From contig DATBHW010000054.1 in assembly GCA_036557285.1 (NCBI GenBank), positions 1 to 64,000 on the forward strand: a stretch of DNA of 64,000 bases, read 5' to 3'. This stretch comes from Ktedonobacterales bacterium. Lineage in GTDB: Bacteria; Chloroflexota; Ktedonobacteria; Ktedonobacterales; DATBGS01. A model generated the notes under the pieces. That model saw only the letters and a list, made by a program, of their open reading frames with translations. It was not told the origin of the DNA and searched no databases. Of the stretch, positions 1 through 64,000 are shown piece after piece. The stretch's first letter is position 1, and the number at the start of each line of letters is the position of its first letter. The translations under genes were made by a program, and so were the position numbers.

Positions 1-2
1 TC

Positions 3-140
3 ATCGCGGCCAATCGGGCGTATGCCTCGTTGGAGGAAGAAGCCGAGCGAGCTGTAGCTTGGCTCGACGGCCTCACCAATGACGAGCGGTTGCGCCGCTG
101 TGGTCTGAAGTCCTCTAAATTTCAATGGCTATCTACTTAG
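3..140 (+). CDS. IS630-like transposase, C-terminal fragment (cut by window edge)
   Basis: An open frame enters from the left edge and stops at TAG 138-140, giving 45 residues. The ending, with an Ala-Trp-Leu segment, a Cys-Gly-Leu and a final Phe-Gln-Trp-Leu-Ser-Thr, resembles the C-termini of IS630-family transposases as I remember them; the DDE catalytic residues would lie outside the window. It may be the end of an intact insertion sequence or a remnant. No terminal inverted repeat could be confirmed downstream. The assignment rests on the tail only, so confidence is moderate. Confidence 0.45.
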   Translation: MAANRAYASLEEEAERAVAWLDGLTNDERLRRCGLKSSKFQWLST

Positions 141-210
141 ATAAGGACCCTCTGGTCCTGTGCGTATAATACGAACGTAGACTTTAGACAGCAGAAAGCG
201 AGGCCAGATT

Positions 211-714
211 ATGCCTCCTGATGCGAACGCTGGCGCGCCTGATGAGGAAGAGATAGGGATCGCGGGCGCTGTCCTCAAGCATCTGATCCGACATCCCGAC
301 GAGCGCGGCTTCTTTCTGGAGTTGATTCGCGCCACCGACCCATTCTTTGCTGAAGGCTTCGCGCAGCTCAGCCATTCCAAGATGTTCCCAGGGGTTGCCA
401 AAGCCTGGCATATCCATACAACTCAGATTGACTGGTGGTATGTCCCTATAGGCACGCTGAAGGTGGCGCTCCACGATTTGCGCGAGGGCAGCCCCACGCG
501 CGGCGTGACCAAAACACTCTTGCTGGGCGAGGACTATGCGCCCGTCATTCTCAAGATTCCGGCGGGCGTCGCGCATGGGTGTAAGGCCATTGGGGGTACG
601 GCGCATCTTTTCTACGTGACCTCGCGGACCTACGATCTCGCCGAAGAGGGCCGCATCCCCCACGACGACCCGGCTATTGGCTACGATTGGGTGCGCGGCG
701 CAGAAATCAAATGA
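211..714 (+). CDS. dTDP-4-dehydrorhamnose 3,5-epimerase family (RmlC-like cupin)
   Basis: The 167-residue protein matches the RmlC-type cupin fold. RmlC epimerises dTDP-4-keto-6-deoxyglucose at C3 and C5 during dTDP-L-rhamnose synthesis. Visible family features are a His pair in AWHIHT (67 and 69) where the catalytic His of RGLH normally lies, DLREGSPTRG (89-98), IPAGVAHGC (116-124) and the C-terminal DDPAIGYDW. The protein is slightly shorter than typical RmlC and the Arg-Gly before the catalytic His is replaced by Lys-Ala, so it may act on another nucleotide sugar. No other rhamnose gene is nearby. Its 3' end overlaps the 3' end of the convergent glycosyltransferase gene by 34 bases. Confidence 0.75.
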   Translation: MPPDANAGAPDEEEIGIAGAVLKHLIRHPDERGFFLELIRATDPFFAEGFAQLSHSKMFPGVAKAWHIHTTQIDWWYVPIGTLKVALHDLREGSPTRGVTKTLLLGEDYAPVILKIPAGVAHGCKAIGGTAHLFYVTSRTYDLAEEGRIPHDDPAIGYDWVRGAEIK

Positions 715-2024
715 GCGGCTGCATCGGGCGTAGCGCGCTCAGCCTTGAATCCAGGAGCAATCGCTAGCAGAGCGCCAAGCGCCACTAGCAATCCAACCCC
801 AAAGGCCACGCCGCTGCCATAGCCGTGATCGCTATAGGCCAGCGCGCCACATGCCAGCCAGAGCGCCGCCAGGAAGCCTCGCGCCAGCCGACGCTTCCTG
901 GGCGGCGCGGCTTCGCCTGCCCACTGCCAGGCATAGAACCAGGGGATCAGCCCGATAGCGATTTCGTAGCCGCCTGTGCGTGGCAGCAGCGCCAGCGCCA
1001 GAGCGCAGCCCACCGCGATGCCCCACTGCGGGTCACGCGCGCGGCTGAGCAGTATCCAGCGCCTGGCGGCGATTGATGCTTCTGGCTGGCAGGCCTGGCG
1101 CGCCCCCCAGATCATCAGCGCCAGCCAGGCGCTGAGCAGCGCGCCCGCCAGCGCCCAGATCAAGATGCCTGCTATACCAAGCGCCTGCGCCAGCGAGGCC
1201 AGCGGGTTGAGATAATAGGCGGGGATATGCGCGGGAAGCGCGATGAGCGCGCTGGCCCAGTTCACAAGCCAATCAGGCCGCCAGAGAAACGAGAGCGCGA
1301 CAGGTAAGACGGCAATCGCGCCGAAGCCAGCCAGCAGACGCCAGCGGGCTTCAGCGCGCGGCAGACCCCAGATCGCCAGCGGAGCCAGCACGGGCAGAGC
1401 ATCTTGCGGCTTGAGCAGCGCAAAGAAGAGGGCACAGCCAGCCCAGAACCAGCGGCGCGTTCCCACTGCCAGCAGGCAAAAAGCCAGAGCCGCAACCACA
1501 ATGCCCGTTGGCTGGATAATGGGCAGGATGACCGCCAGAAACGGCCACCAGGCCATCCCCCAAAGCATCAGCCAGGCCATCGTCGGCGGGCGGGCGTCGG
1601 ACGCATAGCGCCGCGCCAGGCAGAGCAGCGCCGCCAGGTAAGCCCCCACCGTCAGCGCGCGGGCCATAAAGGCCGCCGCCTCCAACGAGGAGAAGAGGCT
1701 CATCGGGAGATAGAGGAGCGTAGGCGGCAGGGGATAATGGAAGCCAAACTGCGCGGCGTGGTCGAGGGAGACCGGGCCGCTGGTTCCCAGCGCCAGGCGA
1801 TAGGCGTCCGCGCCCACTGAGAGGGCGTAGGGGTCATTCCCCGCGAGCAGGGCGCGCAGGCCAAGAAAAATCGGCAGCGCATCCGTCTGCCGATAGGTAA
1901 TCGTGCTGATGCGCGGTACTTCCCAGGCGAAGAAAACGGCCAGGGTCGCCAGCGGAACGCCAAAGAGCGCCACTTTCAGCAGTTTGGGAGCCAGCGCCGT
2001 CAGCCTTCGATGAAACCGCATCAA
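681..2024 (-). CDS. GT87/DUF2029-like polytopic glycosyltransferase
   Basis: A 447-residue integral membrane protein with roughly ten hydrophobic segments. An acidic-aromatic stretch lies after the first one (YRQTDALPIFLGLRALLAGNDPY, here split by position: residues 45-67), where GT-C type enzymes keep catalytic acids in the first extracytoplasmic loop. The pattern of a first TM, a loop with Asp and NDPY, then FGFHYPLPPTLLYLP fits GT87 (polyprenyl-phosphate-mannose-dependent mannosyltransferase-like) proteins. Such enzymes build cell-surface glycans from lipid-linked sugars. It starts 46 bases after the hemA stop on the same strand and may be co-transcribed with it. Substrate is not predictable from sequence. 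Confidence 0.65.
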   Translation of the reverse strand: MMRFHRRLTALAPKLLKVALFGVPLATLAVFFAWEVPRISTITYRQTDALPIFLGLRALLAGNDPYALSVGADAYRLALGTSGPVSLDHAAQFGFHYPLPPTLLYLPMSLFSSLEAAAFMARALTVGAYLAALLCLARRYASDARPPTMAWLMLWGMAWWPFLAVILPIIQPTGIVVAALAFCLLAVGTRRWFWAGCALFFALLKPQDALPVLAPLAIWGLPRAEARWRLLAGFGAIAVLPVALSFLWRPDWLVNWASALIALPAHIPAYYLNPLASLAQALGIAGILIWALAGALLSAWLALMIWGARQACQPEASIAARRWILLSRARDPQWGIAVGCALALALLPRTGGYEIAIGLIPWFYAWQWAGEAAPPRKRRLARGFLAALWLACGALAYSDHGYGSGVAFGVGLLVALGALLAIAPGFKAERATPDAAAHLISAPRTQS

Positions 2025-2069
2025 CGTCCCCTCCAGAACGACAGAGGCTGGTCCGCCAGCAGTAGTCAG

Positions 2070-3452
2070 CTATGCTCCTGGTGCGTGCCTGGTCGGCGGC
2101 GCGACGGGAGCTTCGCTCTCGGCAGAGGGGCCTGGCCCATCAGCCGATGGGTTGGAGACCGCAAACAACTGCATCAGCAGATCAAGTACCGCATCGGGCG
2201 GCTCTTTTTCCGCCACCTCGCGCACCCGGCTCACCAGATGATGAAACATCTTATCCACCATGCGCTGCCCAAACTGGCGCACAGCTTCGCGGTCACGTTC
2301 GTCCAGATGTCCAAGCTGCGCCATCGCCCGCGCCAGTTCGGCCTGCTGCGAGGCATCCACATGCTGCCGCAGCGCGGCAATCGCGGGCGCAACCTTGCGC
2401 ACCTGCTGCCAGCGATTGAGTTCACTCACTGATTCTTCGACCAGTTCGGCAATCCGCTTCAGGTCTGCCGCGTGGCCCTCGCTTTCGCCATAGCCGCGCA
2501 GCGCGTCAATATTATACAGGCAAACCGAGGGGAGTAATCCCGCCGCCTCTTCCACATCGCGCGGCACCGCCAGGTCCAGAATGACCAGCGGCGTGCGCCG
2601 ACTTGCGCAGCCTTCGGCCACCGTCGCCGCCGAAAGAATGAGATGGGGCGCTGCTGTCGCGCTGATGATCAACTGGACCGCTGGAATCATCTCAGCCACC
2701 TGGCTGATCGCCACCGTCTCGGCGCTGACGGTGCGGGCAAAGTCCTGGGCAGTTTCGGGCGCGCGATTTGCCAGGATCAGCCGCCCCACGCCTTCGGCGC
2801 GCAGCAGGCGCGCGCAGATTTGATTCGTGCGCCCCGCGCCAATCAACAGCGCCGAACGCCCCGCCAGGCCCCCCAACGCATCGCGCGCCAGGGCCACTGC
2901 TGCCCCGCTGAGCGATATATCCGCGCGCGAGATGCCTGTCTCGGTGCGCACGCGCTTGCCCAGCTTGAGCGCCGCCGTAAAGAGCGCGTGCAGTTCTTCG
3001 CCAACTGCCCCGGCCCGCGAGGCCGCCACAAAGGCGCTTTTCACCTGTCCCAGCACCTGCGATTCGCCAACCTGCATGGAACGCAGCCCGCCAGCGACGT
3101 GAAATAAATGCCGCGCCGCCTCCAGGCCCTCGCTCGCGTAGAGATACTGGCTGAGCGCGTCCTTATCCTGCGCAGCAGCCTTCCCATCCGCTCGCGTGGA
3201 AGACTGTGCAGACACGTCGGCCAGATACCGCGCGCTCAGAAACGCTTCCACTACTGCGCGGACGGCTGCCCAGGATGGTCCTGCCGCGTAGACTTCGGTG
3301 CGATTACAGGTACAGAGAATGACGGCTTCCGCCAGCGCCTCCGAGCGGCGCAAGGTCGCCAGCGCCTCAACGAGCGCCGCGCCCGAAAAAGCGAGCCGCT
3401 CGCGTACTGCTGTCGGCGCTCCATGATGATCCAGACCAATAACGCCTAACAT
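2070..3452 (-). CDS. hemA: glutamyl-tRNA reductase
   Basis: HemA reduces glutamyl-tRNA(Glu) to glutamate-1-semialdehyde with NADPH, the first committed step of C5 tetrapyrrole synthesis. The 460-residue protein shows the N-terminal GLDHHGAP motif, the catalytic cysteine in CTCNRTEVY (about residue 50), the GGLRSMQVGESQVLGQ signature, a Rossmann stretch around LLIGAGRTNQ and the C-terminal dimerisation helix region. Length is normal, with an extra acidic/Pro tail. ATG at 3452 begins MLGVIGLDHHGAP, the expected family start. No other heme genes are in the window. Confidence 0.95.
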   Translation of the reverse strand: MLGVIGLDHHGAPTAVRERLAFSGAALVEALATLRRSEALAEAVILCTCNRTEVYAAGPSWAAVRAVVEAFLSARYLADVSAQSSTRADGKAAAQDKDALSQYLYASEGLEAARHLFHVAGGLRSMQVGESQVLGQVKSAFVAASRAGAVGEELHALFTAALKLGKRVRTETGISRADISLSGAAVALARDALGGLAGRSALLIGAGRTNQICARLLRAEGVGRLILANRAPETAQDFARTVSAETVAISQVAEMIPAVQLIISATAAPHLILSAATVAEGCASRRTPLVILDLAVPRDVEEAAGLLPSVCLYNIDALRGYGESEGHAADLKRIAELVEESVSELNRWQQVRKVAPAIAALRQHVDASQQAELARAMAQLGHLDERDREAVRQFGQRMVDKMFHHLVSRVREVAEKEPPDAVLDLLMQLFAVSNPSADGPGPSAESEAPVAPPTRHAPGA

Positions 3453-3815
3453 GCTTGCCTATTCTATCCCAGGTGAAGATTTCAACAGGATGGGAAAGGG
3501 GAACACATCCGTCTCTCAGTATCGTACCACATGGTACCCGCCAGTTTCTGCTTCTGCCATCAGGTGATTACCTGATTTCTGAGTACAGGCTGCTGCATTT
3601 CCCCCACCCAAAGGAGCTATCTCACCACAGCCCCCACACCAGAGAGTCTAGCACGCGCAGGTAAACATGGCAGGGGGCAAGGTGAACAGCAGGTAAATAG
3701 GGGTTGCCAGCACACACCTGCCCCCATACTATACTACGCACAAAAGCAACACGCCCTCCATGCTGCACCGGCTCATTTTTTCTTGCCCCGCGAATAGCTC
3801 TAGAGCGTATAGTAC
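3453..3815. other. intergenic region upstream of hemA, no gene seen
   Basis: This stretch separates hemA from a dispersed repeat and folK. Both strands were read: the short open frames here have no recognisable domains and lack plausible ribosome-binding sites. It contains AT-richer stretches that could hold the hemA promoter, but no convincing paired -35/-10 was identified. Confidence 0.4.
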
Positions 3816-3996
3816 CAAATCCGCATGAAGCGGAGCGTTTTACCTGTAGCGCCGCCTTCCAGGCGGCTAAACGCTGGCCGCCTGGAGGGACGCGCGAGCG
3901 ACCAACGGGAGCGAGAGTGCCGAGGCCCAGCCGAGGCAAGCGGTCCTTCCCGAAGGGAGGCGGCGCTACAAGTCGAAGCCGCAAGCATGCAACAGG
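3816..3996. repeat. dispersed hairpin repeat, family B copy 1
   Basis: It begins with CCGCATGAAGCGGAGCG, runs into the hairpin core GTAGCGCCGCCTTCCAGGCG, then a central block containing GCGAGCGACCAACGGGAGCG, and closes with GGCGGCGCTAC and CCGCAAGCATGCAACAGG. The same order of blocks recurs at 15141-15332 and, degenerate, at 27311-27795. Shorter forms lie at 24671-24722 and 63721-63792. It is non-coding and highly self-complementary, like a MITE or REP-type element. Confidence 0.8.
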
Positions 3997-4083
3997 ATTT
4001 GATAGAAGACGCAGCCCGCGTGTGCCATAATGTTTACAGGGAGTACGCATGGGCGGTGTCCTATATTTCTCCCGAGAGGGCGT

Positions 4084-4605
4084 ATGACTTCCAGTTCATC
4101 CGATCAGCAGCAAACGCTGCCCCTGGTTATCCTGGGCCTGGGCAGCAATCTAGGCGACCGTGACGCCTTTCTGCGCGCCGCGCTGGCGCAGCTCGCGCCA
4201 GCCTATCAGGTCGAGCGGGTATCCAGCGTCTATGAGACCGCTCCGCAGTTGGTCGTGGAGCAGCCGCTCTACCATAACCTTGTCTGCGCCGGACGCACGC
4301 AGCTTTCGCCGCACGATCTGCTCCGCTTCCTCAAAGCCCTGGAGCAGCGCCTGGGAAGAACGCCCAGCTATCGCTATGGCCCACGCGAGATCGATCTCGA
4401 CATCGTGTTGTATGGCGATCAGATTATCAACACAGCCGATCTGATCATTCCGCACCCGCGCATGGCCGAGCGCGCCTTTGTCTTGACGCCCCTGGCCGAA
4501 ATTGCCCCACAGATGCGGCATCCTGTGCTTCAGCGCACGATGCATGAACTGGCAGAAGCGGTTGCTGCTCAAGGCGTCAATCGTCTTTTCCCTCTTGTCT
4601 TTTGA
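4084..4605 (+). CDS. folK: 2-amino-4-hydroxy-6-hydroxymethyldihydropteridine diphosphokinase
   Basis: FolK (HPPK) transfers pyrophosphate from ATP to 6-hydroxymethyl-7,8-dihydropterin in folate synthesis. The protein carries ILGLGSNLGDR at the N-terminus, SSVYETAP, and the diagnostic RYGPREIDLDIVLYGD block holding the ATP/Mg-binding Asp pair, followed by IPHPRMAERAFVLTPL. The start at 4084 (MTSSSSDQ) was preferred over 4030 because a GAGAGG ribosome-binding site lies just upstream and the extra residues are not family-like. At 173 residues the length is standard. folP and folB are not adjacent. Confidence 0.93.
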   Translation: MTSSSSDQQQTLPLVILGLGSNLGDRDAFLRAALAQLAPAYQVERVSSVYETAPQLVVEQPLYHNLVCAGRTQLSPHDLLRFLKALEQRLGRTPSYRYGPREIDLDIVLYGDQIINTADLIIPHPRMAERAFVLTPLAEIAPQMRHPVLQRTMHELAEAVAAQGVNRLFPLVF

Positions 4606-4669
4606 TGAACCACTACGCTATAATGCCCGCGTTCACCATATTCCCAAGCCTTTTTTAGCAGAACCTCCC

Positions 4670-4698
4670 TTGATTGTTGAACGATTATAGTGTATACC
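4670..4698 (+). promoter_or_regulatory. candidate promoter of the chemosensory operon
   Basis: TTGATT (4670-4675) and TATACC (4693-4698) are separated by exactly 17 bases in an AT-rich dip, 60 bases before the DUF4388 gene. The hexamers match sigma-70-type consensus at most positions. Confidence 0.5.
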
Positions 4699-4757
4699 TT
4701 AGTTGATTGTCTTTTTGCAAGGCGTTCATGTTTTCCGTCCTCCCACTTTGAGGTAGT

Positions 4758-6005
4758 ATGGTAACGGAAGCCAGACCCCTCCGAGGGTCGCTTGATGAAT
4801 TTAATTTAGCAGAAATCCTCCAGATGATGGGGCTGGGTAACATGACCGGCGCATTGCACCTGCACCGGCCTGATGGGCGCACCGGCATCATCTATTTCTA
4901 CGACGGCTTTCTTGGCTCCTGCACCGAACTCAACACCGAGGCCCTCACCCTGGGCCTGGTTCTCCAGCAACTCGGCATGGCAACCGCCGAGCAGCTAGAC
5001 GGGGCCTACGACCTCCAGACACAAGACCCCCTTGGTAAACGCATTGGAGAACTGCTGATTGATTACGAGATCATCACCCCGGAGCAACTGCAAGACGCCC
5101 TGAAAACGCAGCTCCTGTGGACGGTGCGCGAAATGGCTCAATGGCAGGAGGGGGCCTATGAGTTTCTGCCTGGCGCGCATCTGCCCACCGAAGATATGCC
5201 CCTGCGCATCGAGGTCACACGGGTGGTGATGGAGGTGCTGCGCTACACACAGGAATGGGACGAACTCCAACATACTCTGCCCGATGGCATGCGCACCCGC
5301 CTGGAAATGGCGCTCAAGATTCCGCAGGGCATGCTGCTGAGCTTCGACCTCAATACCTGGCGCGCCATCTCCCATGTCAACGCTTATCGCACCGTCCGGC
5401 GTATCGCCTCCGCCATCCATCAGCCAGAACTTGAGGTGGCGCGATTGCTTGCGCCGCTGGTCGAGCGGTCCCTGCTGGCGTCGGTGGAATCCAACAGCAG
5501 ACCAGGACTGCCTATTCCGGCCCAGCGGCTCAGCATGGAGAGCTTCGACCTCTTCAGCTTGCTGAGCAAGATTGAGCAAGAATGGTTACACCGTCGCCAG
5601 CCCGTAGAGCAACTCGTCGCGCTGGCGAACTTTATTAATTGGACGATGAGCAATCTGGCAGAAACCTATGAACAGAACGGCATCAGCCTCTCACCTGATA
5701 CCCTCGTCTCGCTGCTCGAACGCGATGGTCTCGACCGCATCCCTGGCTACACCCTGAAGATACAAGATAACCAGATTGATATTGACGACTTTACCCACTA
5801 CTGCCGAGGCTATCTGGACCGACGGAATGTAGACCAGACGGCAGGCGAGTTTCATGATATGGCATCCGATGCTTTACAGCGGGCGTTACGCGCCACGTTC
5901 CAGGCAATCAATGGACGCATCGTCTCACCGCTGGAACGCATGCAAAATCAGGAAGCCTGGGACGCCCTCTTTCTTGGTTTCCAGGGAGAACCCCCTCCAC
6001 AGTAG
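4758..6005 (+). CDS. DUF4388 (PatA-like) chemosensory-associated protein
   Basis: A 415-residue soluble protein. The N-terminal ~110 residues (LRGSLDEFNLAEILQMMGLGNMTG onward, split here: 9-32) match DUF4388, a domain named from PatA-type regulators and common in gliding/twitching bacteria. A following segment (KRIGELLIDYEIITPEQLQ, about 95-113) looks like the second half of the same module. The remaining two thirds is mostly helical with no recognised domain. It is the first gene of a same-strand run with two CheY-like proteins, CheW and CheA, so it probably acts as an effector or adaptor of that pathway. Its exact function is unknown. Confidence 0.75.
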   Translation: MVTEARPLRGSLDEFNLAEILQMMGLGNMTGALHLHRPDGRTGIIYFYDGFLGSCTELNTEALTLGLVLQQLGMATAEQLDGAYDLQTQDPLGKRIGELLIDYEIITPEQLQDALKTQLLWTVREMAQWQEGAYEFLPGAHLPTEDMPLRIEVTRVVMEVLRYTQEWDELQHTLPDGMRTRLEMALKIPQGMLLSFDLNTWRAISHVNAYRTVRRIASAIHQPELEVARLLAPLVERSLLASVESNSRPGLPIPAQRLSMESFDLFSLLSKIEQEWLHRRQPVEQLVALANFINWTMSNLAETYEQNGISLSPDTLVSLLERDGLDRIPGYTLKIQDNQIDIDDFTHYCRGYLDRRNVDQTAGEFHDMASDALQRALRATFQAINGRIVSPLERMQNQEAWDALFLGFQGEPPPQ

Positions 6006-6085
6006 GGAGGAACATTGCATCGGCGCTCTATGGCCTCGCCAGGTGCGCCGATCAGGACAGCATACAAAAAGGAGGATCGCAGCGC

Positions 6086-6511
6086 ATGGGAAACTTTGTC
6101 ATGGTGATTGATGACTCATTGACAGTGCGCAAAATCATGGAGAGCAGCCTGCGACGCGAGGGTTTCCAGGTTGTCTCGTTTCCAGATGGTTTACAAGCGA
6201 TGAGCGCGCTCTCGAAAGGTGAGGTTCCCGTACCTGACCTGATCTTGCTCGATGTGGGCCTGCCCAAAATGGACGGCTATGAAATCGCGCGCGCCTTCAA
6301 GCAAAAGAATCGCCTGGGGAATACGGTGATCATCATGCTTTCCGGGCGCGATGGTGTTTTTGACAAACTGCGTGGCCGTTGGGCGGGCGCAAAAGAATAT
6401 ATTACCAAACCATTCAAAACGGCTGAAGTGATCGCGTGCGTCCGTTCGCATCTTGGCCCCCCGGATATATCTATGCAAACTCAGCCTGCCGGCAGCTATT
6501 CTTATTATTAG
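6086..6511 (+). CDS. CheY/PilG-like single-domain response regulator
   Basis: A 141-residue receiver domain with little else. The acidic pair is at Asp9-Asp10, the phospho-acceptor Asp56 in LILLDVGLPKMDGYE, Ser86 in MLSGRDG, and the conserved Lys108 in YITKPF. A short Gln/Ser/Tyr tail follows. The start has an AAAGGAGG ribosome-binding site. It lies second in the chemosensory operon and is probably phosphorylated by the downstream CheA. With no DNA-binding output domain it should act by protein-protein contact. Confidence 0.9.
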   Translation: MGNFVMVIDDSLTVRKIMESSLRREGFQVVSFPDGLQAMSALSKGEVPVPDLILLDVGLPKMDGYEIARAFKQKNRLGNTVIIMLSGRDGVFDKLRGRWAGAKEYITKPFKTAEVIACVRSHLGPPDISMQTQPAGSYSYY

Positions 6512-6540
6512 GAACGAGCCGATTATTAGGAACGAGCCGA
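6505..6540 (+). repeat. 18-bp perfect tandem duplication at a stop codon
   Basis: The unit TTATTAGGAACGAGCCGA occurs twice back to back (6505-6522 and 6523-6540). The first copy contains the stop codon of the upstream response regulator. Confidence 0.9.
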
Positions 6541-6637
6541 CGAGGGCTTCATCAGGGAGAACCGTTCCGCTTCTGTTTGCGCCTGGCGTCTCGCTGTGTG
6601 TCCAGTTTTACCCAATAGGCCGGAGGATGAACCTGCT

Positions 6638-7039
6638 ATGACGTTTGCCCCAAACGGGCGTAGGACCGTGCTGGTGGTTGAGGATTCCCCCACCGAACAG
6701 GCGATGATCGCTGATTGCCTACACGAAGCCGGATACAGTGTGGTGCTGGCGGGCGATGGTGACGAGGTACGCGAAAAAATACGCAGCGTCGCTATTGATC
6801 TGGTGGTGCTTGACCTGATTCTGCCGCGAGTCAACGGATACGAAGTCTGCCGCGCGTTGCGCAAAGACCCACAGACCCAACATATCCCCATCGTCATGCT
6901 TACCCAGCGCAGCAGCGCCCCGGAGGAGTTCTATGGTCGCCGCCTGGGAGCAAATGGCTATCTTAAAAAGCCCCTGAATCCTGCTCTCCTGCTGGCAGAA
7001 ATCAATCGCCTGGTGGGCGCGACAGGCGGGCAGTTCTAG
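6638..7039 (+). CDS. second CheY-like response regulator of the chemosensory operon
   Basis: A 133-residue receiver domain: acidic residues Glu15-Asp16 in VLVVEDSPT, phospho-acceptor Asp59 in LVVLDLILPRVNGYE, Thr89 in MLTQRSS, and Lys-Lys (110-111) at GYLKKPL. The start at 6638 was chosen over the upstream 6596 because CGGAGG lies 11 bases before it and the receiver fold begins directly after. Having two separate CheY-like proteins in one operon parallels the PilG/PilH pairs of Pil-Chp systems. The parallel is inferred from layout. Confidence 0.9.
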   Translation: MTFAPNGRRTVLVVEDSPTEQAMIADCLHEAGYSVVLAGDGDEVREKIRSVAIDLVVLDLILPRVNGYEVCRALRKDPQTQHIPIVMLTQRSSAPEEFYGRRLGANGYLKKPLNPALLLAEINRLVGATGGQF

Positions 7040-7096
7040 CGCCGGGGCGCAGCCAGCCAGAAGGAGGACAGGTCCGCGCGCGGGCCGCCACGAGTG

Positions 7097-7726
7097 ATGA
7101 GCAGCGCAGAGAACAAGGCACGATGGTCGCCCGGCGTCTTCTGGCCGCCTGACACCGATCTGTTTTTGAGCGAGGAAGAACAGCGCGCCGCAGCCATGCT
7201 CTATGAGCAGAAGATGGCGGAGCCGCCCAGCGGCACACCTTTCCTTACCTTCAAGCTGAATAACGTGCGCTGGGGCGTGCCTGTGTCACATCTGCGCGAA
7301 GTCTTGCCCAAAGTCTCAGCCATCACTCCCCTGCCTTTCAGCCCTCTCTGGCTCTATGGCCTCATCAACCTGCGTGGCGAGCCGATTGGCCTGGTGAACC
7401 TGAGCGATTTGTTGTTCGACCCCATCACCGCCGCCAATGCGGGGCGACACGCGATGGCTGGCGCTCCGGTGATCATCGCTGAAAACGCTGGCGCATCGCT
7501 GGCGCTGCTGGTGGAAGAATTGGGCGAAGTCGCCTTCATTGAAGACCACCAATTTGAGAAGCCGCCTGGCGCTGAAATACGCGCGCTGCCCACCTTTGCC
7601 GTCGCCCATCTTCAAGCCGCCTGGTTCCCTTCGGAAGACGACCGGACGGTGCTGCTGCTGGACCTCCCTCGCCTGCTGGCAAGCCTCCTCCAGCAATTGA
7701 TTAGTGAGGAAGCAGCCGATGAGTGA
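7097..7726 (+). CDS. CheW-like coupling protein
   Basis: The 209-residue protein has a CheW/PilI domain: FLTFKLNNVRWGVPVSHLREV (start ~45, broken by position), LINLRGEPIGLVNLSDLL with the conserved Arg-Gly turn, and a second beta-barrel half ending in LLLDLPRLLASLL. CheW proteins tether CheA to receptors. The N-terminal ~40 residues are an extension. A GTG immediately precedes the ATG at 7097, so the start is uncertain, and the strong AAGGAGG is 26 bases upstream. Its end overlaps the cheA start by 8 bases, suggesting translational coupling. Confidence 0.88.
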   Translation: MSSAENKARWSPGVFWPPDTDLFLSEEEQRAAAMLYEQKMAEPPSGTPFLTFKLNNVRWGVPVSHLREVLPKVSAITPLPFSPLWLYGLINLRGEPIGLVNLSDLLFDPITAANAGRHAMAGAPVIIAENAGASLALLVEELGEVAFIEDHQFEKPPGAEIRALPTFAVAHLQAAWFPSEDDRTVLLLDLPRLLASLLQQLISEEAADE

Positions 7727-10700
7727 CAAATATCTTCCTACCTTTATCAAGGAAATCCGCAGTTACTGCGCGATGGTCGGCGACCTTACGCAGCCACTGC
7801 GCGACCCACAGGCTGCTGGCGAGGACATTCGTTCGGCGGCGGCGGGACTCACACGGCTCTTCCACACTATCGCCGGACTGAGCAGTTCGCTGGAGATTGC
7901 CGATTTCACCGGACTGGCCGAGGGTCTGGAAAGCTGTTTGCTCAGCATCGGGGCCAGTCCAGCCACCGCGCAGAGCGCCAGCATCAACAGCGCCCTGATC
8001 GATCTGCTCGACTTTACCATCGCCTATCTCGGCCATCGTCTGGAGGCGATGGAGGCCAGCGGGCAATTTCAACTGCCCGCCCCGGAGGATGATGAACCGC
8101 TGCGTTCCCTGGAAGAACGGCTCTGGAGACTTGGCTCCTGGCTTGCGCCTCCAGAAGAGGGCGCGCTGCCCCCTGCTGAGCCACTGAGCGACGAAGACCT
8201 TGCCATCCTGCGCGCCTTCAGCGAGAGCGACCTTGCTGATGCTGCCAGGGCGGAGCTTCCCGCTGGCTCCGATACCGAAGGGCGAGGAGAAAGGGGCGAC
8301 CCAGCGCCTCGGCCAGCCGCAGGAGTTACCCGACCCCTGGCGCAGCAGCCAGCGGCGCAGGGGCCAGAGGCCGCCAACACGCCAGAGGCAGCGCCAGCGG
8401 CTGGCGAAGTGATCCCGCCGGAAATGTTGGAACTTTTCCGCGCGGAAACCCTGGACGATCTCTACGTCCTTCAGGGCGCGCTCGCGCGGCTGGAGACGCC
8501 TGAAGAGCGACCAGCAGCCGTTCTGGAAATGCGCCACGTGGCCCACAAGATCAAGGGCGCGGCGGCCACGCTCGATCTTCAGGTGGTCGCTGGCCTTTCC
8601 CATTGCCTGGAAGACATCCTCGACCTGCTCAGGAGCCGTCGGCTGGAATATGCCCCCGCCGTCGTGGACGCCCTGATGCGCGGGATCATCGAGTTGGAGC
8701 TTGCCCTGAGCAAGCAGCCCACGCTGGAAAGGGAAAACGCCGAGGGGCTGGAACGCCTGCGCGCCCAATATGAGGCGCTGCTGGCCGCCAGCGGGCCAGA
8801 GAATCTGGATGATCCCTCGGCGACGCTGCCGGATTCGCGCCGCCTGGCCGCTGCCGCGCACCAGCAGAGCGTTTCGGTTGATGTCTTTGCCCCCGATCAA
8901 AGCCATCCCTCGCTGGGTACTCAGCGCGCCCGTGTTGGCGACGTGATGGGCCGCGAACACTCATTGCGCGTCGAGGTCAGCCGCCTGGATCAGCTTATGG
9001 GCATGGTCGGCGAGTTGGCAAGCAACCGCGCAGGAACGGAACAGGCACGCGCCGAAATTAACGAATCGCTGGCTGAGGTGCATCGCGTCGTCCAGAAGAT
9101 GACTCAACTGGTCAACCAGCTTGACGAAGAAGCGCCGATGCTCAGCGCCCCTCTGGCTTCAGGGCCTGTTTTCCAGCTTTCCCAGCAGACCCAGGAGCCA
9201 TACGCTCCAGGCGAAGTAGAAGCGCGGGCGGAGATGACCCGCCTCGCCGCGCGCGGCACGCCGTCGCGCCCGCTGGGCATGTCGTTCCCCGCACATGGCG
9301 AGGAAGCGGCCCGGCGCAGGGAATTGGACCTGGAAAACTTCGACAGCGAGCATAGCCATCTGCTGCGGGCGCTGCGCGAAGGCGTTAATGACATTGCCAC
9401 CCTGAGCGACGGCTTGCAAGGTCTTTTGCGTGAGATGAATGGTCTGGCCGAAGCGCAGGATAGACTCACCGGCTCCATTCAGCGCGACATCACTCATCTG
9501 CGGCTGGTCCCCATCGGGCGGATTTTTCCCAGGCTCCAGTTAACGGTGCGCCAGATTGCCCAGGAGCAAAACAAGCAGATCAATTTCATGTCTACCGGCG
9601 CGACCACCGAGATTGACCGCGACATCATCGAAGCCATCACCGGCCCGCTGGCGCAGCTCGTGCGCAACTGCGCGGTGCATGGCATCGAATCGGTGGAAGA
9701 GCGGCGCGAATTGGGCAAGCCCGATGTTGGGACGATCACGCTGCATGCCTACTATACCGGCAACGAGATCAGCATTGAGATCGGCGATGACGGCTGCGGC
9801 ATCAACTCCCACCGGCTCATCAACGCCGCCATTGCGGTTGGCAAACTCGCGCCAGAGGAAGCAGAGCAGTTGGACTCGGAGCAAGCCCTCAATCTGATGC
9901 TTCTGCCCGACATTAGCACCAGCCCGGAAGTCACCACCATTGCCGGGCGCGGCGTGGGGATGGATATGGTGCGTACCGCTGTCGAGAACCTGAAAGGCGA
10001 GATGCACATTCACAGCACACCAGGCGAGGGTACGAGCTTCCATATCCGCCTGCCCATCTCGCTGGGCATCTTGCCCGCGCTCTTTGTGCGCGCGGGTCAG
10101 CAAGTCTATGCCGTGCCGCTGAGCAGCGTTGCGCGCATCTGGCAGCCGGAAAGCCAGACGCCATCTGAAATGACGGCTTTCTTCAGCCTGAGCGAAGTCC
10201 TTGGCGTCCCACCACAGTTAGCCGGGGAGAGCGAAGAAGAACCAAAGATACCCCCTCGCCAGGTGGCCTTGATCGTGCTGCTGAGGCAGCGAGAGGTGGG
10301 CGTCTACGTTGATGAAGTGCTGGCCGAGCGCGAGGTGGTCATCAAGCGCCTGCCGCCGCACCTGCGCCGCCGGGGAGTGCGCGGCGTCATCTTGAATCCC
10401 GTGGGTGAACTGCTGCTGCTGCTTGATCTGCCGGAGCTGGCTCATCGTGTACTCAGCGGCCTGCCCAGTGATCGCTTCGAGGCGCTGCGCGATGAGCCAG
10501 CGCCAGCGGCTGGCGCCGCCAGCGGGCCGAAAGTGCTGGTGGTGGATGATTCGCTTTTCATGCGCCGCACCCTGGAATTACAACTGGCGCGCGCGGGGTA
10601 TCAGGTCAGGTCGGCCAAAGACGGCATAGAGGCGCTGCAATTCATTATGCAGGACCGCCCCCAACTGGTGCTGCTGGATATTGAAATGCCGCAGCTTGAT

Positions 10701-10892
10701 GGCTATGGCCTGCTCAGCATCCTGCGCGGCCAGCAGCGTTTCAGCGGCATTCCGGTAGCGATGCTGACCTCGCGCGCCGCCGACAAGCACCGCCAGCACG
10801 CTATGGACCTGGGCGCCAGCGCCTATCTGGTCAAGCCCTGCCCGCACGATGTCTTGCTCCAGACCATCGCCGAACTGGTAGGCCAGCAATAG
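7719..10892 (+). CDS. cheA: hybrid chemotaxis-type histidine kinase CheA with C-terminal receiver
   Basis: A 1057-residue CheA/ChpA-like kinase. In order: an N-terminal HPt-like domain with His49 in FHTIAGLS; a Pro/Ala linker; a second HPt with His276 in AHKIKGAA; the dimerisation helix (LRVEVSRLDQLMGMVGELA); a HATPase domain with QLVRNCAVHGIES, IGDDGCGI and GRGVGMDMVR; a CheW-like regulatory domain; and a receiver with phospho-acceptor Asp about 987 (LLDIEMPQLDG) and Lys in YLVKPC. The start at 7719 overlaps cheW and follows GAGGAA. The architecture resembles kinases of type IV pilus or gliding chemosensory systems. No receptor, CheB or CheR is encoded nearby. Confidence 0.93.
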   Translation: MSDKYLPTFIKEIRSYCAMVGDLTQPLRDPQAAGEDIRSAAAGLTRLFHTIAGLSSSLEIADFTGLAEGLESCLLSIGASPATAQSASINSALIDLLDFTIAYLGHRLEAMEASGQFQLPAPEDDEPLRSLEERLWRLGSWLAPPEEGALPPAEPLSDEDLAILRAFSESDLADAARAELPAGSDTEGRGERGDPAPRPAAGVTRPLAQQPAAQGPEAANTPEAAPAAGEVIPPEMLELFRAETLDDLYVLQGALARLETPEERPAAVLEMRHVAHKIKGAAATLDLQVVAGLSHCLEDILDLLRSRRLEYAPAVVDALMRGIIELELALSKQPTLERENAEGLERLRAQYEALLAASGPENLDDPSATLPDSRRLAAAAHQQSVSVDVFAPDQSHPSLGTQRARVGDVMGREHSLRVEVSRLDQLMGMVGELASNRAGTEQARAEINESLAEVHRVVQKMTQLVNQLDEEAPMLSAPLASGPVFQLSQQTQEPYAPGEVEARAEMTRLAARGTPSRPLGMSFPAHGEEAARRRELDLENFDSEHSHLLRALREGVNDIATLSDGLQGLLREMNGLAEAQDRLTGSIQRDITHLRLVPIGRIFPRLQLTVRQIAQEQNKQINFMSTGATTEIDRDIIEAITGPLAQLVRNCAVHGIESVEERRELGKPDVGTITLHAYYTGNEISIEIGDDGCGINSHRLINAAIAVGKLAPEEAEQLDSEQALNLMLLPDISTSPEVTTIAGRGVGMDMVRTAVENLKGEMHIHSTPGEGTSFHIRLPISLGILPALFVRAGQQVYAVPLSSVARIWQPESQTPSEMTAFFSLSEVLGVPPQLAGESEEEPKIPPRQVALIVLLRQREVGVYVDEVLAEREVVIKRLPPHLRRRGVRGVILNPVGELLLLLDLPELAHRVLSGLPSDRFEALRDEPAPAAGAASGPKVLVVDDSLFMRRTLELQLARAGYQVRSAKDGIEALQFIMQDRPQLVLLDIEMPQLDGYGLLSILRGQQRFSGIPVAMLTSRAADKHRQHAMDLGASAYLVKPCPHDVLLQTIAELVGQQ

Positions 10893-10901
10893 CCAGGCGC
10901 T

Positions 10902-11975
10902 TTAATTCTTTTCTCGCTCCAGACGCAGCCGCTCCAGTTCGGCCAGTCCGGCCTCGATAGCCGATTCCGCTCCGCAGTTGCGCGATGCCTGGTCGTTGGT
11001 GATGCCATCCAGGCAGCGCCCCGTCTGCGCGTCGTACATCACTGTACTGGCGTCATTATCCCCGGTAAACCAGCCAAACGTGCGCAGCGCCAGGGTGCGA
11101 TAGCGCGCCGCGCCCGTCGCTCGATAGAGATCAGCCAGCCCCTGCATCATGGGCGAGAGGCAATAGGCGCATTGATTCTCTTTTACCCCAGGAAACGCAT
11201 AGAGAAAACCTGCCGCCAGCGTTGGCTCAACCAGCCGCTCCACCGTCCGGGCGCAAGCCTCCAGATACTCCGGGCGCTCCATCCAGGCGCCTGCTTCGGC
11301 CAATGCGGGGAACTGATGATAGCCCCAGAGTCCCACCTGTTCCTGTCCTGGCGCATCGCGCAGGTAGCCATCCATGCAGCCGAAGAGATCGGCAGCCCAG
11401 TCTTCCAGTAGCTGCTTGAAGCGTTCGCGCAAGTGCGGAGGAGGGTCAGCTCGCAGCACTTCCAGCGCAGCCAGCGCCAGCACGCCTGTTGCTTTGGCAT
11501 AGCTGGCCGTCTCAGCGCGCGCTGGCAGCGGGCAGAGCAGCCAATGTTGCAGCGCGGCCTCATCGCCCAGCACCCGATAGGCCGCGCCCAGCGCCCACAA
11601 CGCCCGGCTTGTCCACCAGATGCCGCCTGGATAGGAAGTCTGGCCGGTCATATTGCGCTCGCCCGCTCTGTTCAGAATAAAGTTCGTGAAGCGGCCATCT
11701 GCTCCCTGCATATAGGGCAGGAAGGTGAGCCAGCGCCGCGCCAGATCGCGCCCCTGGGCATCGCGCTCCTGTTCCCAGGCGCGCAGGCCCAGGACCACGG
11801 CACGCGCCACGTCATCCACGCAGGCAACACCCTCCGGCCCGCTGTCTGCTGCCCCGAATGGCCGATAAACCAGCCCATCCGGTGTTTCCACCGGCTCCGC
11901 GTATACCGCCAGCGCGGCAATCTCTTGCCCATCCGCCGGAAACGTCCACGTCAACGATGCAAGATGCTTGAACAC
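10902..11975 (-). CDS. (alpha/alpha)6-toroid glycosidase-like protein
   Basis: A 357-residue soluble protein without a signal peptide. It has helical repeats with conserved aromatic/Gly turns (VACVDDVARAVVLGLRAWE, GGIWWTSRALWALGAAY, VGLWGYHQFPALAEAG) of the kind seen in six-hairpin glycosidases and N-acylglucosamine 2-epimerase-like proteins. These proteins hydrolyse or epimerise sugars. No specific family or catalytic pair can be fixed, so it is described at superfamily level. It converges on cheA with only 9 bases between stops and ends a separate minus-strand unit. Confidence 0.5.
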   Translation of the reverse strand: MFKHLASLTWTFPADGQEIAALAVYAEPVETPDGLVYRPFGAADSGPEGVACVDDVARAVVLGLRAWEQERDAQGRDLARRWLTFLPYMQGADGRFTNFILNRAGERNMTGQTSYPGGIWWTSRALWALGAAYRVLGDEAALQHWLLCPLPARAETASYAKATGVLALAALEVLRADPPPHLRERFKQLLEDWAADLFGCMDGYLRDAPGQEQVGLWGYHQFPALAEAGAWMERPEYLEACARTVERLVEPTLAAGFLYAFPGVKENQCAYCLSPMMQGLADLYRATGAARYRTLALRTFGWFTGDNDASTVMYDAQTGRCLDGITNDQASRNCGAESAIEAGLAELERLRLEREKN

Positions 11976-12269
11976 TCGATCACTCGTTCCTTACCCTGGC
12001 CCGGATGGAAAGGTCGTTCTATGCGCCCTCGCTTCCGCCGGGCAACGTTTTCTGGCAGGGGACAAAGCAACTTTTATGCCCTGCTTTCGCTGGCGGTTTG
12101 AGCCGCCAGAACGCCAGCAAATAGCTTGACAGGTGTGTTATTCTGATACCTGATAGCTCGCATGGCTTATGAGGTCTGCGTACATATCAGCTACGCTCCC
12201 GGTGCAGCATATCAAGCATTCAACGGAGGCAGAGCGCACCCGTTGCGCTCGATAAAGGAGTTTGTTTCG

Positions 12270-12995
12270 ATGAGTCTTACTCTGGAAATTGCCAGGCGCG
12301 CCCTCGACGCCAGCCGCGCTCGGGCGCGTGAATTCGGCTGCCAGGTCAGCATTGCGCTGGTTGATAGCGCGGGCCATCTCGTCGCATTCGAGCGCATGAT
12401 GGCGCCTTATGCGTGGGCCACCGCAGGAATCTCCACCGCCAAGGCAACATCAGCCGTCATGTTCAATCAGTCCACTTCTGATATTAGCCGCTGGGCTGGC
12501 GATATTCCCGGCTTCGCCACCAGCATGGCGAGCATGACTCAGGGCAAGTTTATTATGGCCCCAGGCGGCTGGCCGATTCGCGGCCCCAATGGCGTCACCG
12601 TCGGAGCCATTGGCATCAGCGGCGGCAACGCGCCGGGCCGCGACGACGATATTGCCCGCGCAGGCGTCCACGCGGCAGAGGCCGCCCTTCAGGCCGAGTT
12701 TCAGCGGCGCATGCAGGCCCAGGCAGCCGCGCAGGCGCAAGCAGCCGCGCAGGCCCAGGCAGCCGCGCAGCCACAGCCGGTTGCTGCCGCTGCCCCCGCT
12801 GCCGCATTCCAGGAGTCGGCCCAGCCACAGCCAGCCCCCGCCACAGTGAACCTTCAGGAGCCAGAGCCAGCCGCTTCGATGTATATGCCCGTTACCTCCG
12901 CCGAAGGCGCGCAAAGCAGCAGCGCCGGGTCCACAGATGGGTCGGCCAGCGGCGAAGATGATCAGCCGACGATTGCTACCGACAAAACACCGTAG
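12270..12995 (+). CDS. GlcG/HbpS-family heme-binding-like protein with Ala-Gln-Pro tail
   Basis: Residues 1-145 match the GlcG/HbpS (Haem_degrading, PF03928) fold: IARRALDASRARAREFG, VSIALVDSAGHLVAFERM, then GGWPIRGPNGVTVGAIGISG and DDDIARAGVHAAEAAL. Members bind heme or act as redox sensors. The C-terminal ~95 residues are low complexity, with AQAAAQAQ repeats then Gln/Pro/Ser. Such a tail is unusual for this family and may be a flexible linker. The start at 12270 is set by AAGGAG nine bases upstream. The tail ends shortly before a long terminator hairpin. Confidence 0.8.
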   Translation: MSLTLEIARRALDASRARAREFGCQVSIALVDSAGHLVAFERMMAPYAWATAGISTAKATSAVMFNQSTSDISRWAGDIPGFATSMASMTQGKFIMAPGGWPIRGPNGVTVGAIGISGGNAPGRDDDIARAGVHAAEAALQAEFQRRMQAQAAAQAQAAAQAQAAAQPQPVAAAAPAAAFQESAQPQPAPATVNLQEPEPAASMYMPVTSAEGAQSSSAGSTDGSASGEDDQPTIATDKTP

Positions 12996-13025
12996 CCCCA
13001 CGTCCTGGCGCATCGCTGTTGTGAC

Positions 13026-13082
13026 TTGCCGCGCAGCCTGGAAGGCAGTTGACCGTTGGTCGCCTTCCAGGCTGCGCGGCAA
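13026..13082. terminator. bidirectional terminator hairpin, 21-bp perfect stem
   Basis: TTGCCGCGCAGCCTGGAAGGC (here 13026-13046) pairs perfectly with 13062-13082 across a 15-base loop and is followed by an A-run. It lies between the convergent GlcG-like and DUF1634 genes, so it can end both transcripts. Confidence 0.75.
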
Positions 13083-13129
13083 AAAGAGGCGTTCAGCATC
13101 ACTAGGCGCGGGTTCCCTCGCTCTTGCTT

Positions 13130-13594
13130 TTACCCCGCTTTGCCCAGGAGGAAGCTGATCACCAGCACGACCAGCACGACCAGGGTGATGAGGACATAGG
13201 CGTAATCGCGCTCCAGCACAAAGATCACTACTGAGGACGCCACGCGAATGACCGGCGTCGCAATCAGCAAGAGCAGCCCCAGCGCGATCAGGGCATAGGG
13301 CTTGAACTGCGCCACCCCGGCCAGCACATCGCCAGGGGTCGTGGGAAAAGCAGTGAGCCGGTTCGGGCCGTACTGCGTCAGCCCGGCCAGATTGTTGACT
13401 GAGCCTGCATAGCCCGTATCGCCAGTCACCAGCAGCAGAACCACTCCAAGCGCGATGAGGAACGCGCTGACGAGGACGCCCACGCGCAGAATCCAGCTAA
13501 TAATCTCTTCCGTAGGAAAGGCGCGCGCCGGAGCCGTCTCGCGGCCTGTTTCAGTCTTCGGTTCTTCAGATGAAGATGGTTGCTCGTGAGCCAT
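13130..13594 (-). CDS. DUF1634 membrane protein
   Basis: A 154-residue protein with three strong hydrophobic segments (about residues 33-57, 95-113 and 117-150) after a charged N-terminal tail. Sequence and size fit DUF1634, a family almost always encoded beside TauE/SafE transporters. Here it begins 4 bases after that transporter gene ends, on the same strand. It probably forms an accessory subunit. Biochemical role is unknown. Confidence 0.8.
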   Translation of the reverse strand: MAHEQPSSSEEPKTETGRETAPARAFPTEEIISWILRVGVLVSAFLIALGVVLLLVTGDTGYAGSVNNLAGLTQYGPNRLTAFPTTPGDVLAGVAQFKPYALIALGLLLLIATPVIRVASSVVIFVLERDYAYVLITLVVLVVLVISFLLGKAG

Positions 13595-13598
13595 ACAA

Positions 13599-14501
13599 TC
13601 AAATACCTAATCCAAATGCGCGTAAAACCATCTCCAGCGCCGTCAATACCAGCACCACCACAAAAATCCGGCGAATGAGCAAGCCGCGCACCCGAATGAG
13701 CAGTTGCGCGCCCGTCAGCGCCCCCAGCAGCACGCCCAGCGCCACAGGGGCCGCGATGAGCGGATTGATGTCGCCGCGCGAAAAATAGACGCCCGCGCTG
13801 GCCGCCGCCGTCACGCCAATCATAAAGTTGCTGGTCGTCGTCGAGGCTTTCATGGGGATACGCATCGCAATATCCATCGCCGGAACCTTCAGCGCACCGC
13901 CGCCCACGCCCAACAACCCCGAAACCATCCCGGCGATATACATCAAGCCAAAACCCAGCGGCACCCCCTGCACCCGATAGGCGATCTTGCGCTTGAGCGC
14001 CACGTCATAATACGCGCCATCGAGATGCAGCCGACGCGCCAGCCTTCGGCCCAGGCCCATATCCGTATCAGGCGTCTGACGCAGGGTTTCCGGGTCCAGC
14101 GCGCCAGTCATTGACATCTGTTCCATCTTACCGCGCTGGAGCATCACCACGCAGGAATAGAGCAAAATGATGCCAAACACAAAGAAGAGGACCGGCCCGC
14201 CCAGATACGCGCCCACAAACGCGCCGGTAATCGCCCCTGTCGTCGTCGCCACTTCCAGAAACATGCCAATGCGCAGATTGCTGATATGGTCGCGGAGATA
14301 GCGAACTGCCGCGCCGCTGGAGGTCGCAATGACCGAAACAATCGAAGCGCCAATGGCAAAATGAATATCAACGCCAAAGAGGACCGAGAGGGCAGGCACC
14401 ACAATGATGCCGCCGCCCAGGCCAAGCAGCGCGCCCAGGGTACCAGCTATCAGGGAGGTCACAAAGATCAGCAGCAGAAACACGAGTATCGGAAGATGCA
14501 G
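13599..14501 (-). CDS. TauE/SafE-family anion exporter
   Basis: TauE/SafE proteins are thought to move sulfite, sulfonates or related organic anions across the membrane. The protein has about eight hydrophobic segments and two family repeats: LGALLGLGGGIIVVPAL near the N-terminus and MVSGLLGVGGGALKVPAM in the second half, with TSNFMIGVTAAASAG after it. No ATG fits well. A CTG at 14501 has AAGGAAGG seven bases upstream, and a TGC-TACAAT extended -10 lies at 14541-14546, so CTG is chosen. The longer frame to 14639 would start upstream of that promoter. It is paired with the DUF1634 gene. Confidence 0.82.
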   Translation of the reverse strand: MHLPILVFLLLIFVTSLIAGTLGALLGLGGGIIVVPALSVLFGVDIHFAIGASIVSVIATSSGAAVRYLRDHISNLRIGMFLEVATTTGAITGAFVGAYLGGPVLFFVFGIILLYSCVVMLQRGKMEQMSMTGALDPETLRQTPDTDMGLGRRLARRLHLDGAYYDVALKRKIAYRVQGVPLGFGLMYIAGMVSGLLGVGGGALKVPAMDIAMRIPMKASTTTSNFMIGVTAAASAGVYFSRGDINPLIAAPVALGVLLGALTGAQLLIRVRGLLIRRIFVVVLVLTALEMVLRAFGLGI

Positions 14502-14540
14502 AGGAGTGCCTTCCTTTCCGTCCGGGGATTGGGTATAGAT

Positions 14541-14549
14541 ATTGTAGCA
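14541..14549 (-). promoter_or_regulatory. candidate extended -10 for the TauE-DUF1634 operon
   Basis: On the minus strand TGCTACAAT forms an extended -10 (TGnTACAAT). No good -35 was found. It supports a translation start downstream, near 14501. Confidence 0.4.
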
Positions 14550-14603
14550 CACCAACCTTCCTGGCATCCAGACGTTATCAGGGCTGTTTCGCTGCCAAAA
14601 AGA

Positions 14604-14633
14604 GGGGCCTGGCACACGAATGTACCAGGCCCC
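14604..14633 (-). terminator. Rho-independent terminator-like hairpin reading minus
   Basis: GGGGCCTGG (14604-14612) pairs perfectly with CCAGGCCCC (14625-14633). On the minus strand the hairpin is followed by TCTTTTTGG. It would end a minus-strand transcript arriving from about 15.05 kb, just upstream of the TauE promoter. Confidence 0.65.
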
Positions 14634-14731
14634 AAACATCTATCCCTACCGGCGCAGAAGCTCTCGTCGCCCCAACAGCATCGTCTCTCCAACGTTCCCC
14701 ATCTTCCACCTGACCCACCCCATCCTGACGA

Positions 14732-15037
14732 TTATGCCCGGCAGGCGGCGCCCCACGCCACAAACCCCAAAGCATCCACCCCACCATTCACCCTGCATCC
14801 GCTCACATCGCTCGCCACTTTGCCTTGCCCCCGCCATTCACCCTGCAAGCCCAATGCCACCTCCACAAAGCGCCCCACGCAGCCACACCCACCCAAACAA
14901 CGCCTCCCCAGCCAGCCGCCACCTTCACCCGCACAGATGATCATCTCGATTGAGTTGTCATCTATGGGAACAATGATACCTGAATCTGCTGAATTTCCCA
15001 TGAAATTGATCACAAAATTTGCTGAATATTTTTTCAT
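14732..15037 (-). CDS. candidate small Gly/Cys-rich ORF with AT-rich leader, unknown
   Basis: A 101-residue frame starting MKKYSANFVINFMG, preceded by GGAAAG. The first ~37 codons are AT-rich, unlike neighbouring genes. The rest is Gly-rich, with four Cys within about 20 residues (CAGEGGGWLGRRCLGGCGC begins near residue 37). An upstream AT-rich region and a downstream terminator hairpin (14604-14633) would make a stand-alone unit. The shape recalls a leader-plus-core peptide, but no modification enzyme lies nearby and the region is C-rich low complexity. It could equally be non-coding. No function is proposed. Confidence 0.25.
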   Translation of the reverse strand: MKKYSANFVINFMGNSADSGIIVPIDDNSIEMIICAGEGGGWLGRRCLGGCGCVGRFVEVALGLQGEWRGQGKVASDVSGCRVNGGVDALGFVAWGAACRA

Positions 15038-15140
15038 CTTTCCAGGGTATTATCCCCCAAAACGCATGATTTCCCCCAACATTTATTCATCTTAGGTACA
15101 AAAAACCGCGCCTGGATAGAGCCGTTCAGCGGTCATATCA

Positions 15141-15332
15141 CATCGGCATGAAGCGGAGCGTTTTCCCTGTAGCGCCGCCCCCCTTCGGGAAGGGTCGCTT
15201 GCCTCGGCTATGCCTCTTCGAGCGAGAGGTCCTCGCTCCCGTTGGTCGCTCGCGCGTCCCTTCCAGGCGGCCAGCCGCCGAGCCGCCTGGAAGGCGGCGC
15301 TACAAGTCGAGGCCGCAAGCATGCAACAGGAT
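15141..15332. repeat. dispersed hairpin repeat, family B copy 2
   Basis: It opens with GGCATGAAGCGGAGCG and ends with CCGCAAGCATGCAACAGG, the same borders as copy 1 at 3816-3996. The central block (rich in CGCTCGCGCG and CCCGTTGGTCGCTCG) is present in the opposite orientation relative to the borders, so the interior can be inverted between copies. Confidence 0.8.
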
Positions 15333-15349
15333 GTGGTGTCAGAAGGGAA

Positions 15350-16864
15350 TCAGGACGCGCGAGGCAGAGGCAGACCCAGGTAGAAGATGCTCCCCGTCGC
15401 GTGCTCGGTGGTGGGGAATTCGGCCCAGAGGTATCCATTCTGGCGGGCGACCAGATAGCGGCTGACATAGAGGCCCAGACCCAACCCCGCTAGCTGGCTC
15501 TGGAGGCTGTGTTCCGGGCCGCGATAAAAAGCGGTAAAGAGCTTTTCGCTCTCTTCATGAGGCAAGCCAGGCCCATAGTCGCGCACCGAAATCAGCGCCA
15601 CTTCGTCTTGAGCCGCTGCTTCAGCGACTTCAGCCGACGCCGTGGAGAGCAGAGATGGGAGCGGGGCTGCCGACACTCGCTGGACAATCACTTCCACCAC
15701 CCCTTCTTCCTGCCCAAACCTGGCGGCATTATCGAGGAGATAGCCCAGTACTTGCTCCAGACGAGTACGATCCGCCAGAGCGATCAATTCTGGCTCCCTG
15801 GTGGTCAGGAAGAAGTTCATATCGGGCAGGGCGCGCTGGCGCTGCTCGACCACCTGGCGCGTCAGCGCAACCACATCTATTGGCTGCGGGGCCACCTCCA
15901 GCGTACCGCGCTCAATCCGCGAGAAATCCAGCAGTTCGCCTACCAGGTTGGACATCCGGCTCACCTGCTGGCTAATCGCTTCCAGGCCGCTCAGATTGAC
16001 AGCCCCGGTATGATCGCCGCGCCGGGCCTGGCGCAGCAGCAGTTGGGAGTAGCCCTTAATCACCGTCAGAGGGCTTTGGAGTTCATGCGAGGCCAGGCCA
16101 ATGAACTCGTCACGAGTGTGTTCTTCGCTCACCAGCATATGGCGCAGTTCGGCACGCTCCAACGCGGCAGCCACCAGATCGCTCAACACCACTCCAGCCA
16201 GGGATACGCGGCCACGCTCAACAGGGGTGGGCGGGCCGCCGTCGCCCAGGGCAACCAGCAGCGTTTCAGCCCCTTTCGGCAGCGCCAGCGGCAACCAGGC
16301 ATACCACGACGCCCCGACATCAGCCAGGAACGCCGCGACCGTTTCTGAGGCTTGCTGCTCGCCGGATGCGTCCCTGGAACCCTGGTCCACAGGGCCAAAC
16401 AGAACCCCTGGGGAGGGCGCTCCCCAAAAACGCGGCTCTCGCGGGATTCGTTCCGCCATCTCCTGGGAGAGATGCTGTCTGACCGCAACAGTGTATGCAG
16501 CAGCGCCTTCGGATCGGGTGAGGACGAGGCCGCGCCGGGCGCGGCACAGAGCGAGAAACTCTTGTAAGGCCAGCGGCAAGATGTTTGCGCGCTCGGCAGC
16601 CGCGAACTTGCGGGCCGCGACATCCAGCGCGCCCAGCAAATGCTCTGCCGAGGTTTCTGAGCCGGGCGGTCCGCCGGAGGGCGGCGGAGAGATTGGGGGT
16701 GTTTGCTGGAAATGGAGCGCCATCGCTCCCTCTGCGGCGTCCGCTGGGAAAAAAGGGGAATGAGGCGCCGATTCAGGCATCCGCTGACTTTCCGGGGGCG
16801 GCCTCCAGGTATTTGGAAGTTCTCGTGACGGCTGATCTCCAGCGTCCTGCTCAACTTGCTCCAC
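15350..16864 (-). CDS. sensor histidine kinase (HisKA-HATPase)
   Basis: A 504-residue kinase with no clear membrane segment. The N-terminal ~250 residues are probably a GAF-like sensor, though poorly conserved. The HisKA domain has the phospho-acceptor His in FIGLASHELQSPLTVIKGYS. The HATPase domain shows an N-box (EQVLGYLLDNAARFG), a G1 box (VRDYGPGLP) and GLGLYVSRYLV. In this family the kinase autophosphorylates and passes phosphate to a response regulator, but no partner regulator is adjacent. The gene stands alone between a repeat and a divergent zinc-ribbon gene. Confidence 0.88.
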   Translation of the reverse strand: MEQVEQDAGDQPSRELPNTWRPPPESQRMPESAPHSPFFPADAAEGAMALHFQQTPPISPPPSGGPPGSETSAEHLLGALDVAARKFAAAERANILPLALQEFLALCRARRGLVLTRSEGAAAYTVAVRQHLSQEMAERIPREPRFWGAPSPGVLFGPVDQGSRDASGEQQASETVAAFLADVGASWYAWLPLALPKGAETLLVALGDGGPPTPVERGRVSLAGVVLSDLVAAALERAELRHMLVSEEHTRDEFIGLASHELQSPLTVIKGYSQLLLRQARRGDHTGAVNLSGLEAISQQVSRMSNLVGELLDFSRIERGTLEVAPQPIDVVALTRQVVEQRQRALPDMNFFLTTREPELIALADRTRLEQVLGYLLDNAARFGQEEGVVEVIVQRVSAAPLPSLLSTASAEVAEAAAQDEVALISVRDYGPGLPHEESEKLFTAFYRGPEHSLQSQLAGLGLGLYVSRYLVARQNGYLWAEFPTTEHATGSIFYLGLPLPRAS

Positions 16865-17061
16865 GCAGCCCTCCCCTGAGAGAAAGGTTGAATTGCTACC
16901 CCGTATCTACCACGCCGCGCCTGCGTGGGCCGACGCGCCTAACATCAAAAATAGAGTCGCAAAATATATGCCATCTGTCCTCTACAAATAGACAGCTATG
17001 ATATACTCGACAGGGAACAAAAGCCTTATCGCTATTCCAGCACAAGCAAGAGGCGCTGAAG

Positions 17062-18519
17062 ATGAAATGCAGCAGTTGTACAACCGAGCTTTGGGGGCGA
17101 CCCGCTGTCTGCCCGGTTTGTGGCACGCCAACCGGGCTAAACAAGCGATCAAACAGGCAAACTCCTCCACCCTGGAGTACCGCAAGTCCCGGGAGTACTG
17201 CGCCAGCAGCCCCATCGCCGTCGCAATCGCAGCCATTCTTCAACGCCGCAGATCTGCTTGATCCAGACGCGCTGAACGCTGTGCCTCAAGCGACAGGCGC
17301 TGCCGACATTTTCACAACCGGGCCATTAGAAGATCGCGCGCCTGAACCTGAGACGCCCCAGGGGATGTTAAACGCCGCCGATCTCTTCGATCCAGCGGTG
17401 CTGGCCGAACTTTCCGGGCCAGTCGAAGAGGGGAGAAGCTTTCAGAGCAACGGGAGCGCGCCAGCGCAAGAGGAGTATCCATCCTTCCTGGTGGAGCCAG
17501 GGGCTGCGCGCCAGGACGACGAGGCCAATCACCCCCAGCCGCCATCTCGGCAGCCGCCATCTCGGCCAGCGAAAGGGCAGATAGCGCCGCCGCTCTTCAC
17601 CCTGACAGCACTGCCAGAGGCCCCTCCGCAGCAGCCCGCGCCCCCCGTGTCGCCCCCGCCTTCTTTCTCGCCCAGGGTTCAAGCAGCCGCTGCCAGCCCG
17701 CCATCCGCACCAGACGAGAGAGGGTGGAGACAGCAGCGCGGTTATCGTACCGCTTCCGGTCCGCTGCCTGGCGACGGGGCGCGCGGCAGGTCAGGCACAA
17801 TAACGCCGCCAGGGCCGTCGGCTGGTCCATTCGAGATGCCCCCACCGCCTGGCGCCAGAGTCAGCCCGCAGCGCAGAGGCCGCCGCCACTTCTTCAGAAC
17901 CTTTAGCGGGGTGCTGACCTTGCTGCTGGCGCTTGCCATCATTGGCAGCGCGCTCCTCTTCGGCGCTACACGCTACTTTCAGCTTGAGTCTCTGCTGCCT
18001 AAACCGGCGAAAACAACGGTAGCCCCCCTGCCCACGGTGGCGCCCAAACCAGGCTATACGATCTATGCCAATAAGGCGCTGGGCTTCAGCCTGCAATATA
18101 CGGATAGCTGGCAAAAACAATCCGACAAGGATACCAGAGACCCCGAATACCAGAGCGATCTCTTCACGGCAGGTCGTTATACCGGGCTTGAGGTTGGTTC
18201 TTCACCCCGGTACGCGAATATGAGTCCCGGCCAGATTGATGATTATATTCTGGCAAATCCCTTTCCTCTCGATGGCGAAGTCGCCAACGTCCAGGTGTTT
18301 GTGCCGGTCTCGCCAACCATCCGTATCGCTAACCAGGACTGGACCACAGAAGACGCCGACATCACGCTGACCAATGGCGTCAGCATCCGCGTGGCATGTC
18401 TCGCCATTATACACAACGGGCGCGGCTACGCCATCTTCTACTTTGCCAGTCAGGGCGTGTTTAGCACCACCTATAACCATTACTTCCAGCCAATGCTGCT
18501 CAGCTTCCGCTTCCCCTAA
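17062..18519 (+). CDS. zinc-ribbon, single-TM protein with PsbP/DUF1795-like extracytoplasmic domain
   Basis: A 485-residue protein. The N-terminus holds CSSC and CPVC (residues 3-20), a four-Cys zinc ribbon. Residues ~30-270 are Pro/Ala/Ser-rich linker. A single hydrophobic segment lies about 280-305 (VLTLLLALAIIGSALLFG). The C-terminal ~150 residues, from ANKALGFSLQYTDSWQKQ, resemble PsbP-like/DUF1795 domains found in Chloroflexota surface proteins. The topology suggests a cytoplasmic ribbon and an outside domain, and the role is unknown. Its TAA forms the left edge of a 101-bp repeat. Confidence 0.6.
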   Translation: MKCSSCTTELWGRPAVCPVCGTPTGLNKRSNRQTPPPWSTASPGSTAPAAPSPSQSQPFFNAADLLDPDALNAVPQATGAADIFTTGPLEDRAPEPETPQGMLNAADLFDPAVLAELSGPVEEGRSFQSNGSAPAQEEYPSFLVEPGAARQDDEANHPQPPSRQPPSRPAKGQIAPPLFTLTALPEAPPQQPAPPVSPPPSFSPRVQAAAASPPSAPDERGWRQQRGYRTASGPLPGDGARGRSGTITPPGPSAGPFEMPPPPGARVSPQRRGRRHFFRTFSGVLTLLLALAIIGSALLFGATRYFQLESLLPKPAKTTVAPLPTVAPKPGYTIYANKALGFSLQYTDSWQKQSDKDTRDPEYQSDLFTAGRYTGLEVGSSPRYANMSPGQIDDYILANPFPLDGEVANVQVFVPVSPTIRIANQDWTTEDADITLTNGVSIRVACLAIIHNGRGYAIFYFASQGVFSTTYNHYFQPMLLSFRFP

Positions 18520-18619
18520 GAGCGCCTCACACAACCTCCGCACGAGCAGGGGCGGGGGTGTAGCGCCGTCCTTCCAGGCGGCAGGGGTGGGGCCAACCGT
18601 CGGTGGTGTGAGGCATTCT
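18519..18619. repeat. family C 101-bp palindromic repeat, copy 1
   Basis: It matches 59281-59381 at 98 of 101 positions by direct reading. The ends are inverted (GCCTCACACAAC against GTTGTGTGAGG-type), with a GTAGCGCCGTCC core. It exactly fills the space between two convergent stop codons, so it may also serve as terminator. Confidence 0.85.
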
Positions 18620-19295
18620 AACGGCTGGCGAGAAGCTGGCTGAACCTCTCCCAGTCTTGTTGAAATTGGGCGACAGCGGCATCGGTCAGCGGGTCGTCCA
18701 GCAGGGCGTCAAGCACCTCCGGCGTGACAGTCAGATCATGCGCGCCAGCCAGTAAAGACTCGGCGGCATCGGTGGGATTCTTGATGCTCGCCGCCAGCAC
18801 GCGCGTGTGGGGCGCCTGAGCATTGAGCAGCTTTGCCATTGCCTCGATGCGCTCGCAGGCGTCCTGGCCGGAGCGGCGCAAGCGTCCAAAATAGGGGATC
18901 ACGTACTGCGCGCCCGCCATCGCGCCGCAATACGCCTGGGTCACGGTGAAAACGCAGGTAAAGGAGAAGCGCGCCCCGGCGCTTCGTAAAGCGCGCGCCA
19001 CCTGCATCCCAACGGAAGTCAGCGGCAGCTTCGCCACCACGCGCTCCGGCGCGACCTCAATATACTCCTCTGCCATGCGCTGCATGGCACTCACCGTCTC
19101 GCCAACTGGCTGCATAAAAATAGCGCCTGGGCAGACCTTCAGCAGCGCCTGGAGTACCTGCCTGGCGCTCATCTGCTGCCCACGCTGCGAGGCAGCCAGC
19201 AGAATGCTGGGGTTGGTCGTCGCTCCGGCAAGCGTCAGTTTACTACAAACCCGTTCTACATCGGGCAGAAACGCGCTGTCCACATACAGCCCCAT
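18618..19295 (-). CDS. transaldolase / fructose-6-phosphate aldolase-like protein
   Basis: A 225-residue TIM-barrel protein of the short transaldolase class (TalB-like, FSA-like). The N-terminus MGLYVDSAFLPDVERV and TNPSILLA match the family, the Schiff-base Lys lies in RVVAKLPLTSVG, and SFTCVFTVTQAY, YVIPYFGRL and LAASIKNPTDA follow. Members either transfer dihydroxyacetone in the pentose phosphate pathway or cleave fructose-6-phosphate, and sequence alone does not distinguish them. The stop lies within the end of repeat C. It faces the zinc-ribbon gene convergently. Confidence 0.85.
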   Translation of the reverse strand: MGLYVDSAFLPDVERVCSKLTLAGATTNPSILLAASQRGQQMSARQVLQALLKVCPGAIFMQPVGETVSAMQRMAEEYIEVAPERVVAKLPLTSVGMQVARALRSAGARFSFTCVFTVTQAYCGAMAGAQYVIPYFGRLRRSGQDACERIEAMAKLLNAQAPHTRVLAASIKNPTDAAESLLAGAHDLTVTPEVLDALLDDPLTDAAVAQFQQDWERFSQLLASR

Positions 19296-19398
19296 ACCAG
19301 TACCCTCCTCTCAGGGAAATATCCTCGCTGTGAACGTCTTCATTCAGTCGAAATAGGTGTGCTCAGCATACCATGCTCAGAAAAGAAAGGGCGAGCTT

Positions 19399-20013
19399 TT
19401 AACCGCCAGTCACCTTTCCTCCCCCAAGCCCGTGTATCAGGAGATGCGCGATAGTTGGCGTCAGTCCGGCCAGATGGTACTCGTTATAGCCAAGCACTCG
19501 CGCGGCAAGAACGAAGGACTCAGTTGCCGAGAAAAGCCACAAAGCACAGGCTTCCAGGCGAGCTTGATCCAAATGGCGATAGGGTGGCTGCTGCGCCAGC
19601 ACCTTCCCCAACAAGGCAACATACTCTTGCAGCAGTTTCACCGCCTCCGCTTGAAACGCCCGGTTGACTCCATAGAGGGCGCTCATGTAGACGTGAAAGC
19701 CATGAGAGTCCTCCATTGCCAGGCGAACAAAGGCAGAAACCAGCGCCTCTAGCTGCTGCTGAAAGCTGCCGCCTCCCAGCGCCGCGCGAACAACAGTTAG
19801 CTGGCGCTGGGCAATAGTGCGCAGCACTGCGAGAAAAAGTTCTTGCTTGCTGTTGAAGTAGAGATAGATGGTCCCTTTCCCCAGGCCGGCTCGTTCGGCA
19901 ATGGTGTTGATATTCGCCTGCTCAAAGCCAACCTGAGCAAACTCGCTCGCCGCCACGTACAATAAGCGGTCATGAGTCGCCTGGCGTGTTTGCGGGTCTG
20001 TACTGCGTGGCAC
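19399..20013 (-). CDS. TetR-family transcriptional regulator
   Basis: A 204-residue protein with a TetR N-terminal HTH: RLLYVAASEFAQVGFEQANIN then IAERAGLGKGTIYLYFNSKQEL, the classic recognition-helix signature. The C-terminal ligand domain is helical and unassigned. It is divergent from rpoN across a 278-base region that contains the 11-base palindrome ACCACAGTGGT (20115-20125), a possible operator. Target genes and ligand are unknown. Confidence 0.88.
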   Translation of the reverse strand: MPRSTDPQTRQATHDRLLYVAASEFAQVGFEQANINTIAERAGLGKGTIYLYFNSKQELFLAVLRTIAQRQLTVVRAALGGGSFQQQLEALVSAFVRLAMEDSHGFHVYMSALYGVNRAFQAEAVKLLQEYVALLGKVLAQQPPYRHLDQARLEACALWLFSATESFVLAARVLGYNEYHLAGLTPTIAHLLIHGLGGGKVTGG

Positions 20014-20150
20014 TGTCTTCCTCCTGGTCTACCCTTCCGCCGCTCTGCTGCTCTACCGGAGCGCAGGGCTGGTGAAGGAGGTGGACGATAATGCAGGGCC
20101 TCTGCCACGAGTGTACCACAGTGGTGACGCCTCGCGCAGTGTCCTGCCCC

Positions 20151-20179
20151 TTGAAAAAACGGCTATAACAAGGTATACT
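20151..20179 (+). promoter_or_regulatory. sigma-70-type promoter of rpoN
   Basis: TTGAAA (20151-20156) and TATACT (20174-20179) have exactly 17 bases between them, about 110 bases before the rpoN start. Confidence 0.65.
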
Positions 20180-20291
20180 AATTATATTATGACTGACCGC
20201 CCACCCACAAATAAGCGCGAGGATGGGCCAAACAGTCGCAGCATGTCCCAGGCCAGTCGGAACGATTACTCTCCCCAAAGGAGGCGTCCTG

Positions 20292-21773
20292 ATGCCGCTT
20301 CATATGGAACAACTGGCTGTCTCCGCGCAGGAGCAACAGCCATCACAATGGTTGGTTATGGCGACCCAGATACTCGCCGCCTCCTCCCTTGATCTTGCGT
20401 CGCTTATTCACCAGGAGGCGGCGGAAAACCCGGCGCTTGAACTAGAGGAGCGCCCTCTCTGTCTGACCTGTGGGCGGGCGCTCACAGGGAGTTATTGCTC
20501 GGAGTGCTGGTCTCGTGGACAGGCTCCAACAGCGCAGGTGGGTGGCGTGACCCCGCGTGATGAGATGACCCCCTGGGCCGGCCCTAACTCCGCTGCGGGA
20601 AACACAGATGATGCTTTTGACGCGCCTATGTACGTGCAGACCCCGGTTTCACTGGCCGATGTGCTGACCCTTACCCTTCAGGCTGAATTGCCCGCTGAGG
20701 ATACCCCCATTATTGAGTATCTGGTGGGCAATCTGGATGAACACGGCTACCTGCGCAGCACTGTCGCGGAGGCCGCGCACCTGCTAGATGTTTCGCTGGA
20801 ACGGGTCGAGCAGGTGCTGGCACGCCTGCAAGCCCTTGACCCGCCAGGGATCGGCGCTCGGAACGTTCGTGAATGTCTCCTTTTGCAGCTACGGGCGCTC
20901 GAAGCCGAGGGTCAGCCGCAGCCCGTCGCTTTCGCTATCGTCGAACGTTTCCTCAGCGAGCTTGGTCGGGGCGAGTACACGCAGATCGCGCAGCAGCTTG
21001 GGTTGACCCGCAAGCAGGTAGAGCAGGCTCGCGCCTTTATCCAGCGTCAGCTCACGCCCTTCCCAGCGCAAAGCTATCTGGAAGGTCAGGCAGGTCAAGC
21101 GCCTGAAGAGATCGGGGCAGTCATCCCCGATGTCATTATTCGCCGCTGCGCTGAGGGAGAGACGCCGGGCTATGAGGTAGAGGTCGTGGAGGAGCAGCGG
21201 TTTTCTGTCAGGGTGGACCCGGCCTATGTCCAGGCGTACCGGGAACTGCGGGGGCAGCGCACCGGATCAGCGGAGGAACAAGCGCAGCTTCGCCAGGCCG
21301 TGGCGCGCGCCCGGTTCTTCCTGTCGAGTCTGAGGCAACGCTGGCAGACGCTTGCCAAGATCACGTGGGGCCTCATCGAGCATCAGGCAGCTTTTCTTGA
21401 GCAGGGCGTCGGCGCTTTGCTCCCCCTCACCCGCGCCGACCTGGCGACAACGCTGGGGGTTCACCCCTCAACGGTCAGCCGGGCCACAGCCGATAAATAC
21501 GTCTTGCTGCCCAACGCCGAGGTCATTCCCTTTGCCACGTTCTTTACAGCGAGCTTGCCCATCAAGGCGGCGCTTCAGGAGATGCTTGAGCAATCCTCCC
21601 GTCCGCTGAGTGATCGGCGTCTATCCGAACTGCTCGCCGCGCAGGGCATCCAGGTGGCGCGGCGCACCGTTGCGAAGTATCGAGCCGAGCTTCGGCAGCC
21701 GCCCGCTTTCCGCCGCGCTGCCCAGATGAATGCAGGCGCTTCATCGCAGCCAGTATCAAGGAGACGCGCATAA
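20292..21773 (+). CDS. rpoN: RNA polymerase sigma-54 factor with zinc-ribbon insert
   Basis: Sigma-54 binds core RNA polymerase and recognises GG/GC (-24/-12) promoters that need an AAA+ activator. The 493-residue protein has the Gln-rich region I (QWLVMATQILAASSLDLASL, EENPALE-like AAENPALELEE), the core-binding domain, an HTH (ATTLGVHPSTVSRATADKY) and the RpoN box ARRTVAKYRAEL. Between region I and the core lies an insert with C-x2-C-x8-C-x2-C (CLTCGRALTGSYCSECW), a likely zinc ribbon absent from classical sigma-54. The start at 20292 follows AAAGGAGG. No enhancer-binding activator is in the window. Confidence 0.93.
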   Translation: MPLHMEQLAVSAQEQQPSQWLVMATQILAASSLDLASLIHQEAAENPALELEERPLCLTCGRALTGSYCSECWSRGQAPTAQVGGVTPRDEMTPWAGPNSAAGNTDDAFDAPMYVQTPVSLADVLTLTLQAELPAEDTPIIEYLVGNLDEHGYLRSTVAEAAHLLDVSLERVEQVLARLQALDPPGIGARNVRECLLLQLRALEAEGQPQPVAFAIVERFLSELGRGEYTQIAQQLGLTRKQVEQARAFIQRQLTPFPAQSYLEGQAGQAPEEIGAVIPDVIIRRCAEGETPGYEVEVVEEQRFSVRVDPAYVQAYRELRGQRTGSAEEQAQLRQAVARARFFLSSLRQRWQTLAKITWGLIEHQAAFLEQGVGALLPLTRADLATTLGVHPSTVSRATADKYVLLPNAEVIPFATFFTASLPIKAALQEMLEQSSRPLSDRRLSELLAAQGIQVARRTVAKYRAELRQPPAFRRAAQMNAGASSQPVSRRRA

Positions 21774-21829
21774 CATCGCGCGCGGTGTAGCACCGCGCGC
21801 TTCCCATCTTTATTGTCGAGGAGGCCACC

Positions 21830-23137
21830 ATGTCTGGTATTCGACCTCAGCAACCTGGCGCCACTCTTCTGGGCAGTGCCCAGGCATCTCCCGCAAAAAG
21901 AGCCGCTGCCCCCAATTCATTCCGCAAGGCCCTGGGGTTCCCTGGCCTGTTGTGGATCATCACTGGCCTGCTTATCTGCGGCGCGTTCTTCCTGCCCTGG
22001 TTCACCTCCGGCCTGTTGTGCCATGATCCCGTCTGTAACGCTCTGGTGGCGAAAGATAAGCACTTCATCAGCCACTATGCCGCCTCACCAACGGGCTTTT
22101 CCATTGCCAGCGGCACATTCGTGTTGACGACTACCGCGCCTTCCGGGGTGATCCACGAAGGGTTCTCTTTTCTGCTGCTCTGGGTGATTTTCCTGGGAGG
22201 GCTGCTGTTGATTGGGCTGCCGCTGCTTCTGGCGCTGAGTAAAATGGACGCCGCCCGAACACGCGTCTTTCTGCTGGTACTTGGCCTGCTTCTGCTGGCT
22301 GTTGAGGTGGGCTACGCCATGAGCGCCGCCCAGGCGCTGCCACAAACGAAGGCTGGCCTGGCGGCGCTGCTGAATGGCCTGGCGCTCAGTTCCAAACGCC
22401 AGGCGGTGTTTGCCTTTACCACCAGCCCGGCAGCAGGTTTCTGGCTGGCGCTGGCGGCAACATTGGTCGCCATCGGGGCCAGCGGCTACGCCCTTTTTGC
22501 CTCGGCATTTGGTCGCCGCTTCGACGTATTCCTCTTCTGGAGGAATCTGGGGCTGGCGGGGCAGGTGATGCTGCTAGCCGGGCTGGCGCTGGTCGTCGTC
22601 TTCTTCCTGCCCTGGTTCTCCACGCCCGACCCTGCTGCTGGCCCTGGCGGTGGTTATCTGGTGTCGGCCAAGAAACAGGTGAGTGTGATCTCGCAGACCG
22701 TCTCCGGGTGGAACACGGCTGCCAACGGCCTCCAGACGCCCTATTTTGGAGGCGGCTCTTGTACCTCCTGCCTGACACCTCATGTCAGCATCTTCCTCTC
22801 GCTGTGGCTGGTCCTGCTGGCGGCGCTGTGTCTGGTTGGGATTGCCTGGATGCTGGGCCGAGGACTCCTCTGGCGGCGCATGGCGGCCATCCTGGCCTGT
22901 GTCATCTGTCTGGTGGCGCTGGCGTTGGAGGCGTTTTTCCTGCTGGAAGTGCAATCGCTGCAAACCTATGATGAGCAAATCTTTCGGGCGGCGGGCCAGC
23001 AGCTAACGGTTACAGCGTACAGTGTGGTCTGGGGCTTCTGGGCGGCACTGGCGATCACCGGGCTAGCCCTGCTGGTGAGCGGCTTCCTTCTGCTGCAACG
23101 GCATAAGTCTGTTACCGGCAAACTGGTGGGACCATAA
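21830..23137 (+). CDS. multi-spanning membrane protein, unknown function
   Basis: A 435-residue protein with about eight hydrophobic segments arranged as two similar halves: each begins with a TM, then an FFLPWF(T/S) stretch leading to an extracytoplasmic loop (residues ~47-55 and ~258-265), then further TMs. This internal repetition suggests duplication. The first ~40 residues are a charged cytoplasmic tail. The start has GAGGAGG upstream, 57 bases after rpoN, so co-transcription is likely. No family was recognised. Confidence 0.6.
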   Translation: MSGIRPQQPGATLLGSAQASPAKRAAAPNSFRKALGFPGLLWIITGLLICGAFFLPWFTSGLLCHDPVCNALVAKDKHFISHYAASPTGFSIASGTFVLTTTAPSGVIHEGFSFLLLWVIFLGGLLLIGLPLLLALSKMDAARTRVFLLVLGLLLLAVEVGYAMSAAQALPQTKAGLAALLNGLALSSKRQAVFAFTTSPAAGFWLALAATLVAIGASGYALFASAFGRRFDVFLFWRNLGLAGQVMLLAGLALVVVFFLPWFSTPDPAAGPGGGYLVSAKKQVSVISQTVSGWNTAANGLQTPYFGGGSCTSCLTPHVSIFLSLWLVLLAALCLVGIAWMLGRGLLWRRMAAILACVICLVALALEAFFLLEVQSLQTYDEQIFRAAGQQLTVTAYSVVWGFWAALAITGLALLVSGFLLLQRHKSVTGKLVGP

Positions 23138-23154
23138 TGCGCTCTCTCTGCTGA

Positions 23155-23203
23155 TAGCCCGGCAGGTCCGGCAACGGAGGATGTTGCCGGACCTGCCGGG
23201 CTA
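23155..23203 (+). terminator. strong terminator hairpin, 21-bp perfect stem
   Basis: TAGCCCGGCAGGTCCGGCAAC (23155-23175) pairs perfectly with 23183-23203 around a 7-base loop, followed by TTATTTCT. It ends the rpoN-membrane protein unit. Confidence 0.85.
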
Positions 23204-23223
23204 TTATTTCTCCTGGCGCTGGC

Positions 23224-23442
23224 TTAAGCGTCGCTCTTCGTTTTGGGCGACACGAGCGCGCCAACGATCCAGCCTACAATGCCCACCCCCACCATCGTCC
23301 CCAGCGTCACCCAGATCGCCACAGAGAGCGATGCTGAGCTGCTTACCAGCGCGCCCACGATCAATCCGGCCATCAGGCCAACGGAGACACCCAGCGCGCA
23401 GCCAAGATGCGTGAGATTACGACCCTTGAAATACTGAACCAT
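23224..23442 (-). CDS. small two-TM Gly-rich membrane protein
   Basis: A 72-residue protein starting MVQYFKGRNLTHLG, with two hydrophobic segments full of Gly/Ala/Ser (GVSVGLMAGLIVGALV and TLGTMVGVGIVGWIVGALV) and a charged SPKTKSDA end. The Gly spacing suggests tight helix packing. The start at 23442 was preferred over 23502 because the extra residues are hydrophilic and unlike the rest. It is convergent with the upstream unit after the terminator. Function is unknown. Confidence 0.5.
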   Translation of the reverse strand: MVQYFKGRNLTHLGCALGVSVGLMAGLIVGALVSSSASLSVAIWVTLGTMVGVGIVGWIVGALVSPKTKSDA

Positions 23443-23558
23443 CAGGTTCTCAATCCTTGTCCGGCCATGAAGATCGGCTACCAAACGAAGCCCTGTGAAC
23501 AAGCCTCGCCAACACTATACCGCTCAGGGTACTCAGCGTCAAGACAGATGCGCTATCA

Positions 23559-23874
23559 GGTTCTAGCAAAAATGAGGTGGTGGCAAGCGAGGCATGGTAC
23601 TTGTAGCGCCGCCTTCCAGGCGGCCAACGCTGCGCCCTGGCGAGCGTTCGCCCTCCAGGCCACCGCCACTTGTAGCGCCGCCTTCCAGGCGGCCACCGCT
23701 GCGCCAGGGCCAGCGTTCGCCCTCCAGGCCACGGCGCCAACAGGCCAGCGTTGCGCCGCCAAGAGGGACGCGCGAGCGACCAACGGGAGCGAGAATGCCG
23801 AGGCATAGCCGAGGCAAGCGGCCCTTCCCGAAGGGGGCGGCGCTACAAGTGGCAACCCCGATAGGTGGTGGAAC
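23559..23874. repeat. dispersed repeat, family A copy 1 (composite with family B core)
   Basis: It begins GGTTCTAGCAAAAATGAGG and ends CCGATAGGTGGTGGAAC, the family A borders. The interior holds three GTAGCGCCGCCTTCCAGGCG-type arms plus a family B block with GCGAGCGACCAACGGGAGCG. It is the longest A copy and looks like one element inside another. Confidence 0.75.
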
Positions 23875-23943
23875 TGCGCTATCAGCCGCATGATACAATA
23901 GAGGGGGAGAGCGCCCGATGTTTGGGGAGGAACGCAGCGAGAC

Positions 23944-24669
23944 ATGTACCAGTTTTTGATTCGCCTGAGCAGGCTGCTTGTTTTTATCACCATGAATCGG
24001 CGCGTCAGCGGCCAGGACAACACTCCCCGCGAGGGCGGGCTGTTGATCGTCTCGAATCATCTGGGGCTGCTTGACCCGCTCGCCATCAGCACAGAACTCC
24101 CCCGACGCCTCTATATCCTCGCCAAAGCCGAGATGTTTTCCTGGCCGGTGGTTGGCTGGCTGGCGCGCAAAGCCGACGGTATTCCGGTGCGGCGGGGACA
24201 ATCAGACCGCGAGGCTATCAGGCGCGTGCTGGAGCATCTTGAGGCAGGGCACGCCGTCCTGCTTTTCCCCGAAGGCACCTACCCCAAAGCCGATGAGCCA
24301 CGCGGCATGCTCAAGGCACAGGCAGGCGCGGCATTGCTGGCGCAGCGCAGCGGGGCAACCATCCTGCCCATCGGCATCAGCGGCCTGGAGATGGTCTGGG
24401 CTGTTCGCAGCATGCCCTGGGGTTGGTTTCGGCGCTGGCCGGTTGAGGTGCGCGTGGGCGAACCCTATCGCCCCAGCGTACCCGCAGGCGTCAGCCAGAA
24501 GCAGGCTCTGGCGCTGATCTCCCAGGAGATGATGCAGCGCATTGCCGCTTTACTGCCAGAAACATATCAAGGGTACTATCGGGAAACGGCCCCAGCCACA
24601 GAGGAGCCGCTTGCCCTGGCAGAAACTGCCACGAGCGCCATTGCCGAAGCAGAGCGTTTGGAAAGCTGA
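23944..24669 (+). CDS. 1-acyl-sn-glycerol-3-phosphate acyltransferase (PlsC-like)
   Basis: PlsC-type enzymes acylate lysophosphatidate to phosphatidate at the membrane. The 241-residue protein contains the catalytic H-x4-D box in SNHLGLLDPL, the substrate-binding FPEGTYPK block, IPVRRG and LPIGISGLE, in family order. The N-terminal segment LLVFITMNRRV is hydrophobic and may anchor it. A GGGGAGG ribosome-binding site precedes ATG 23944. It stands alone between two repeats. Acyl specificity cannot be read from sequence. Confidence 0.9.
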   Translation: MYQFLIRLSRLLVFITMNRRVSGQDNTPREGGLLIVSNHLGLLDPLAISTELPRRLYILAKAEMFSWPVVGWLARKADGIPVRRGQSDREAIRRVLEHLEAGHAVLLFPEGTYPKADEPRGMLKAQAGAALLAQRSGATILPIGISGLEMVWAVRSMPWGWFRRWPVEVRVGEPYRPSVPAGVSQKQALALISQEMMQRIAALLPETYQGYYRETAPATEEPLALAETATSAIAEAERLES

Positions 24670-24670
24670 T

Positions 24671-24722
24671 TGAAGAGGAGCGTTTTACTTGCAGCGCCGC
24701 CTGGAAAGCGGCGCTGTAAGTA
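24671..24722. repeat. short family B remnant
   Basis: GAGGAGCGTTTTACTTGCAG followed by a GCAGCGCCGC...GCGGCGCTGT hairpin. It retains one border and the core only, directly after the plsC-like stop. Confidence 0.6.
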
Positions 24723-24734
24723 TACGCTGTTCCC

Positions 24735-25115
24735 CTACTTGCGCCCGCGCGCCTCATCGAGCAGCTTATCAGGTTTCGGACTCACGAAGCCCACGCCCGT
24801 AATGACCTCAATGTCTCCCATGACCTGCACCTGGCAGGCCAGGCGGGTACCCCGATGCTTCTGGCGCAGAGGACCGAAGGGAGGAATATTCTCGTTCAGC
24901 TTCTCCTGCCAGGTCGGCGGATTCACGGCATTGGCTGGCGATACAATCACCTCATCGGTGCCACAGAGGCCATTGCCGTGACACTGGATGAAGTTCGACA
25001 TGCCCATAAACTTCTTGTAGAGCGGAATATCGTTGTCCAGCGCGGCATAACGCAGGCTTTCGCCAACCTCTACCTGGACCTTCTTGCCCTCACGCACAAA
25101 ATTGATTGTCGGCAC
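24735..25115 (-). CDS. [2Fe-2S] ferredoxin with Asp in place of third cluster Cys
   Basis: A 126-residue plant-type/adrenodoxin-like ferredoxin fold: MPTINFVREGKKVQVEVGESL is the usual beta-grasp start. The cluster loop normally reads C-x5-C-x2-C. Here CHGNGLCGTDEV has Cys, five residues, Cys, two residues and then Asp. The fourth ligand is Cys in RLACQVQV. An Asp third ligand is known in E. coli SdhB, so a bound cluster remains plausible. Electron-transfer partners are not encoded alongside. The long loop between the third and fourth ligands is also unusual for small ferredoxins. Confidence 0.75.
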   Translation of the reverse strand: MPTINFVREGKKVQVEVGESLRYAALDNDIPLYKKFMGMSNFIQCHGNGLCGTDEVIVSPANAVNPPTWQEKLNENIPPFGPLRQKHRGTRLACQVQVMGDIEVITGVGFVSPKPDKLLDEARGRK

Positions 25116-25304
25116 AACTCGCTCCTTGAAAAACAGTATCAGAGAAAAATGGTATCAGACGGCCAGACGCCCCTCTTTGCGAAGGATCGGTTCGGCCAGG
25201 GCCATTACCCTGCTTCTATGATAGCGCAGCGACACCGCGCGCGCCAGTGCTGTGGCTGCAAGTGTAGCACACCTGGCCGCGCCGGTCAACGCCAGGAGCG
25301 CCGT

Positions 25305-25484
25305 GGTTCCACCAAAAATGAGGTGTTAGCAAGCGAGACCCGTTACTTGTAGCGCCGCCTTCCAGGCGGCTCAACGCTGGCCTGCTGGTCCGGTGGCCTG
25401 GCGGGCGCACGTTCGCCCTGGCGCAGCGTTAGCCGCCTGGAAGGCGGCGCTACAAGTGGCGTCCCCCCAATAGTTGGTGGAACC
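25305..25484. repeat. dispersed repeat, family A copy 2
   Basis: Borders GGTTCCACCAAAAATGAGG and AATAGTTGGTGGAACC give a terminal inverted repeat GGTTCCACCA/TGGTGGAACC. The inner arms GTAGCGCCGCCTTCCAGGCG and the matching right arm flank a CTGGCCTGCTGGTCCGGTGG segment. Confidence 0.85.
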
Positions 25485-25496
25485 AGCGCCGTCGGC

Positions 25497-25545
25497 TCCA
25501 CCAGCTATCGGGGGACGCCACTTGCAGCGCCGTCCCAAACACCTG
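25497..25545. repeat. inverted partial copy of a family A end
   Basis: GGCTCCACCAGCTATCGGGG onward is the reverse complement of a family A right end (CCCCGATAGTTGGTGGAACC-type). It faces copy 2 immediately to its left. Confidence 0.7.
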
Positions 25546-25553
25546 ATCTGCTG

Positions 25554-27152
25554 TCAGAGGCTATAGGCCGTCATCTGGCCCTCCTCGTCAGGGCAATAGA
25601 CGCGCCCATCAACAACGATGGGCGTTTCCCAGTGAATGCCCGCGATGCTGCCCCCGGCGCTCGGCTGCGCGCTGCTCCAAAGTTGATGGCCTGTATGGGG
25701 ATCAAGCGCCAGCAGCGCCTGGCCGGTTGCCACGAAAAGGACGCCTCCAGCCAGAATCGGTGAGGTGGCCTCCACACCCAGATACCAGGCTTTTTGCAGT
25801 TTCGTGACGCCCTGGGGCGAGGTGACGACCCGAAAAGCATCCATGTGGCACAGCGTAGCGACAAAGAGCCAGATGCTGCCGCTGGCGTCCTGCCAGGCCA
25901 GCGGCTGGGCCAGCGTGGGGCAGAGGTCTGGCAGTTCAACGGTCTGTATTTCGCCGCCTATATGGGTGGGGCCACCCTGCCCGCTCAGGTTCTGCCGGTT
26001 GATGACGCGCAGCAGCCCTTCTTTGCCAGCCTGCACAGCCAGGTAGGGCGTGTGACTTTGCGGAATTGTTGGCAGCATCACCGGGGCGGTGCTGCCCAGA
26101 TCACGATTCTGGAAGGCTTCGCTCGCGTAATTCTCCGGGGTATACGAATCAAGCACCCTGGCTCCATCGGGCGTCATCTCGATCACACTGTCGCCCCAAT
26201 TGCTGCCCCCTTTGTTGGCGGTGAAGAAGCCATCGCTGATGGTGAAGAAGATATGGCCGGTAACGGGGTCTTGAACAACGGCTGGCCTGGCCCAGATGCC
26301 TCCACCGTTATAAGGACACTCATTGAGCGCCATCACATGCGTGTGATCGTTGCAAAGGCTGTTGAAGACGTGGGTAGCGCCATTCTTGACGTTAATGGCG
26401 ACCATATGGCCCTGGTAGGGCGGCGCATCCCCTGAAAAGCTGGCGGTCGTCACGTAGAGATAGCCGTTGATGAGATTGAGCGGGGAAGAGACTTTCTCGC
26501 TGAGAGGCATCTTTGTCACCAGCACCGGCCAGATACTTCCTTGTAGTTCTTTGCCGGTGGTAAGCTGGAAGCGATGCACATACCCATCCAGCCCATAGCT
26601 GTAGATCAGATTATTGGCCGGGTCAGCCGCTGGCGTCGCTTTCGTATACTTGGCGCCCTCGCCGCTCCTGGGGGTCACGGCCCAAAACGTCTTGCCAGTG
26701 TCGGCATTGAGGGCTATCAGCGTACCTTTGTCAGTTGTCACATAGAGAACATCGTGCTTTTGCCCGTTCGGCATGGTCAAATTACGAACCAGAATAGGCC
26801 GCTCGTCCGCCAGATCAGGGAGCTGCACATGCCAGGCGCGGCGCAGATGGCTCACTGTTGCCGCCGTAATCGCCTTCTCGCTGGTATTGATGCTTTCATG
26901 CGCGGGATCACCTCCGAAGGTGAGCCAGGCGCCCCCTTCCTCCTGCTGTATGGCAGAAGCGCCACCCGTCGTCGCGTTCGATTTCGGAGGGGGCTGCGCG
27001 GCTTGCTGGTTACAGGCGGCTGACGCCAGCCCCAAAGCCAGCAGCAGCGCCCGCAGCGCCAGCACGGAGATGCCGCCATGTCTTTGGCGAGCGCCTCGTT
27101 GGGCAAGCGTCCTCGTGTCATATCCGTTTCTTGAGAAGAACCTCTCTGCCAT
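25554..27152 (-). CDS. PQQ-type beta-propeller repeat lipoprotein
   Basis: A secreted, probably lipid-anchored protein of 532 residues. After a basic N-terminus comes a hydrophobic stretch ending in LGLASAAC, a plausible lipobox, then a Pro/Ser linker. The rest is a series of propeller blades with PQQ-like motifs: GTLIALNADTGKTFWAV, YVTTASF, GLLRVINRQNLSG, and ALLALDPHTGHQLWSS near the end. Such proteins act as dehydrogenase-like or scaffold propellers. Catalytic metal ligands of true quinoprotein dehydrogenases were not identified. The start at 27152 was chosen over 27191 because GAGAGAAC precedes it and the signal peptide follows. Confidence 0.75.
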   Translation of the reverse strand: MAERFFSRNGYDTRTLAQRGARQRHGGISVLALRALLLALGLASAACNQQAAQPPPKSNATTGGASAIQQEEGGAWLTFGGDPAHESINTSEKAITAATVSHLRRAWHVQLPDLADERPILVRNLTMPNGQKHDVLYVTTDKGTLIALNADTGKTFWAVTPRSGEGAKYTKATPAADPANNLIYSYGLDGYVHRFQLTTGKELQGSIWPVLVTKMPLSEKVSSPLNLINGYLYVTTASFSGDAPPYQGHMVAINVKNGATHVFNSLCNDHTHVMALNECPYNGGGIWARPAVVQDPVTGHIFFTISDGFFTANKGGSNWGDSVIEMTPDGARVLDSYTPENYASEAFQNRDLGSTAPVMLPTIPQSHTPYLAVQAGKEGLLRVINRQNLSGQGGPTHIGGEIQTVELPDLCPTLAQPLAWQDASGSIWLFVATLCHMDAFRVVTSPQGVTKLQKAWYLGVEATSPILAGGVLFVATGQALLALDPHTGHQLWSSAQPSAGGSIAGIHWETPIVVDGRVYCPDEEGQMTAYSL

Positions 27153-27310
27153 TGTTCTCTCTAGCTCCCAACTGAAATCTTCATGATTCATATGGCTCGT
27201 GTGTATGCGCTCTTAAGAAAACCATGTCGCCCTGGCGGTTCGCCCGATCTGGGCTGGCAAGCCGTCAAAAGACCGTCCGAAAGCGTGTGCAATCTTTATA
27301 CCGAGCGCGG

Positions 27311-27795
27311 CTGTCTGCGTGTAGCGCCGCCGTCCCTGCTCTCTGCCCGACACTTTTCTCAGAACCGCAGCAGAAGCGCCCCGCGCCAGACTCCTCCCCG
27401 CCCGTGCCAGCACGGAGGCGCAGCCGCGCGAGCGACCAACGGGAGCGAGAGTGCCGAGGCATGGCCGAGGCAAGCGGCTGCGGGCGAAGCCTGGCGGTAC
27501 ACGCAGGCAGCCTCGGCGTGTACCGCCGCCGTCCCTGGCGGCGAAACGGTTCGCAGGGTTGAGCGCCCGCGCTTTAGGGTGACGTGTGCGCTGGCGCAGC
27601 GGTGGCCGCCGGGAAGGGACGCGCGAGCGACCAACGGGAGCGAGCATGCCGAGGCATAGCCGAGGCAAGCGGCAGAGACGCGCGAGCGAGGCACAGCCGA
27701 GCGAGAATGGCCGCGCCCAGCGCGGTCAAGCGGCTCTGGCGAAGCCCTTCCCGAAGGGAGGCGGCGCTGCCAGTGGCCGCAAGCATGCAAGGAGA
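27311..27795. repeat. degenerate composite of family B repeats
   Basis: About 480 bases contain two blocks of GCGAGCGACCAACGGGAGCG, several GTAGCGCCGCCG-type arms, and the right border CCGCAAGCATGCAA at 27778-27791. The arms are diverged and out of order, as expected from nested insertion and decay. Open frames here are by-products of this GC-rich composition. Confidence 0.65.
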
Positions 27796-27811
27796 TGGGG
27801 TATGAGGGGGG

Positions 27812-29161
27812 CTATCCGCCTGGATGCACACCAAAGAGCGGCAAAAACTGGGTGAGCAGATACATGGCTGTCAGCCCGATGAGGATCATGGTCGTGGCCC
27901 AGGCAATCGCATTATAGACGCGCCCGTTGGTCTGTCGCCCCATGAGCCGCCGATTATTGACCAGGCGCAAAATAAAGATGAGCAGGACCGGCATGAGAAT
28001 GGCGTTAAGGACTTGCAGGTTCACCAGCACCGAAATAATGGGCAGGCCAGGGATCAGCGCAATCAATGCCCCAAAGACGATCAGGCCGGTGAAGAGCGAT
28101 TGAAAGACCGGCGCTTCCCTGAAGCTGCGCGAGACGCCGCGCTCGAAGCCAAACGCCTCGCAGATGGCATAGGAGGTAGAGAGCGGCAAGACCGCCGCCG
28201 CCAGCATCGAGGCTCCAAACAAACCAATGGCAAACAGTAATTCCGCGTAGTTCCCCGCGACAGGCGCGAGCGCGCGGGCAGCGGTGGCGGCATCGGGAAT
28301 GGAGGTCTGACCAGTCACAAAGAGCGTCGCGCCCGTCGTGACGATGATAAAGAAGACGGTCACAATGGCAAAGACCGAGCCGCTGGAGACATCCACCACC
28401 ACATAGGGATACTCTTTCATCTGAGTCCCCTTATCAACTACCGCTGATTGCGTATACACCGGCATATAGGGAGAGATAGTCGTGCCAACCGTCGCCACAA
28501 ACGTCGCAATATAGGGGCCGCTGAGCAGAAACGAGGGTACAACCGTCTGGTGGAAGACCTGCCCCCAGTCCGGCTTCGCCAGGAAGGCCGCCGGAATATA
28601 ACTCAAGAAGACCAGCGCCATCGCCAGGAAAATCTTTTCCACGCGCCGATAGCTGCCCTTCATCACCAGCCACCAGAGAACGAAGGCGACCAGCGGAATC
28701 ACCAGATAGACGAGCCAGGTACCGTCACCGGCCAGCACCTGAACGCTGGCGCGGATACCTAGAAACTCGGTGACGACGATGCCACCGTTGGCGATCAGCA
28801 GGCAGAGCATGGCAAAGGCCGTCCAGCGAACGCCAAACTCCTCTCGAATCAGGTCGGCCAGCCCCTTTTGTGTCACCGCGCCCATGCGCGCGCACATCTC
28901 CTGAATGATGATCAGACCGATCAGCAGGGGGATAAGCGTCCAGAGCAGCCCATAGCCATAAGCAGCCCCACCGCTGGCATAGGTTGCCACGCCGCCCGCG
29001 TCGTTGCCAGCCGCCGCTGAGATCAGCCCAGGGCCAAGCACTGCCAGCAGCAAGAGCAGGCGGTTGGGCCGCCGACGCCGCCAGCGCAGCCTCTGCATTG
29101 GCCCTGCCTTGCCGGGCTGCGCGTGCAGTTTTGGTTCTGCAATTGTTTGTTCCTCAGGCAT
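27812..29161 (-). CDS. Nramp-related (SLC11-like) divalent metal transporter
   Basis: A 449-residue protein with about eleven hydrophobic segments and Nramp features such as [14 protein letters not shown]. The canonical TM1 metal motif DPGN is here DAGG (in [16 protein letters not shown]): Asp kept, Asn lost. The TM6 MPH motif is replaced by [11 protein letters not shown], losing the Met that favours Mn/Fe. Nramp-related transporters with changed TM1/TM6 can prefer Mg or Mn, so substrate is open. The start at 29161 overlaps the stop of the upstream oxidoreductase by 8 bases, suggesting coupling. Confidence 0.82.
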
Positions 29162-30101
29162 CAACGTGCAAGACCGCTTTCCCAGGGTAGCGCCGATCCA
29201 TAAGCTGCCGGGCCACCTCAGCCACGTTCGTCCAGGGCGCTTCGATCTCGATGCGCGGATGCAGCCGCCCATCGGCAATCAGGCGCACCAGGCGGGCAAG
29301 ACCCTGGGATGCTGGCTGGCGCTTGACTTCATCGAAGATGATAAACCCATAAAGGCTCGCGCCGCCTGCTCGGAAGAAGGCGCCAGCTTGAAAGGTGGTC
29401 TCGACCCCTGCCGATACGCCAAACAGCACGCACGTTCCCTGCGGCGCGAGCAAGCCCAGCGCCGCTCCCAGCGAAGCCCCGCCAACGGATTCCAGAATCA
29501 GGTGATAGGGGCCGAGGGCTTTCGCCGGGGCCAGGTCTTCCCCGATGACCACCTCTTGCGCGCCCGCCTCGCGCACCGCCGCCTCATAGCTGGCCTGGCG
29601 AAACGCGCCAACCACCCGCGCGCCAGAAAGCCGCGCAAGCTCGATGGCGAAGAGGCCGACACCGCCAGAAGCGCCGGTAATAAGGACGGGGCGCTCGATT
29701 AACCCGCCGCCCTTCTCCAGCGCGTAGAGCGCCGTCAGGCCCGCGATGGGCAGAGTGGCCGCTTGCGCGAACGAGACGTTTTCCGGCAGTTCGGCCAGCG
29801 CGTTCGTCGGCACAGGGGCCAGTTCGGCCCACGCGCCAGAACTCAGGAACCCGACTACCCGCGCGCCCGCGCGCGGCCCTGAGCCATCCTCGGCGGCCCG
29901 CTCGATAGTCCCCGCGAGATCCCAGCCAGGGCGCAGGGTCGTCGGATTACTCATCGCGCTGCGCACTTCACCGCGATTCAGCGAAGTGGCCCGCACGCGC
30001 ACCAGCGCCTCGCTGGGGAGCGGAGCGCGCGCCTGCGCCCCGCGTATTACCAGGCGCTCAGGTGTGGTCGGATCAACCACAATCGCGCGAATGGTTTCCA
30101 T
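29154..30101 (-). CDS. NADPH:quinone oxidoreductase / zinc-less ADH family (MDR)
   Basis: A 315-residue MDR-superfamily protein without catalytic-zinc ligands. Features are an N-terminal GroES-like half ([20 protein letters not shown]), then a Rossmann fold with [18 protein letters not shown] in place of the usual GxGxxG region. These enzymes reduce quinones or enones with NADPH. The gene overlaps the Nramp gene downstream and is first in that unit. A perfect palindrome GAACATGTTC lies 46 bases upstream. The physiological substrate is unknown. Confidence 0.85.
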
Positions 30102-30146
30102 GCTGTTCTCCTCTCTGGTTTCTCTCGTATATTACCAGCATAGGCA

Positions 30147-30156
30147 GAACATGTTC
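30147..30156. promoter_or_regulatory. candidate operator palindrome
   Basis: GAACATGTTC is a perfect 10-base palindrome 46 bases upstream of the oxidoreductase start, with an AT-rich -10-like stretch (TAATATACG on the minus strand) between them. Confidence 0.3.
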
Positions 30157-30170
30157 CAGAGTCAGTACAG

Positions 30171-30995
30171 TCAGTGCGGCCAATCAGCGTCTTTTCTTTC
30201 GCCTTGCGGCTTCCAGAGGTCTGCTGCGGGCAATTCGCCCGTATCCTCTTTCATCAACCCTGCCTCAATCATCCAGGGTGGCGGTTTGAGCGGAGGCGAC
30301 ACAGGCGCCTCATGCAGAGGCGGCAAGGGTTCCCAGGTGTAGCCCTCTCCCAGCGTCGGCGCTGCTGCCTCTCCTGCTGCCGCTGGCGGCGCAGCGTGAC
30401 GCGCAGGCAGCATCTGACGGAGTTGGTTCAGCCGCGCGCGAGCAGGTTTCTGAGGAGGCGGGGGAAACGCTGGCTGCTGAGGTTCACGAGCCGCGCGGCG
30501 GGTGAACAGCACAAGGAAGACGCTGAAGCCCAGCAGCGCCACCATCAGTATCCCCACTCCCCACCCCAGCAGCCAGCCAGGGGGAGCAGCACCTGCCTGA
30601 GTATCCCCGTCGCCTGGCCCGGAATGGCCTCCGCCAACTGTGACTGGACTCGCGGTTTCGGTAGGCGCGGCGGTAGGCGCGGTGGTTGGGGCGGCAGTCG
30701 GCTTCTCTGTCGGTATGGCCGTCGGACTGGGAGCCAGCGTCGCGGTTGGGGTGGGCGTTGGCCTTGGAGTGTGGGTGGGCTTCGGCTTGTGGGTTGGCCG
30801 TGCCTGGAGAGGAGAAGCATCGGCTGCCTGGCCCGCCCCGGCGCGCGAAGGGGCAGCAGAAACCCCCAGAGTGGAGAGGAGCAGCCCGAACATCACCAGG
30901 ACCAGGGTGAGCAGAGTCACCCCTGCCAGAACGCCTCTTCTGTGCGCCAGCCCCCGGAAGCGGGTGGTCGTTCGTCGGCGGGTCAATTGCCTCAT
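30171..30995 (-). CDS. Pro/Thr-rich bitopic surface protein, unknown
   Basis: A 274-residue protein. A basic start (MRQLTRRRTTT) precedes a first hydrophobic segment (GVTLLTLVLVMFGLLL, signal peptide or TM) and then a long Thr-Pro/Ala-Pro linker (TPRPTPTPTATLAPSP). A second hydrophobic segment (LLGWGVGILMVALLGFSVF, ~150-175) follows, and then a Pro-rich C-terminal part. The layout suggests an exported stalk anchored by the second TM. The start at 30995 is set by AAAGGAGG upstream. No domain was recognised. Confidence 0.55.
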   Translation of the reverse strand: MRQLTRRRTTTRFRGLAHRRGVLAGVTLLTLVLVMFGLLLSTLGVSAAPSRAGAGQAADASPLQARPTHKPKPTHTPRPTPTPTATLAPSPTAIPTEKPTAAPTTAPTAAPTETASPVTVGGGHSGPGDGDTQAGAAPPGWLLGWGVGILMVALLGFSVFLVLFTRRAAREPQQPAFPPPPQKPARARLNQLRQMLPARHAAPPAAAGEAAAPTLGEGYTWEPLPPLHEAPVSPPLKPPPWMIEAGLMKEDTGELPAADLWKPQGERKDADWPH

Positions 30996-31113
30996 CCAAT
31001 GCCTCCTTTGCTCCAGGGCGCTGGCCTCATGCGTACCGGCGCGCCGCTTGATACGACGCCCGCCGCATGGTGATTGTATTCTAGCGTATATACAACAGAT
31101 CAGGCAACTATTG

Positions 31114-31578
31114 CTATCCCAGGTCATCCAGCGCCTGCTGGAAGACGGTCAGCGCGGCGCCAGGATCGCCCAGCTTCTCCATCAGCGCCAGATAGAGGCG
31201 GCGTAACTGCGCGCCCTGGGCTACCAGCAGCGTGTTGCGGGTCACGCGGCTGATGCTGCCCAGCGGCGCTTCGACAGTGCGCCGGGTTACTCCCAGTTCG
31301 GTGACGATGAGCCAATTGGTGATGTTGACTGTGGCCTTGAGCAAGCCGGTATCGCTGAGGCGGCGGCGGTGCGCGCTTTGCACTGCCAGCGGCGTTTGCT
31401 GACCGCTGAACAGCGGCGGGCGGCGCAGCCCCTTGATGAGAACACCGCGCAGCGGCTCCGGCATGTTACCAGTGAGCAGGCGCAGACCGTATTCGCGCCG
31501 CAGCGGATTGGAGAACGCGAAGCGCGCCGAGGGCGGGATGGACGGAGACGACGAAGACCGACCAGTGACCAGGGCCAT
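31114..31578 (-). CDS. small soluble protein of unknown function below a conserved structured leader
   Basis: A 154-residue protein beginning MALVTGRSSSSP. The N-terminal half is basic with Leu-Arg clusters, the middle (GLLKATVNITNWLIVTELGV) is beta-like, and the C-terminal ~50 residues form amphipathic helices (QLRRLYLALMEKLGD). I do not recognise the family. The start at 31578 has AAAGGAG nine bases upstream. It lies ~150 bases after a three-hairpin element also found upstream of the gene at 50754-51245. The two proteins share only a vague C-terminal helical pattern. Confidence 0.5.
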   Translation of the reverse strand: MALVTGRSSSSPSIPPSARFAFSNPLRREYGLRLLTGNMPEPLRGVLIKGLRRPPLFSGQQTPLAVQSAHRRRLSDTGLLKATVNITNWLIVTELGVTRRTVEAPLGSISRVTRNTLLVAQGAQLRRLYLALMEKLGDPGAALTVFQQALDDLG

Positions 31579-31670
31579 GATAGATGCTCCTTTCGACTTC
31601 TTGAGCCAACAACTCAATACGCCGAAACGGCCCCCGCCTGATGCAAACGCTGACGCGAAGCTCGCCTTCG

Positions 31671-31852
31671 GGGGAGAGCACCATCTGCTCTCCCCGTCCG
31701 ACAAGTGGCGCCCCAGCCTTTCGCAGGAAGGAGCCGCTGAGCAATCTTTCAACCGGGCACAATTTCCAGTGATAGAATGCCCCCAGCCCCATTCCTGGCC
31801 TTGCCAGGTCTGGGGTAATGACGTGGCGGTGTACAAATCACCGCCGCGTCAT
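31671..31852 (-). promoter_or_regulatory. conserved three-hairpin element, copy X
   Basis: Blocks identical to copy Y (51341-51532) are CAGGAA-N2-AGCCGCTGAG (31724-31741), TAGAAT (31773-31778) and CAGCCCCATTCCTGGC (31784-31799). Hairpins: 31818-31823/31847-31852 with 31825-31831/31839-31845; CCCCA..CCTGG/CCAGG..TGGGG (31787-31815); and GGGGAGAGCA/TGCTCTCCCC (31671-31695). In the minus reading it is a 5' leader of the 31578 gene. On the plus strand TAGAAT could be a -10 for a small RNA. The active strand is unresolved. Confidence 0.6.
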
Positions 31853-31945
31853 GCCGTTCCAGCCTTGCTCTTCCCAAGCCAACTGTTCCGAGCAAGGATA
31901 GTATACCTGCTTATCCAACCCCTGTCAAGCGGCGTAGGAAAGTGG

Positions 31946-32069
31946 GTTTCCACCAAAAAGCGGGGGCCACCTGTAGCGCCGCCTTCCAGGCGGCCAGCGT
32001 TGAGCCGCCTGGAAGGCGGCGCTACAAGTAACACACCTCGCTTGTCAACACTCCATATCTGGTGGAACC
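31946..32069. repeat. dispersed repeat, family A copy 3 (short)
   Basis: Borders are GTTTCCACCAAAAAGCGG and ATCTGGTGGAACC. The arms GTAGCGCCGCCTTCCAGGCG and their complement are joined by a very short spacer. The right end reads as the reverse complement of other left ends, so this copy is inverted. Confidence 0.8.
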
Positions 32070-32115
32070 GGAAAGAGGTATACTATCTTCATCTGACTCG
32101 TCAAGGAGGCGACAC

Positions 32116-32610
32116 ATGGCCGATGAATCAACACCACAGCGGAAACAGGATAGTGAAGCAACCTTCTGGTGGGGCATAAGCCTTGTATTCTGCCCGGTCA
32201 TTCTGAATGCAGCTTTACTGTATCTGGTCACAATGAACCCCTTTAGGGAGAGCCATACCACCCCTGGCTTTCTCAGTGATGAAGACTCGACCCTGATCTT
32301 CCTGCAATATCTCCTGGTCCTCTTCCTCCTGTTCTTCCTGGTTGGTCTGTGGCGCGGGAGGATTACCAGGAAGATGAGCGCTGCTGCGCAAATAAGCGCG
32401 CTTGGATGTGGTATCAGTGCGCTTTCTATCTTCATGCTGTCCTTTACCATGTATCCTGGTTTTGAAGCGGGTTTGAGCTTCCCTGTCGACGTCTTCGTTG
32501 AATGGGTATTTCTGGCGCTGCTCTCTCAATTGGTCGTGGGCATCGTCGGCGGCGTCTCAGGTGGGCTGCTTGGAAGCCGCTTCCTGCGTAGGCAGCCACG
32601 CCCAGTCTGA
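32116..32610 (+). CDS. small four-TM membrane protein, unknown
   Basis: A 164-residue protein with four hydrophobic segments (about 20-40, 62-80, 95-112 and 125-150) and short loops. It ends in a Gly-rich helix (LVVGIVGGVSGGLLGSRFL) and a basic tail. The start at 32116 follows AAGGAGG. A TATACT-like -10 lies just upstream. It is flanked by repeats on both sides and has no obvious operon partner. No family was recognised. Confidence 0.55.
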   Translation: MADESTPQRKQDSEATFWWGISLVFCPVILNAALLYLVTMNPFRESHTTPGFLSDEDSTLIFLQYLLVLFLLFFLVGLWRGRITRKMSAAAQISALGCGISALSIFMLSFTMYPGFEAGLSFPVDVFVEWVFLALLSQLVVGIVGGVSGGLLGSRFLRRQPRPV

Positions 32611-32635
32611 GCGATACGGCTGTGACGTTGGGCTT

Positions 32636-32770
32636 GTAGCGCCGCCGTCTCGGCGGCCAACGGTTCGCCTGAGCGAACGCGCACGTTGCGGGGCAACATC
32701 CATCCTGGCGCAGCGTTGAGCCGCCGAGACGGCGGCGCTACTGGCTGGCCGCCGAGACGGCGGCGCTACG
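32636..32770. repeat. nested GTAGCGCCGCC/GGCGGCGCTAC hairpins
   Basis: TTGTAGCGCCGCCGTCTCGG opens a core whose right arm CCGAGACGGCGGCGCTAC occurs twice (ending near 32741 and 32769). The A and B borders are absent, so this is a core-only element with a duplicated arm. Confidence 0.65.
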
Positions 32771-32853
32771 TCACAATGCCTCGCGCTGGCCTCCAATGTG
32801 CAGGTAAGCCATTGTCCACCCGTCTTTCAGTTCATAGAAAGAAGGTTGAAGCG

Positions 32854-34134
32854 ATGGCTCATAAGATCAAACTCTTCGCGCCTGCCATGCTGGCCGACCC
32901 ATATCCAACCTATCAGCGGCTGCGAACAGAAGACCCTGTTCATTGGGAGGAGCCGCTGCGGGCCTGGGTTCTTACGCGCTACGACGACATTGATTACGCT
33001 TTGCATGAACCGCGCTTCGCGTCCAGGCTCGAAGACGCCTGGGCGCCTGCCGTCCCAAAAGGTTCAACCGGCGACAAGCGCGATGCGGACAGAGCGCAGC
33101 AGAGCCTTTATTCATTCGTGAACAACAGCCTGGTATTCTCTGATCCGCCGCAGCACACGCGCCTGCGGGCGCTGGTCAGCCAGGCGTTCACCCCGCGCGC
33201 GATAGAAGGGTCGCGGCCCCTGATCGAGAGGCTGGTGGATAGCTTTCTCGATGCCGCAGCCGACAACGGAACGATGGATATTGTACATGATCTGGCCTAT
33301 CCGCTCCCCTTGATGGTCATTGGCGCTCTGCTGGGGGTGCAACTGGATGTATCTGATTGCGCGCAGTTGAAGCGTTGGTGCGACGATTTCTTGCTCCCCT
33401 TTGGCCGCGACCCGACGACTCTGACGGCTGACGAACGCCTGCATTCAAGGGAGGGCGCCGCCGCGCTGAGCGCCTTCGCGCACACGCTGGTCAAAGAGAC
33501 ACGCGCCAGGCCACGCGAGAATCTGCTTACTCTGCTGGTCGAAGCTGCCGAGGCGGGCGAGCGGCTGAACGAAGAAGAACTGTTCGCTACCATCGTTCTG
33601 TTCTTGATCGCCGGACACGAAAACCTGACCAGCTTGCTCTCAAATGGAACGCTGGCCCTGTTGCAGCAGCCCGATCAACTCAATCTGCTCAAGGGAGGCT
33701 CAGTGACCTGGGCGGATGCCATTCCCGAACTGATGCGCTACGTCAGCCCGAACCAGTTCATCCGGCGGCGCGCTCTGGCAGACATTTCCCTGCGGGACAA
33801 GACCATCCAGCAGGAACAGATGGTCTTGCTCATCCTGGCAGCCGCCAACCGCGATCCTGAGCGATTCCCCAATCCCGACGCGCTTGATGTCAGCCGCCCG
33901 CCCACCTGGAATCTCGCGCTGGGTCATGGCCCGCACTACTGCCTGGGAGCGCCGCTGGCTCAACTGGAGGCTGAGATCACCTTCGGCCAACTGTTCAAAC
34001 GCTTCCCCGCGCTCGAACTGGCAACCGCTCGTTGGGAATACGAGAACAACTTCAACGTCCGCCTGCTCAAGTCGCTGCCAGTCGCCCTGCACGCAGCCCG
34101 CGCGCAGGAGTTACAAGGCGCTCCGGGGCGCTAA
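32854..34134 (+). CDS. cytochrome P450
   Basis: A 426-residue soluble bacterial P450, a heme monooxygenase. Landmarks: the oxygen-binding I-helix in LFLIAGHENLTSLL, the ExxR pair in PELMRYVSP, and the heme loop ALGHGPHYCLGAPLAQLEAE with the proximal Cys. The usual Phe that opens FGxGxHxCxG is Leu here. The start at 32854 follows GAAGG; the frame extends upstream into the repeat. No ferredoxin or reductase is adjacent, and the aberrant ferredoxin at 24.7 kb is only a distant candidate. It overlaps the convergent CBS gene stop by 4 bases. Confidence 0.93.
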   Translation: MAHKIKLFAPAMLADPYPTYQRLRTEDPVHWEEPLRAWVLTRYDDIDYALHEPRFASRLEDAWAPAVPKGSTGDKRDADRAQQSLYSFVNNSLVFSDPPQHTRLRALVSQAFTPRAIEGSRPLIERLVDSFLDAAADNGTMDIVHDLAYPLPLMVIGALLGVQLDVSDCAQLKRWCDDFLLPFGRDPTTLTADERLHSREGAAALSAFAHTLVKETRARPRENLLTLLVEAAEAGERLNEEELFATIVLFLIAGHENLTSLLSNGTLALLQQPDQLNLLKGGSVTWADAIPELMRYVSPNQFIRRRALADISLRDKTIQQEQMVLLILAAANRDPERFPNPDALDVSRPPTWNLALGHGPHYCLGAPLAQLEAEITFGQLFKRFPALELATARWEYENNFNVRLLKSLPVALHAARAQELQGAPGR

Positions 34135-35453
34135 TACATGCGGCGGGCGCGGCGGCGGCGATTGGGGGGCAGCAGCACATCCAGGGCGTCATCAACGGTG
34201 ACAATTCCCTGGATGCAGCCCTGCTCGTCCAGCACCGGCAGGGCCAGCAGATCATACTTTGCCATCATCTCCGCCACCGTCTGAGGGTCGGCGTCGGGCT
34301 GCACGCTGATGAGGCTTGTCTCCATCCACTCGCGCAGCGGGCGCTCAGGGTCGGCGGCCAGCAGTTCCCAGAGCGAAGCCACCCCCAGCAGGCGCTGTTC
34401 TTCATCTTCACGAGTATCATCGGCCACGCAGTAGACATAGGCCACGCGCACGTCCTGGGTAATGGCAGCGCGCACGCGCAGCAGCGCCTCTTCCGCCATC
34501 CGGTCCTGCCCAACCAGCACGTAATCTGTCGTCATCATGCCGCCCGCCGAATCTTCAGGGTACGCCAGCAATTCCTGCACATCCTCGGATTCTTCGCGCT
34601 TCATCAGCCCCAGCAATTCCTGGGCGCGCTCTTCAGGCAGTTCGGCCAGCAGATCGGCGGCCTTGTCCGGCCCCATCTCCTCCAGAATGTCGGCGGCGCG
34701 AGAGCTAGCCATCCGCTCCAGCAGACGCAGTTGGTGATCGCGCTCGATCTCCTCCAGCGTCTCCGCCGCCGTCTCCGTATCCAGCGAAGCCAGCACGCGG
34801 CTGCCCTCTTCCTGGCTCAGATCGTGGAGAATATCGGCAATATCGGCAGGGTGCAACTGGGCCAGCGGCCCCGATTCCGTCGCTTGCGGAGCCGGAACTT
34901 CAACAGCAGCTTCCTGGGCGCGCGCCGGAAGCAGCCCCGTTTGTTCCCACAACAGCAGCGGCGCTGGGAAGCGGCGCGCCACTGCTTCATAGAGGCGCGC
35001 GGGCGCCAGCCAGCGCAGCAGGCCCAGGTTGGTGCAATCCAATCCGAGCAAACGCCAGTTTTCATCCAGCAGAATATCATTGACGCGCACCACCCGCTTG
35101 TGCGTCAGGTCCACCACCTGCTTATTCAAGACCTCAGCGGCCAGGCGCACATCATCTGGCCTGGGGCGATCAGATTCAAGATCGGCGCGCGGCACACGCA
35201 AGGGGATGTGATCATGCTCCACGCGGCCCACCTGGGCGGGCAGCACGCGCAGCAGATGTTCATCGGGCGTTTCAACAATCAGGGCCAGGGCTATCGGAGC
35301 AGCGCCAGCGGCCAGATTGGCAGCAGGCGCAGGGGCATGCTGGACCAGCGCCGCTACAGGGGTTGGCGGCGCGACCACGTCCACGAGCTTGCCCACGCGC
35401 TCGTTCCAGCTATCATCCACGCTGCTGTGCAGCAATTGGCTCAGGTATGGCAT
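34131..35453 (-). CDS. MgtE-N / tandem CBS domain protein without transmembrane part
   Basis: A 440-residue cytoplasmic protein. Residues ~1-190 include a PRC-barrel-like region. Residues ~200-300 match the MgtE intracellular N domain (ADIADILHDLSQEEGSRVL, AADILEEMGPDKAADLL, EERAQELLGLM). Two CBS domains follow (GGMMTTDYVLVGQDRM, and LISVQPDADPQTVAEMMAKY to the DDALDVLL end). MgtE N and CBS sense Mg/adenosine ligands in the Mg channel, but the channel part is missing here. It may regulate a separate transporter. The ribosome-binding site AAGGA abuts a 12-bp hairpin upstream. Confidence 0.82.
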   Translation of the reverse strand: MPYLSQLLHSSVDDSWNERVGKLVDVVAPPTPVAALVQHAPAPAANLAAGAAPIALALIVETPDEHLLRVLPAQVGRVEHDHIPLRVPRADLESDRPRPDDVRLAAEVLNKQVVDLTHKRVVRVNDILLDENWRLLGLDCTNLGLLRWLAPARLYEAVARRFPAPLLLWEQTGLLPARAQEAAVEVPAPQATESGPLAQLHPADIADILHDLSQEEGSRVLASLDTETAAETLEEIERDHQLRLLERMASSRAADILEEMGPDKAADLLAELPEERAQELLGLMKREESEDVQELLAYPEDSAGGMMTTDYVLVGQDRMAEEALLRVRAAITQDVRVAYVYCVADDTREDEEQRLLGVASLWELLAADPERPLREWMETSLISVQPDADPQTVAEMMAKYDLLALPVLDEQGCIQGIVTVDDALDVLLPPNRRRRARRMY

Positions 35454-35463
35454 AGATGTTTCC

Positions 35464-35494
35464 TTGCAGCGCCGCTTTCCAGGCGGCGCTGCAA
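35464..35494 (-). promoter_or_regulatory. perfect 12-bp hairpin abutting a ribosome-binding site
   Basis: TTGCAGCGCCGC (35464-35475) pairs with GCGGCGCTGCAA (35483-35494). On the minus strand the hairpin ends directly at AAGGA, ahead of the CBS gene start at 35453. It is either a pyrG terminator remnant, a core repeat, or a translation control element. Confidence 0.5.
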
Positions 35495-35509
35495 GCCCCT
35501 GCTGATGGA

Positions 35510-37378
<1,869 letters not shown>

Positions 37379-37490
37379 TCATGGCTCTATATACGGACCA
37401 CGCCGCCATCTCTAGCAGAAAACACTCCAAAAATACTATGCCTGCCGCCCGACAACACCTGCGTTTGCCGATCCCTGCACAAGAAGAAGG

Positions 37491-37507
37491 GGCCAGGAAC
37501 CCTGGCC
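37491..37507 (-). terminator. terminator hairpin after the MBL-fold gene
   Basis: GGCCAGG (37491-37497) pairs with CCTGGCC (37501-37507). On the minus strand CCTTCTTCTT follows. Confidence 0.6.
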
Positions 37508-37511
37508 GGTC

Positions 37512-38162
37512 CTAGCCCCGATAGTTTAGCGTGATTACCTGCGGTTCGGCGGGGAGACTGCTCCGCGTCACCGCCAGTTTGGGTTGCGGTTCCGCCGCCT
37601 CCACTCCCATCTCTCGACAGAACTTTTCTAATGGGTCCAAACCCTCCACCTTGCCTTCGGTGGCTGGAGTCGCGTAGTGCATGGGGATCACAATCCTTGG
37701 ATCAATCTGGCTGATGACCTCAGCCGCCTGCGCCGCGTTGATCGTATTTTTGCCGCCAACTGGCACGAGCAGAATATCAACATCGCTCATTTCTTCGCGC
37801 TGCTGATCGGTCAGCAAATGGCCCAGGTCGCCTAGGTGACAGACCGCGAGATCATCAATATGCATCAGATAGATGGTATTGCGGCCCAGCCGCTTGCCGC
37901 GCTCGGCATCGTGATAGGAGGCTACCGCCGTTACCAGCACATCCTGCACCTCATACTCGCCCGGCCCGCGCAAGACATACGGATCGCCGCCCACCGCCGC
38001 CACATTATTATGCCCAGGATGATCGTGGCTGATGGTGACAATCTGCGCGCTGATACGCCCCAATGTATAGCCAAGTTGGGGGCCAAAAGGATCGGTGATA
38101 ACGGTCACTTCTTTGCCGCGCAACCGAAAACACGAATGGCCCAGCCAGGTCAGTTCCATAGC
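37512..38162 (-). CDS. MBL-fold metal-dependent hydrolase (UlaG-like)
   Basis: A 216-residue metallo-beta-lactamase fold protein: MELTWLGHSCFRLRG start, TDPFGPQLG, the metal motif SHDHPGHNN (a variant HxDH, here H-D-H-P-G-H), LGDLGHLL with Asp, and IPMHYATPA near the end. This group includes UlaG-like lactonases and related proteins often annotated as predicted Zn-dependent hydrolases. Substrate is unknown. The start at 38162 follows GAGGGGAGCG. A 10-bp perfect inverted repeat surrounds its likely -10. Confidence 0.85.
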   Translation of the reverse strand, partial: AMELTWLGHSCFRLRGKEVTVITDPFGPQLGYTLGRISAQIVTISHDHPGHNNVAAVGGDPYVLRGPGEYEVQDVLVTAVASYHDAERGKRLGRNTIYLMHIDDLAVCHLGDLGHLLTDQQREEMSDVDILLVPVGGKNTINAAQAAEVISQIDPRIVIPMHYATPATEGKVEGLDPLEKFCREMGVEAAEPQPKLAVTRSSLPAEPQVITLNYRG

Positions 38163-38186
38163 GTTCTGCGCTCCCCTCACAATGTC

Positions 38187-38220
38187 GGGCGGGGACAATT
38201 ATACTGAATCGTCCCCGCCC
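38187..38220 (-). promoter_or_regulatory. inverted repeat enclosing a TATAAT box
   Basis: GGGCGGGGAC (38187-38196) pairs perfectly with GTCCCCGCCC (38211-38220). The 14-base loop contains TATAAT on the minus strand (38198-38203), 36 bases before the MBL-fold start. It fits a repressor operator around the -10 or a leader hairpin. Confidence 0.5.
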
Positions 38221-38256
38221 TCGTGTGATTGTAACACAAAACTGCCTCTGAAACAA

Positions 38257-38300
38257 GCGCATCTATTGCCAATTCGTGGCGGTTGAGTTGGCAATTGCGC
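38257..38300. promoter_or_regulatory. interrupted palindrome upstream of the MOSC gene
   Basis: GCGCA-TCT-ATTGCCAA on the left (from 38257) mirrors TTGGCAAT-TGCGC on the right (to 38300), 91 bases before the MOSC start and between divergent genes. It could be a shared operator. Confidence 0.4.
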
Positions 38301-38390
38301 ACAATCGGCGAAATCAGCGCCGCCACTGCTGACGATTGCCAGAGATGGTATGCTGGAAGAAATACGCGCGCTGAAGCGGGAGAGTCAAGC

Positions 38391-39260
38391 ATGTCACAAC
38401 CACCGGAAGAGTCTATGCCTGGGTCGGTGGCGGCCCTCTGGCGCTATCCTGTCAAATCAATGCTGGGCGAGCCGTTGGAGGCCGCCGAAGTGACGGCGCG
38501 CGGCGTGCTGGGAGATCGCGGCTATGCCTGCGTTGACCTGTTCACCGGCAAGGTCGCCAGCGCCAAGCATCCGCGCAAGTGGGGCCGACTCTTCGAGTGC
38601 CAGGCTGCCTACGTCGCGGAGCCACAACTTAACCAGCCTTTGCCCGCTGTGCGCATCACCCTCCCCAATGGAGTGTCTGTCCTCAGCAACCAGAGCGATC
38701 TGGCCCAGGCGCTTTCAGGGGCGCTTGGACGCGATGTCATCCTCATGGCATCACCGCCGCCAGACCCCAGCTATGAGGAGTACTGGCCGGACATCGAGGG
38801 CATGCCCTATCGAGAGGTGATTACCGAACAAGCTCTGGGCGGCGATACAATGCCTGGCCTGTTTTTTGATGGCGCGGTCATCCACCTGCTGACAACGGCC
38901 ACGCTCAACCGGCTGCAAGCACTCTATCCAGAAGGGCGCTTTGCCCCCCAGCGTTTTCGCCCCAATATCGTGGTGCAAAGCGGGGGGGAAGAGCAGGGGT
39001 TCACAGAGAGCGCCTGGCTGGACCGCGCGCTCGCTCTTGGCGACGAGGTGCGCCTGGAAGTGATTGGTCCCTGCATTCGCTGCGTGATGACCACTCTGGC
39101 CCAAGGAGACCTGCCCGCCGATCCGGGCATCTTGCGCGCCGTCGCGCAACATAACCGGGTCGGCTTCCCAGGCTATGGCGCGCTGCCCTGCGTGGGCGTC
39201 TATGCCAGCGTGACGCGGGGCGGCGTCGTTCGTCGCGGCGATCTCGTCAGGTTTCTCTAA
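38391..39260 (+). CDS. MOSC-domain protein (N-terminal beta-barrel plus MOSC)
   Basis: A 289-residue protein with the MOSC N-terminal barrel (VAALWRYPVKSMLGEPLE, GDRGYACVD) and a MOSC domain (FAPQRFRPNIVV, LEVIGPCIRCVMTT with the conserved Cys pair). MOSC domains handle sulfur or molybdenum cofactor, as in molybdenum-cofactor sulfurases and mARC-type reductases. YiiM/YcbX-like proteins are the closest architecture. The start at 38391 follows GGGAGAG. A small ABM-domain protein follows at 39300. Confidence 0.88.
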   Translation: MSQPPEESMPGSVAALWRYPVKSMLGEPLEAAEVTARGVLGDRGYACVDLFTGKVASAKHPRKWGRLFECQAAYVAEPQLNQPLPAVRITLPNGVSVLSNQSDLAQALSGALGRDVILMASPPPDPSYEEYWPDIEGMPYREVITEQALGGDTMPGLFFDGAVIHLLTTATLNRLQALYPEGRFAPQRFRPNIVVQSGGEEQGFTESAWLDRALALGDEVRLEVIGPCIRCVMTTLAQGDLPADPGILRAVAQHNRVGFPGYGALPCVGVYASVTRGGVVRRGDLVRFL

Positions 39261-39299
39261 AAAAGCAGGAAGTTGTGGCTGATAAGAAAGGAAGAGGCG

Positions 39300-39587
39300 A
39301 TGTACGCAGCGATTCGACGCGGCAAGGTCAAACTTGAGAAAGCCGATGAGGTGATTCAGCACATCAGAGAGAGCGTGCTTCCGCTTGTCAGGAAGACGCC
39401 AGGTTTTCTATCCTTGTATGCTGTGAGAATTGGCGAGGATGAGATTATAACGGTCAGCATTTTCGAGACTCAGGCCGGGGCCGACGAATCCAGCACAGTC
39501 GCCGCAGAGTGGGTGCGAACCCATATCGCGCCGCTGTTGGCCGGACCCCTGGACATCAGCAGCGGAGAGGTTGCCATCCACGCCTGA
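39300..39587 (+). CDS. small antibiotic biosynthesis monooxygenase (ABM)-like protein
   Basis: A 95-residue ferredoxin-like alpha+beta protein: MYAAIRRGKVKLEKADEVIQ, GFLSLYAVRIGEDEIITVSIFE and a C-terminal helix, matching the ABM/dimeric alpha-beta barrel group. Members include cofactor-free monooxygenases and stress proteins. It has no visible catalytic signature. The start follows AAAGGAAGAGG. It is 39 bases after the MOSC gene and likely in the same operon. Confidence 0.65.
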   Translation: MYAAIRRGKVKLEKADEVIQHIRESVLPLVRKTPGFLSLYAVRIGEDEIITVSIFETQAGADESSTVAAEWVRTHIAPLLAGPLDISSGEVAIHA

Positions 39588-39626
39588 CAGCAACGGAGGC
39601 TTATGCAGACAGGAAATGGGCTGTAA

Positions 39627-39664
39627 CCTGGCTGGTTCATTGATGAAGAGACAAATCAGCCAGG
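39627..39664 (+). terminator. probable terminator after the MOSC-ABM pair
   Basis: CCTGGCTG (39627-39634) pairs with CAGCCAGG (39657-39664) across 22 bases, followed by ACTTTTAG. Confidence 0.45.
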
Positions 39665-39870
39665 ACTTTTAGAGCAGCGCGAGAAGCACGCTTCTTCAAG
39701 AGCAAATCTTAACCTGTACTCAACCTGAAATGCCCCATTTCTCCACCTGGTCATGGTACATTGTCATTTAACAACGAACGATAAGGGCAGGATTGCGGAG
39801 GAGGCCAACGGGGTAGCGCCACGCCAGGAAGCTCTAATCAAGGTTCCCCGAAGAAAGGTTTGATGCCTTG

Positions 39871-40650
39871 ATGCGTGTTCAGCCTCCGCACCCGCCACGC
39901 ATCTTAGTCGCTGAACAAGACCAGAGCGTCGCAGAACTCCTTCTCGCGTTCCTGAATGGAGAGGGCTACAAACCTTCTCTGGCGCCTTCCCCGGAAAACG
40001 CCCTGAAACTGATTGATGAGCAAACATTTCATCTGGTGCTGACCGATCTCTTCATTGAAAACGCCCGCCGCCCATTCAGTCAAGTGCGGCGTCTGCTGCA
40101 ACGCTGCCCGCCGACGCCGGTTGGTTTGATGACCGGCTGGCAGGTACCCTCGAAGGAAGTCGAACGCCAGGGCTTCGCTTTTCTGCTCCAGAAACCTTTC
40201 GACCTTGATCTCGTGTTGGCCGAGATTACCACCTGCCTTCACCCCACCCTCACCCCTGAGCAAGAACAGCAAGCGCAGGTATTGGAGCATTTGATCGAGG
40301 CGACACAGGACAGAAACCTGGAAACGCTGGGGCGGCTGCTCACCGAAGACATCACCTATTACCCCCCCAGGGCGCTGCCCGCAAGCGCCAGAAGGGTAAA
40401 GGGGCTGGAGGCGCTGCTCGCCTATGTGCAGGCGGCCTTTGCCCGCTATGAGAATGTCTTGTTTGACGAGTTCATGTTCTACCCGCGCGCTAAAGGGTGG
40501 GCGATGCGTTACTGCTCACACTGGCCCGCCTCCGATGGCTCCCAGCAAAACCTGACAGGTGCGCTCCTGTTCCATTTCCGTGGGGAACGGGTTTACCAGA
40601 TTGGCATCCAGTGGAATGATGAGCGGCTGCGGACCCTGCTGGGAATATAA
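39871..40650 (+). CDS. receiver domain fused to NTF2/SnoaL-like domain
   Basis: A 259-residue protein. Residues ~10-125 form a receiver domain: RILVAEQDQSVAELLL, LVLTDLF with the phospho-acceptor Asp, GLMTGW, and LLQKPFD with the conserved Lys. The first acidic pair is Glu-x-Asp. Residues ~138-259 form an NTF2/SnoaL-like cone fold (LIEATQDRNLETLGRLL, YYPPRALPASARRVKGLEAL, NLTGALLFHFRG). Phosphorylation may gate small-molecule binding or dimerisation in the second domain. The combination is uncommon. The start at 39871 uses AAAGG 12 bases upstream; a TTG also precedes it. Confidence 0.75.
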   Translation: MRVQPPHPPRILVAEQDQSVAELLLAFLNGEGYKPSLAPSPENALKLIDEQTFHLVLTDLFIENARRPFSQVRRLLQRCPPTPVGLMTGWQVPSKEVERQGFAFLLQKPFDLDLVLAEITTCLHPTLTPEQEQQAQVLEHLIEATQDRNLETLGRLLTEDITYYPPRALPASARRVKGLEALLAYVQAAFARYENVLFDEFMFYPRAKGWAMRYCSHWPASDGSQQNLTGALLFHFRGERVYQIGIQWNDERLRTLLGI

Positions 40651-40727
40651 TGGCCGACGCCTTCGATCAGATACAGCCCTTCCCACCTGGGAAAAGCGCG
40701 GGAAGCTGGTAGGCAGCGCAAGCAGCC

Positions 40728-42383
40728 CTACCGGCGGCGAATCGCCTGCGTCAGCGATGCCCCCCAGGCAGCCAGGAAGAGGAGAATGGGGACAAAGAAG
40801 CCGTGTCCAAAGACGCTCTCTACGGCGTCTATCTGAGGCGAAGTAATCCAGATAATCACAGGAACCAGCCCCAACAGCGGCAAGAACAACAAGAGGGCAT
40901 AGGTCACGCCGCGCCTCACGAATCCCAGCCAGTTGACAATGGGCAGGATGATCAGAAGCAGCGCGGCAATGGGAATCAAGGTGAGCAGCACATCCAGGCT
41001 CAGGCTCTGCTGTGACACAACATCTCCATAGCCTGGAACAAAGATAGGTACCTGTTCTTCACCGTTGGGATACAGGACCGTCAAAACCATTGTCGCCAGC
41101 ACCCCCAGGCCACAGAGCAGGGCGATCAATCCCGCCAGCACGACCCGCCGACGCCGGGCAGGCGGTTGTTTCGGCGCAGCCGGAGGAGCCAGTGGCGTCA
41201 CCGCAAACGCTTGCGCGCCGCTGAAACCACCCTGAGCCACTTGCGGAGGCGGCGGGATGGCAGCGGCGGCTGGCACAGGCGCGACCCAGGGAGCAGGGGG
41301 CGCATACTGGGGCGGAGGGGGGCCAATGACTGTTGCAGCAGGAGGCATGGCCGCTGGAGGCATCTGGACTGGCACGAAGGCCACTGGAGGCGGGGCCACC
41401 GGCATAGGCGCAGCAGCGACGGGCTGGGGCGCTGCCGGAAGGGGCGCCAGAGGCACAGCGGCGTCTTTTGTCTTTTTCCCTTTCCGTTTGCCGCTGGTTG
41501 ACGCGGCCACCGGTTGAGAAGCCGTTCCGTTGGCGTTGAGGCTAAACGTTCGCCCGCCAGGCAGGTCCAGCATCAATTCGCGCACAGATTGATAGCGTTC
41601 TTCTGGCTTCTGACGCATGGCCCGCATCACCGTCTGCTCAGTCTGGCGTGAAACCCTGGAGTGCACCTGGCGAACATCGGGCAGCCGCGCCACACCAGAG
41701 GCAATATCGGGCGATTCTGGCGGGCAGATACCCGTCAGCAAGTGATAGAGTGTAGCGCCCAGCGCATAAATGTCAGAGCGCACATCGGTGCCGCCGCGTG
41801 TATATTGTTCCAGAGGCGAATAGCCGCCAGAGACCGCTCGCGCCGCGCGGGTAGTCTTGCGCGCCCCACCTGATTGCAGCATCTTGGCGATGCCAAAATC
41901 AACCAGCCAGGGGCGGCCATCTTTGCTCACAATAATATTGCCCGGCTTGATGTCGCGGTGAATGATAGGCCGCTTCTGACCATGCAGATAGGCCACCGCA
42001 TCGCAGATAGGAAGCACCCACGTCAGCACCTGATCTTCCGGCAGCGGCCCCATGCGGTCCACGCGATCTTCCAGATTTTCTCCGGCCACATAGGCCATCA
42101 CAAAATAGGGGCGGCCATTCCAATCAAACTGCTCCGCCACACGCGGCAGGTTGGGATGCTCCAGCGTCATCAACCACTTCGCCTCGCGGGTAAACTGCCG
42201 CTGCTCCGAGATGGTCGAACTCAGGCTTTCTTTGAGGGCATACTGATTCCCCGGAAAGACGATCTCGTCTTCCACCAGATAGACATTTCCATAGCCGCCA
42301 TAGCCTAGCAGCTTCTTAACGCGAAAGCGATCCCTCACCAGCGTCCCTAGAGATAGCGCCACTGGTGTCTGATTGATCGCCAT
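40728..42383 (-). CDS. Ser/Thr protein kinase with C-terminal membrane segments
   Basis: A 551-residue Hanks-type kinase. The N-terminal ~290 residues hold the Gly-rich loop LLGYGGYGNVYL, the Lys in YALKES, the catalytic loop IIHRDIKPGNI and the Mg-binding LVDFGIAKM. A Pro/Ala-rich linker (~300-425) follows, then about three hydrophobic segments near the C-terminus. Such kinases signal from the membrane to cytoplasmic targets. No phosphatase or FHA gene is adjacent. A thioredoxin-like gene follows upstream on the same strand, 14 bases away, and may be co-transcribed. Confidence 0.9.
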   Translation of the reverse strand: MAINQTPVALSLGTLVRDRFRVKKLLGYGGYGNVYLVEDEIVFPGNQYALKESLSSTISEQRQFTREAKWLMTLEHPNLPRVAEQFDWNGRPYFVMAYVAGENLEDRVDRMGPLPEDQVLTWVLPICDAVAYLHGQKRPIIHRDIKPGNIIVSKDGRPWLVDFGIAKMLQSGGARKTTRAARAVSGGYSPLEQYTRGGTDVRSDIYALGATLYHLLTGICPPESPDIASGVARLPDVRQVHSRVSRQTEQTVMRAMRQKPEERYQSVRELMLDLPGGRTFSLNANGTASQPVAASTSGKRKGKKTKDAAVPLAPLPAAPQPVAAAPMPVAPPPVAFVPVQMPPAAMPPAATVIGPPPPQYAPPAPWVAPVPAAAAIPPPPQVAQGGFSGAQAFAVTPLAPPAAPKQPPARRRRVVLAGLIALLCGLGVLATMVLTVLYPNGEEQVPIFVPGYGDVVSQQSLSLDVLLTLIPIAALLLIILPIVNWLGFVRRGVTYALLLFLPLLGLVPVIIWITSPQIDAVESVFGHGFFVPILLFLAAWGASLTQAIRRR

Positions 42384-42397
42384 AGTTTAAGCCCCCC

Positions 42398-42904
42398 TTA
42401 CGCTGGCTCGGCAAGCAAGGCTTCGATTGCCCGCCGCGTCTGCTCGTAACTCCCTTCACCAACATGAGTATAACGGATAAGCCCGCGCTTGTCCACCAGA
42501 TATAAGGTGGGCCAGAAGCGATTGCGATAAGCCCGCCAGGCGTCAAAGTCATTATCCAGTATCACCGGATATTGAATACCGTATTGCTGGACAGCGGCCT
42601 GGACATTGGACAGTTCGCGTTCGTGGCGAAACTCCGGCGTATGCACGCCAACAATCACCAGCCCGCGCGCGGCATAGGCGTGATGCCACTGCATCAGGGC
42701 GGGCAAAACACGTTGGCAGTTGATACAATCAAACGTCCAGAACTCCACCAGCGTCACTCGCCCGCGCAAATCAACCAGCCGGAAAGGCTGGCAGTTCACC
42801 CAGTCCGTCGGCTCCAGTTCCGGCGCTGCCGTTCCTACGCCAACGCTCGGCTGCCTGTTAGAAGGTTGCAAGCGTATCACCTCCAGCCTTTCCGGCTGGC
42901 GCAT
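42398..42904 (-). CDS. DipZ-like thioredoxin/redoxin protein
   Basis: A 168-residue thioredoxin-fold protein with the active site in FWTFDCINCQRVLP (C-x2-C), then GLVIVGVHTPEF and a cis-Pro region FWPTLYLVDKRG. These match the redoxin domain of DipZ/TlpA-like thiol-disulfide proteins. No signal peptide is obvious, so it may be cytoplasmic or part of a larger non-classical export. The start at 42904 (MRQPERLEV) was preferred because the longer frame overlaps the phhB gene. It lies between phhB and the kinase gene on one strand. Confidence 0.75.
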   Translation of the reverse strand: MRQPERLEVIRLQPSNRQPSVGVGTAAPELEPTDWVNCQPFRLVDLRGRVTLVEFWTFDCINCQRVLPALMQWHHAYAARGLVIVGVHTPEFRHERELSNVQAAVQQYGIQYPVILDNDFDAWRAYRNRFWPTLYLVDKRGLIRYTHVGEGSYEQTRRAIEALLAEPA

Positions 42905-42929
42905 ACATTGTTTCAACTGCCAGCCGTGT

Positions 42930-43265
42930 TTACTGCGGCAACAATTGGTTGATCTTGGCGGCCAGAATAAAATCGTTCTCCGACAACCCCTTGATGGAAT
43001 GGGTGTAGAGTTCAATCCGCACCTGATTCCATGAATGGATAGTCAGGTCGGGGTGATGCCCCTCCTGCTCGGCCAGATCCCCTATCTTATTAACGAGCGC
43101 CAGCGCCTCTTTGAAATTGGCTAGTTTGATGTTGCGGGTCAGCTTGCCCTCTGCATCTGTTGTCCAGCCGGGAACCTGTTGCATCATCGTCTGTACCTCC
43201 TCGGTTCGCAGAGGTGGCGTGTCGCCTCGGCAGGGTACACAACGCCGGGATGCCAACTCTGTCAT
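42930..43265 (-). CDS. phhB: pterin-4a-carbinolamine dehydratase
   Basis: PhhB/PCD dehydrates 4a-hydroxytetrahydrobiopterin, recycling the pterin used by aromatic hydroxylases. The 111-residue protein contains WTTDAEGKLTRNIKLANFKEAL (split by position: ~34-55), the diagnostic EGHHPDLTIHSWNQVRI block with its His pair, and LSENDFILAAKI. Length is standard. The start at 43265 follows AAGGAGATC. No aromatic hydroxylase gene is in the window. Confidence 0.9.
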   Translation of the reverse strand: MTELASRRCVPCRGDTPPLRTEEVQTMMQQVPGWTTDAEGKLTRNIKLANFKEALALVNKIGDLAEQEGHHPDLTIHSWNQVRIELYTHSIKGLSENDFILAAKINQLLPQ

Positions 43266-43303
43266 ACTGATCTCCTTGCTCACCTGGGAACGATCCCACA
43301 CGC

Positions 43304-44560
43304 CTAGTGCGTGGGCTTCGAGCGCCCGCGCTGGCCGGTGGTATGACGACCAGATGACGCCGAAGGAGCATTCTGCACCCCCTGTGCCGGGGCTGATCCC
43401 GATGCCCCCGGCGACGGGAGCGCGGGCAAGGCCGCTGGCGCGCTGGCAGAAGGGCTGGCTGGCTTCGCCTGCGATACGCCTTTCGTCTCAGGTAAGACGA
43501 CTGTGGCAGGCGACGCTGCGGGCATGCTGGCTGCCACCGAGGAAGCACCGGCGGATGATGCTCCCACAGGCGCTGGCGCTGGCACTTTAGCCGGTTGCCT
43601 GGCCGCTGGCGCCGGAAGAGCCACCTGGGGCTTCGCTGCGGGCAGCGGGTGGGCGATAAAGACCATCTGTTTGCTCTGCGCGGTCAGCTTATCCCGCGCA
43701 AACGAGCCATAGACGGCTTCTAGCTGTAGCCCGGCAGCGCGCAGCAGCAGCGCCATCTCCGGGCAGGTGACATAACTGCCCTCAAACGGCGCTGCGATCT
43801 GGCGCGCGTGACCCGCGTGGTCCCAGATCTCATATTCATATTCTCCGCGCAGCTTTTGCCAGATGGGGTCCACTTCCAGGCTTTGATAGCAGTTGACCAG
43901 TTCGTTCGTGCGCGGGTTATAGACGGCCTTCATAAAGCGCCGCTCGACCTTCAAGGCTTCCCAGCGCGGCGGCTGCACCATCACCACAAATTTGCCGGTT
44001 GGCTCCAGATGTTCCACGACACAGCGCAGGCATTTCTCCATTTCATTGAGATCGCGCAGTTCTTGCAGCACATTAAACGGAGCCAGAACCAGGCGGAACT
44101 TACGCCCTCCCAACGAAAAATTCGTGATATCGCCTTCCACCCACTCCACATGGAGTTTAGCCGAAAGCTGCTCGGCCTTCATTTTGGCGCGCTGCAACAT
44201 CAGCCGCGAGGTCTCCAGACCCGTCACCACCAGTCCCGTGCGCGCCAGCGGCAGCGTCACACGCCCGGTCCCCGAGCCAAGTTCCAACACTGGCCCACCC
44301 ACCTGGCGGGCCATCTCCACACAGAAGCGAATATCGTCGGTAACATCCGCTGTGCGCAGATCATACAGTTCCGGCGCTTCCACCGGCTGCTCTGGTCCCA
44401 CAGGCTTTCGATTGCGCCGCACCCACCAGCGCGCCAGCAGCATTGCCGCCAGCACGACGATCAAGACGACCACGACGCCTATCCCTATAAGCGCCAGAGT
44501 CTGCTGCTGGGAAGTCAACGATAGAAGGACTACAACAAGGTTCAGCAGCGCCAGATACAT
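43304..44560 (-). CDS. membrane-anchored SAM-dependent methyltransferase with Ala/Pro tail
   Basis: A 418-residue protein. A hydrophobic N-terminal segment (about residues 22-44, TLALIGIGVVVVLIVVLAAM) is followed by basic residues, then a class I methyltransferase with the SAM motif VLELGSGTGRVTLPLA and LHVEWVEGDITNFSL. After ~300 residues it becomes Ala/Pro/Ser-rich low complexity to the end. The catalytic domain should face the cytoplasm. Substrate is unknown. A short hairpin CCCAC...GTGGG overlaps its stop region and separates it from phhB. Confidence 0.8.
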   Translation of the reverse strand: MYLALLNLVVVLLSLTSQQQTLALIGIGVVVVLIVVLAAMLLARWWVRRNRKPVGPEQPVEAPELYDLRTADVTDDIRFCVEMARQVGGPVLELGSGTGRVTLPLARTGLVVTGLETSRLMLQRAKMKAEQLSAKLHVEWVEGDITNFSLGGRKFRLVLAPFNVLQELRDLNEMEKCLRCVVEHLEPTGKFVVMVQPPRWEALKVERRFMKAVYNPRTNELVNCYQSLEVDPIWQKLRGEYEYEIWDHAGHARQIAAPFEGSYVTCPEMALLLRAAGLQLEAVYGSFARDKLTAQSKQMVFIAHPLPAAKPQVALPAPAARQPAKVPAPAPVGASSAGASSVAASMPAASPATVVLPETKGVSQAKPASPSASAPAALPALPSPGASGSAPAQGVQNAPSASSGRHTTGQRGRSKPTH

Positions 44561-44888
44561 GGCATCGCCTCCTTTGTCTGGATCTCAAGCCCGCGCAGAC
44601 GGCAAGTAGCTCCTTTTATACCAGTATAGCAGAGGCCGCTCGTCTCTGGCAAGTGGCGTCGCAGATGTGTTCTCCCAGGAGCAAGAGCCGTTTTGTTGCG
44701 CAGCGCCGCTTTTGCTGAGGCCCCGGCGCGCGGGCAGTTACATTTTCACTGTCAGTTTATGGATATCTCGATCTTGTTTATTGAATAGCAACCAGGATGC
44801 CAACTGGTTTGCTGCCTTCTCGCTGGGAACTACGCGGCCTTGTTCCTGGTGAGTTGATGAACATATTCACTGTTTTGGATTTCTGGTC
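44561..44888. other. intergenic region between methyltransferase and GntR operon, no gene seen
   Basis: Apart from a core fragment (GCAGCGCCGC near 44700) nothing is convincing. CAACTGGTTTGCTG (around 44799) resembles CAAACTGGTTTGTTT in the promoter at 44893, possibly a repeated binding site. Confidence 0.35.
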
Positions 44889-44937
44889 TTGACAAACTGG
44901 TTTGTTTCATGTATAGTTACCTACATGAGTAGTTAAC
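44889..44937 (+). promoter_or_regulatory. strong promoter with overlapping GntR/YtrA-type operator
   Basis: TTGACA (44889-44894), a 17-base spacer and TATAGT (44912-44917) form a near-consensus promoter. GTTACCTAC-ATGA-GTAGTTAAC (44916-44937) is an imperfect 22-base palindrome overlapping the -10 end and the start site, placed for repression by the operon's own GntR protein. Confidence 0.75.
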
Positions 44938-44955
44938 CATATTGGTGGTGAAGAA

Positions 44956-45327
44956 ATGGGACAGTTGATTGATGACAGCCGCCCGATCTTCGTGCAGATT
45001 GCCGAGCGGATCGAAAACGACATCATTGAAGGGCAACTGCCTGAAGAATCGCAGGTTCCCTCGACCCATCAGTTCGTGGCCTTTTACCAGATCAATCCGG
45101 CGACGGCGGCAAAAGGCGTGAACCTGTTGGTGGACCAGGGCATTTTGTACAAAAAGCGAGGGCTTGGGATGTTTGTAGCGCCAGGCGCGCGCGCCACGCT
45201 GCTGGCGAAGCGCAGAGAACAGTTTTTCGAGCAGTATGTCGCAACGATGATTCGGGAGGCGGAAAAGCTGGGGATCACCGAGGAAGAATTGACAGAAATG
45301 ATTCGGAGAGGGGCCAAGGTACGATGA
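44956..45327 (+). CDS. GntR-family (YtrA-type) transcriptional regulator
   Basis: A 123-residue regulator with a GntR winged helix: PIFVQIAERIENDIIEG, PSTHQFVAFYQINPATAAKGV and GILYKKRGLGMFV, followed by a short C-terminal helical segment. Size and neighbours match the YtrA subfamily, which represses linked ABC transporters. It is the first gene of a three-gene operon whose start codons overlap the previous stops. A palindrome at its promoter fits autoregulation. Confidence 0.92.
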   Translation: MGQLIDDSRPIFVQIAERIENDIIEGQLPEESQVPSTHQFVAFYQINPATAAKGVNLLVDQGILYKKRGLGMFVAPGARATLLAKRREQFFEQYVATMIREAEKLGITEEELTEMIRRGAKVR

Positions 45328-46220
45328 ACAACGTTGTCGAAGTCCATCGGCTGACAAAATCGTATGGAAACGTCACGGCGGTCAATGACATAAGTTTTTT
45401 TATGGAAGCAGGGAAGATTTATGGGCTGCTGGGGAGAAACGGCGCTGGCAAAACAACGATCATGCAGATCCTCACGGCGCAGATCTTCGCCACCAGCGGC
45501 GAAGTCCAGGTGTTTGGGGAAGCGCCCTATGAGAACAGCCGCGTGCTGAGCCAGGTCTGCTTCGTCAAGGAAAACCAGAGGTTTCCCAATAACTTTCGCG
45601 TGATTGACGTGCTGGAGCAGGCGGCCCTGTTTTTGCCCCAGTGGGACCGACAGTTTGCCTTCACGTTGATCGAAGATTTCCGCTTGCCGCTGAAACGGAA
45701 AATCAAGGCGTTGTCCAGAGGCATGCTCTCCTCGGTGGGCATCGTTGTCGGCCTTGCCAGCCGCGCTCCGCTGACCATCTTCGACGAGCCGTATCTGGGC
45801 CTCGATGCCGTAGCCAGGAACCTGTTTTATGAGCGACTGATCGAGGATTACGCGGAGCATCCGCGCACGATCATCCTGTCAACGCACCTGATTGACGAGG
45901 TGAGCCGGTTGTTGGAACACATCATCGTCATAGACCAGGGCAGGCTGATTCTCGATGAAGAAGCCGACGCCCTGCGCGGACGAGCGTTTACCGTCATCGG
46001 CGCGGCGTCGAAGGTCGAGACCTACACCGCAGGCAAAGCCATGCTTGGACGGGAGCCGCTGGGCGATCTGGTTTCGGCGACCGTCATGGGCAATGGTGAC
46101 AAAGGAGAGCGCAAGCAAGCCGAAGCCCTCGGCCTGGAACTCGCTCCAGTCTCTATGCAGCAGTTGATCGTCCATCTGACGAGCGAAAAATCTGAAAGAA
46201 AGGCAGCGGAAGTCCGATGA
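45324..46220 (+). CDS. ABC transporter ATP-binding protein
   Basis: A 298-residue ABC ATPase: Walker A LLGRNGAGKTT, a Q-loop region, a diverged signature LSRGMLSSVGIVVG where LSGGQ is expected, Walker B LTIFDEPYLGLD, and the switch His in ILSTHLIDE. It pairs with the downstream permease. In YtrA-type operons such transporters respond to cell-envelope stress or antibiotics, but this is inferred. It overlaps the GntR stop by 4 bases (ATGA). Confidence 0.92.
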   Translation: MNNVVEVHRLTKSYGNVTAVNDISFFMEAGKIYGLLGRNGAGKTTIMQILTAQIFATSGEVQVFGEAPYENSRVLSQVCFVKENQRFPNNFRVIDVLEQAALFLPQWDRQFAFTLIEDFRLPLKRKIKALSRGMLSSVGIVVGLASRAPLTIFDEPYLGLDAVARNLFYERLIEDYAEHPRTIILSTHLIDEVSRLLEHIIVIDQGRLILDEEADALRGRAFTVIGAASKVETYTAGKAMLGREPLGDLVSATVMGNGDKGERKQAEALGLELAPVSMQQLIVHLTSEKSERKAAEVR

Positions 46221-46906
46221 ACCGCATCGCAAGTGTCATGACTATGTACTCCAGAGACAGGTTTTCCTGGTTTCTCCTCCCCTGGATTATTGTGGGGAGT
46301 TCCTTCGCCATCAATGTGTTCATTGCCCTGCTTCTTGGCGGCAAAACACCGATCTATACCGGCGGGCTGTCCTCCATCTATGTCTTCATGATGGTCGTGG
46401 GAGCCATCACAGTGGCCGGAACGTTTCCCTTTGCCGTTGGCTTCGGCGTGCGCCGAAAGGATTACTTCCTGGGCACGATAGCAATGGCCGTCGCAACCAG
46501 CGCCGCCTGGGCGATCCTGATCTGGCTGCTTTCGCTCATTGAGGGCAACCTGATACCAAACTGGGGCGTGGACCTCCACTTTTTCCACCTGCCCTATGTG
46601 AGTGATGGCCCGCTTTACGCGCAGCTCTGGACCTTCTTTGCCGTCATGGTCCTCATGTACTTTCTCGGATTCCTACCGGCCAGCGTCTACCAGCGTTTTG
46701 GCCGCACCGGCATGTATACGCTCTTCGGCCTGTCCGGTCTGCTCCTCAGCGTCCTTTCGCTGGTCAACACCTATTGGAACTGGTGGGGACCGATCTTGGA
46801 CTGGTTTGGTCAGCAATCCGCAGCCATGCTCGGCCTGTGGACGGTTCCGGTGATTGCCGTCTGTATTCTCGCGTCGTATGCACTGCTGCGCAAGGCGACG
46901 ATTTAA
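46217..46906 (+). CDS. ABC-2-type permease partner
   Basis: A 229-residue protein with six hydrophobic segments, a short loop after TM2 and the pattern RRKDYFLGTIAMAVATSAAWA at TM3, common in YtrF/ABC-2-like permeases. It begins inside the ATPase stop (ATGA overlap), so both subunits are translationally coupled. Substrate is unknown. No additional lipoprotein or extracytoplasmic subunit follows. Confidence 0.78.
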   Translation: MNRIASVMTMYSRDRFSWFLLPWIIVGSSFAINVFIALLLGGKTPIYTGGLSSIYVFMMVVGAITVAGTFPFAVGFGVRRKDYFLGTIAMAVATSAAWAILIWLLSLIEGNLIPNWGVDLHFFHLPYVSDGPLYAQLWTFFAVMVLMYFLGFLPASVYQRFGRTGMYTLFGLSGLLLSVLSLVNTYWNWWGPILDWFGQQSAAMLGLWTVPVIAVCILASYALLRKATI

Positions 46907-46928
46907 CGAGCCAGAGATACTCCATCTG

Positions 46929-46999
46929 CTTGCAGCGCCGCCTGGAAGATACCGTTGTCCGGCGGCGCTGCGATTTGCTTCCGGGGATGGTGGCGCTGC
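46929..46999. repeat. degenerate hairpin core
   Basis: CTTGCAGCGCCGCCTGGAAG, GGCGGCGCTGCGATTTG and GGTGGCGCTGCAA form a broken core repeat between the permease and HicB genes. Confidence 0.45.
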
Positions 47000-47008
47000 A
47001 AATGAGGG

Positions 47009-47263
47009 CTAGGCGTGCCAGGGGCAGAGGGCGGTACTGATGATCGGCGTGTTGCCTTCGATGGCGGGCAGATCGAGATTATCCGCGAGGCGCAGGCGCA
47101 TCCAGCCCTCCAACACCTCGCGCAGTTCTTCGCGGCACGCCTCAAGCGTTGGCGCGTTGGCCCAAACACCTTGAAAGCCTGGAATCTTGCCATAGAAGGT
47201 GCCATCGGACAAGACTTCATAGGTTGCCCGACGCATCGCTGCGCGAATATAGTCAGTCAACAT
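47009..47263 (-). CDS. HicB-like antitoxin-family protein, no HicA partner
   Basis: An 84-residue protein with the HicB partial RNase H-like fold: YEVLSDGTFYGKIPGFQGVWANAPT, then LEACREELREVLEGWMRLRL. HicB normally neutralises the RNase toxin HicA encoded next to it. No HicA-like gene with the catalytic His is visible on either side, where repeats lie. It lacks the C-terminal DNA-binding domain of larger HicB proteins. It is probably a solitary HicB. Confidence 0.75.
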   Translation of the reverse strand: MLTDYIRAAMRRATYEVLSDGTFYGKIPGFQGVWANAPTLEACREELREVLEGWMRLRLADNLDLPAIEGNTPIISTALCPWHA

Positions 47264-47390
47264 GAGAGACTCTTCCTTTCATCTATACCGCTTGCCATCT
47301 ATACTGTTTGCGCCAATGTGGCTCTGTATTTCCTCTTTACCTTGATTGCATTGTAGCATACTGAGCAGCCTTCCTGCTTATGAAAAAAGG

Positions 47391-47565
47391 AGTCCACCAA
47401 ACATGCGGTGTTGGCAGGCAAGGCGTGTCACTTGTAGCGCCGCCTTCCAGGCGGCTCAACGCTGGCCTGTTGGTACGCTGGCCTGGAGGGCGCACGCGCA
47501 CACCGACGAATCGTTGGCCGCCAGGATGGCGGCGCTACAAGTGGCCCCCGATAGTTGGTGGAACC
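47391..47565. repeat. dispersed repeat, family A copy 4
   Basis: AGTCCACCAAACATGCGGTG starts and CCCCGATAGTTGGTGGAACC ends this copy. Inner arms are GTAGCGCCGCCTTCCAGGCG and GGATGGCGGCGCTACAAG. Confidence 0.8.
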
Positions 47566-47608
47566 TGGAAAAAAAACAGAGACTTTCCCGCCCATGCGCT
47601 TTGCCTGG

Positions 47609-47614
47609 TATAAT
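47609..47614 (+). promoter_or_regulatory. perfect -10 box for the LacI-GH1 gene
   Basis: TATAAT preceded by TGG sits 64 bases before the start. No good -35 was seen at the usual distance, so the promoter may need activation or extended -10 contacts. The 60 bases downstream hold no clear LacI-type operator. Confidence 0.5.
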
Positions 47615-47677
47615 AGCAGAGACAATGGGAACGTATCAGCCCGCATCAGTTGAGCGTCCTGGCGGCGGGAGGAGTCC

Positions 47678-49252
47678 ATGAGAGAACGACTGACGATACA
47701 GGATATTGCGCGTCTCGCCGGAGTTTCGACGGCTACTGTCTCGCGGGTGCTGAATCAGAAGCCCGACGTGGACCCGCTCACACGCGAGCGCATCGCGCGC
47801 ATCATGGACGAACACGGCTTTGTACCCGATTTCTCAGCTATGCGGCTTGCCGGTAATCAAGGGCGGAAAAGCCGCGCGGCTGGCCCGGTCTTTCCCGCCA
47901 GTTTCCTGTGGGGCGCGGCCACGTCGGCCTACCAGATTGAAGGCGCGGCTCACGAAGATGGGCGCGGCCTCTCCATCTGGGACACCTTTGCCCAGGAGCC
48001 AGGGACCATACACGGGGGCGAAACCGGCGCGATTGCTGCCGATCATTATCACCACATGCTCGAAGACGTGGCGCTGATGGCCCAGCTTAACCTCAACGCC
48101 TATCGCTTCTCCCTCTCCTGGCCGCGCGTCCTGCCCGAAGGCCGGGGCGCGATCAACGAGCGTGGCCTCGATTTCTATGATCGCCTGGTTGACGCGCTGC
48201 TGGCGCGCGGCATCGCTCCGGTAGCGACCCTCTACCATTGGGATTTGCCGCTGGCGCTGCACGATCAAGGCGGCTGGCCGAAACGCAAGACCGCCTTCGC
48301 GTTCGCCGACTATGCGGAGATCGCTGCCCGGCGGCTGGGAGATCGTATCGCCTGGTGGATCACCCTGAACGAACCCTGGTGTTCCGCCTACCTCGGCTAT
48401 GGGCTGGGCGTCCACGCGCCAGGCATCCAGCAGCCGCAATCTGCGATAGATGCCGCCCATCACCTGCTGCTGGCGCACGGTTTAGCGGTTCCACGCATCC
48501 GGTCCCACGCGCGCGCCGATGCCCAGGTCGGTATCACCCTCAATCTCACGCCCATCTTTGCCGCCGACGACCGCGCCGAAACCTGGCAGGGCGTTGAGCG
48601 CGCGGATGTGCTGCATAACCGCTGGCTGCTCGATCCGCTTTTCCACGCGCGCTACCCCGAACGGCTGTTTGCCGACCTTGCCGCCGCGCCCCCGCCGCTT
48701 GAAAGCGAGGATATGGCCCTGATCTCAACCCCGCTCGATTTTTTGGGCGTCAACTACTATTCGCGCGCGCTCATCCGCGCGCCGGGGCGCGCGCGGGGAC
48801 ACAGACCTTCTGCTGAAGCCTACGAATACGTCTCCCCGGTCCCTGAAGCCAGCTACACGCAGATGGCCTGGGAGATTTATCCGCCAGGCTTAGCCGAGGC
48901 GCTGAGGCGAGTTCACCGCGACTACGCGCCCAGGCTCATCCTGGTTACTGAGAACGGGGCCGCCTTCGACGACCAGTGGGATGGTAGAAACCATATCCCC
49001 GATAAGCGGCGCGTACACTATCTGAGCGAGCACATTCATGTTCTGGAGGAATCGCTGCGGCAAGAGATTCCGCTTGGTGGGTATTTCGCCTGGTCGCTTA
49101 TGGACAACTTCGAGTGGGTTGATGGCTACAGCCAGCGGTACGGGCTGGTGTACGTTGATTACCTCACCCAGCGCCGCATCATCAAGGAGAGCGGGCGCTG
49201 GTATGCAGCCTTCATCGCAGCACAAAAACAGCGGGAGGAGAGTGTTTCATGA
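47678..49252 (+). CDS. LacI-type DNA-binding domain fused to GH1 beta-glucosidase
   Basis: One 524-residue frame. Residues 5-60 form a complete LacI headpiece: TIQDIARLAGVSTATVSRVL (6-25, HTH), helix 3 (RERIARIMDEHG) and a hinge-like FSAMRLAGN (52-60). Residues 72-520 form a GH1 glycosidase: FLWGAATSAYQIEGAAHEDG, the acid/base Glu232 in TLNEPW, the nucleophile Glu425 in LVTENG, and WSLMDNFEW. LacI proteins normally carry a periplasmic-binding-like sensor after the headpiece; here an apparently active enzyme takes that place. It is cytoplasmic, with no signal peptide. GGGAGGAG precedes ATG 47678. The next gene overlaps by 4 bases. Confidence 0.9.
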   Translation: MRERLTIQDIARLAGVSTATVSRVLNQKPDVDPLTRERIARIMDEHGFVPDFSAMRLAGNQGRKSRAAGPVFPASFLWGAATSAYQIEGAAHEDGRGLSIWDTFAQEPGTIHGGETGAIAADHYHHMLEDVALMAQLNLNAYRFSLSWPRVLPEGRGAINERGLDFYDRLVDALLARGIAPVATLYHWDLPLALHDQGGWPKRKTAFAFADYAEIAARRLGDRIAWWITLNEPWCSAYLGYGLGVHAPGIQQPQSAIDAAHHLLLAHGLAVPRIRSHARADAQVGITLNLTPIFAADDRAETWQGVERADVLHNRWLLDPLFHARYPERLFADLAAAPPPLESEDMALISTPLDFLGVNYYSRALIRAPGRARGHRPSAEAYEYVSPVPEASYTQMAWEIYPPGLAEALRRVHRDYAPRLILVTENGAAFDDQWDGRNHIPDKRRVHYLSEHIHVLEESLRQEIPLGGYFAWSLMDNFEWVDGYSQRYGLVYVDYLTQRRIIKESGRWYAAFIAAQKQREESVS

Positions 49253-50223
49253 AAGCCGTGTTGTGTAAAGCCTATGGTCCCCCGGAAAGCCTGGTGATCG
49301 AAGAAGTCGAGCCGCTCAAGCCAGGCAGAGGCCAGGCGGTGGTGAGCGTCAAAGCGTGCGGAGTCAACTTCCCCGACACACTGATTATCCAGGGTCTCTA
49401 TCAGTTCAAGCCGCCCCTGCCTTTCGCCCCAGGGGGCGAGGTGGCGGGCGTCGTCAAAGAGGTCGGCGCGGGCGTCGAAAACGTCAAGCCTGGCGACCGG
49501 GTAATTGCCTTTACGGCGTATGGCGGCTTTGCCGAAGAAGTGGTGGCCGAGGCCGCCGCGCTGATCCCTATGCCCGCTGAGATGGATTTCGCCACCGCTT
49601 CGGCTTTTGTGATGACCTATGGCACCGACATCCACGCGCTGAAGGACCGGGCAAAGCTTCAGCCCGGCGAAACCCTGCTGGTGCTGGGCGCGGCGGGCGG
49701 CATCGGGCTGGCTGCGGTCGAAATTGGCAAGACGCTGGGCGCGAAGGTGATCGCCGCCGCCTCCACCGAAGAGAAGTTGGCGATCTGCCGCCAGCATGGC
49801 GCTGACGACACCATCAACTACAGCAGCGAAGACCTGAAAGAGCGTGTCAAGGCGCTGACCAATGGGCAGGGCGTTGATGTGATTGTGGACCCCGTTGGCG
49901 GCGCGTATTCCGAGCCTGCGCTGCGCGGCATGGCCTGGAATGGCCGCTTCCTGGTGATCGGCTTCACCGCAGGCGAGATACCGCGCATTCCGCTCAACCT
50001 GACGCTGCTCAAGGGCTGCGCCATCCTTGGCGTCTTCTGGGGCAGCTTTGCCGCCCGCGATCCTCAGCACAACCAGGAAAACCTGCGCGAACTGCTGGGC
50101 TGGCTCCAGGCGGGCAAGCTCAGGCCGCGCATCTCGGCCAGGTATCCGCTGGAACGCGCCGCCGACGCGCTCAACGACATCATGCAGCGCAAGGTGACGG
50201 GCAAAGCCGTCCTGGTCGTATAG
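49249..50223 (+). CDS. NADPH:quinone oxidoreductase-like MDR protein
   Basis: A 324-residue MDR protein of the quinone oxidoreductase group: MKAVLCKAYGPPESLVIEE, GVNFPDTLIIQG, a nucleotide-binding VLGAAGGIGLAAVEIGKTLG, and a C-terminal LERAADALNDIMQRKVTGK. Zinc ligands are absent. It reduces quinones or enoyl-type substrates with NADPH. Its ATG overlaps the stop of the LacI-GH1 gene (ATGA), so the two are co-translated. A link to aglycones released by the glucosidase is possible but only inferred. Confidence 0.9.
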   Translation: MKAVLCKAYGPPESLVIEEVEPLKPGRGQAVVSVKACGVNFPDTLIIQGLYQFKPPLPFAPGGEVAGVVKEVGAGVENVKPGDRVIAFTAYGGFAEEVVAEAAALIPMPAEMDFATASAFVMTYGTDIHALKDRAKLQPGETLLVLGAAGGIGLAAVEIGKTLGAKVIAAASTEEKLAICRQHGADDTINYSSEDLKERVKALTNGQGVDVIVDPVGGAYSEPALRGMAWNGRFLVIGFTAGEIPRIPLNLTLLKGCAILGVFWGSFAARDPQHNQENLRELLGWLQAGKLRPRISARYPLERAADALNDIMQRKVTGKAVLVV

Positions 50224-50231
50224 GGGAAGCC

Positions 50232-50723
50232 TCATCCGCCCGCGCCTGGTTTCGCCCGCAAGCGCACCATCACCGCCTCCGCGCGCACGCAGGTTTGCCC
50301 CTGGACGGTAAGGACGCAGGTGAGGCGGATCTTATTCCTGGTCTGGTGAGAAATCACCGCGCGCAGCAGCAGCGGCTCCGTGATCGGCGTCGGGCGCAGA
50401 TACGAGATTTGCAGCGCCGCCGTGACAAACGCGATCAGGGGCGGCGTGTTCATCGCCCGATTTTCTGCGCGATAGGCCGCCGCAGTGGCGGTGCAGGCAG
50501 AATGGCAATCAATGATGGTGGCAAGGATGCCACCATTCACGATGCCAGGCCACGCCTGATGATAGGGCTGCGGCTGCCACGTGCAGATGCCATCACCGTC
50601 GTCCCAGTAGCTCTTGATCTGCAAGCCATGCTCATTCTGGCTCCCACAGCCCCAGCAATGATAAAAGCCCGCTTCGGCAAGCTCGTCTTGAAACGCTCGT
50701 GGCTCCAAAAGCGCCTCCTTCAT
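50232..50723 (-). CDS. PaaI-like hotdog thioesterase
   Basis: A 163-residue hotdog protein: CWGCGSQNEHGLQIK, then GIVNGGILATIIDCHSACTA, where PaaI-type enzymes carry HGG-x-D; here the His is Asn (VNGG). ALQISYLRPTPITEPLLL follows. Such proteins hydrolyse acyl-CoA thioesters. The HGG His change is common among divergent members, so activity is uncertain. It is convergent with the quinone oxidoreductase. Confidence 0.8.
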   Translation of the reverse strand: MKEALLEPRAFQDELAEAGFYHCWGCGSQNEHGLQIKSYWDDGDGICTWQPQPYHQAWPGIVNGGILATIIDCHSACTATAAAYRAENRAMNTPPLIAFVTAALQISYLRPTPITEPLLLRAVISHQTRNKIRLTCVLTVQGQTCVRAEAVMVRLRAKPGAGG

Positions 50724-50753
50724 TTTTGTCGGTATTGTACTGCATTGCTCTTT

Positions 50754-51245
50754 TCACGCGCCCACTTCGGAGATCAGGCTGTTCAGCGCGCGGTGCAGTT
50801 CGTCTTGCGCCACCGCGCCGATGCGCTCGCGCAGGTGCGCGTAAAGCTGGCCGAGCCGCTGACATTGCAGCGCCAGCAGCTTCTGCCATTCATCGGCCCC
50901 CAGCAGGCTGGGCGGCGTCTCCAGCACCTCCAGCGCCAGTGCCGCCTCAGTGCGCAAGAACTGCCGCGTGTCAACCAGCGCGTAGCAGTGCAAGAGGTTC
51001 GCAAAGAAACGCGGTTTGCGTACATAGCGGGCCAGGTGTGGGCGCGCCTGCCAGAAAAACAGGGACTCAGGCGGTAAGCTGCGGCGCATCCGCAAGCGCC
51101 GCCCGACAGCCTCGGTCAGCAGACGGCGCACCATCCGCTGGGCGGGAACATCCAGGCCGGTAGGCGAATCGGGGAGCGCGGGCCAGGCAGCATCCAGGCG
51201 CTGCCAGGGGATGAGGGAAACGTCAGAAGCGGCGGACAGAACCAT
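50754..51245 (-). CDS. helical protein of unknown function below structured leader copy Y
   Basis: A 163-residue, mostly helical, Arg/Leu-rich protein (e.g. VRRLLTEAVGRRLRMRRSL, HLARYVRKPRFFANLLHCY). No family was recognised. The start at 51245 follows AGAGAGG. Like the gene at 31114-31578 it lies ~165 bases downstream of a conserved three-hairpin element, and both C-termini have a QxxRLxxLYxxL-type helix. That resemblance is weak. Confidence 0.55.
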   Translation of the reverse strand: MVLSAASDVSLIPWQRLDAAWPALPDSPTGLDVPAQRMVRRLLTEAVGRRLRMRRSLPPESLFFWQARPHLARYVRKPRFFANLLHCYALVDTRQFLRTEAALALEVLETPPSLLGADEWQKLLALQCQRLGQLYAHLRERIGAVAQDELHRALNSLISEVGA

Positions 51246-51340
51246 AGAAGAACCTCTCTTTCGTCTGCATGAAACGCAATGTTCAGACAGCCGAAGCGGC
51301 TGCTCCCCGGTCCTGGCAGGTCGAGGCTAAAGGGTGTGGG

Positions 51341-51532
51341 AGGGCGCGCAGCCAGCGCCCGCGCGCCGACGCGCCCTCTCCGCACATCCACAGCCGTCGA
51401 GACCTCGCCAATCTCCAGGAAACAGCCGCTGAGAGGTTCTGCCATCAAATGGTAGAATATCCCAGCCCCATTCCTGGCGATTTGCAGGATTGGGGGGAGT
51501 GGCCCGTCTGATGTTCTCGACATCACCGGGCC
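51341..51532 (-). promoter_or_regulatory. conserved three-hairpin element, copy Y
   Basis: It shares CAGGAA-N2-AGCCGCTGAG (51416-51433), TAGAAT (51453-51458) and CAGCCCCATTCCTGGC (51463-51478) with copy X. Hairpins: GGCCCG/CGGGCC plus TGATGT/ACATCA (51501-51532); CCCCA..CCTG/CAGG..TGGGG (51466-51495); AGGGCGCG/CGCGCCCT (51341-51377). The outer stems differ in sequence from copy X yet still pair. Confidence 0.6.
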
Positions 51533-51620
51533 ATACCGTCTCGATGCTGAACACAGTATAACTGCTCCTGGTTGCCGCTGTCAAGGGATAGAGCGAGCGC
51601 GAGGACTTTCTGGCTGGCTT

Positions 51621-51830
51621 CTATGCTTTGCCGATCATTACCTCAGTTGATTTGATGATAGCAATAACCTGATCGCCTGCCTGAAGCCTCAGCGACTCGG
51701 CGGAACCGCGCGTGATGGCGGAAACGATCTCCTGCCCATCGGGCAGCGCAACCACCACCTCGGCCATCACCGTACCCAGCTTGACGCTTTTTACCTTGCC
51801 CTGCAACTGATTGCGAGCGCTTATCTGCAT
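51621..51830 (-). CDS. Mop-type molybdate-binding protein (TOBE domain)
   Basis: A 69-residue protein consisting of one TOBE/Mop unit: QISARNQLQGKVKSVKLGTV, then MAEVVVALPDGQEIVSAIT, and VIAIIKSTEVMIG. Molbindins bind molybdate or tungstate as oligomers and buffer it for cofactor synthesis. Length equals single-domain Mop proteins such as those of Clostridium. It has a GAAAGGAG-type ribosome-binding site at 51836-51843. A MOSC protein lies 12 kb away, with no mod genes in the window. Confidence 0.9.
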   Translation of the reverse strand: MQISARNQLQGKVKSVKLGTVMAEVVVALPDGQEIVSAITRGSAESLRLQAGDQVIAIIKSTEVMIGKA

Positions 51831-51946
51831 GTGAATACTCCTTTCTCCAGCGAGAGCGCGGTTGCGTCAGCCTCCTGTTGGGCCGACGCGACCGCGCTGC
51901 AAGCACGAGCCAACACGCGCATTAATCGCAATTTTTGCGCCGATAT

Positions 51947-52173
51947 TCATGTAACCGGACGCCAGATTGCTCCAGTTGCGCCCTGCGGCCAGGCCATCTC
52001 CCAGACATTGCCGTCGCTGCCAAGAAAGCTCAGTTCGAGCGGAGACGGCCTGGGCGTCGGTGTGGTGGGGGCCGTCGGCGATGGCGTCTGTGCTGGAGAG
52101 GCGCCGGGGCGCATCCCGCCAGGGCAAACAGGCCCAGGAGCGCCAGAGTCAAGAGGGTTCTTCTTCCCGTTAT
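51947..52173 (-). pseudogene. frameshifted lipoprotein remnant
   Basis: One frame encodes TGRRTLLTLALLGLFALAGC, a textbook lipoprotein signal with LAGC lipobox, preceded by GGAGG but lacking ATG/GTG/TTG (an ATA sits at the start position). A second frame, joined a few codons later, encodes a Thr-Pro linker and LELSFLGSDGNVWEMAWPQG before stopping. The signal and body are therefore out of frame by one base. It is either a decayed gene or a sequence error near 52110. Confidence 0.55.
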
Positions 52174-52247
52174 AAAAGTCCTCCAAAAAATAGTGAAAGC
52201 TAGCATAGACCAGGTGAATCACATCAATTCGGTTGTCTGATATGAGG

Positions 52248-52284
52248 TAGCTCACACCACACTTCGACTGTGAACTAGCTCACA
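52248..52284. repeat. direct repeat TAGCTCACA
   Basis: The 9-mer occurs at 52248-52256 and 52276-52284, 28 bases apart start to start, between the broken lipoprotein and the giant membrane protein gene. It could be a tandem regulator site. Confidence 0.35.
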
Positions 52285-52389
52285 TTTCCGCCAAACGAGT
52301 AACTTTTCTCTTTTCTGGCGCGTTGAAAGATGCGAAGAACCGGGGGGACAAAGCAGGTAGCTTCCACAACTTTCTAAAGGAGGCCCGGC

Positions 52390-55300
52390 ATGAGAGAGCA
52401 AGAGATCACCTGCCCTCGATGCAAAGCAGTGTCACCACCGGAAATCGAGTATTGCCCCCAGTGCGGCGAGGTAGTCAGCCAGAAAATCAAGGGCGAACTT
52501 CAGCGACTAGCCATTATCCTGCGCGATCTTGATACGCGCACTGCTGACAACAAGGGCAGCCAGACGGTTGCCAGTCTCCGCGAAGAGTATTACATCAACT
52601 ACCAGCGTCTGCGCCAGGCGCCCTGGCTGCGTCCAGCTTCGGCTGCCACGACAGAACGCCTGACTCAGCCAAAGCCTGGCCCAGTCGAAGCCTGGCGACG
52701 CGCCAGCGAGTTCACAGCGCCTGTCTCTACTGCCGCGCCGCCCAGAATGTCCTACGCGACACCGAGATCGGCTGCGCCGCCCGCGCCTCCCAGGCCAACC
52801 GCTGCGCCGACGCCGCCAGCCGCGCCCGTTCCGCCAGCGCCCGCCGGGCCGGTCTTTTCCTGGCGAGCCTTTGCCGCCGAGCAAGCGATTGCCATCATGG
52901 CCTATCTAGGCGGCTTTCTGGCGCTTGTCGCCACGCTCACCCTGGTCGTCAGCAAAGGCGAAAACCTCCGCACGCTCACGCTCTCCATCGTCTCGCTGGT
53001 GTATGTCAGCTTTGGCGTGGCGGGCTTCAGCCTGCGCAAAATTGATCGGCTGCGCACCGTCAGCCAGGTCTATCTGGCGGTCTTCGCCCTGATGACTCCG
53101 CTGGTGGCGCTGGCAATCTATCGCTATCAGCTTCAGCAGCTCAACTTTCCGGTGGCCGGAATGCTGTGTATCTCGGCGACTTACGCCACCATCGTCTATC
53201 TGGGGCTGGCTGTGCAGACACGCTTCGCCACCTACGCCTATCTGGGCTGGACCGCGCTGATTGTAGCCGCCATCGCCATCATCCCCTGGACCAAAAGCCT
53301 CACGGAGTGGTGGGTCTTCGATCTGGGCGTCGTCACGCTGGCGCTGCTGGGGCCGCATCACCTGCGTCATCGGCAGCGGCTGGGCATCCTGGCCGAGCCA
53401 GCCACCCAGGTCGCCGCCCTGGCAACCATCCCGGTGGTAATCGGTGTGCAGGTCTTCGGCATCATCGGCTTGACCCAAACGCTGGTCTACAACGCTTTCC
53501 CGACAGTCTACGTGGATGCGGCGGCGCTGGCTCTGAGCGCCTGCATCCAGGTACCCATCACGGCGGCATGGCGGCTCACCGTTCCATCCTGGCGGCCCAA
53601 CCAGCAAGCCGCCATCATAGATACAATTGATGGATTTAACGCCGTCTTCTTTGCCGAGGCTGTTGGCGGCGTGACCCTCTGGGTTGCTAATCTGCCGCTA
53701 GAACTGGTGAATCGCCCGATGGCGATCTCCCTGGCGGCAACGGCGCTGGTGGAGTTTGGGCTGGCGCTGGCGCTCTATCGCTGGCAGTCAGGGCGGCGTG
53801 GGCTGCGCACCTTTCTGGAGGTTCTGGCCGTTGGGCTGGCAAGTGGCGGCGCGTTCATTGTGGCAGGCAGCCCGGCCCCCAACTGGCCGCTGATTATCGC
53901 GCTTACTGCCGCGCTGGCCGTCAGCGTGGGCGCGGCGCTTATTGACGGCGCGTGGTGGCTGCTGGTCAGCGGTTTCTTCCTGACGTTCGATTACTATCAG
54001 GTGGCTCAGGTCGTCATCCCGGCAGATCACATCTCCGCTAACAAGCTGGCGCTCTTCTTTGCGCTGGCCCTGGCGCTCTGGCTGGCGGCGCTGGTCCTTG
54101 GCCTTGCTGCCCGCTCGCGGCGCTTTGTCGCGCCCGTCTATGTCGTTGCGCTGGGCAACGCGCTCTATACGCTCACTTTCTTCGCCCATCACGACGCGGG
54201 CTATCAAACCGAGATTCTGCTGACTTTCACAGCGGCGGCTTTCAGCGCCGGATTGAGCGAGCGCCAGCCGATCTACGGCAACGTCGTTACCGCCTTTTTT
54301 GGTATTCTGGCGGTGATGCCGCTGGCGCTCAACGACGCCAATGGCTTGCATGTGAGCCTGCTGGCGCTGGGACTGGCCCTGGCGGCGCTGGGCGCGCGCC
54401 GTCTCTGGGGGCAGGTCTGGGCGCTTGCCCCCTATGCAATTGCGCTCTGGGCCGTGATCGTCGCCGCCGTCCAGACCAGCGTTGGCGGCCTGAGCGTCCC
54501 GGATTGGAGCGCCAGCGGCCTGCCGTTTACAGCCTGGTTTCTGCTGTTCTTTGCCGCTTTGGCTTATGGCGTGGCGCTCTGGGAAAACCAGCCGCTGGCA
54601 ACGATTATCCCGGCGGTGCTGGCGTTCTGGGCGCTGTGGCTCACCGCCAGCGATCTTGCCAGCGTGGCGCTGGTCTTCGCGCTGATCGCGGTGGGCGCGG
54701 CAGCCCGACAGGAGCGTGGGCGCTGGTGGGGCGCGGCTTTGCAGATTGCCGCCGTCGTTGGCTCGGTGTCGGTAACGGTAAAACTCAACCATCTTGGCGC
54801 TGACGCGCCTGCCTGGCAGGTGGCTTTCCTGCTGGCAATGGCCGGAGCCGCCTATCTGGTGGCCGTTCAGGAACGCCAGCCGATCTTGAGCGCGGTGGCC
54901 GTCGTGTACACGCTGGTGGCCGTCTTCCTGCTGCCCGCCCCCGACAACCTGCTGCCCACGCTGGTGATCACCTTCGCCCTCGCAGCCTTTGGCGCGATCA
55001 TCAGCCTGCTCGCCCTGCGAGAGGGGCTTGCATATGTCGAGCGTATTCGGTTCCGGCGCGAGTGGGCTTACGCGCCCTATGCCGCCGCCATCGGCTCCTC
55101 CATGTTTGCCACGCTGCGCGTCGTGCCGTTCGAGGCCGGACAGGTGGAAGGGCTGCTGCTGATCTTCGCTGCTGTCGCCTATGCGCTGGTCGTGCTGGAA
55201 GGCAAACCCGGCGCGGCAATAGTTCCTATGCTCTATGCGGTGGCAAGCATCCTGGTTCAGCCCGACGCGCACGCCCTGCTGTCGCTGGCGCTGGGCTTCG

Positions 55301-56394
55301 CTGTGCTGGGACTGATCGCCGGGCGTTTGGCAGGCGCTGGCTGGTCCTGGGCCTTCTACGCCGCAGCAGCGGTAGCCGCCGCAGCCACGATCATCAGCGG
55401 GCAGGGCGACAGCGCCTTCCAGGCGACGGCGCTGCTGATCCTGGCCGCGCTGGCCTATGTGATCGCCGCTGTCGAATCGCGGCCCGATGTCCTGATGGCC
55501 GCGCTGATCCTGGGCATGCTGGCGCTGGGCGCGGGAGCGAACGCGCTGCATTTGCCCTCGTGGCAAGGCACGCTGGCCTTTATCGCCCTGGGCTGGCTCT
55601 ACAGGCTGGGCGCTGCGCTCTGGGCAAACATCCCCTGGCTGCGCCGGACCAGCGGAGCCTGGTGGCTCGAAGCCTTCGCCCCACGAGATCGGGACCGCTG
55701 GCGTAACCCCCAGGCGTTCGGCTCGCTCGTTCATCACGTCTTCGGCTTCCTGGTCGTTGCGGGAGCAGCAGTGGCGAGCGTCTTCTCGCCAGGCGGCTTT
55801 CGCATCCAGAACCCGCAAACCCTGACCGTCGCCGTCGCGCTGTTGGCGCTGGCAGGCATGCTGGCGCTTCTGGCGCAGCGCCCCCGATTCCACCTTGCCA
55901 TCTATGTCGCTGGAGAACTCGTCGCGCTGGCGATTACCTGGGTCGCTCGTTGGGCTGGCGCGGATAACGTGCAGGCGTTTGTGCTGGCCCCAGGCTCCTA
56001 TCAACTGCTGGTTGGCGCGTTCCTGCCCGCTGACCGCCGCGTGCCGAACGCCCGGAGTATCGGGCAGTTTGCCTCGCTTACCGGATCGCTGCTGCTGCTC
56101 TTGCCCACGCTCTACCAGACCTTCACCGAGCCAAGCCTGACCGCAGAGTTCATCTACGGCTCGGTGGTGCTGATCGAATCGCTCATCATCATTGCCCTGG
56201 GCGTTGGTATCCGCTCGCGCCTGCTGGTCCTGGTGGGGTCTGCCTTCATCGGCGTTGACACCCTGAGCGGCGTGGCGCTTGCCCTCCAGAAAGGCGCGCC
56301 TATTGCCCTGGTGGTGGGCATTGTGGCGCTGCTGCTCATCGGCCTGGCTACCTGGCTCAGCCTGCGCACCCGCCGAGACGCCCCCCCGACATAG
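52390..56394 (+). CDS. giant zinc-ribbon polytopic membrane protein (SCO7613-like C-terminal architecture)
   Basis: A 1334-residue protein. The N-terminus has CPRC and CPQC (residues ~8-25), a zinc ribbon, then a helical region and a Pro/Ala linker to ~155. The remainder is about thirty hydrophobic segments with short loops, repeating AxxxxGxxLA-type helices. It resembles the very large membrane proteins annotated with an SCO7613 C-terminal domain, whose function is unknown. An AAAGGAGG ribosome-binding site precedes ATG 52390. The opposite strand is also open for 879 codons, a by-product of codon bias. Confidence 0.65.
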   Translation: MREQEITCPRCKAVSPPEIEYCPQCGEVVSQKIKGELQRLAIILRDLDTRTADNKGSQTVASLREEYYINYQRLRQAPWLRPASAATTERLTQPKPGPVEAWRRASEFTAPVSTAAPPRMSYATPRSAAPPAPPRPTAAPTPPAAPVPPAPAGPVFSWRAFAAEQAIAIMAYLGGFLALVATLTLVVSKGENLRTLTLSIVSLVYVSFGVAGFSLRKIDRLRTVSQVYLAVFALMTPLVALAIYRYQLQQLNFPVAGMLCISATYATIVYLGLAVQTRFATYAYLGWTALIVAAIAIIPWTKSLTEWWVFDLGVVTLALLGPHHLRHRQRLGILAEPATQVAALATIPVVIGVQVFGIIGLTQTLVYNAFPTVYVDAAALALSACIQVPITAAWRLTVPSWRPNQQAAIIDTIDGFNAVFFAEAVGGVTLWVANLPLELVNRPMAISLAATALVEFGLALALYRWQSGRRGLRTFLEVLAVGLASGGAFIVAGSPAPNWPLIIALTAALAVSVGAALIDGAWWLLVSGFFLTFDYYQVAQVVIPADHISANKLALFFALALALWLAALVLGLAARSRRFVAPVYVVALGNALYTLTFFAHHDAGYQTEILLTFTAAAFSAGLSERQPIYGNVVTAFFGILAVMPLALNDANGLHVSLLALGLALAALGARRLWGQVWALAPYAIALWAVIVAAVQTSVGGLSVPDWSASGLPFTAWFLLFFAALAYGVALWENQPLATIIPAVLAFWALWLTASDLASVALVFALIAVGAAARQERGRWWGAALQIAAVVGSVSVTVKLNHLGADAPAWQVAFLLAMAGAAYLVAVQERQPILSAVAVVYTLVAVFLLPAPDNLLPTLVITFALAAFGAIISLLALREGLAYVERIRFRREWAYAPYAAAIGSSMFATLRVVPFEAGQVEGLLLIFAAVAYALVVLEGKPGAAIVPMLYAVASILVQPDAHALLSLALGFAVLGLIAGRLAGAGWSWAFYAAAAVAAAATIISGQGDSAFQATALLILAALAYVIAAVESRPDVLMAALILGMLALGAGANALHLPSWQGTLAFIALGWLYRLGAALWANIPWLRRTSGAWWLEAFAPRDRDRWRNPQAFGSLVHHVFGFLVVAGAAVASVFSPGGFRIQNPQTLTVAVALLALAGMLALLAQRPRFHLAIYVAGELVALAITWVARWAGADNVQAFVLAPGSYQLLVGAFLPADRRVPNARSIGQFASLTGSLLLLLPTLYQTFTEPSLTAEFIYGSVVLIESLIIIALGVGIRSRLLVLVGSAFIGVDTLSGVALALQKGAPIALVVGIVALLLIGLATWLSLRTRRDAPPT

Positions 56395-56416
56395 GGCTTC
56401 TCTTTCCCTTCCTTGC

Positions 56417-56592
56417 GATTCTACCAAATCTGAGGTGTTGGCAAGCGAGGCGTGTTACTGGCAGCGCCGCCATCTTGGCGGCCAGCGTTGGCCTGCTGGT
56501 CCGCTGGCCTGGAGGGCGAACGCTCGCCCTGGCGCAGCGGTGGCCGCCTGGAAGGCGGCGCTACCAGTGACCCCCGATAATTGGTGGAACCC
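56417..56592. repeat. dispersed repeat, family A copy 5
   Basis: GATTCTACCAAATCTGAGG and CCGATAATTGGTGGAACC are the borders, with arms GGCAGCGCCGCCATCTTGG and GGAAGGCGGCGCTACCAG. It shares CTGGCCTGCTGGTCCGCTGG with copy 2. Confidence 0.8.
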
Positions 56593-56607
56593 TTCCTTGC
56601 TCGCTCG

Positions 56608-56636
56608 TTGACAGCGCGGCGTCCGGCTGGTAGTAT
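56608..56636 (+). promoter_or_regulatory. sigma-70-type promoter
   Basis: TTGACA (56608-56613), a 17-base spacer and TAGTAT (56631-56636), 46 bases before the small membrane protein gene. Confidence 0.7.
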
Positions 56637-56681
56637 AGAACTATATCTCTTCATTGTCACCAGCGAAAGGAGTTTGACCCA

Positions 56682-57005
56682 ATGGAAATGATAAAAGAAG
56701 GAGTCCCATTCCTCGTTGGCCTCATGATTCCGCCTTTCTTGATGCTCATTATCAATCCCGCCTGGAGCAAAATGGGCAAATTTGCGGCGACCATCCTGCC
56801 CGCCATGATTATCGGCGGGACGATCAGCATTCTGGTCGGTGAGGTCATTGGCGTCGATCCCCCGGAGGCCATCGTTGCCATTATCATTGATACCTCGCTG
56901 GTCTATACCGGCTCGCAGGTAGCCTACCACCTGGCCTGGAAAGGGCTGCTGAAAGAGCGCCTTCAGAACTGGCGTATCGCCAGAACACCGCGCACCGTTC
57001 AGTAG
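56682..57005 (+). CDS. small membrane protein, three hydrophobic segments
   Basis: A 107-residue protein: FLVGLMIPPFLMLIINPAW, then FAATILPAMIIGGTISILVG and AIVAIIIDTSLVYTGSQVAY, ending in a basic tail. No family was recognised. The start follows AAAGGAG. It has its own promoter and terminator, so it is a single-gene unit. Confidence 0.6.
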   Translation: MEMIKEGVPFLVGLMIPPFLMLIINPAWSKMGKFAATILPAMIIGGTISILVGEVIGVDPPEAIVAIIIDTSLVYTGSQVAYHLAWKGLLKERLQNWRIARTPRTVQ

Positions 57006-57033
57006 CGTTTCCCAACTCATCGGTGATAAATAC

Positions 57034-57079
57034 GCAGCCAGCCCGTGTTGACAGTCTTTTTGTCACGTGGGCTGGCTGC
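57034..57079. terminator. convergent terminator hairpin
   Basis: GCAGCCAGCCC (57034-57044) pairs with GGGCTGGCTGC (57069-57079), with an inner GTG/CAC and GACA/TGTC and a loop containing CTTTTT. It lies between two convergent genes. Confidence 0.65.
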
Positions 57080-57084
57080 GCTTC

Positions 57085-58485
57085 TCAGGCGATGAAGTCG
57101 CCATTCAGGAATTGAAGGGTATAGATCGTCAGAGCGGCAAGGCTGGCGAGCAGCAGCAGGCGCGCCAGCCTGGGACGGCTGACACCGACGCGCCCCAGCA
57201 GCAGAAATGTTGGAAAGGCCGGAAGCAGCAAACGCTGGGTCGAGAGCAGGATTTCTTGCCAGCCCGCCGCGCCAGGATGGACCGGCACAGCTATCAGCAG
57301 CAGCGCCAGGCCGGTCTGATAAAGGGCAGCGCCAAACCAGGGGAGATGGCGGCGGATAGAGGAATACAGCACGAGCGCCGTGAGCGGCAGTACCAGCAGC
57401 AGATCGATCAGGGTATTGATGTACACTCCCACGAACTGATGCTGCCAGGTATAGTGCAGCGAAGTAAGCACCAGGGCAGCCGTTTCCCAGGGCGGCGTAA
57501 GGCTGCGATGCCACTTGTACTCGCCAGCCAGGAACGCCAGAGGATCGCCGGTAGCCGCCTTGAGATACAGCATGTAGCCCATCAATGCCAGCGGGATCAG
57601 CGCCAGGGAGAGCAGCGCCCAGCGCGCCGGAGGCCGTTCCAGCGTCTCTACCTGGCCGTAAGCGGGCAGTTGCTGGCGCGCCTGAATGAGACGCGCCGCG
57701 CGCCAGTGTGGGACGAGTAACAGCAGGCGATCTCGCAGCGAGCGGCAGCGATCAGATCGCCGTAGCCATTCCCAGCCAAGGGGAATCAGCAAGAGGATAC
57801 CGGCGGAGCGCGTAAGCACAGCGGCAGCCCCCAGGAAGCCCGCCTGCCAGGGACGCCCGGCCCGCGCCCGCTCCACAGCGCCAATGCTCACCATCAGAAA
57901 CAGTGACTCGCTGTAGGGAGCAAAGCCGAAGAAGATGAGTGGGCAGCAGAGCAGGAAGAGCAGCGCCTGCCGGGCAAACGGATCGCCATCTTCGCGCGCC
58001 GCCAGCCGATAAAACCAGAGGCACGCGCCCCAGGAGCAAAGCCAGGAGACAACCAGAGCCGCCAGAGTGAAATGGCCGCCGAGCGGCCAGGCGGCCAGCC
58101 GGATAAGGGCGGGATAGAGCGGGAAAAAGGCAGCCAGCCCAGGATCGGTATAGCCTGAGCGGGCAATGTGCAGAAAAAACAAGCTGTCCCAATGCCGCCA
58201 GGCAGCCGTAAAGGCAGCCCCCCATTGCGCCAGATTCAACGGGCCAGCCGCTGCCTGCGGCTGAGCCTGCGGGTGGAGCCAGAGCGAGCCGCAGGTGAGC
58301 AGCAGATAATATCCGGCAGCGAGCAAGAAGAGGCGCGAGGGAAAACTCGCAAGCAGGGCTGCGAAGCGCGGAGAGCGATTGCGCAGGGGGCGAGAAATGC
58401 GCGCCAGCCTGCTGCTCCGTTCAGCCAGCGCAGCAGGTGCGCGGGCGCCTTCACCTGCTTCTATCGCCATCGCTCTTTTTGCCAT
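57085..58485 (-). CDS. PIG-V/GT76-like mannosyltransferase
   Basis: A 466-residue GT-C fold membrane protein with about nine hydrophobic segments. A basic N-terminal tail precedes TM1. The first loop carries RHWDSLFFLHIARSGY and AFFPLYPALIRL, matching the WDS/FxPLYP hallmarks of PIG-V-type (GPI mannosyltransferase II-like) enzymes, where the Asp is catalytic. These use polyprenyl-phosphate mannose as donor. The acceptor in bacteria is generally unknown. It stands alone. Confidence 0.78.
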   Translation of the reverse strand: MAKRAMAIEAGEGARAPAALAERSSRLARISRPLRNRSPRFAALLASFPSRLFLLAAGYYLLLTCGSLWLHPQAQPQAAAGPLNLAQWGAAFTAAWRHWDSLFFLHIARSGYTDPGLAAFFPLYPALIRLAAWPLGGHFTLAALVVSWLCSWGACLWFYRLAAREDGDPFARQALLFLLCCPLIFFGFAPYSESLFLMVSIGAVERARAGRPWQAGFLGAAAVLTRSAGILLLIPLGWEWLRRSDRCRSLRDRLLLLVPHWRAARLIQARQQLPAYGQVETLERPPARWALLSLALIPLALMGYMLYLKAATGDPLAFLAGEYKWHRSLTPPWETAALVLTSLHYTWQHQFVGVYINTLIDLLLVLPLTALVLYSSIRRHLPWFGAALYQTGLALLLIAVPVHPGAAGWQEILLSTQRLLLPAFPTFLLLGRVGVSRPRLARLLLLASLAALTIYTLQFLNGDFIA

Positions 58486-58579
58486 CTGCCATCAACCTCT
58501 CGTCGGTCACTCCTCAGCTAGAGACGAGAGTATTGCCTGGCAGTAACATATGCCTCAGCTTGCGTCGTTCCGCCGACTA

Positions 58580-59245
58580 TCAGCCTGGTTCTGGCGCACG
58601 CGCTGGCTTGCTGGCAAAGAGATAGAGCCGCTGCGTTTGATATTCGAAATCGTAGGGCGAGCGCGCAAGCGATTCTTCCACCGCAAAGCCCGCCGCGCCG
58701 AGATACCCCGCCAGTTCCTGGCTCTCGAAGAGGGTTGCATCAATCGAGACCGGCTTGCCAAACCATTCACCGGAATGTACCTCTCCAGCGCCGCCGTGAA
58801 CGGCGAGCAGCAGCCGACCACCAGGACGCAGCGCGCGCCAGAACCCCGCCAGCGCCTGCGGCACAACGCTGCGCGACAGATGAATGAGCGAATAGAAACA
58901 GGCAATGCCGCCCCAGGTTCCGTCTGGCGCAGACAGGCTGAGCATATTCCCCTGCTCAAAGGGAATCTGCGGATTCAGGCGCTGCGCCACCCTGACCATC
59001 TCAGCAGACAAATCCAGGCCGCAGACCTGAACCCCGCGCTCGTACAGGTAGCGGGCAATATGCCCCGGTCCGCAGCCAACATCGCAGACCAGGCCGAGCG
59101 CCTGCACGCTCTGCGCGAAGCGATCAAGAAGTTGGCGGTCAAACGGCTTTCGCGCCAGTTCATCAAAGAACGTATTGGCATACTCCTCAGCGACCAGATC
59201 ATAGCTGGCGGCAATCCTGCCCCCACGTTCATCCTCAGATGCCAT
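58580..59245 (-). CDS. class I SAM-dependent methyltransferase
   Basis: A 221-residue soluble methyltransferase: AASYDLVAEEYANTF, motif I VCDVGCGPGHIARYL, LDLSAEMVRVAQRL, FEQGNMLSL and LRPGGRLLLAVHG, all in order. Small-molecule or lipid substrate cannot be predicted. The start at 59245 encodes MASEDERG. It is in the same orientation as the mannosyltransferase, 94 bases apart, but with no sign of coupling. Confidence 0.88.
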   Translation of the reverse strand: MASEDERGGRIAASYDLVAEEYANTFFDELARKPFDRQLLDRFAQSVQALGLVCDVGCGPGHIARYLYERGVQVCGLDLSAEMVRVAQRLNPQIPFEQGNMLSLSAPDGTWGGIACFYSLIHLSRSVVPQALAGFWRALRPGGRLLLAVHGGAGEVHSGEWFGKPVSIDATLFESQELAGYLGAAGFAVEESLARSPYDFEYQTQRLYLFASKPARAPEPG

Positions 59246-59280
59246 CGTATCCCTCCTGTTCAGGTTTGTTTTTCTCTTTT

Positions 59281-59381
59281 AGAGCGCCTCACACAACCTC
59301 CGCACGAGCAGGGGCGGGGTTGTAGCGCCGTCCTTCCAGGCGGCAGGGGTGGGGCCAACCGTCGGTTGTGTGAGGTATTCT
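59281..59381. repeat. family C 101-bp palindromic repeat, copy 2
   Basis: It differs from 18519-18619 at three positions. Here the terminal GCCTCACACAACC and GGTTGTGTGAGG arms pair better than in copy 1. It lies upstream of the methyltransferase start, not between convergent genes. Confidence 0.85.
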
Positions 59382-59615
59382 TAGAATAAGATATGATGTT
59401 GGGTAGAAAAGTGTCTGTTTTCTCGGAGAAGATGCGATGCTGATCAACGATCAGAGGAGATTATCCAGAGAACCCTCACCTTCCTCCAGCAGCAGTTGGG
59501 GGTCGAGCACGATCACTCTTGAAAGCTGACGCCAGGAGCCATCGTTTTCACATAAAATTACCATGGGAAAGCGCTCTCTACCACCAGCACGAAAAGATCG
59601 AAAGGAGTGCTTGTA

Positions 59616-60128
59616 ATGCGCGAACCAATCACGAAAGTCGACCTGCGATACAGTGTCCCGGACGCCGTTGCCACGGGATGGGATGAGACGCGGCGTGTAC
59701 TCGAAACGGCCGAGGTGTCCTGGCTCTCGACGGTGCGAGCCGACGGACGCCCGCATGTCACGCCGGTTGTTGCTGTATGGCTCGACGAGGCCATCCACTT
59801 CCGTGCGAACCCTGTCCAACAGAAGACCCTGAATCTGCGTGGCAACCCGCACGTGATACTGACGACGGGCTGCAACCACTGGGAGGAAGGGCTAGACGTG
59901 GTGGTCGAGGGCGCCGCCGTCCAGCTCACCGACGAGGCCGTGCTCGAACGCCTGGCCCAGGTGTGGGCCACCAAATGGGATAAACGCTACCAATTCCTGG
60001 TGCGCGACGGCTGCTTTTACAACCAACAAGGTGACTCGAAGCCAATCTTCGTGTTCTCGGTCACGCCCACCAAGATCTACGCGTTCACCAGGGGTGACCA
60101 TGGAGGCCAAACCTGCTACCAGTTCTGA
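59616..60128 (+). CDS. pyridoxamine 5'-phosphate oxidase-family (split-barrel flavin-binding) protein
   Basis: A 170-residue PPOX-like protein: RVLETAEVSWLSTVRADGRP, VTPVVAVWLDEAIHFRANP, KTLNLRGNPHVILTTG and FVFSVTPTKIYAF, a FMN- or F420-binding split barrel. Related Chloroflexota and actinobacterial members use F420. Substrate is unknown. The start at 59616 follows AAAGGAG. Codon use near the N-terminus looks less GC-extreme but otherwise normal. The 230 bases upstream hold no gene. Confidence 0.85.
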   Translation: MREPITKVDLRYSVPDAVATGWDETRRVLETAEVSWLSTVRADGRPHVTPVVAVWLDEAIHFRANPVQQKTLNLRGNPHVILTTGCNHWEEGLDVVVEGAAVQLTDEAVLERLAQVWATKWDKRYQFLVRDGCFYNQQGDSKPIFVFSVTPTKIYAFTRGDHGGQTCYQF

Positions 60129-60293
60129 CTTGTGGATCAAGCAGTCACGCCCATCACCTACGAGAGGTTGCTGTAAAAGGATAGGGATGAGAGCAGCATA
60201 GTACAGTACACTCCTGAGTTTCTCATGAGCATATCACCGCTGTCAAAATCGTTCTGGACTGACCACTAGAGCCAGTATAAGGTGGCGCGCGCC

Positions 60294-61589
60294 TCAATCA
60301 CCTGACGGGGTAAGAGCAACCTCGGCGCTCTGAGCGCCCGGCTGGCTGGGCGGCTGAGCGCGGCGCAGCCAGGGCCACCAGCCAATGAGCAGCCCCAGCG
60401 CCACCAGCGCGGCCCAGGCGCTGAAGCCAAAGGTGGCGACTGGCCCCCAGCGCACCCAGAGCCAGCCGCCCAGCACATTCGCCGGAACCGCCGCCAGGCC
60501 CGTCAGCCCATTAAACCAGCCCAGCGCGGTCCCGCGCCGCGCCCTGGGGACAAGATCGCCGACAAAGGCGCGCGCCACGCCCTCCGTCGCCCCATAATAG
60601 ACAGCGTAGATCAGGAAGAGACCCCAGGCTTGCCAGCCCCGCGAGGCCATCGCCCAGCCGAGATAGACCAGCGCGAAAGCGGCATAGCCGACCAGCAGCA
60701 CCGGCAGACGCCCCCAGCGATCCGAGAGAACGCCCAGCGGCGTCGCCAGCACAGCATAAAGCAGGTTGAAGCCGAAATAGAGCAGCGGCACCGCCGCCAG
60801 CGATTGCTCCAGACCCTCCGTGCGCAGAAAGATAAACGCATCGCTGGAATTGCCCAGCGCAAAAACGGTGGAGATGATCACAAAGAGCCAGAAGCGGGTA
60901 CCCAGCCGACCTTCCGCCGGACGCGCCGCCTGGGCAGGCGTTTCATTTGCAGCGGGCGGGGGCGCGCTCGCCGCAGGCGCGCTCCGCTGCCCCCGCAAAA
61001 AGAGGACGACCACCAGAATAGCGAGCAGCCCCGGCACAACAGTCCAGGCAAAGACCTCGCGCAGCCCGGTGGGATGGGCCGTCAGAATGATGATAGCGAG
61101 CAATGGGCCAATCGCCGCGCCCAGCGTATCCATGCCGCGATGAAAGCCAAAGGCTTTGCCGCGATGTCGGGCCGTCGCCGCGTCGGCAATGATGGCGTCG
61201 CGTGGGCTGACGCGCAGCGACTTGCCCGCGCGATCCACCAGGAGGATGCCCAGCGCCTGGGGCCAGGTCGTGACCAGCGCCAGCAGCGGCTTGACCAGAT
61301 TCGAGACGGAGACGCCCGCGATCACCAGCGGCACGCGCCGCCCGACGCGATCAGCCAGCCGCCCGGCAAAGAGCCGCAGGATGCTCGTCGCGCCTTCGGC
61401 CAGCCCCTCCACCAGCCCGGCCAGCGCCAGCGGCGTTCCCAGCACCTGCACCAGAAAGATCAGGCGCAGCGGGATGATCATCTCGCTGGAGATGTCGGTA
61501 AACAGGCTGGCAACGCCCAGCACCACGACGTTGCGCGTAATGCCCGCGCGCCAGCCTGCCTTTTGTTTCGTCCCCTCTTCTGGCAGCAT
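60294..61589 (-). CDS. MFS transporter
   Basis: A 431-residue protein with twelve hydrophobic segments. Motif A-like loops RLADRVGRRVPLV and GVLSDRWGRLPVLLV follow TM2 and TM8. MFS carriers move small solutes by proton coupling; specificity is unassigned. A basic Pro-rich C-terminal end follows TM12. It lies 13 bases from a small membrane protein gene on the same strand and may be its operon partner. Confidence 0.88.
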   Translation of the reverse strand: MLPEEGTKQKAGWRAGITRNVVVLGVASLFTDISSEMIIPLRLIFLVQVLGTPLALAGLVEGLAEGATSILRLFAGRLADRVGRRVPLVIAGVSVSNLVKPLLALVTTWPQALGILLVDRAGKSLRVSPRDAIIADAATARHRGKAFGFHRGMDTLGAAIGPLLAIIILTAHPTGLREVFAWTVVPGLLAILVVVLFLRGQRSAPAASAPPPAANETPAQAARPAEGRLGTRFWLFVIISTVFALGNSSDAFIFLRTEGLEQSLAAVPLLYFGFNLLYAVLATPLGVLSDRWGRLPVLLVGYAAFALVYLGWAMASRGWQAWGLFLIYAVYYGATEGVARAFVGDLVPRARRGTALGWFNGLTGLAAVPANVLGGWLWVRWGPVATFGFSAWAALVALGLLIGWWPWLRRAQPPSQPGAQSAEVALTPSGD

Positions 61590-61602
61590 CGGTTACACGC
61601 CC

Positions 61603-62127
61603 TCAAAGGTTCTCAACGCTGTTTCCTGCACGTTGTTCCCCTATACGTTGCCAATGTTTCATTAAGAGCGATTGGCCCCAGAGAGACAGTAAAACAACTA
61701 TGATCCAGACGAAGGGGCTTACCTGCCCCAGCGGCGCTGGCAATTTCAAAGTCCCAATTATCAGTAAAGGCAAGAAAGACAGCATAACCACCCCCAAAAA
61801 CACCAGCCAGGGCAGGCCAGGCGGAACGGCGCGCAGAGACACCAGCGCCGAGCGAATAACGAATTCGCCCACGATGATGAGCAAGAGGCTGAACACCATA
61901 ACGATGGCTACCTCAAGCCCCAGAGGAATTCTGGCAGCCGCAAGTTCCACTGGGAAAAACATACCTACGAACAGGCAGCCAAACACCATACGATTTCTGT
62001 AAGGCCCTTCTGGAAAAGCCTCCGCCCGCATCGTCAGACGATGGTGCATGCTCCGCCATCCCCAGATCAGAAAAAACATCCCGATAAGAAAGGGGGCGCT
62101 AACCATGGAAAGAATCAGGATGTCCAT
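61603..62127 (-). CDS. membrane protein with about five hydrophobic segments, unknown
   Basis: A 174-residue protein. The N-terminal segment (ILILSMVSAPFLIGMFFLIW) is followed by RRLTM-type basic residues, then segments around 45-65, 72-98, 103-125 and 135-155, and a hydrophilic tail. No family was recognised. It precedes the MFS gene on the minus strand by 13 bases. Confidence 0.55.
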   Translation of the reverse strand: MDILILSMVSAPFLIGMFFLIWGWRSMHHRLTMRAEAFPEGPYRNRMVFGCLFVGMFFPVELAAARIPLGLEVAIVMVFSLLLIIVGEFVIRSALVSLRAVPPGLPWLVFLGVVMLSFLPLLIIGTLKLPAPLGQVSPFVWIIVVLLSLWGQSLLMKHWQRIGEQRAGNSVENL

Positions 62128-62168
62128 AACCTTCCGTCTTCAGTCTCTATAAGCCGAGACAATCTCTA

Positions 62169-63635
62169 TCAATCGTTCTCGTCGTCGTCGGGGCCGCGAT
62201 AGAGGCCATCCACGCCCCCATCGGGGGCAAGGCGCTGAACCACGCGATGATCAGAGTCGGTGACGTAAAGATGCCCGTCGCTGCCCCGCGCCATCGCGCC
62301 GACGCCCGCAAACTGCCCAGGAGTATTGCCGAAGCCACCCAACCGCTCCAGCAGATGCCCATCGCCTGTGAAGCGCAGCAGGTGGTTGCTGTTCAGGTCG
62401 CTCACCAGAAGCTGATCGTTGGGCAGCGCCAGCAAGGTTTCATAGGGACGACCCAGCGCGCCATGTGGCGGCGGCAGATTCCACACCATCGTTTGCCGGG
62501 AAGCCAGCGCCTCGCGCCAGACTTGATTGCCGATCAGCGCGTAGAGAAAGCGCCCGGCAGGATCAATGCTCAAGCCGGTAAGCGGGCCAGGCAGCGATTG
62601 TGTGCCGAGCAGATGCCCGGAGAGATCGTACATCAGCACGCGCCCGCGCTGATCGCCGACATACAGCCGATCCTGGTTCAGCGCCAGGCAGCCGGTAGAC
62701 GGCTGATAATCCTGGGGCAGCGGCCACATCCTGTCCAGCCTGCCATCCGGCATGAACCGTAGTATCTGATTCCCCAGCCAATCCAGCACATAGAGCCGGT
62801 TCTGGGCATCTATTGCCAGCCCACAGAACAGAAACTCATCGGTATTTGGCGCCCAGGGCTGCAACCAGCCTGCCCCGCTCTGCGGCTGGCCGGTGAGGCT
62901 GGGTACGCCCAGTTGATCGGGGTCGTTCCAGGGGCCGGGCGGGCTGAAGCCGATGCCCGGCGGCCCCTTGCGCGCCGCCAGGCGTGGGCGCAGCTTCGCC
63001 TGCAAGCTGCCATCGGGAGTGAACACGCGAATGACCGGCGACTCCACATCCGTAACGTAGAGGATGCCGTGTCCATCCACCGCCAGCCAGTAGGGGCGAA
63101 AATCCAGCACATAGGGCGGCGTTCTGAGGGCGATAAACGAGAGCGCCAGCAGCGTTGGCAGCAGCAGCGCCACCAGCGCGCGGCGCTGCCACGCCAGCCG
63201 GACGAGCAGCAGCGCCGCCAGCCCAACTCCGGCCACCACCGGCAGGGCGCGCAGGCTTTGCGCCAGCGCCAGCGGCATATCAAGCGCAATCGGCTGCGCC
63301 AGCGCGGCCCAGCCAATCACCGCAAAGAGCAGCAAAAACCCCGCGATCTGAATGGCTATACGCAAAATTGCCAGGGCCGCAGATACTCGTTTCTTAGCCC
63401 GCGCAGGCGGGCTTTGTGGCGGCGCTGCCGCCCTTAGGCGCGGTTTTAACCGCCAGCGCGGCAGCAGCAGGGCCAGCGCGCCCACCAGGCTCAGCGCCAG
63501 CGCCACCAGCGGCTCAGGGCGAAAATCAATCAGCGGAGGGTTCAGCAGGGCTGCGACCAGCGCGACCACACACAGCCCGACGCGCGCGCACCACGCGAGG
63601 ATGGATTGAATCGTATCCACTATGCTGGGCATCAT
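62169..63635 (-). CDS. membrane-anchored NHL-repeat beta-propeller protein
   Basis: A 488-residue protein. The first ~180 residues contain about six hydrophobic segments. From ~190 a six-bladed NHL propeller follows: HGILYVTDVESPVIRVFTPDG, RLYVLDWLGNQILRFMPDG, LLVSDLNSNHLLRFTGDG and HLYVTDSDHRVVQRLAPDG. Such propellers bind ligands outside the membrane. It ends with an acidic tail DDDEND. The start at 63635 (MMPSIVDTI) was chosen for its upstream AGAGAAGAG. Function is unknown. Confidence 0.78.
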   Translation of the reverse strand: MMPSIVDTIQSILAWCARVGLCVVALVAALLNPPLIDFRPEPLVALALSLVGALALLLPRWRLKPRLRAAAPPQSPPARAKKRVSAALAILRIAIQIAGFLLLFAVIGWAALAQPIALDMPLALAQSLRALPVVAGVGLAALLLVRLAWQRRALVALLLPTLLALSFIALRTPPYVLDFRPYWLAVDGHGILYVTDVESPVIRVFTPDGSLQAKLRPRLAARKGPPGIGFSPPGPWNDPDQLGVPSLTGQPQSGAGWLQPWAPNTDEFLFCGLAIDAQNRLYVLDWLGNQILRFMPDGRLDRMWPLPQDYQPSTGCLALNQDRLYVGDQRGRVLMYDLSGHLLGTQSLPGPLTGLSIDPAGRFLYALIGNQVWREALASRQTMVWNLPPPHGALGRPYETLLALPNDQLLVSDLNSNHLLRFTGDGHLLERLGGFGNTPGQFAGVGAMARGSDGHLYVTDSDHRVVQRLAPDGGVDGLYRGPDDDEND

Positions 63636-63720
63636 CTCTTCTCTGGCAACCACATGGCTCCCTGGAATGGCCTTGCCCCAGTGTACCATTCCAGGCGCTT
63701 TTTGCCAAAGCAGCAGCTAC

Positions 63721-63792
63721 ATCAAATCCGCATGAAGCGGAGCGTTTTACCTGTTGCGCCGTGTGGAAGGGACGACGGCGCTGCAAGCGGCT
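63721..63792. repeat. short family B repeat remnant
   Basis: AATCCGCATGAAGCGGAGCG starts it, as in copy 1. The core is reduced to TTGCGCCGTG...GACGGCGCTGCAAG. Confidence 0.65.
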
Positions 63793-64000
63793 TCAGACCT
63801 TCTGGCTCGTTTGTGATGGCTGGCTATCAGGCGGCGCGGCGGGCGGCGTCGCTTGCGCTGGCGCTGGCTGAGTCGGGGTCGGCTGCGGCTTGCTCACTCG
63901 CAAGACCACGCCCAGCGCCGCTGACAGGACCGCCGCCGCGATCACAAAGGCCACCGGCTGATTGACCGGCCAGCCCAGCAGATGATCGAGAGAGAAGGTT
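63793..64000 (-). CDS. C-terminal part of a membrane protein (cut by window edge)
   Basis: The frame enters from the right edge, gives 68 residues and stops at 63793. It contains one hydrophobic segment (VAFVIAAAVLSAALGVVL) and a Pro/Thr/Gln-rich tail ending SQKV. The tail resembles those of other surface proteins here. The start and any domain lie outside the window. Confidence 0.55.
   Translation of the reverse strand, partial: TFSLDHLLGWPVNQPVAFVIAAAVLSAALGVVLRVSKPQPTPTQPAPAQATPPAAPPDSQPSQTSQKV

Follow-up and report, generated by a model that had tools for sequence, protein, structure and literature searches.

The stretch of Ktedonobacterales DNA analyzed here (64,000 nucleotides, hereafter the window) holds, at positions 31,114 to 31,928, two genes facing each other: a message for a small unknown protein and, on the opposite strand inside the leader of this message, a predicted short two-hairpin RNA that probably binds the leader and turns the message down. 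The same arrangement was not matched by any RNA database searched, and was found about 36 times in this genome, as well as in front of phage antirepressor and mobile-DNA genes of other Chloroflexota and in some cyanobacteria. All these conclusions were inferred from sequence, without expression data.

Identification of the Element and Its Copies in the Genome

A first-pass annotation of the window described three identical blocks shared by two places, called here copy X (31671-31852) and copy Y (51341-51532), with outer stems that differ in sequence but both pair. This observation was confirmed and proved to be larger than reported. The three blocks, CAGGAA-N2-AGCCGCTGAG, TAGAAT, and CAGCCCCATTCCTGGC, were present at both places, and the outer stems ATGACG/CGTCAT (copy X) and GGCCCG/CGGGCC (copy Y) pair. 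The distance of 146 bases to a start codon corresponded to that from 31724 to the minus-strand ATG at 31578. An alignment of the two minus strands showed that both copies have a sigma70 promoter, followed by the hairpins, and then by a Shine-Dalgarno (SD) sequence and an ATG, at 31578 and 51245, respectively. The features recognized in the two copies, including those described in the following sections, are:

Copy X, 31923..31928 (-): -35 box TTGACA of the mRNA promoter
Copy X, 31900..31905 (-): -10 box TATACT of the mRNA promoter, spacer 17
Copy X, 31854..31863 (-): P0 5' segment GCTGGAACGG, which can pair with 31621-31628 and with the 3' tail of the plus-strand RNA
Copy X, 31770..31778 (+): extended -10 promoter TGATAGAAT of the antisense RNA
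Copy X, 31785..31862 (+): predicted antisense (countertranscript) RNA, starting at the A of AGCC, end approximate; MFE -49.9 kcal/mol for 31785-31866
Copy X, 31787..31815 (+): hairpin P2 of the antisense RNA
Copy X, 31817..31853 (+): hairpin P1 of the antisense RNA, terminator-like, with a U-run that is weak in this genome and better in relatives
Copy X, 31737..31786 (-): stem P3 of the mRNA leader (CTGGGGG.../...CTCAG), enclosing the antisense promoter
Copy X, 31724..31738 (-): P4 5' strand AGCGGCTCCTTCCTG
Copy X, 31626..31643 (-): P4 3' strand CATCAGGCGGGGGCCGTT; P4 is terminator-like in many relatives
Copy X, 31621..31628 (-): switch segment GTTTCGGC, pairing with the P0 5' segment or with the P6 3' segment
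Copy X, 31587..31597 (-): P6 3' segment GTCGAAA, running into the SD AAAGGAG
Copy X, 31114..31578 (-): downstream ORF, 154 aa, all-helical by prediction, no family above any curated cut-off
Copy Y, 51555..51584 (-): mRNA promoter, TTGACA at 51579-51584, TATACT at 51555-51560, spacer 18
Copy Y, 51450..51458 (+): extended -10 TGGTAGAAT of the antisense RNA
Copy Y, 51464..51545 (+): predicted antisense RNA (P2 51466-51495, P1 51498-51535), end approximate
Copy Y, 51415..51430 (-): P4 5' strand
Copy Y, 51295..51316 (-): P4 3' strand region
Copy Y, 51284..51297 (-): switch segment
Copy Y, 50754..51245 (-): downstream ORF, 163 aa, with SD AAAGAGAGG at 51253-51261

A search of the same genome with one block, allowing mismatches, gave nine convincing copies. 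A covariance model built from these (R1) found 35 full-length copies in the 5.1-Mb genome at E<=2e-3, and two wider models (R2 and R3) found 36 or more. In 32 of the 35 copies, a minus-strand promoter scoring >=10 of 12 (TTGACA-16..18-TATACT type) was located upstream of P1, and most copies have an SD and an ORF downstream. Several close relatives of the copy X protein (56-66% identity), and many diverged ones, follow other copies. In this genome, most copies are single cassettes between core genes. However, a few copies (loci L041, L045, L051, and L061 in our numbering) lack an intact gene, the downstream gene of the first three being decayed or missing, and some may thus be relics. L061 (contig C34, 19383-19498) has a leader that is cut after the P4 5' strand and runs into a methyltransferase-like gene, and looks like a recombined or inserted copy. 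At L045 (contig C35), two overlapping matches on opposite strands, 340-464 (-) and 422-538 (+), were both scored by the model, possibly representing a head-to-head degenerate pair. Palindromes of the type GTAGCGCCGCC...GGCGGCGCTACA (REP-like repeats) are frequent between genes, at 31966-32033 and around 32637 in the window and at many places in the genome, often next to copies of the element.

Conserved Structure

On the 35 copies, 86% of the pair cells of P1, P2, and P3 were standard pairs, against 37-47% when the partners were slid by 1-3 columns, and 22 of 31 pairs changed on both sides. On 64 copies from two phyla, these values were 82% against 33-42%, and 29 of 31 pairs changed on both sides, including all 15 pairs of P1, which is far beyond chance. 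The three models were built on minus-strand alignments, so that the pair counts (on A3-A8) lean towards that structure. The absence of further homologues with covariation, which had been set beforehand as a refuting condition, was clearly not observed.

A further long stem, P4, pairs almost perfectly in 33 copies with compensatory changes, and 30 of these 33 copies have all seven core pairs. A hairpin of at least 8 bp followed by T was found at P4 in 19 of 37 copies of other Chloroflexota, 4 of 7 cyanobacterial copies, and only 6 of 17 copies of this genome, against 9, 5, and 10% of control windows, respectively. Two alternative pairings, P0 and P6, share one segment: P0 joins it with the sequence just 5' of P1, and P6 with the sequence running into the SD. 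Cognate partners paired better than shuffled ones, also when one representative per subfamily was used (P0, p=0.003/0.0006; P6, p=0.0001/0.0003). However, this putative switch was derived only in this genome, and P0 fails in some copies (L032, L038).

Assignment of the Hairpins to the Two Strands

On the minus strand, P1 and P2 contain many A.C and few G.U oppositions, and A.C on one strand is U.G on the other. For P1, 119 oppositions were of the plus-strand wobble type against 20 (p=2e-18), and for P2, 54 against 12 (p=2e-7), whereas for P3 the reverse was observed, with 17 against 52 (p=3e-5). These counts were made over cells of related sequences, and the p-values are thus optimistic, but P1 was more stable on the plus strand in 62 of 64 copies, and P2 was more stable on the plus strand in 53 copies and on the minus strand in 10.

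The most conserved block, ATTNTANCA, which includes TAGAAT, reads TGnTAnaaT on the plus strand. Over 64 copies, T-12, A-11, and T-7 were found in 100%, G-14 in 95%, T-15 in 87%, A-8 in 82%, and A-9 in 73%, positions -13 and -10 being free, and an invariant AGCC followed after 6 or 7 nt in 54 of 63 copies. That is an extended -10 promoter with a fixed start. On the plus strand, P1 was followed by more T than the control (3.5 against 2.1 per 10 nt), clearly so in some relatives (GTTTTCTTTCTG, GTTTTAAATG) and weakly in this genome (GCCGTTCC). P2 and P1 would thus form an RNA of ~75 nt, antisense to the ~310-nt leader that carries P3 and P4. In this genome, the U-run after P1 and that after P4 (GTTTCGG) are short, and both terminators would therefore be weak here.

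Distribution of the Element in Other Genomes

None of 60 relatives matched R1 at E<=1e-3 with strict filters, and the element thus looked lineage-specific, but the wider models showed that this was a limit of sensitivity. R2 found matches in other Chloroflexota families, and R3, built with those, matched 27 of 399 Chloroflexota genomes at E<=1e-4, among them several genomes of the same order, one of which had eight matches. A DNA pattern used on a genome collection gave 33 contigs, of which one had a weak R3 match; among 25 genomes reached through an unspecific pattern, only the four Microcoleus genomes had several matches. Six of 292 genomes of Cyanobacteria matched. Culturable members include Microcoleus vaginatus HSN003 (NZ_CP031705.1). 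The one hit in Desulfobacula lies inside a long ORF and is taken as false. Two DNA patterns gave 35 viral contigs, none with an R3 match, and a profile of the antirepressor found no viral relative. No DNA match was found in plasmids.

No Rfam family was found at gathering score in the window, and no relevant one at relaxed E-value in 25 relatives (Rfam 15). A weak full-length hit to Scr6106 on the plus strand (E=1.4) did not recur in relatives.

Genes Downstream of the Element

In the genome of the same order with eight matches, the element directly precedes Bro-N and P22_AR_N genes. In six genomes of the order, 13 of 17 P22_AR_N antirepressor genes have an R3 match just upstream on the same strand, including all 6 in this genome, although two of the matches are weak (~27 bits). 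Seven copies of the element and four of the six P22_AR_N-like genes of this genome lie on a single contig (C34, 85.9 kb). In addition, 13 of 17 P22_AR_N-type genes have a perfect palindrome with arms >=8 bp in the 330 nt before the domain, against 17% of control windows (L247, L250, L255, L258-L262, and others, 90-270 nt before the domain). Most have their own palindrome sequence, sometimes in tandem (e.g., AAGGGGGGACCATAATGGTCCCCCCTT), and these palindromes may be operators of the gene's own product.

In another family, the element lies between an excisionase-like HTH_17 gene and a transfer/replication operon, and in others near tyrosine or serine recombinases. Downstream of the cyanobacterial copies (L219-L222, L224-L229, L236) lies a family of proteins of ~70-100 aa (core like TIHTLH.LGYAEA..WSP), for which no NCBIfam or PHROG name was found. 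Relatives of the Microcoleus small protein are carried by cyanobacterial plasmids, including plasmids of Nostocales where, in two cases, they sit next to a tyrosine recombinase, but these plasmids showed no R3 match.

In this genome, the copies are mostly followed by small unknown proteins of 146-188 aa, helical by prediction and very divergent. No Pfam, NCBIfam, or PHROG family was found above cut-off for the small protein, and the copy X protein, predicted to be all-helical (pLDDT 79.6), had no fold match in the PDB.

Divergence of Hairpin P1 between Paralogous Copies

Some recently duplicated copies are nearly identical except in P1, in which the pairing is kept. L057 and L059 share 73% identity in P1 and 97-100% elsewhere. 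L047 and L049 share 66% in P1 against 97-100% in P2, P3-P4, and the downstream 80 nt, although their upstream 60 nt also differ (72%), and L048 and L053 share 71% in P1 against 93-100% in those parts. However, other close pairs (L051/L055, L027/L028) do not show this excess. Selection for antisense RNAs that do not cross-react would give such a pattern, but this remains an inference.

Interpretation

We propose, with a probability of about 0.7, that each copy is a convergent sense/antisense regulatory module. In this view, both promoters fire, and the countertranscript made of P2 and P1, which is complementary to the 5' half of the leader, pairs with it. This should keep the leader from forming P0, so that the leader folds into P4 and, in this genome, into P6 next to the SD, and the output of the gene falls. 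Ancestrally, the module would sit in front of antirepressor-type and other mobile-element genes (P22_AR_N, Bro-N, recombinases, transfer operons); in this genome, it would have been multiplied to about 36 copies that drifted apart in P1, so that each antisense RNA addresses its own leader. The two promoters, the paired hairpins, their strand polarity, the distribution of the element, and its association with genes are shown from the sequences, whereas transcription, duplex formation, repression, termination induced by the antisense RNA, the P0/P6 switch, and orthogonality are inferred. That the element is real, conserved, and regulatory is almost certain, and that P2 and P1 form a plus-strand RNA with its own promoter is very likely. 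Repression of the minus-strand gene in cis is probable, but the idea that termination at P4 is the main step in this genome is only tentative, control through P6 being as likely.

The interpretation given by the first-pass annotation was supported in part. A structured RNA with covariation is strongly supported, a leader holds on the minus strand, and the alternative of a TAGAAT-driven small RNA on the plus strand is also supported for P2 and P1. In contrast, a riboswitch has no specific support, since the block that looked like a conserved loop is explained as the antisense promoter. The description of three hairpins was incomplete (P1, P2, P3, and P4, plus the alternative P0/P6), and the promoters on both strands, P4, about 34 more copies, and the assignment of P1 and P2 to the plus strand had not been seen.

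Other explanations were considered. A cis-acting leader on the minus strand that senses a ligand or a protein (riboswitch-like or an autogenous attenuator), with ATTNTANCA as a recognition loop and P4/P6 as the expression platform, would agree with the assignment of P3 and P4 to the minus strand, with the terminator-like P4 of many relatives, and with an RNA core that is better conserved than the downstream proteins. This reading was held until the wobble-pair polarity was counted, and is now considered unlikely: P1 and P2 carry the wobble pairs of the plus strand and fold better on it, the most conserved block has the profile and spacing of an extended -10 promoter on the other strand, including its free positions, rather than those of a ligand-binding core on the mRNA strand, and P1 is hypervariable between some near-identical paralogues, unlike an aptamer. 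It is also unlikely that the copies are type I toxin-antitoxin modules kept by addiction, with the antisense RNA as antitoxin and the small protein as toxin. The many dispersed cassettes of promoter, leader, and small gene among core genes, each with an antisense RNA, and some decayed copies would fit this idea, but the products are not short hydrophobic peptides, and relatives of the element are associated with antirepressors, transfer operons, and recombinases. Finally, the high copy number in one genome and the lineage-wide association with mobile elements could point to a DNA-level element, namely a recombination or cassette insertion site whose inverted repeats mimic RNA stems. This is very unlikely, as inverted repeats in DNA would not favor G.U over A.C, the wobble-type polarity differs between helices in a strand-consistent way, promoters lie at fixed positions on both strands, and the element keeps a fixed orientation upstream of genes.

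A more far-reaching reading, somewhat less likely than not, is that an undescribed family of phage/plasmid-type antisense-RNA attenuators, shared by Chloroflexota and Cyanobacteria, was taken up by one Chloroflexota lineage and multiplied to about 36 genomic copies that diversify their recognition hairpin P1 to stay mutually orthogonal, forming a natural library of addressable antisense switches for a new family of small proteins. Antisense control of this kind is ordinary, whereas the family, the copy number, and the setting are new. The element would be a new regulatory RNA family that ties antisense RNA control to antirepressors and other mobile-element genes in two phyla where such systems are little known, and P22 sar would no longer look like a lone case. 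The genome offers many paralogous sense/antisense pairs in one cell, some of whose near-identical members differ mostly in the recognition hairpin, so that how antisense systems acquire specificity becomes testable by comparison. Orthogonal antisense attenuators are also wanted as building parts.

Comparison with Known Systems

Tn916 is an integrative element whose transcription is controlled by termination and antitermination (PMC11658703), but its genes and phylum are different, and no antisense RNA of this kind is mentioned in the part of the abstract consulted.

In phage P22, a small antisense RNA, sar, transcribed against the leader of the antirepressor gene ant, whose product has a P22_AR_N domain, represses antirepressor synthesis (PMC2629481, PMC5415839). 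The sar RNA is a two-hairpin RNA of ~69 nt. Similarly, P22_AR_N genes follow the element described here, with an antisense promoter inside the leader, although the target of the two window copies is an unknown protein and not an antirepressor. No relation was found through Rfam. In addition, the sense leader here has an attenuator-like stem P4 and the alternative P0/P6, the module also precedes Bro-N, recombinase, and unknown genes, and it exists in ~36 copies in one genome. In the window, it stands among core genes and not in a recognizable phage.

Plasmid copy-control countertranscript RNAs of the pT181 and pIP501 type act by antisense-induced transcription attenuation, RNAIII of pIP501 inducing attenuation in the repR leader (PMC4981023; PMC5415839 for pT181). 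They share with the element convergent sense and antisense promoters and a hairpin countertranscript complementary to the sense leader, and termination occurs in the sense leader of these plasmids. The targets differ, as the genes downstream of the element are not replication initiators, no similarity to Rfam models was found, and P4, terminator-like in many relatives, would be a weak terminator in this genome, where translation control by P6 is as likely. Antisense control of an antirepressor is known from P22 sar/ant and antisense-induced attenuation from pT181 and pIP501, and the anatomy of the element described here combines both.
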